Origin: JAFGIT01 sp016929465 [NCBI: Candidatus Coatesbacteria bacterium]
GTDB taxonomy: Bacteria > B130-G9
Length of the DNA: 11,269 bases
Direction of reading: 5' to 3'
NCBI GenBank assembly: GCA_016929465.1
Contig: JAFGIT010000282.1
Location: forward strand, 1-11,269
Position numbers and translations under genes: made by a program. The notes under the pieces are model-generated. The model did not search any database and had not been told where the DNA came from. It saw only the letters and a program-made list of their open reading frames with translations. Shown piece by piece: positions 1-11,269 of this stretch. Every line of letters begins with the position of its first letter. The first letter of the stretch is position 1.

Positions 1-921
1 CATCTCATCGCAGACAACCCGGTGGTCTATGCCATCCTGGACAGGGAGCTCATCGAAAGGCCCGTGATAGCGCCAGTCTTTGAACTCGGTGCCTTTATGT
101 TCAGATATCACCCGTGCCTCATTGCCTAGAACGCTCTCGAGCGTCCCCTTCGACAGATAGACTATTCGCCCGTCGTGTTCCGCCTTCACGTAGGTCAGCT
201 CGGGATTTACAGCGAGGGCGGTGTTCGCGGCGAGGGTCCAGGGGGTTGTCGTCCAGACCAGGAAGAATTCATTGTCACGATCGACGATAGGTAGGCGCAG
301 AAATACTGATGGGTGCTTGACCTCGCGATATGAATCTACCATCTCATGCTGTGAGAGTGATGTCCCGCAACGGATACACCACGGCATGACGTGGGTCCCA
401 CGATATAACCACCCGTTGTCGTGACAGCGCTTGATGAACATCCAGATGTATTCGATGTTCGTGTCGGTCATGGTGAAGTAGCTGTTGTCCCAATCCATCC
501 ACTGCCCGAGTCGCATCGACTGATCGGCGATGACCTTGGCGTATTTCTGCACCCGCTCCTTGCACTTCTCCGAGAACTTGTCGAGGCCGAATGCACGGAT
601 GTCGCTCTTGCAGTTCAGGCCAAGGTCCTTTTCGACCTCGACCTCGACCCATAGCCCCTGGCAGTCGAAGCCATTCTGATAGCGCTGATGGAAGCCGTTC
701 ATGCTCTTGTAGCGCACAAAGATGTCCTTATAGGTGCGGCCCCAGGCGTGGTGAACACCCATCATATTGTTGGCCGTTATCGGACCATCAAGAAATGAAA
801 AACGGGGATTGTCTTTATTCTTCTCGACCAGCCGCTTGAAGGATTGGCGCTCCTTCCACAGATTCATTATCCGTGGCTCGATCTCGTGCTGATCGTAATT
901 CGTTGAGATCTTCCTAAACAT
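1..921 (-). CDS. ileS: Isoleucyl-tRNA synthetase, N-terminal 307 codons (cut by window edge)
   Basis: Class I aminoacyl-tRNA synthetase that charges tRNA-Ile with isoleucine in the cytoplasm. The frame is open from the ATG at 919-921 to the left edge, so the rest of an enzyme usually near 1050 residues lies outside. Residues 45-66 align with the canonical DGPPYANG-x-IHIGH-x-KD signature but read DGPITANN, then GVHH in place of HIGH, then AWGRTYKD. GFDCQGLWVEVEVEKDLG (residues 84-101) matches the conserved block following the Rossmann strand. PWCIRCGTSLSQHE (180-193) precedes the CP1 editing domain, which opens with the conserved threonine-rich WTTTPWT at 223-229. The KMSKS loop and anticodon-binding domain are not in the window. 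The start is supported by a near-perfect Shine-Dalgarno; an ATG 7 bases upstream meets a stop after three codons. A dedicated promoter lies upstream. Identity is secure; the GXHH form is a known variant of some IleRS2-type enzymes. Confidence 0.96.
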   Translation of the reverse strand, partial: MFRKISTNYDQHEIEPRIMNLWKERQSFKRLVEKNKDNPRFSFLDGPITANNMMGVHHAWGRTYKDIFVRYKSMNGFHQRYQNGFDCQGLWVEVEVEKDLGLNCKSDIRAFGLDKFSEKCKERVQKYAKVIADQSMRLGQWMDWDNSYFTMTDTNIEYIWMFIKRCHDNGWLYRGTHVMPWCIRCGTSLSQHEMVDSYREVKHPSVFLRLPIVDRDNEFFLVWTTTPWTLAANTALAVNPELTYVKAEHDGRIVYLSKGTLESVLGNEARVISEHKGTEFKDWRYHGPFDELPVQDGIDHRVVCDEM

Positions 922-923
922 CA

Positions 924-932
924 ATCATCTCC
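924..932 (-). promoter_or_regulatory. ileS ribosome binding site
   Basis: On the minus strand GGAGATGAT sits two bases before the ileS ATG, with the GGAG core seven bases from it. It matches the anti-Shine-Dalgarno complement GGAGGTGAT at eight of nine bases. It decides the start codon, since the ATG inside the site itself leads to TAG after three codons. Confidence 0.85.
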
Positions 933-948
933 ATGAGTACAAACGAAA

Positions 949-988
949 ACATCCCTACCCGATTGGCAAGCTGCGACTCTTAGGGTGT
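949..988 (-). promoter_or_regulatory. Hairpin at the predicted 5' end of the ileS mRNA
   Basis: Reading the minus strand, ACACCCTA (988-981) pairs with TAGGG-A-TGT (957-949). This gives an eight-base-pair stem with one bulged A and a 23-base loop. From the promoter at 995-1023 transcription should start near 988, so the 5' arm would be almost the first bases of the transcript. Such a stem could protect the 5' end from decay or serve a regulatory role. No T-box core or other named riboswitch could be recognised in the leader of about 66 bases. The pairing is seen in the sequence; the role is inferred. Confidence 0.4.
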
Positions 989-994
989 AGAAGG

Positions 995-1023
995 AATATA
1001 GATAACGCCGGAGATTATGGCAA
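995..1023 (-). promoter_or_regulatory. sigma70-type promoter for ileS
   Basis: On the minus strand TTGCCA (-35, 1018-1023) is followed after exactly 17 bases by TATATT (-10, 995-1000). Each hexamer matches the consensus TTGACA / TATAAT at five of six bases. Transcription would start near 988 and give a leader of about 66 bases. It lies in the 233-base gap after the preceding gene, so ileS is probably expressed independently of the upstream surface-protein gene. No convincing intrinsic terminator was seen in this gap; the only nearby inverted repeat (1094-1105) has a five-base stem and a two-base loop. Confidence 0.7.
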
Positions 1024-1154
1024 CCTCGAAGAGCGATGGGTGGCGCGGTCCCTTAAAATGCAGAACCGATTTCGCCAACGACGCTATCCAACAGTCTCTT
1101 GAGACGGGCGGCACTTGAAAGAGGCCATCTATCGTTCCCGGCGTTCGCGAATCC

Positions 1155-1910
1155 TCACTCATCTATCAATAGATTGGATATCCCCAGATCGCAGAGCGGG
1201 GTGAAGCCGCCGGCCTCTGTCACTCCTGCCAGGAACATATATGAGCCAGCGTTATCAAATGGTTCTCTCGGCAGGACGAATCGCCATATATCATTCATTT
1301 TTGCCTTGGTGCCGGCCATTATATTAGTGTCTTCCAGCAAAGGTGACAATCCGCGAGCCCAATCCAGATCGCCATTCACAGACCATATTTCACCGACCGG
1401 GTCGATAATGACCATATACACGTCGCCGTGAAGAGTGCTGCCGTTGACGGACACCGAGAAGCCTATCGACATTGTATCCCCGAAGGAATATTCGTCATGC
1501 GGGAGGATGAACTCCAAGTACGGGTCCGCCTCGAGTTCGAAGTTTGCAGATGCAATCTCGGAGATGAGATCGAATGTCCCCGGTTCGAAGGCGCCGAGCA
1601 AGACAGTGTATTCCCCCTCTCTCGGCTGGCCTAATAGAAACTCTGGAATCGGCATATCATGCAGAGTTGCTTCAACGTAGAGGTCTGCATCGATGGCCAA
1701 GTTGGGGATCCAGGTCATGATCCCCGGTTCCCATGTGTCGAAGCCCACGGCGGACCAGTAGGTCGCATTTGGGCCACCGAAGTCGTAGGCGAGCACCAGA
1801 TAAATGTCGGCCGTCAGAGCATCGCCATCGTTCTCAGCAGCGACGGTGATGTCGAATGTATCCCCGAACAGATAGCCGTCTTCGTCTGTTGCCGCGGTTA
1901 GAGAAAGCCC
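1155..1910 (-). repeat. Two tandem copies of a C-terminal module shared with the neighbouring giant protein
   Basis: Copy A is residues 1059-1185 (about 1530-1910) and copy B is residues 1186-1309 (about 1155-1529). Both open with Y-x-F-G-D (GYLFGDTFDI, EYSFGDTMSI), then have a strand of the form D-[IV]-Y-[LM]-V. A Trp-rich middle with a W-S or D-W element follows, then G-x-Y-x-[VF]-L-x-[AG]-[AV]-[FT]-E, and a close such as EPGTFDLISEIASANFELE (A) or EAGGFTPLCDLGISNLLID (B). The function is not recognised. Position at the extreme C-terminus suggests a sorting, assembly or anchoring role, which is inference. Confidence 0.75.
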
Positions 1911-4900
1911 TGAGGCCTCTCTTCCGGTCGCCAGCATCTCAACCTGCAGCACCGGATCATTCGGATCATTCGATATTATCTCGAGCACTCCGGAGTAGTT
2001 GCTAACCGACGCGGCAATGAAACTGACTTCTACCGAGATGGGGTCATCAGGTTGAATTGTCAGAGGAAGCTCGATGTCACCGAGATCGACGGAGAAGCCC
2101 ACAGCATCCTCCTCGATGCTATAGACCTCGAGATCAGCATTGCCCTTGTTGCCGATGGTCACCGTCTCCGAGACTGTAAGCCCAATCCTGACCTCTCCGA
2201 ATTCGATACTCGTCGGCTCGGCGTAAATGGAGGGTGCTCTGAATATCACATCGATCTCGCAATCAGGCGCATCCAGCAATGCCTCCTCGTTACCGGCCAC
2301 ATCTCGCCCAATCGTGGCGAAGCCATAGGTTCCTTCCTGAGGTATCTCCGGAGTGAATTCGAATATCCCCTCGGATAGGCCCGAGACCAGGCCGCTATTC
2401 GACCACTCTCCATCAGCGTATCGGTACCAAAGATAGACGCAGTCGAGGCCGCTAAGTTCCTCGTTGACGTAATATGTGACCGCAATCGGGAAGGAATTCG
2501 CCTCATCCGGGCAGGAACAGGTCGAGATTGGGGCCAGTGAATCAAGGAGCGTGCCGGCCTTTGCCTCATCCGGAAGAGGCTCGACATTGCCGGCTCTATC
2601 GTAAGCCCTCGTGGTGAATTCATAATATCCATCCTCTGCAAATCGGGGCGAGAATTCGAAGGAGCCGGTCTCAGCCTCCGATTTGAGAGAGCTGTATTTC
2701 CAGGTGCCGCCATCGAATCGATACCAGAGTTCGACAGAATCGACGCCGCTCATCTCGTCACTCGCGGCGAAAGTGACTTGTATCGGAAATGACGTGAGCA
2801 TCTCGGGTGATTCGCATGTAGAGCTCGGTCTAACGGTGTCAATTACGGTCGTGCAATCGGCAGAGTCGGGCAACGCTTCCATATTGCCTGCGCCATCTAC
2901 CGAGATTGTGCTGAATTGGTATTCCCCGTCTCCTTTCGCCTGGAATAGGAACTTGCCGTCGGCAGTAGAGCGAAGCTGCCCGGAATTCAGCCACTCTCCG
3001 TCGTCCATTCGGTACCAGAGACCCACCGAAGTGATGCCGCTGGTCTCATCCGAGGCCGAATAGGAGACATTGACCGAGAGGCTGTCCGAATAGGGGTTGC
3101 ATGAGGCCTCGGATTCGGGAGATTCGGAATCGAATATGATTGTCGTCTGGGCAGCGAGTGGCACACCTGCCGAATTGCCTGCCACGTCCCTTCCGACTGC
3201 GGCAAATCCATACTCGCCCTGCCCGCCTTCGAATGAATAGGTGAATGTCCCCGAAGCTCCGAATGATGCGAAGCCGGCCTGCGACCATTTGTCAGAGCCG
3301 GGCTCGAGATGAAATAGAGTAACCTCCGCGACGCCTGACAGGTTGTCCGATGCGGCGTAGTCAATCGTGATCGTATCTGAAGATGCGAATTCAGGAGCCA
3401 TGATCAAGGCCTCTGGGGACGTCCAGTCCACCATTGTCTCACAATCCGGATCACCTCCCATGAGTTCTTGATGGCCGGCGCGGTCAGTCGCGACCGAGAT
3501 GAAGCTGAATACGCCTTCTGTTGCCACTTCAGGTGCGAATCCCTTCGCGCCCCTCGGACCCTCGATATCTCCGATGGGAAGCCACATGTCTCCATCTAAT
3601 GAGCAGAATAGCGATATCCGAGTAACAGCCGTGACCGCGTCGGTTGCTATTGCGGTGAGCATCAATGGGAAGGAGGTCGCGTATTGCGGCGATTCGACCT
3701 TGGATTCAGGTGGAGTGAGGTCAACCGCGAGCTGCATGTCCGGCACGAGAGGAGTGGGCTCCTGATTTCCGAACGCGTCGGTCCCAATCGACCACAGCTC
3801 GTACACACCTTCGTCAGAGTAAGTGAACTCCACGGTGCCTGTGGCGATGGTGGCCGGACTGCACTCGATCCTCTCCAATATCGCCGACTGGCCTTCGAAG
3901 GAGTACCAGACCTCCGACGCGACAACGCCCGAAAAGAAGCGTCCCTCTTGATGCTGGTCGCTCGATTGATAGGAGATATTCACTGGCAGCGTTGCCGTAA
4001 CGCCAGGACCGAGTACGGATGATGCTGGTTTCGACGCATCGACGACGGTTTCGCAGTCGTAAGCGTTTGGCAAAGGCTCCTCGTCGCCATCGCCATTATA
4101 GGCTACGGTTGAGAACCGGTAATAACCGTCTCCAAAGGACGTGTTGAAAATCAGAGAACTCTCCGTGGCAAAGGAAACGATCCCGCTATTGAACCAATCC
4201 TCAGGCCAAGTAATTCCCTCGAGTGAGAAAATGAGCCACAGCTCGACATGGTCGAATCCCGCATCGCCGATATCGACGACGTACGACACAGAAAGGGTGG
4301 CGCCAGAGGCTTTGGGTGGGGTCCAACAGCTGGAAAGCGCATATCCTGGGTCGTATGCAGTCCTGCAATCAGCAGTGTCTTTCATTGATTCGACATTGCC
4401 CGCGCGGTCATACCCTCTTGTGAAGAACTCATAATTCCCGGCCCCTCCCTCGGGGGTATAGTCGATTGTCCCGGCAGGTCCATATTGATAATCACCGACG
4501 TATTCCCACTCCTTTGCTACAGCCGTGGTCGTGCCGTTATCCTCCGTGAAACAGAAGTAGAGCATCACGCCCTCTCCATCGGAGAAGGAATCCGAGATCT
4601 CGTAGTCTATGCTGAGCTCGGCGTCATTGCTGGCGTCCGGAGAGTTGCACCGGGATACCGGAGGATCTGTGTCATACCCGACGGCGCATGCCCTGTCATC
4701 GGAGATCTTCTCCTTGTTGCCGTCGTTATCGGTCCCGATCGCCACGAAGCGATACGTCGCGTCACCTCCGGAGAAGCTATAGACGAATTCCCCCTCGGCT
4801 ATGTCGCTCTCGAGGCCGGTGTCCTTCCATTTTGCTCCATCGATTGATGCGAAGAGCTGAACCACTGCAACACCGGAATCATCATCAATTGATGAGTACT

Positions 4901-5084
4901 GCACGCTGATCGTGGCGGCCGATGTGAATTCAGCTGATACACTGCATGATGTTTCAGGTGGGCTCTGGTCAAGAATATCGCGCCCATCGGATTCAGAGAG
5001 ACCTTCTCCCAGAGAAAGGGACGGCAGCACGATCGTAAATGCCAGAACCACCCAGACGATTTTCATCGCCATCTTTATTTTCAT
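1155..5084 (-). CDS. Secreted multi-domain protein: nine Ig-like repeats, HYDIN-like domain, two C-terminal modules
   Basis: A protein of 1309 residues with no named homologue that I recognise. Residues 1-26 form a signal peptide: three lysines, hydrophobic core IVWVVLAFTIVLPSLSL, likely cleavage after SLG. Residues 42-946 are nine Ig-like repeats of about 100 residues with recurring SGV..V.LWYR.DG..W, GEY.F.T..DRAGN.E.LPD and DC.T.VD motifs, resembling OmpL47-type or other bacterial Ig-like repeats. Residues 950-1055 look like an ASPM-SPD-2-HYDIN domain (PTSIEFGEVRIG, later SNDPNDP). Residues 1059-1185 and 1186-1309 are two copies of a module also ending the neighbouring giant protein. No LPXTG, C-terminal membrane helix or S-layer homology motif is visible, so how it stays on the cell is unknown. 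The ATG at 5082-5084 is chosen over one 33 codons upstream because it has a good RBS and begins the signal peptide. Likely a secreted structural or adhesive protein; ligand unknown. Confidence 0.9.
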   Translation of the reverse strand: MKIKMAMKIVWVVLAFTIVLPSLSLGEGLSESDGRDILDQSPPETSCSVSAEFTSAATISVQYSSIDDDSGVAVVQLFASIDGAKWKDTGLESDIAEGEFVYSFSGGDATYRFVAIGTDNDGNKEKISDDRACAVGYDTDPPVSRCNSPDASNDAELSIDYEISDSFSDGEGVMLYFCFTEDNGTTTAVAKEWEYVGDYQYGPAGTIDYTPEGGAGNYEFFTRGYDRAGNVESMKDTADCRTAYDPGYALSSCWTPPKASGATLSVSYVVDIGDAGFDHVELWLIFSLEGITWPEDWFNSGIVSFATESSLIFNTSFGDGYYRFSTVAYNGDGDEEPLPNAYDCETVVDASKPASSVLGPGVTATLPVNISYQSSDQHQEGRFFSGVVASEVWYSFEGQSAILERIECSPATIATGTVEFTYSDEGVYELWSIGTDAFGNQEPTPLVPDMQLAVDLTPPESKVESPQYATSFPLMLTAIATDAVTAVTRISLFCSLDGDMWLPIGDIEGPRGAKGFAPEVATEGVFSFISVATDRAGHQELMGGDPDCETMVDWTSPEALIMAPEFASSDTITIDYAASDNLSGVAEVTLFHLEPGSDKWSQAGFASFGASGTFTYSFEGGQGEYGFAAVGRDVAGNSAGVPLAAQTTIIFDSESPESEASCNPYSDSLSVNVSYSASDETSGITSVGLWYRMDDGEWLNSGQLRSTADGKFLFQAKGDGEYQFSTISVDGAGNMEALPDSADCTTVIDTVRPSSTCESPEMLTSFPIQVTFAASDEMSGVDSVELWYRFDGGTWKYSSLKSEAETGSFEFSPRFAEDGYYEFTTRAYDRAGNVEPLPDEAKAGTLLDSLAPISTCSCPDEANSFPIAVTYYVNEELSGLDCVYLWYRYADGEWSNSGLVSGLSEGIFEFTPEIPQEGTYGFATIGRDVAGNEEALLDAPDCEIDVIFRAPSIYAEPTSIEFGEVRIGLTVSETVTIGNKGNADLEVYSIEEDAVGFSVDLGDIELPLTIQPDDPISVEVSFIAASVSNYSGVLEIISNDPNDPVLQVEMLATGREASGLSLTAATDEDGYLFGDTFDITVAAENDGDALTADIYLVLAYDFGGPNATYWSAVGFDTWEPGIMTWIPNLAIDADLYVEATLHDMPIPEFLLGQPREGEYTVLLGAFEPGTFDLISEIASANFELEADPYLEFILPHDEYSFGDTMSIGFSVSVNGSTLHGDVYMVIIDPVGEIWSVNGDLDWARGLSPLLEDTNIMAGTKAKMNDIWRFVLPREPFDNAGSYMFLAGVTEAGGFTPLCDLGISNLLIDE
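2247..4961 (-). repeat. Nine tandem Ig-like protein repeats of about 95-105 residues
   Basis: Approximate unit bounds in residues of the 1309-residue protein are 42-138, 141-246, 251-350, 353-456, 458-554, 556-653, 655-750, 752-848 and 850-946. Most units start with PP-x-S-x-C-x-SP or a variant, carry SASDE-SGV..VELWYR in the first half, and finish with AGN-x-E-x-LPD..DC-x-T-x-[VI]D. Units 7-9 are the most alike, suggesting more recent duplication or selection; units 3 and 4 are the most divergent. The DNA has drifted enough that only patches, such as those near 2580-2630 and 4385-4440, are recognisably repeated at base level. Confidence 0.85.
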
Positions 5085-5088
5085 TATT

Positions 5089-5096
5089 TCACCCTC
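5089..5096 (-). promoter_or_regulatory. Ribosome binding site of the 1309-residue secreted protein
   Basis: On the minus strand GAGGGTGA ends four bases before the ATG at 5082-5084, close to the ideal GGAGGTGA. The GTG inside it runs into TAA after two codons. This site, with the signal peptide that follows directly, fixes the start at 5084 rather than at an upstream in-frame ATG that overlaps the promoter. Confidence 0.75.
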
Positions 5097-5145
5097 ACTA
5101 ATAAGAATTCCTTGTAAACGTGGAGCATGAGATGTCCCTAAACAC

Positions 5146-5173
5146 ATTATACCGGTCAAATGTCTATATATAA
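5146..5173 (-). promoter_or_regulatory. Probable promoter of the 1309-residue secreted protein
   Basis: On the minus strand a perfect TATAAT (5146-5151) lies 62 bases before the chosen start codon. Sixteen bases further upstream TTATAT (5168-5173) is a weak -35 (TTGACA consensus). The surroundings are strikingly AT-rich against the background. Transcription would start near 5139 and give a leader of about 55 bases. An archaeal reading, with the AT-rich block as a TATA box, is possible but less likely given the clear bacterial promoter before ileS. The weak -35 suggests dependence on an activator or on the AT-rich element; that is inference. Confidence 0.55.
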
Positions 5174-5178
5174 TATAG
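5164..5178. promoter_or_regulatory. AT-rich inverted repeat overlapping the -35 region (possible operator)
   Basis: Six-base arms CTATAT and ATATAG are separated by three bases (ATA on the plus strand). They overlap the putative -35 element of the surface-protein promoter. The symmetry would suit a dimeric regulator, but an AT-rich promoter region easily produces such a repeat by chance. Confidence 0.25.
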
Positions 5179-5279
5179 CACATTTGTCGCCGATCTACCT
5201 AATCGTCCAGTCAGAATCTCTGGAGCGAGAAAGCGCACGGCTAAATTGGTCAACAGATGACAGGGGAAAATGTCGATCA

Positions 5280-5321
5280 ATCTGTGCTCGGAGCCCATTT
5301 TGACAAGCCCCGAGCACAGAT
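5280..5321 (-). terminator. Perfect 12-bp hairpin just downstream of the giant surface-protein gene
   Basis: ATCTGTGCTCGG (5280-5291, plus strand) is the exact reverse complement of CCGAGCACAGAT (5310-5321), with an 18-base loop. It begins 13 bases after the TAA of the gene ending at 5335. On the transcribed strand the stem is followed by TTGATCGACATTTTCC, so the T-run is displaced and short. It may be an imperfect intrinsic terminator or a 3'-end stabilising stem. Either way it probably separates the two large genes into distinct transcripts. Confidence 0.6.
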
Positions 5322-5334
5322 GCGGTAGATGAGA

Positions 5335-8300
5335 TTATCGCTCTATTGTCGAGGATACGGAAGCTATCTCCCCCAAGATATCGAGGGTCCCTGCCTCCGC
5401 AAACGCAGCCATGAACAGAAGATCACCCGAGGGTATCCACGGCGCAACCGTAGCATCAATTAGGACAATATCCTCTTCGGCGTAATGCGCGGGAAGATCG
5501 ACCGAGCTAAAGGTCCAATCTGGGCCCCAATTAGGGTAAAATAACAGGCTTTGCCCGATCATGACCGCCACATACAGGTCGCATGAGCGCTCCTCACCGG
5601 GATTATATTGGTTACAGGTCAGATGCAGCCTGTCACCGTCCGATAGCAAGGCGGAATTCAGGTATATCTTGGCCGTAGCCGGCATTTCCGTTGCGATCAG
5701 ATGAGACGCGCTGTTCGAGATGGGCGACAAATTGCCCGCATTGTCAGTCGATCGCACCGCGAAGTAAACTGTCGTCCCGGGATGAGGTATATTCGCTATC
5801 ATACGCTCGTACCCGTTGGGTTCGGATGGTGAAAATCCAGCCGCGAGGTCAACGGCAGCGCCCCAATTCAAATCGGTAATCGGCTCGATCCACGCTCTCG
5901 CCTGGTAGCTCTTGCACCGCGAACCAGAGACGGCATCCCCTGGAGCGGACCAGATGAGCTCAATCTCAGAGCCGTCGCGGCCGTAGCGAGCCATCAGGTC
6001 GTCGATCTGTTCCGGTCCCGCAGTGTCGAGCACGGAGAATGCGCAGCCCTTCGAGCATGTGAGCGTATCGATCTCGAGTTCGACTCGAGCCGTGTGAGAA
6101 CCGGCAATCCACGAGCCAATCGACCCGGAAAAGACGTTATAGCCGGAGCTAAGCGCAACCGGTAGGACAACCAGCGAATTCTCGTCGATGAATAATTCGA
6201 TCACCGCATCAACTGGTCCCCTGGTCGGATTGCCCTGAGAGATATCCACGCTATTTTTTATCCCCGCCAGCGCGAATAAGTCGCTCTCATTACGTCTCCT
6301 TGCGGAAGATGAGTTCGTGGCATAGACCTTAACCGTGATCACGACATCCTGCGACTCGGATTGATACTCAGCGAATTCGGTTTCGATCGAGACCAAGTTA
6401 GCATCACCCACGTCGAAGTGCTCGGAAGCCGTGGAATGGACGATCGACTCATCATTCGCATCACAGAGGGCGAACTCGACCTCATGGACGCCGAGAGAAC
6501 TAGTGAAGAGCTCGCCCGATATTGTGAGTATGTTCTGATCTCCCGCTGTCAGATGCAATTCATCTGAGCCGAGTCGGTATATGTCCCCGTCAGGTGCGGT
6601 TAGCGTCGCCGTCGCCCGAATATTCGCCGCCACGTTGGAGGCGACGCGCAGAACCGATGTGATGGTCTCTCCAGGCTCGTAGGATGTCTGATCGAGGACT
6701 GCATCGACGATACGTATGAATGGGCCTGCTACATCGAAGCTATATGAGTAGGTGACGCCCTGCTCCTCGCAGCCGCAATCGCGTATCTCGTAGTCGATGG
6801 AGTGTGTCCCTATAGGGAGCGCATCTGGGAGGTCGAAGCTGAAGTTGATGCTGCTCCCACTGAGAGTGTGTTGCGCTGAATAGCCCGGTGCGGACACATG
6901 AAGCAGTCCCGATAGTGATGTCTCCACCGTTGCATTCACCGTGTCGCCTTGAGTGTAGACCTGCTTGTCGGTGAAGAGAGTGAGATTGTCGCTCTTGGCC
7001 TCCTCGAGGTAGATTGTATTCAGGTAGATCGAGCGGCCGGAGTCTGCATCATGTATCCCGACGTCGATCCTGTGCCCTCGCTCGAACGTCACTGGTACTT
7101 CGAATGTCAGATGGTTCGACTCTGCGAGTGTGAAGCTCTGCTGCTCATCGTATTCGGTGAATTTCACCGCGGCATAGAGTGGGATTCCATTCGCCATTGG
7201 CTCGTTGGAATTCACATCTAATGCAAGGAGTGCGGTCTCGCCAGACGAGTACGTCTCTTTGTCGAGTCCGAGATCGACCGAAATATCGACGCCAGTCACG
7301 TTTATCGTGAGATAGCCGACGACTCCATTCACATCATAGAGAGCCGTGTATGCGCCTCCCGCGAGGTCAACGGGCACCGTGACTTCCACACTGAATAAGT
7401 GCTCTTCTGTAGGCTCCAGCCAGTAGTTCTGATGCTCGTCGGCGACGTCACCCCAATCGAAGTGCAGATTGAACTCCGCGCCGACATTCCCAGCATTCGC
7501 GACGTCGAAGAGGAGATTCATTTGTTGGCTGGCGACGACCTCCTGGGAGTCGGGAGGGGTCACGATGGGGGTCGCGTCCAGCGATAGCTGCAGGTCGGCC
7601 TCTGCGAGTGGGGCACCCGTTCCGCCGAATGAGACAGTCAGTGTGTGATCCCCGAGGGGGGCGCCGACGACATTCACATCAAAGGTCACGACTTGCGATC
7701 CACCGGCCTCCACGGTCAGTGACTGCTGAGCGCTGCAGAAGTCGGCCGTCACGCTCAGGACTCCCGAGACGTCGTCCCCGGCGTCATTCTGAACGGTTAT
7801 CTGGAGGGGGATGGAGCCGTCGCTGTAATCCCCGAGGGTCGCCCACAGGCCGACTGAACGCCCCGAAGTGATATTGATGGTCTCGAAGCCCGTTTCGAAC
7901 CGGTTGCTATAAAATAGAGTGTAATCGCCGGCCTGGAGGCCATCGAAGGTCAAGGGCTCCCTTACGGTCGAATTCTTCGGCACACTCGGAGAGACGGTTC
8001 TGTTGCCAAATGAGTTCCCCGATGAATCTTCGAGCCTGAAGTTAGTCTCGACGGTGGTCTGCCAATTCGAGGCATTGACGAATTCGACATCTATCGTCGC
8101 CGTTGGCGCCAGGAAGGCTTCCCCAATCGGAATGCCGATTATTACGTTCGGGCCATAACTAATGGTGAAGGAATGAGTATTGGTATAATCACCTGAAATC
8201 TCGATCGAATATGACTTGTCAGCGGCAATCTGCTCTGTCCATTCGAGACATTCCGAGTCCTCCGGCTGCAGATGGACCAAGCTGTGGTCGCTTCCCTTAT

Positions 8301-11269
8301 CGACTGTGAGATTTGCGCCGATCTCAGGGCTCGAGTTGATGAGCATTAGGGTGATCTCAAAGGGATCATCCCCGACTTCCGTCGGAGCGATCAAAATGTC
8401 CGATATGCTGGGGCCCTCGATGGAGATGGTCTTACTCGATGTGGCGCCAGCGCATTCCGCGGTCAAGGCAATCTCGCCGGCGGCAGGGGCTGCGAAACTT
8501 GTGCCGTATTCGAAGCTGTCACCCGGCCCCAAATCGAATGCATTCGAGATGTAAATCGGGACTCCGGCGGCGAAGATGGTGATGGATAGCCCATTCAGAG
8601 GATTATCCGTATAATTGATCGCCTCCCCGAAGATTGAGATGGCGTCTCCCGGTGCATACATGTCTGCGTCGGTGTCAATAGAAAGGGCAAGTGCGTCATC
8701 GCCGAAGACTTCGAAAGAATACGAATCAGTCGATAGGGTCTGACCGGATGAGTTGCTCAGCGTTCCGAGCAGCCGGTATCGACCCGATGATAAAGGCCCC
8801 ACGGCCTCTGAGATATTCAACGTGCCGTCCTCTGGGACGGATACTGTGACGGACTTCTCCCAGAGCGCGCCGTTTCGATCGGGGGTGAGCGCCTTGCTGG
8901 CGGGGGCTGCAATGTAGAATACCGCCGGATCGCCGAAACCACCGAAGCCCAGCATCGAGGATGTCAGCAGCCCTCCGTCTGCGGTCAATGCCATGTTCGG
9001 CCCGCCGGGCCCAAAGATGTGGCCAGTCTCCAGCTTGAAGACGGATTCGCCGCTTTCATCAAAGCACTCTATGCCGCCGAAGTGCATCGTGTAGATCTTC
9101 TCGTCAGCGTCAATGACGATGCCTGAAACAGATGTGTAGTTGTCGCTCAATTGAGCCGTCCAATTGAGAGACCCACCCGGCTCCACGGAATAGAGAACCG
9201 TATCGGCGGCGAAATAGACGGTTCCGTCCTCGGCGAAGGAGGCGCCGGAGACTGGGTCCCCAGCACCGATATAGCTCCACTCGATTGCCCCGGAAGAGGG
9301 ATTCAATGCGTATAGCTCGAATTCACTCCCCGTGCTCGCGCCGGCGATCACGGTGCCGTCTTCCGAGATTGCCGGCCCACCTATGAACATCAGGTTCGGT
9401 GCTGCGGTATAACTCCATCGGAATGCCCCTTCACTCGAATGAGAGACGACTTGCGCGATGCCATCCGTCTTCATTATCGTGTTGTATATATTCCCTGAGT
9501 CGTCACACGCGGTGAGTCCCAATGGGCATCCCGCCAGGCCAACGTCGAACCTTGTCGAGCCGTCCGGTTTCACCGCACACAGAGTCGGTGGATTTCCGAA
9601 CGCGAAGATCACATCCCCGGACGGTGCAATCGTTAGCTGGGTCAGATCACCGGAGCCGCTGACACCGGTGGACCAGACCAATTCGCCGGAGGGGCTCAAT
9701 CTATGGAGCTCTGTATATTCATACCCGCCAAAAGCTCCATAAACGTCGCCATCAGCGCCAAGGCAGGGCGACATGCGCAGCGAATACTCGGAAGGGCTGT
9801 AGGTCCACCAGAAAGTCCCATCCTGGTGCAGCGCCAGAATCTGATAGCTGTCGAAGAGGTATATGCCTCCGTTACCCACGACAGGGGCGTTATTTATGTC
9901 TCCGTTGAATTCATAGGACCAGCGCAGGTTGTCAGTGGTCGGGCCTACGACCGACCCCAACCCAGACTTCTTGTGGTCCTTTTGCCCCTGCTGCCATTCG
10001 ATACCACCCGCGTTTATCTCGACAGTATCTGACGCGATCTCGCCCTCGGCATCGGACACGTAGGCCGTCGCCGTGAAGGTGCCACTGGTGTTGTAGATGT
10101 AATCTGTGGATTTCTCGCTGCTCGAGCCAACACCATCACCGAAATCCCAGAGGTATTCGTATGGCTCGACACCGCCTGAAACGTCCATATCGAATTGCAC
10201 GGTGAGAGGTGGCTGGCCTGACACAGGGTCTGCAGATGCTGATACCCACAGCTCTCCCGCTTCCCCTGCGCGAACCACCTGCAAGAGAAGCGTACCACTG
10301 AATGATTCGCCGCCGTTCGTTATCATCGCATCCGCCTCGATGCTTTCCCCGGTTTGATAGGCAGACTGGTCGGTGTGAACGTCGAGGCCCGGTTCGAGCC
10401 CCGATATCTCGATAGCTCTACTCGTCTCGCCGGATGCTCCAGAGACCGCGTCAGTGGCCTCAGCAGTCAAAACATAAGCGCCGGACAGCGCATCGACTGG
10501 AATGGCGAAGTAGAAGTAGTCGAATGCGAGCGGCGATAGCGAAGCAGAATGTCCGTTGCTCTCGTAGGTGATAGCGGCCCCCCGGTAGAGTGTCATGTCA
10601 CAGCCTATCTCAGCATTTCTGCCGCCAAGATTGGTGACTTTCACGACGATGCTCTCCCCCGCGGAGACGGATGTGTCGAGAACCTCGAGCTTCACCCCGC
10701 CCGGCGGCACATTGAATGCAGCCTCATCGCTTCCGGACCCGCCACCCGTCAAGACAAAATCGACGTTAACCGCGTGGGAGCCTTCGCCGATCGATTGAGG
10801 CAATGCAGTGGTTGTGAAGCAAGCCGTCTCGTCTGCTCCCGGTATGACCGAGACCGATTGCTGCGAATCATAGGCAATATCCGGCACTGAGCAGTTCACC
10901 TGGTAGTTCTGCCTGAAGGAACCTATATTGCGAATGCTCGCATAGATCTCTACCTGCTGTCCAACTCCGTAATTCTGCTCTGACGTGCTAACTGAGAACG
11001 ATGCAAGACAGTCCACAGCTTCGTGCCAATTCGTGCTCCCGAATGAATCGGTGGCGCTGAATTCGAAGGTGTAAGTGCCGAAGGTCGGCTGCGGAACCGG
11101 ATTAATGGTGAACTGGGCTGTCTGGGTCTCATTGCTGGGCACATTGTAAGTCGCGGGGGTGAATTCGGTGTTCAAGGACCCATCCGGATTGTAGAGGCTA
11201 AGAGCCAGCGACCCACCGGATACGTCCAATATGCTGCTGTTGTTCTTTATCCTGACCGATATGGCTGCC
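5335..11269 (-). CDS. Giant modular secreted/surface protein with PKD domain, PQQ-like propeller and FN3 (N-terminus outside window)
   Basis: The frame is open to the right edge and ends at TAA (5335-5337): 1977 residues are visible and the start and any signal peptide lie outside. Residues are numbered here from the codon at 11227-11229. Residues 1-280 are CARDB/Ig-like sandwiches. Residues 328-409 are a PKD domain with WDFGDG at 361-366. Residues 410-775 are a PQQ-like propeller. From about 800 to 1735 there is a long array of beta-sandwich domains, several opened by Y-x-x-G-[DE] as in macroglobulin MG or CARDB domains. Residues 1738-1845 are fibronectin type III (VYFAVRSTDNAGNLSPISN). Residues 1853-1964 are a module shared with the next gene's product. 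No protease, glycosidase or macroglobulin thioester domain was recognised. Probably an extracellular binding or scaffold protein; the ligand is unknown. Confidence 0.9.
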   Translation of the reverse strand, partial: AAISVRIKNNSSILDVSGGSLALSLYNPDGSLNTEFTPATYNVPSNETQTAQFTINPVPQPTFGTYTFEFSATDSFGSTNWHEAVDCLASFSVSTSEQNYGVGQQVEIYASIRNIGSFRQNYQVNCSVPDIAYDSQQSVSVIPGADETACFTTTALPQSIGEGSHAVNVDFVLTGGGSGSDEAAFNVPPGGVKLEVLDTSVSAGESIVVKVTNLGGRNAEIGCDMTLYRGAAITYESNGHSASLSPLAFDYFYFAIPVDALSGAYVLTAEATDAVSGASGETSRAIEISGLEPGLDVHTDQSAYQTGESIEADAMITNGGESFSGTLLLQVVRAGEAGELWVSASADPVSGQPPLTVQFDMDVSGGVEPYEYLWDFGDGVGSSSEKSTDYIYNTSGTFTATAYVSDAEGEIASDTVEINAGGIEWQQGQKDHKKSGLGSVVGPTTDNLRWSYEFNGDINNAPVVGNGGIYLFDSYQILALHQDGTFWWTYSPSEYSLRMSPCLGADGDVYGAFGGYEYTELHRLSPSGELVWSTGVSGSGDLTQLTIAPSGDVIFAFGNPPTLCAVKPDGSTRFDVGLAGCPLGLTACDDSGNIYNTIMKTDGIAQVVSHSSEGAFRWSYTAAPNLMFIGGPAISEDGTVIAGASTGSEFELYALNPSSGAIEWSYIGAGDPVSGASFAEDGTVYFAADTVLYSVEPGGSLNWTAQLSDNYTSVSGIVIDADEKIYTMHFGGIECFDESGESVFKLETGHIFGPGGPNMALTADGGLLTSSMLGFGGFGDPAVFYIAAPASKALTPDRNGALWEKSVTVSVPEDGTLNISEAVGPLSSGRYRLLGTLSNSSGQTLSTDSYSFEVFGDDALALSIDTDADMYAPGDAISIFGEAINYTDNPLNGLSITIFAAGVPIYISNAFDLGPGDSFEYGTSFAAPAAGEIALTAECAGATSSKTISIEGPSISDILIAPTEVGDDPFEITLMLINSSPEIGANLTVDKGSDHSLVHLQPEDSECLEWTEQIAADKSYSIEISGDYTNTHSFTISYGPNVIIGIPIGEAFLAPTATIDVEFVNASNWQTTVETNFRLEDSSGNSFGNRTVSPSVPKNSTVREPLTFDGLQAGDYTLFYSNRFETGFETINITSGRSVGLWATLGDYSDGSIPLQITVQNDAGDDVSGVLSVTADFCSAQQSLTVEAGGSQVVTFDVNVVGAPLGDHTLTVSFGGTGAPLAEADLQLSLDATPIVTPPDSQEVVASQQMNLLFDVANAGNVGAEFNLHFDWGDVADEHQNYWLEPTEEHLFSVEVTVPVDLAGGAYTALYDVNGVVGYLTINVTGVDISVDLGLDKETYSSGETALLALDVNSNEPMANGIPLYAAVKFTEYDEQQSFTLAESNHLTFEVPVTFERGHRIDVGIHDADSGRSIYLNTIYLEEAKSDNLTLFTDKQVYTQGDTVNATVETSLSGLLHVSAPGYSAQHTLSGSSINFSFDLPDALPIGTHSIDYEIRDCGCEEQGVTYSYSFDVAGPFIRIVDAVLDQTSYEPGETITSVLRVASNVAANIRATATLTAPDGDIYRLGSDELHLTAGDQNILTISGELFTSSLGVHEVEFALCDANDESIVHSTASEHFDVGDANLVSIETEFAEYQSESQDVVITVKVYATNSSSARRRNESDLFALAGIKNSVDISQGNPTRGPVDAVIELFIDENSLVVLPVALSSGYNVFSGSIGSWIAGSHTARVELEIDTLTCSKGCAFSVLDTAGPEQIDDLMARYGRDGSEIELIWSAPGDAVSGSRCKSYQARAWIEPITDLNWGAAVDLAAGFSPSEPNGYERMIANIPHPGTTVYFAVRSTDNAGNLSPISNSASHLIATEMPATAKIYLNSALLSDGDRLHLTCNQYNPGEERSCDLYVAVMIGQSLLFYPNWGPDWTFSSVDLPAHYAEEDIVLIDATVAPWIPSGDLLFMAAFAEAGTLDILGEIASVSSTIER
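5338..5673 (-). repeat. C-terminal module, third copy, ending the giant protein
   Basis: The last 112 residues repeat the plan of the two modules that end the neighbouring 1309-residue protein. It has a strand DLYVAVMIG, a Trp-rich centre (FYPNWGPDW), then GDLLFMAAFAEAGTLDILGE followed by IASVSSTIE. The close is nearly superimposable on EPGTFDLISEIASANFELE of the other protein. Here the opener is SDGDRLHL rather than Y-x-F-G-D. Confidence 0.75.
8905..10002 (-). repeat. Eight-repeat PQQ-like beta-propeller within the giant protein
   Basis: After an opener GQKDHKKSGLGSVVGP that is typical of bacterial PQQ-like repeat proteins, eight repeats of about 40-46 residues follow. The pattern is W-x-Y, P or S, D-G-x-[VI]-Y, then L-x-[AR]-x-x-P-x-G-x-x-x-W. 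Blade-closing segments include GTFWW, GELVW, GSTRF, GAFRW, GAIEW, GSLNW and GESVF; the eighth repeat is the most degenerate. Eight repeats fit an eight-bladed quinoprotein-type fold. No PQQ ligand residues could be assigned, so a binding or scaffold role is more likely than dehydrogenase activity. Confidence 0.75.
10003..10248 (-). other. PKD domain segment of the giant protein
   Basis: Residues 328-409 read VSASADPVSGQPPLTVQFD, then EYLWDFGDG, then a Y-x-x-x-G-T-F-T-A-T-A-Y-V-S-D strand. This is the standard polycystic-kidney-disease Ig-like fold found in bacterial and archaeal surface proteins. It directly precedes the propeller and probably acts as a spacer or interaction domain. Confidence 0.9.

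Follow-up and report, generated by a model that had tools for sequence, protein, structure and literature searches.

A candidate terminal sorting or attachment domain of Ig/FN3-like fold on exported proteins of Candidatus Coatesbacteria and a few other bacterial lineages

The window, that is, the whole stretch of 11,269 nucleotides that was analysed, is a contig (JAFGIT010000282.1) of a draft genome assigned to Candidatus Coatesbacteria. Its minus strand carries the start of an isoleucyl-tRNA-synthetase-like gene and two adjacent genes for large proteins, both of which end in the module described here (Table 1). In the smaller protein, a predicted signal peptide is followed by Ig-like repeats, an ASH/HYDIN-like Ig domain and module copies A and B; the giant protein has a PKD domain, a PQQ-like propeller, an A2M-BRD-like region and module copy C. 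The domains before the modules are Pfam matches; over the three module copies themselves, the Pfam scan of the window proteins gave no match. For the smaller protein, the signal-peptide heuristic chose the third ATG of the predicted stretch as the start. Its Ig-like repeats (window positions 2223-5006) recur on the fetched contigs, where 145 copies are spread over 12 frames, all of them in module-bearing proteins.

Table 1. Genes, domains and module copies in the window
Feature	Position	Strand	Remarks
Isoleucyl-tRNA-synthetase-like gene, start	1-924	-	Named by sequence reading
Frame of the smaller protein	1155..5183	-	1342 codons; 1309 aa from the ATG at 5084
Module copy B	1158..1529	-	Last domain of the 1309-aa protein, reaches the stop codon; profile 84 bits
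Module copy A	1530..1916	-	Directly before copy B (tandem); profile 86 bits
ASH/HYDIN-like Ig domain	1950..2222	-	Just before module copy A; PF22544 8.7e-8, PF15780 9e-8
Predicted signal peptide of the smaller protein	5007..5084	-	Basic start and hydrophobic stretch, sequence reading
Frame of the giant protein	5335..11268	-	No less than 1977 aa; the 5' end lies outside the contig, which ends where the window ends
Module copy C	5338..5694	-	Last domain of the giant protein; profile 98 bits

A terminal module shared by two adjacent large proteins had been proposed in a preliminary description of this DNA, and it is confirmed here as a unit of about 110 residues, present as the tandem pair A and B and as the single copy C. 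The local alignment of A with B scored 12.8 standard deviations over the mean and that of A with C 6.7, in both cases a score reached by none of 500 shuffles; the B-C alignment is weak when taken alone, its score being reached by 37 of 500 shuffles. The bit scores in Table 1 were obtained with a profile of 68 copies, A, B and C among them, whose members share 18-53% identity with the first row of the set. Copies A and C have in common D-[IL]-Y, a Trp-rich centre and a close of the form [EA]-x-G-T-[FL]-D-[IL]-x-x-EIAS. In copy B, DVY and the Trp centre are likewise present, but the close is AGGFTPLCDLGIS and EIAS is missing. Hence, the motifs initially listed for all three copies hold for A and C, while EIAS is found in two of the three. 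In an alignment of 108 copies, the conserved columns are Y8, G11-D12, N22, D30-x-Y32, P38-x-G40, W48, P54, G84-x-Y86 and G96-T97.

AlphaFold2, supplied with five sequences, predicts a ten-stranded beta-sandwich of two antiparallel sheets, as in Ig/FN3-like domains, with a pLDDT of 85 for the copy from the metagenome-assembled genome AUK292 and of 82 for copy A. The conserved G-x-Y corresponds to the tyrosine corner of such folds. Foldseek and VIA-align placed the model of the AUK292 copy in the large class of Ig/FN3-like folds, with VIA Z scores of up to 10.2 over 103 residues at an rmsd of 2.8. RbmA, the N-domain of dextranase, the Ig domain of AlkC, the carbohydrate-binding domain of Wzt and CARDB were tied at a Z of about 9-10. 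The biofilm scaffold RbmA and the Wzt carbohydrate-binding domain are among the top neighbours (Z 9.0-10.2 over 102-105 residues), but their identity to the module is 11-15% and their scores tie with those of Ig domains of unrelated enzymes, so that no functional inference is drawn from them. A generic Ig/FN3-like fold, as modelled here, says nothing specific on function.

At the sequence level, the module profile matched no PDB sequence at E < 0.04, and in sets of 68 and 38 copies no Pfam or NCBIfam model covers the module beyond weak matches. These were to MG2 (best E 0.00088, in 2 of 68 copies and below the cut-off of 32.8 bits; in the Pfam scan of the window, E 0.00011 corresponds to 22.9 bits), Wzt_C (17.3 bits against a cut-off of 30.4; E 0.005, 2 of 68 copies), DUF4785_2nd (7 of 68 copies, with a best E of 0.001, and 5 of 38 copies, with a best E of 0.003), Big_7 (E 0.012 in 2 of 68 copies) and Big_3_5 (15.4 bits against a cut-off of 35.5). 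Extracellular domains of the CARDB, MG2 and FN3-like kind are mostly internal repeats; they resemble the module in fold class, with MG2 as a weak sequence match, but CARDB and fn3 gave no match at E 0.1 in either set of copies. Terminal anchoring repeats of the SLH, LysM and CBM type can be used at either end and in several copies, as can the module, but are absent from its Pfam matches at E 0.1. Narrow literature queries returned no description of the module, which does not establish its absence from print. The initial impression that it belongs to no named family is thus right in so far as no Pfam or NCBIfam model covers it, but the fold is an ordinary Ig/FN3-like one.

The module is abundant in the window genome. 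A search with copy C alone over the 3.19 Mb of its own genome gave 79 places at E 0.1, and the 68-copy profile scored at least 150 of 212 first-look candidates. At E < 1e-3, at least 165 copies in 146 frames were counted on fetched contig stretches (106 contigs, 854 kb), which were selected for holding copies. Both ends are present in 109 of the 146 frames and the 3' end in 137, the latter being the basis of the C-terminal counts; those with a 5' end, 118 including the 109 complete ones, were scanned for export features. The genomes are fragmentary drafts, and the E-values of local profile searches vary with iteration. At one locus (L019; G000:C379:3891-4247 and 3072-3923) an in-frame TAG interrupts a module gene, with the FGE-sulfatase (FGE) part in the next open stretch, and on contigs C333 and C47 module frames are directly followed by FGE frames without module. 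Given these cases, some module paralogs may be decaying.

The preliminary description had raised the question whether relatives of the module are confined to the extreme C-termini of proteins with signal peptides and to certain phyla, and whether they co-occur with a particular secretion gene. The link to signal peptides was found: in the window genome 112 of 118 module frames have a signal-peptide-like start, against 118 of 332 other frames called on the same contigs, and without further membrane segments 105 of 118 against 71 of 332, as judged by a home-made heuristic that was the same for both sets and whose control positives include membrane proteins. The control frames stem from greedy longest-frame gene calling. 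In a second phylum, the corresponding numbers are 45 of 51 module frames and 64 of 154 others. In agreement with the earlier remark that neither window protein has a C-terminal membrane helix, our own hydropathy rule detected no membrane-like segment in the last 45 residues of any of the 118 module frames, compared with 26 of 332 controls. A lipobox is present in 3 of 118 module frames and 10 of 332 controls. Together, these features suggest that a lipid anchor or a C-terminal helix is not the usual means of attachment.

Within the proteins, the module is biased towards the ends. In the window genome, a copy lies within 30 residues of the protein end in 85 of the 137 frames with a 3' end (median tail 5). 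Among the 109 complete frames, 55 carry the module only at the C-terminus, 34 only directly after the signal peptide and 4 at both ends, giving 59 with a C-terminal copy and 38 with a copy behind the signal peptide; in 16, two of them with a copy near the N-terminus, it is located at neither end by a rule of our own. In the second phylum, all 57 sampled frames with a 3' end finish in the module, on stretches that were fetched around the best listed matches and not at random. Confinement to extreme C-termini is therefore seen in the second-phylum sample and in most frames of the window genome, but not in the frames with copies behind signal peptides or at neither end, which speak against the module being just a C-terminal signal. 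As a control, Ig-like repeats from the smaller window protein were found to end none of 12 frames and a PKD seed none of 2; since all of these frames carry the module, this control is largely circular and is given no weight.

The N-terminal copies are clustered on a FastTree tree of 244 copies spanning about model positions 12-95, which carries labels only for the classes C-terminal, tandem and N-terminal (162 and 59) and on which class N outside the window genome (G000) denotes position in the frame alone: 12 state changes were counted, compared with 46-59 in 100 label shuffles. This suggests relatively few founding events. The FGE-sulfatase domain is found in none of the 55 C-terminal-only frames of the window genome, in 16 of the 34 N-terminal and in 7 of the 16 neither-end frames, and among the frames inspected it lies behind the module, on its C-terminal side. 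This domain has a C-type-lectin-like fold. In the window genome, several FGE-sulfatase C-termini (loci L020, L032, L072 and L078) vary near their R-G-G-x-W...G-F-R end, a type of region that is diversified by retroelements in other systems; a check for a diversity-generating retroelement behind FGE domains gave no reverse transcriptase match in the window genome, one in G001 and two in G002.

Tandem C-terminal copies are a feature of very large proteins, occurring in 10 of 13 frames of at least 1300 residues and in 2 of the 72 frames below that length (Fisher p 6e-9). The latter two are 5'-truncated, and among complete frames the numbers are 6 of 8 and 0 of 51. This link between size and tandem copies has other possible causes, since giants may repeat any domain.

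The proteins that carry the module are otherwise diverse. Across 87 of the 109 complete module frames of the window genome, 27 Pfam families were matched (overlapping models included), with right-handed beta-helices, FGE-sulfatase, propellers, PKD, sortilin-like domains, peptidases M28 and M20 and redoxin among the cargo. In other lineages, 38 of 49 module frames matched 44 Pfam families, and the cargo includes papain (C1), M6, M14 and subtilase (S8) peptidases, PLD, peptidyl-arginine deiminase, fn3, beta-helix and one cohesin. Such a range of unrelated cargoes is what one would expect of a domain for sorting or attachment.

In a survey of 386 sampled genomes, whose per-genome counts are lower bounds, the module was matched in 10 at 1e-8, eight of them with at least 8 copies. 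Hence, where the module occurs, it is mostly present in many copies. The ten comprise all four sampled members of the window's family, the genomes G052, G081, G091 and G222 (at least 8 copies each) and G027 and G356 with single matches. The three other members of the window's family hold at least 111, at least 111 and 39 copies, and this family appears to be the only one of its phylum among the sampled genomes. In the second phylum, which includes G222 and G081, five of eight genomes from two families carry 56, 74, 79, 89 and 101 copies; the other three, from other families, have none at 1e-6. G052, the sole sampled genome of its phylum, has 14 copies with a wider profile. A contig scan located the module in AUK292 (JAGHCW01), which is taken to be the same genome as G002. 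By position, the loci fetched first gave 23 C-terminal, 2 tandem and 7 N-terminal copies in G001, 9 C-terminal and 5 N-terminal in G002, 11 C-terminal, 2 N-terminal and 1 other in G091, 5 C-terminal, 2 N-terminal and 3 other in G052, and exclusively C-terminal copies in G222 (15), G081 (8), G027 (1) and G356 (2). The 378 genomes without expansion contain two scattered single matches at 1e-8. The G027 match has an E-value of 3.6e-10, and none of three genomes of its phylum matched at 1e-10. At L085, L200 (G027) and L201 (G356), divergent C-terminal copies, one and two, occur in two lineages without expansion. Viral contigs, scanned twice, held no module relatives. With respect to phyla, the earlier expectation is thus supported, the module being restricted to few lineages and numerous there. 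All 11 module genomes tested encode Omp85, which makes it probable that the hosts are diderms and that exported proteins have an outer membrane to pass.

We compared the module with the C-terminal tails of the type IX secretion system (T9SS). In the available text of PMC4804311, the tail of P. gingivalis RgpB is described as a C-terminal Ig-like beta-sandwich of seven strands; in this, as well as in its tens of copies per genome where present, the T9SS tail (TIGR04183) is like the module. The two differ in length (72 positions for the tail and about 110 for the module) and in the use of the module after signal peptides and in tandem. At E 0.1, TIGR04183 matched none of the 68 and none of the 38 copies, and hhalign against T9SS tails of six genomes gave probabilities of 0.5 and 0.3%. 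SprA_N (PF14349) had a match in 21 of 80 genomes, above the cut-off in 18 of them, but in none of the 10 module genomes, which are 83-99% complete. It had replaced TIGR04189, which is uninformative as it had no match in five genomes nor in any control. With eight module-rich genomes, partly related to each other, the absence of SprA is not statistically striking by itself; the weight lies on the defining T9SS translocon not being found where the tag is most abundant. T9SS tails were matched in 31 of the 80 genomes and, among the 10 module genomes, by a single match in G003. The G003 genome shows no further signs of a T9SS, and the lone match (1.7e-10) is possibly a draft contamination. The supposed co-occurrence with a secretion gene was not observed, the T9SS translocon being the one tested.

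The reading that we favour, with moderate confidence, is that the module is an undescribed Ig/FN3-like terminal sorting or attachment tag of about 110 residues on Sec-exported proteins of diderms in which no T9SS translocon was found. The signal peptide would export the cargo and the tag would fold, usually as the last domain. A putative envelope receptor, which could be a translocon of the outer membrane or else a polymer or protein of the surface, would then bind the folded tag and thereby place or hold very different cargo in or on the envelope. The giants carry two or three tags, as would be expected if binding is additive. The role in secretion, sorting or surface attachment that was suggested from the start agrees with export, terminal bias and the restriction to few lineages; the N-terminal copies and the missing partner secretion gene speak against it. 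Use behind the signal peptide in the window family and the larger number of copies on giants favour binding over a strict C-terminal export signal, while the strict C-terminality of the second-phylum sample favours the export signal.

Position bias and copy number could alternatively result from domain shuffling of a structural Ig-like unit. The module would then be a plain Ig/FN3-like spacer or cap, spread in a few lineages by gene duplication and domain shuffling and without a role in binding or sorting. This is rather unlikely in our view: the generic fold with its several tied neighbours (VIA Z about 9-10), the conservation, which is strongest at turn or corner residues such as N22 and G84-x-Y86, and the copies after signal peptides and inside proteins all agree with it, but a mere spacer does not account well for 57 of 57 C-terminal positions on unrelated cargoes in the second-phylum sample, and for a common spacer one would expect a wider occurrence than the two single matches in the 378 genomes without expansion.

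A further alternative is that the module acts strictly as a C-terminal signal for outer-membrane secretion, which a putative translocon would read, and is a functional counterpart of the T9SS tail. The peptidases and the peptidyl-arginine deiminase on module proteins are reminiscent of T9SS cargo. This alternative would also agree with the second-phylum sample, where the module is always at the extreme C-terminus and mostly on signal-peptide proteins, with the Omp85 of the hosts and with the T9SS tail being itself a C-terminal Ig-like beta-sandwich, as the available text of PMC4804311 has it. We consider it distinctly unlikely, as copies follow the signal peptide in 38 and lie at neither end in 16 of the 109 complete frames of the window genome, giants carry tandem pairs and no translocon candidate was found. 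The tree-clustered N-terminal copies could represent a secondary re-use. That the module is a divergent type IX sorting domain, in spite of the same position, the same broad fold class and similar cargo, is practically ruled out by the lack of SprA_N in all 10 module genomes, the one T9SS tail match among them, hhalign probabilities below 1% and the lack of a TIGR04183 match.

It was through their terminal sorting domains that secretion systems came to be recognised. It is conceivable, though on the doubtful side, that the C-terminal beta-sandwich tag and a putative outer-membrane or surface receptor form a secretion and surface-display route of their own, apart from T9SS, in at least four phylum-level lineages, in two of which some 40 to 165 copies are present per genome. 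The genomes that carry the module provide a concrete list for a receptor search. If the module is merely structural, it would still define a domain family of exported proteins that is very large and has no name. With more than 140 tagged frames in a single genome, no covering model in Pfam or NCBIfam and no match to the T9SS translocon in the genomes that carry it, the module may point to an undescribed route of export or display.
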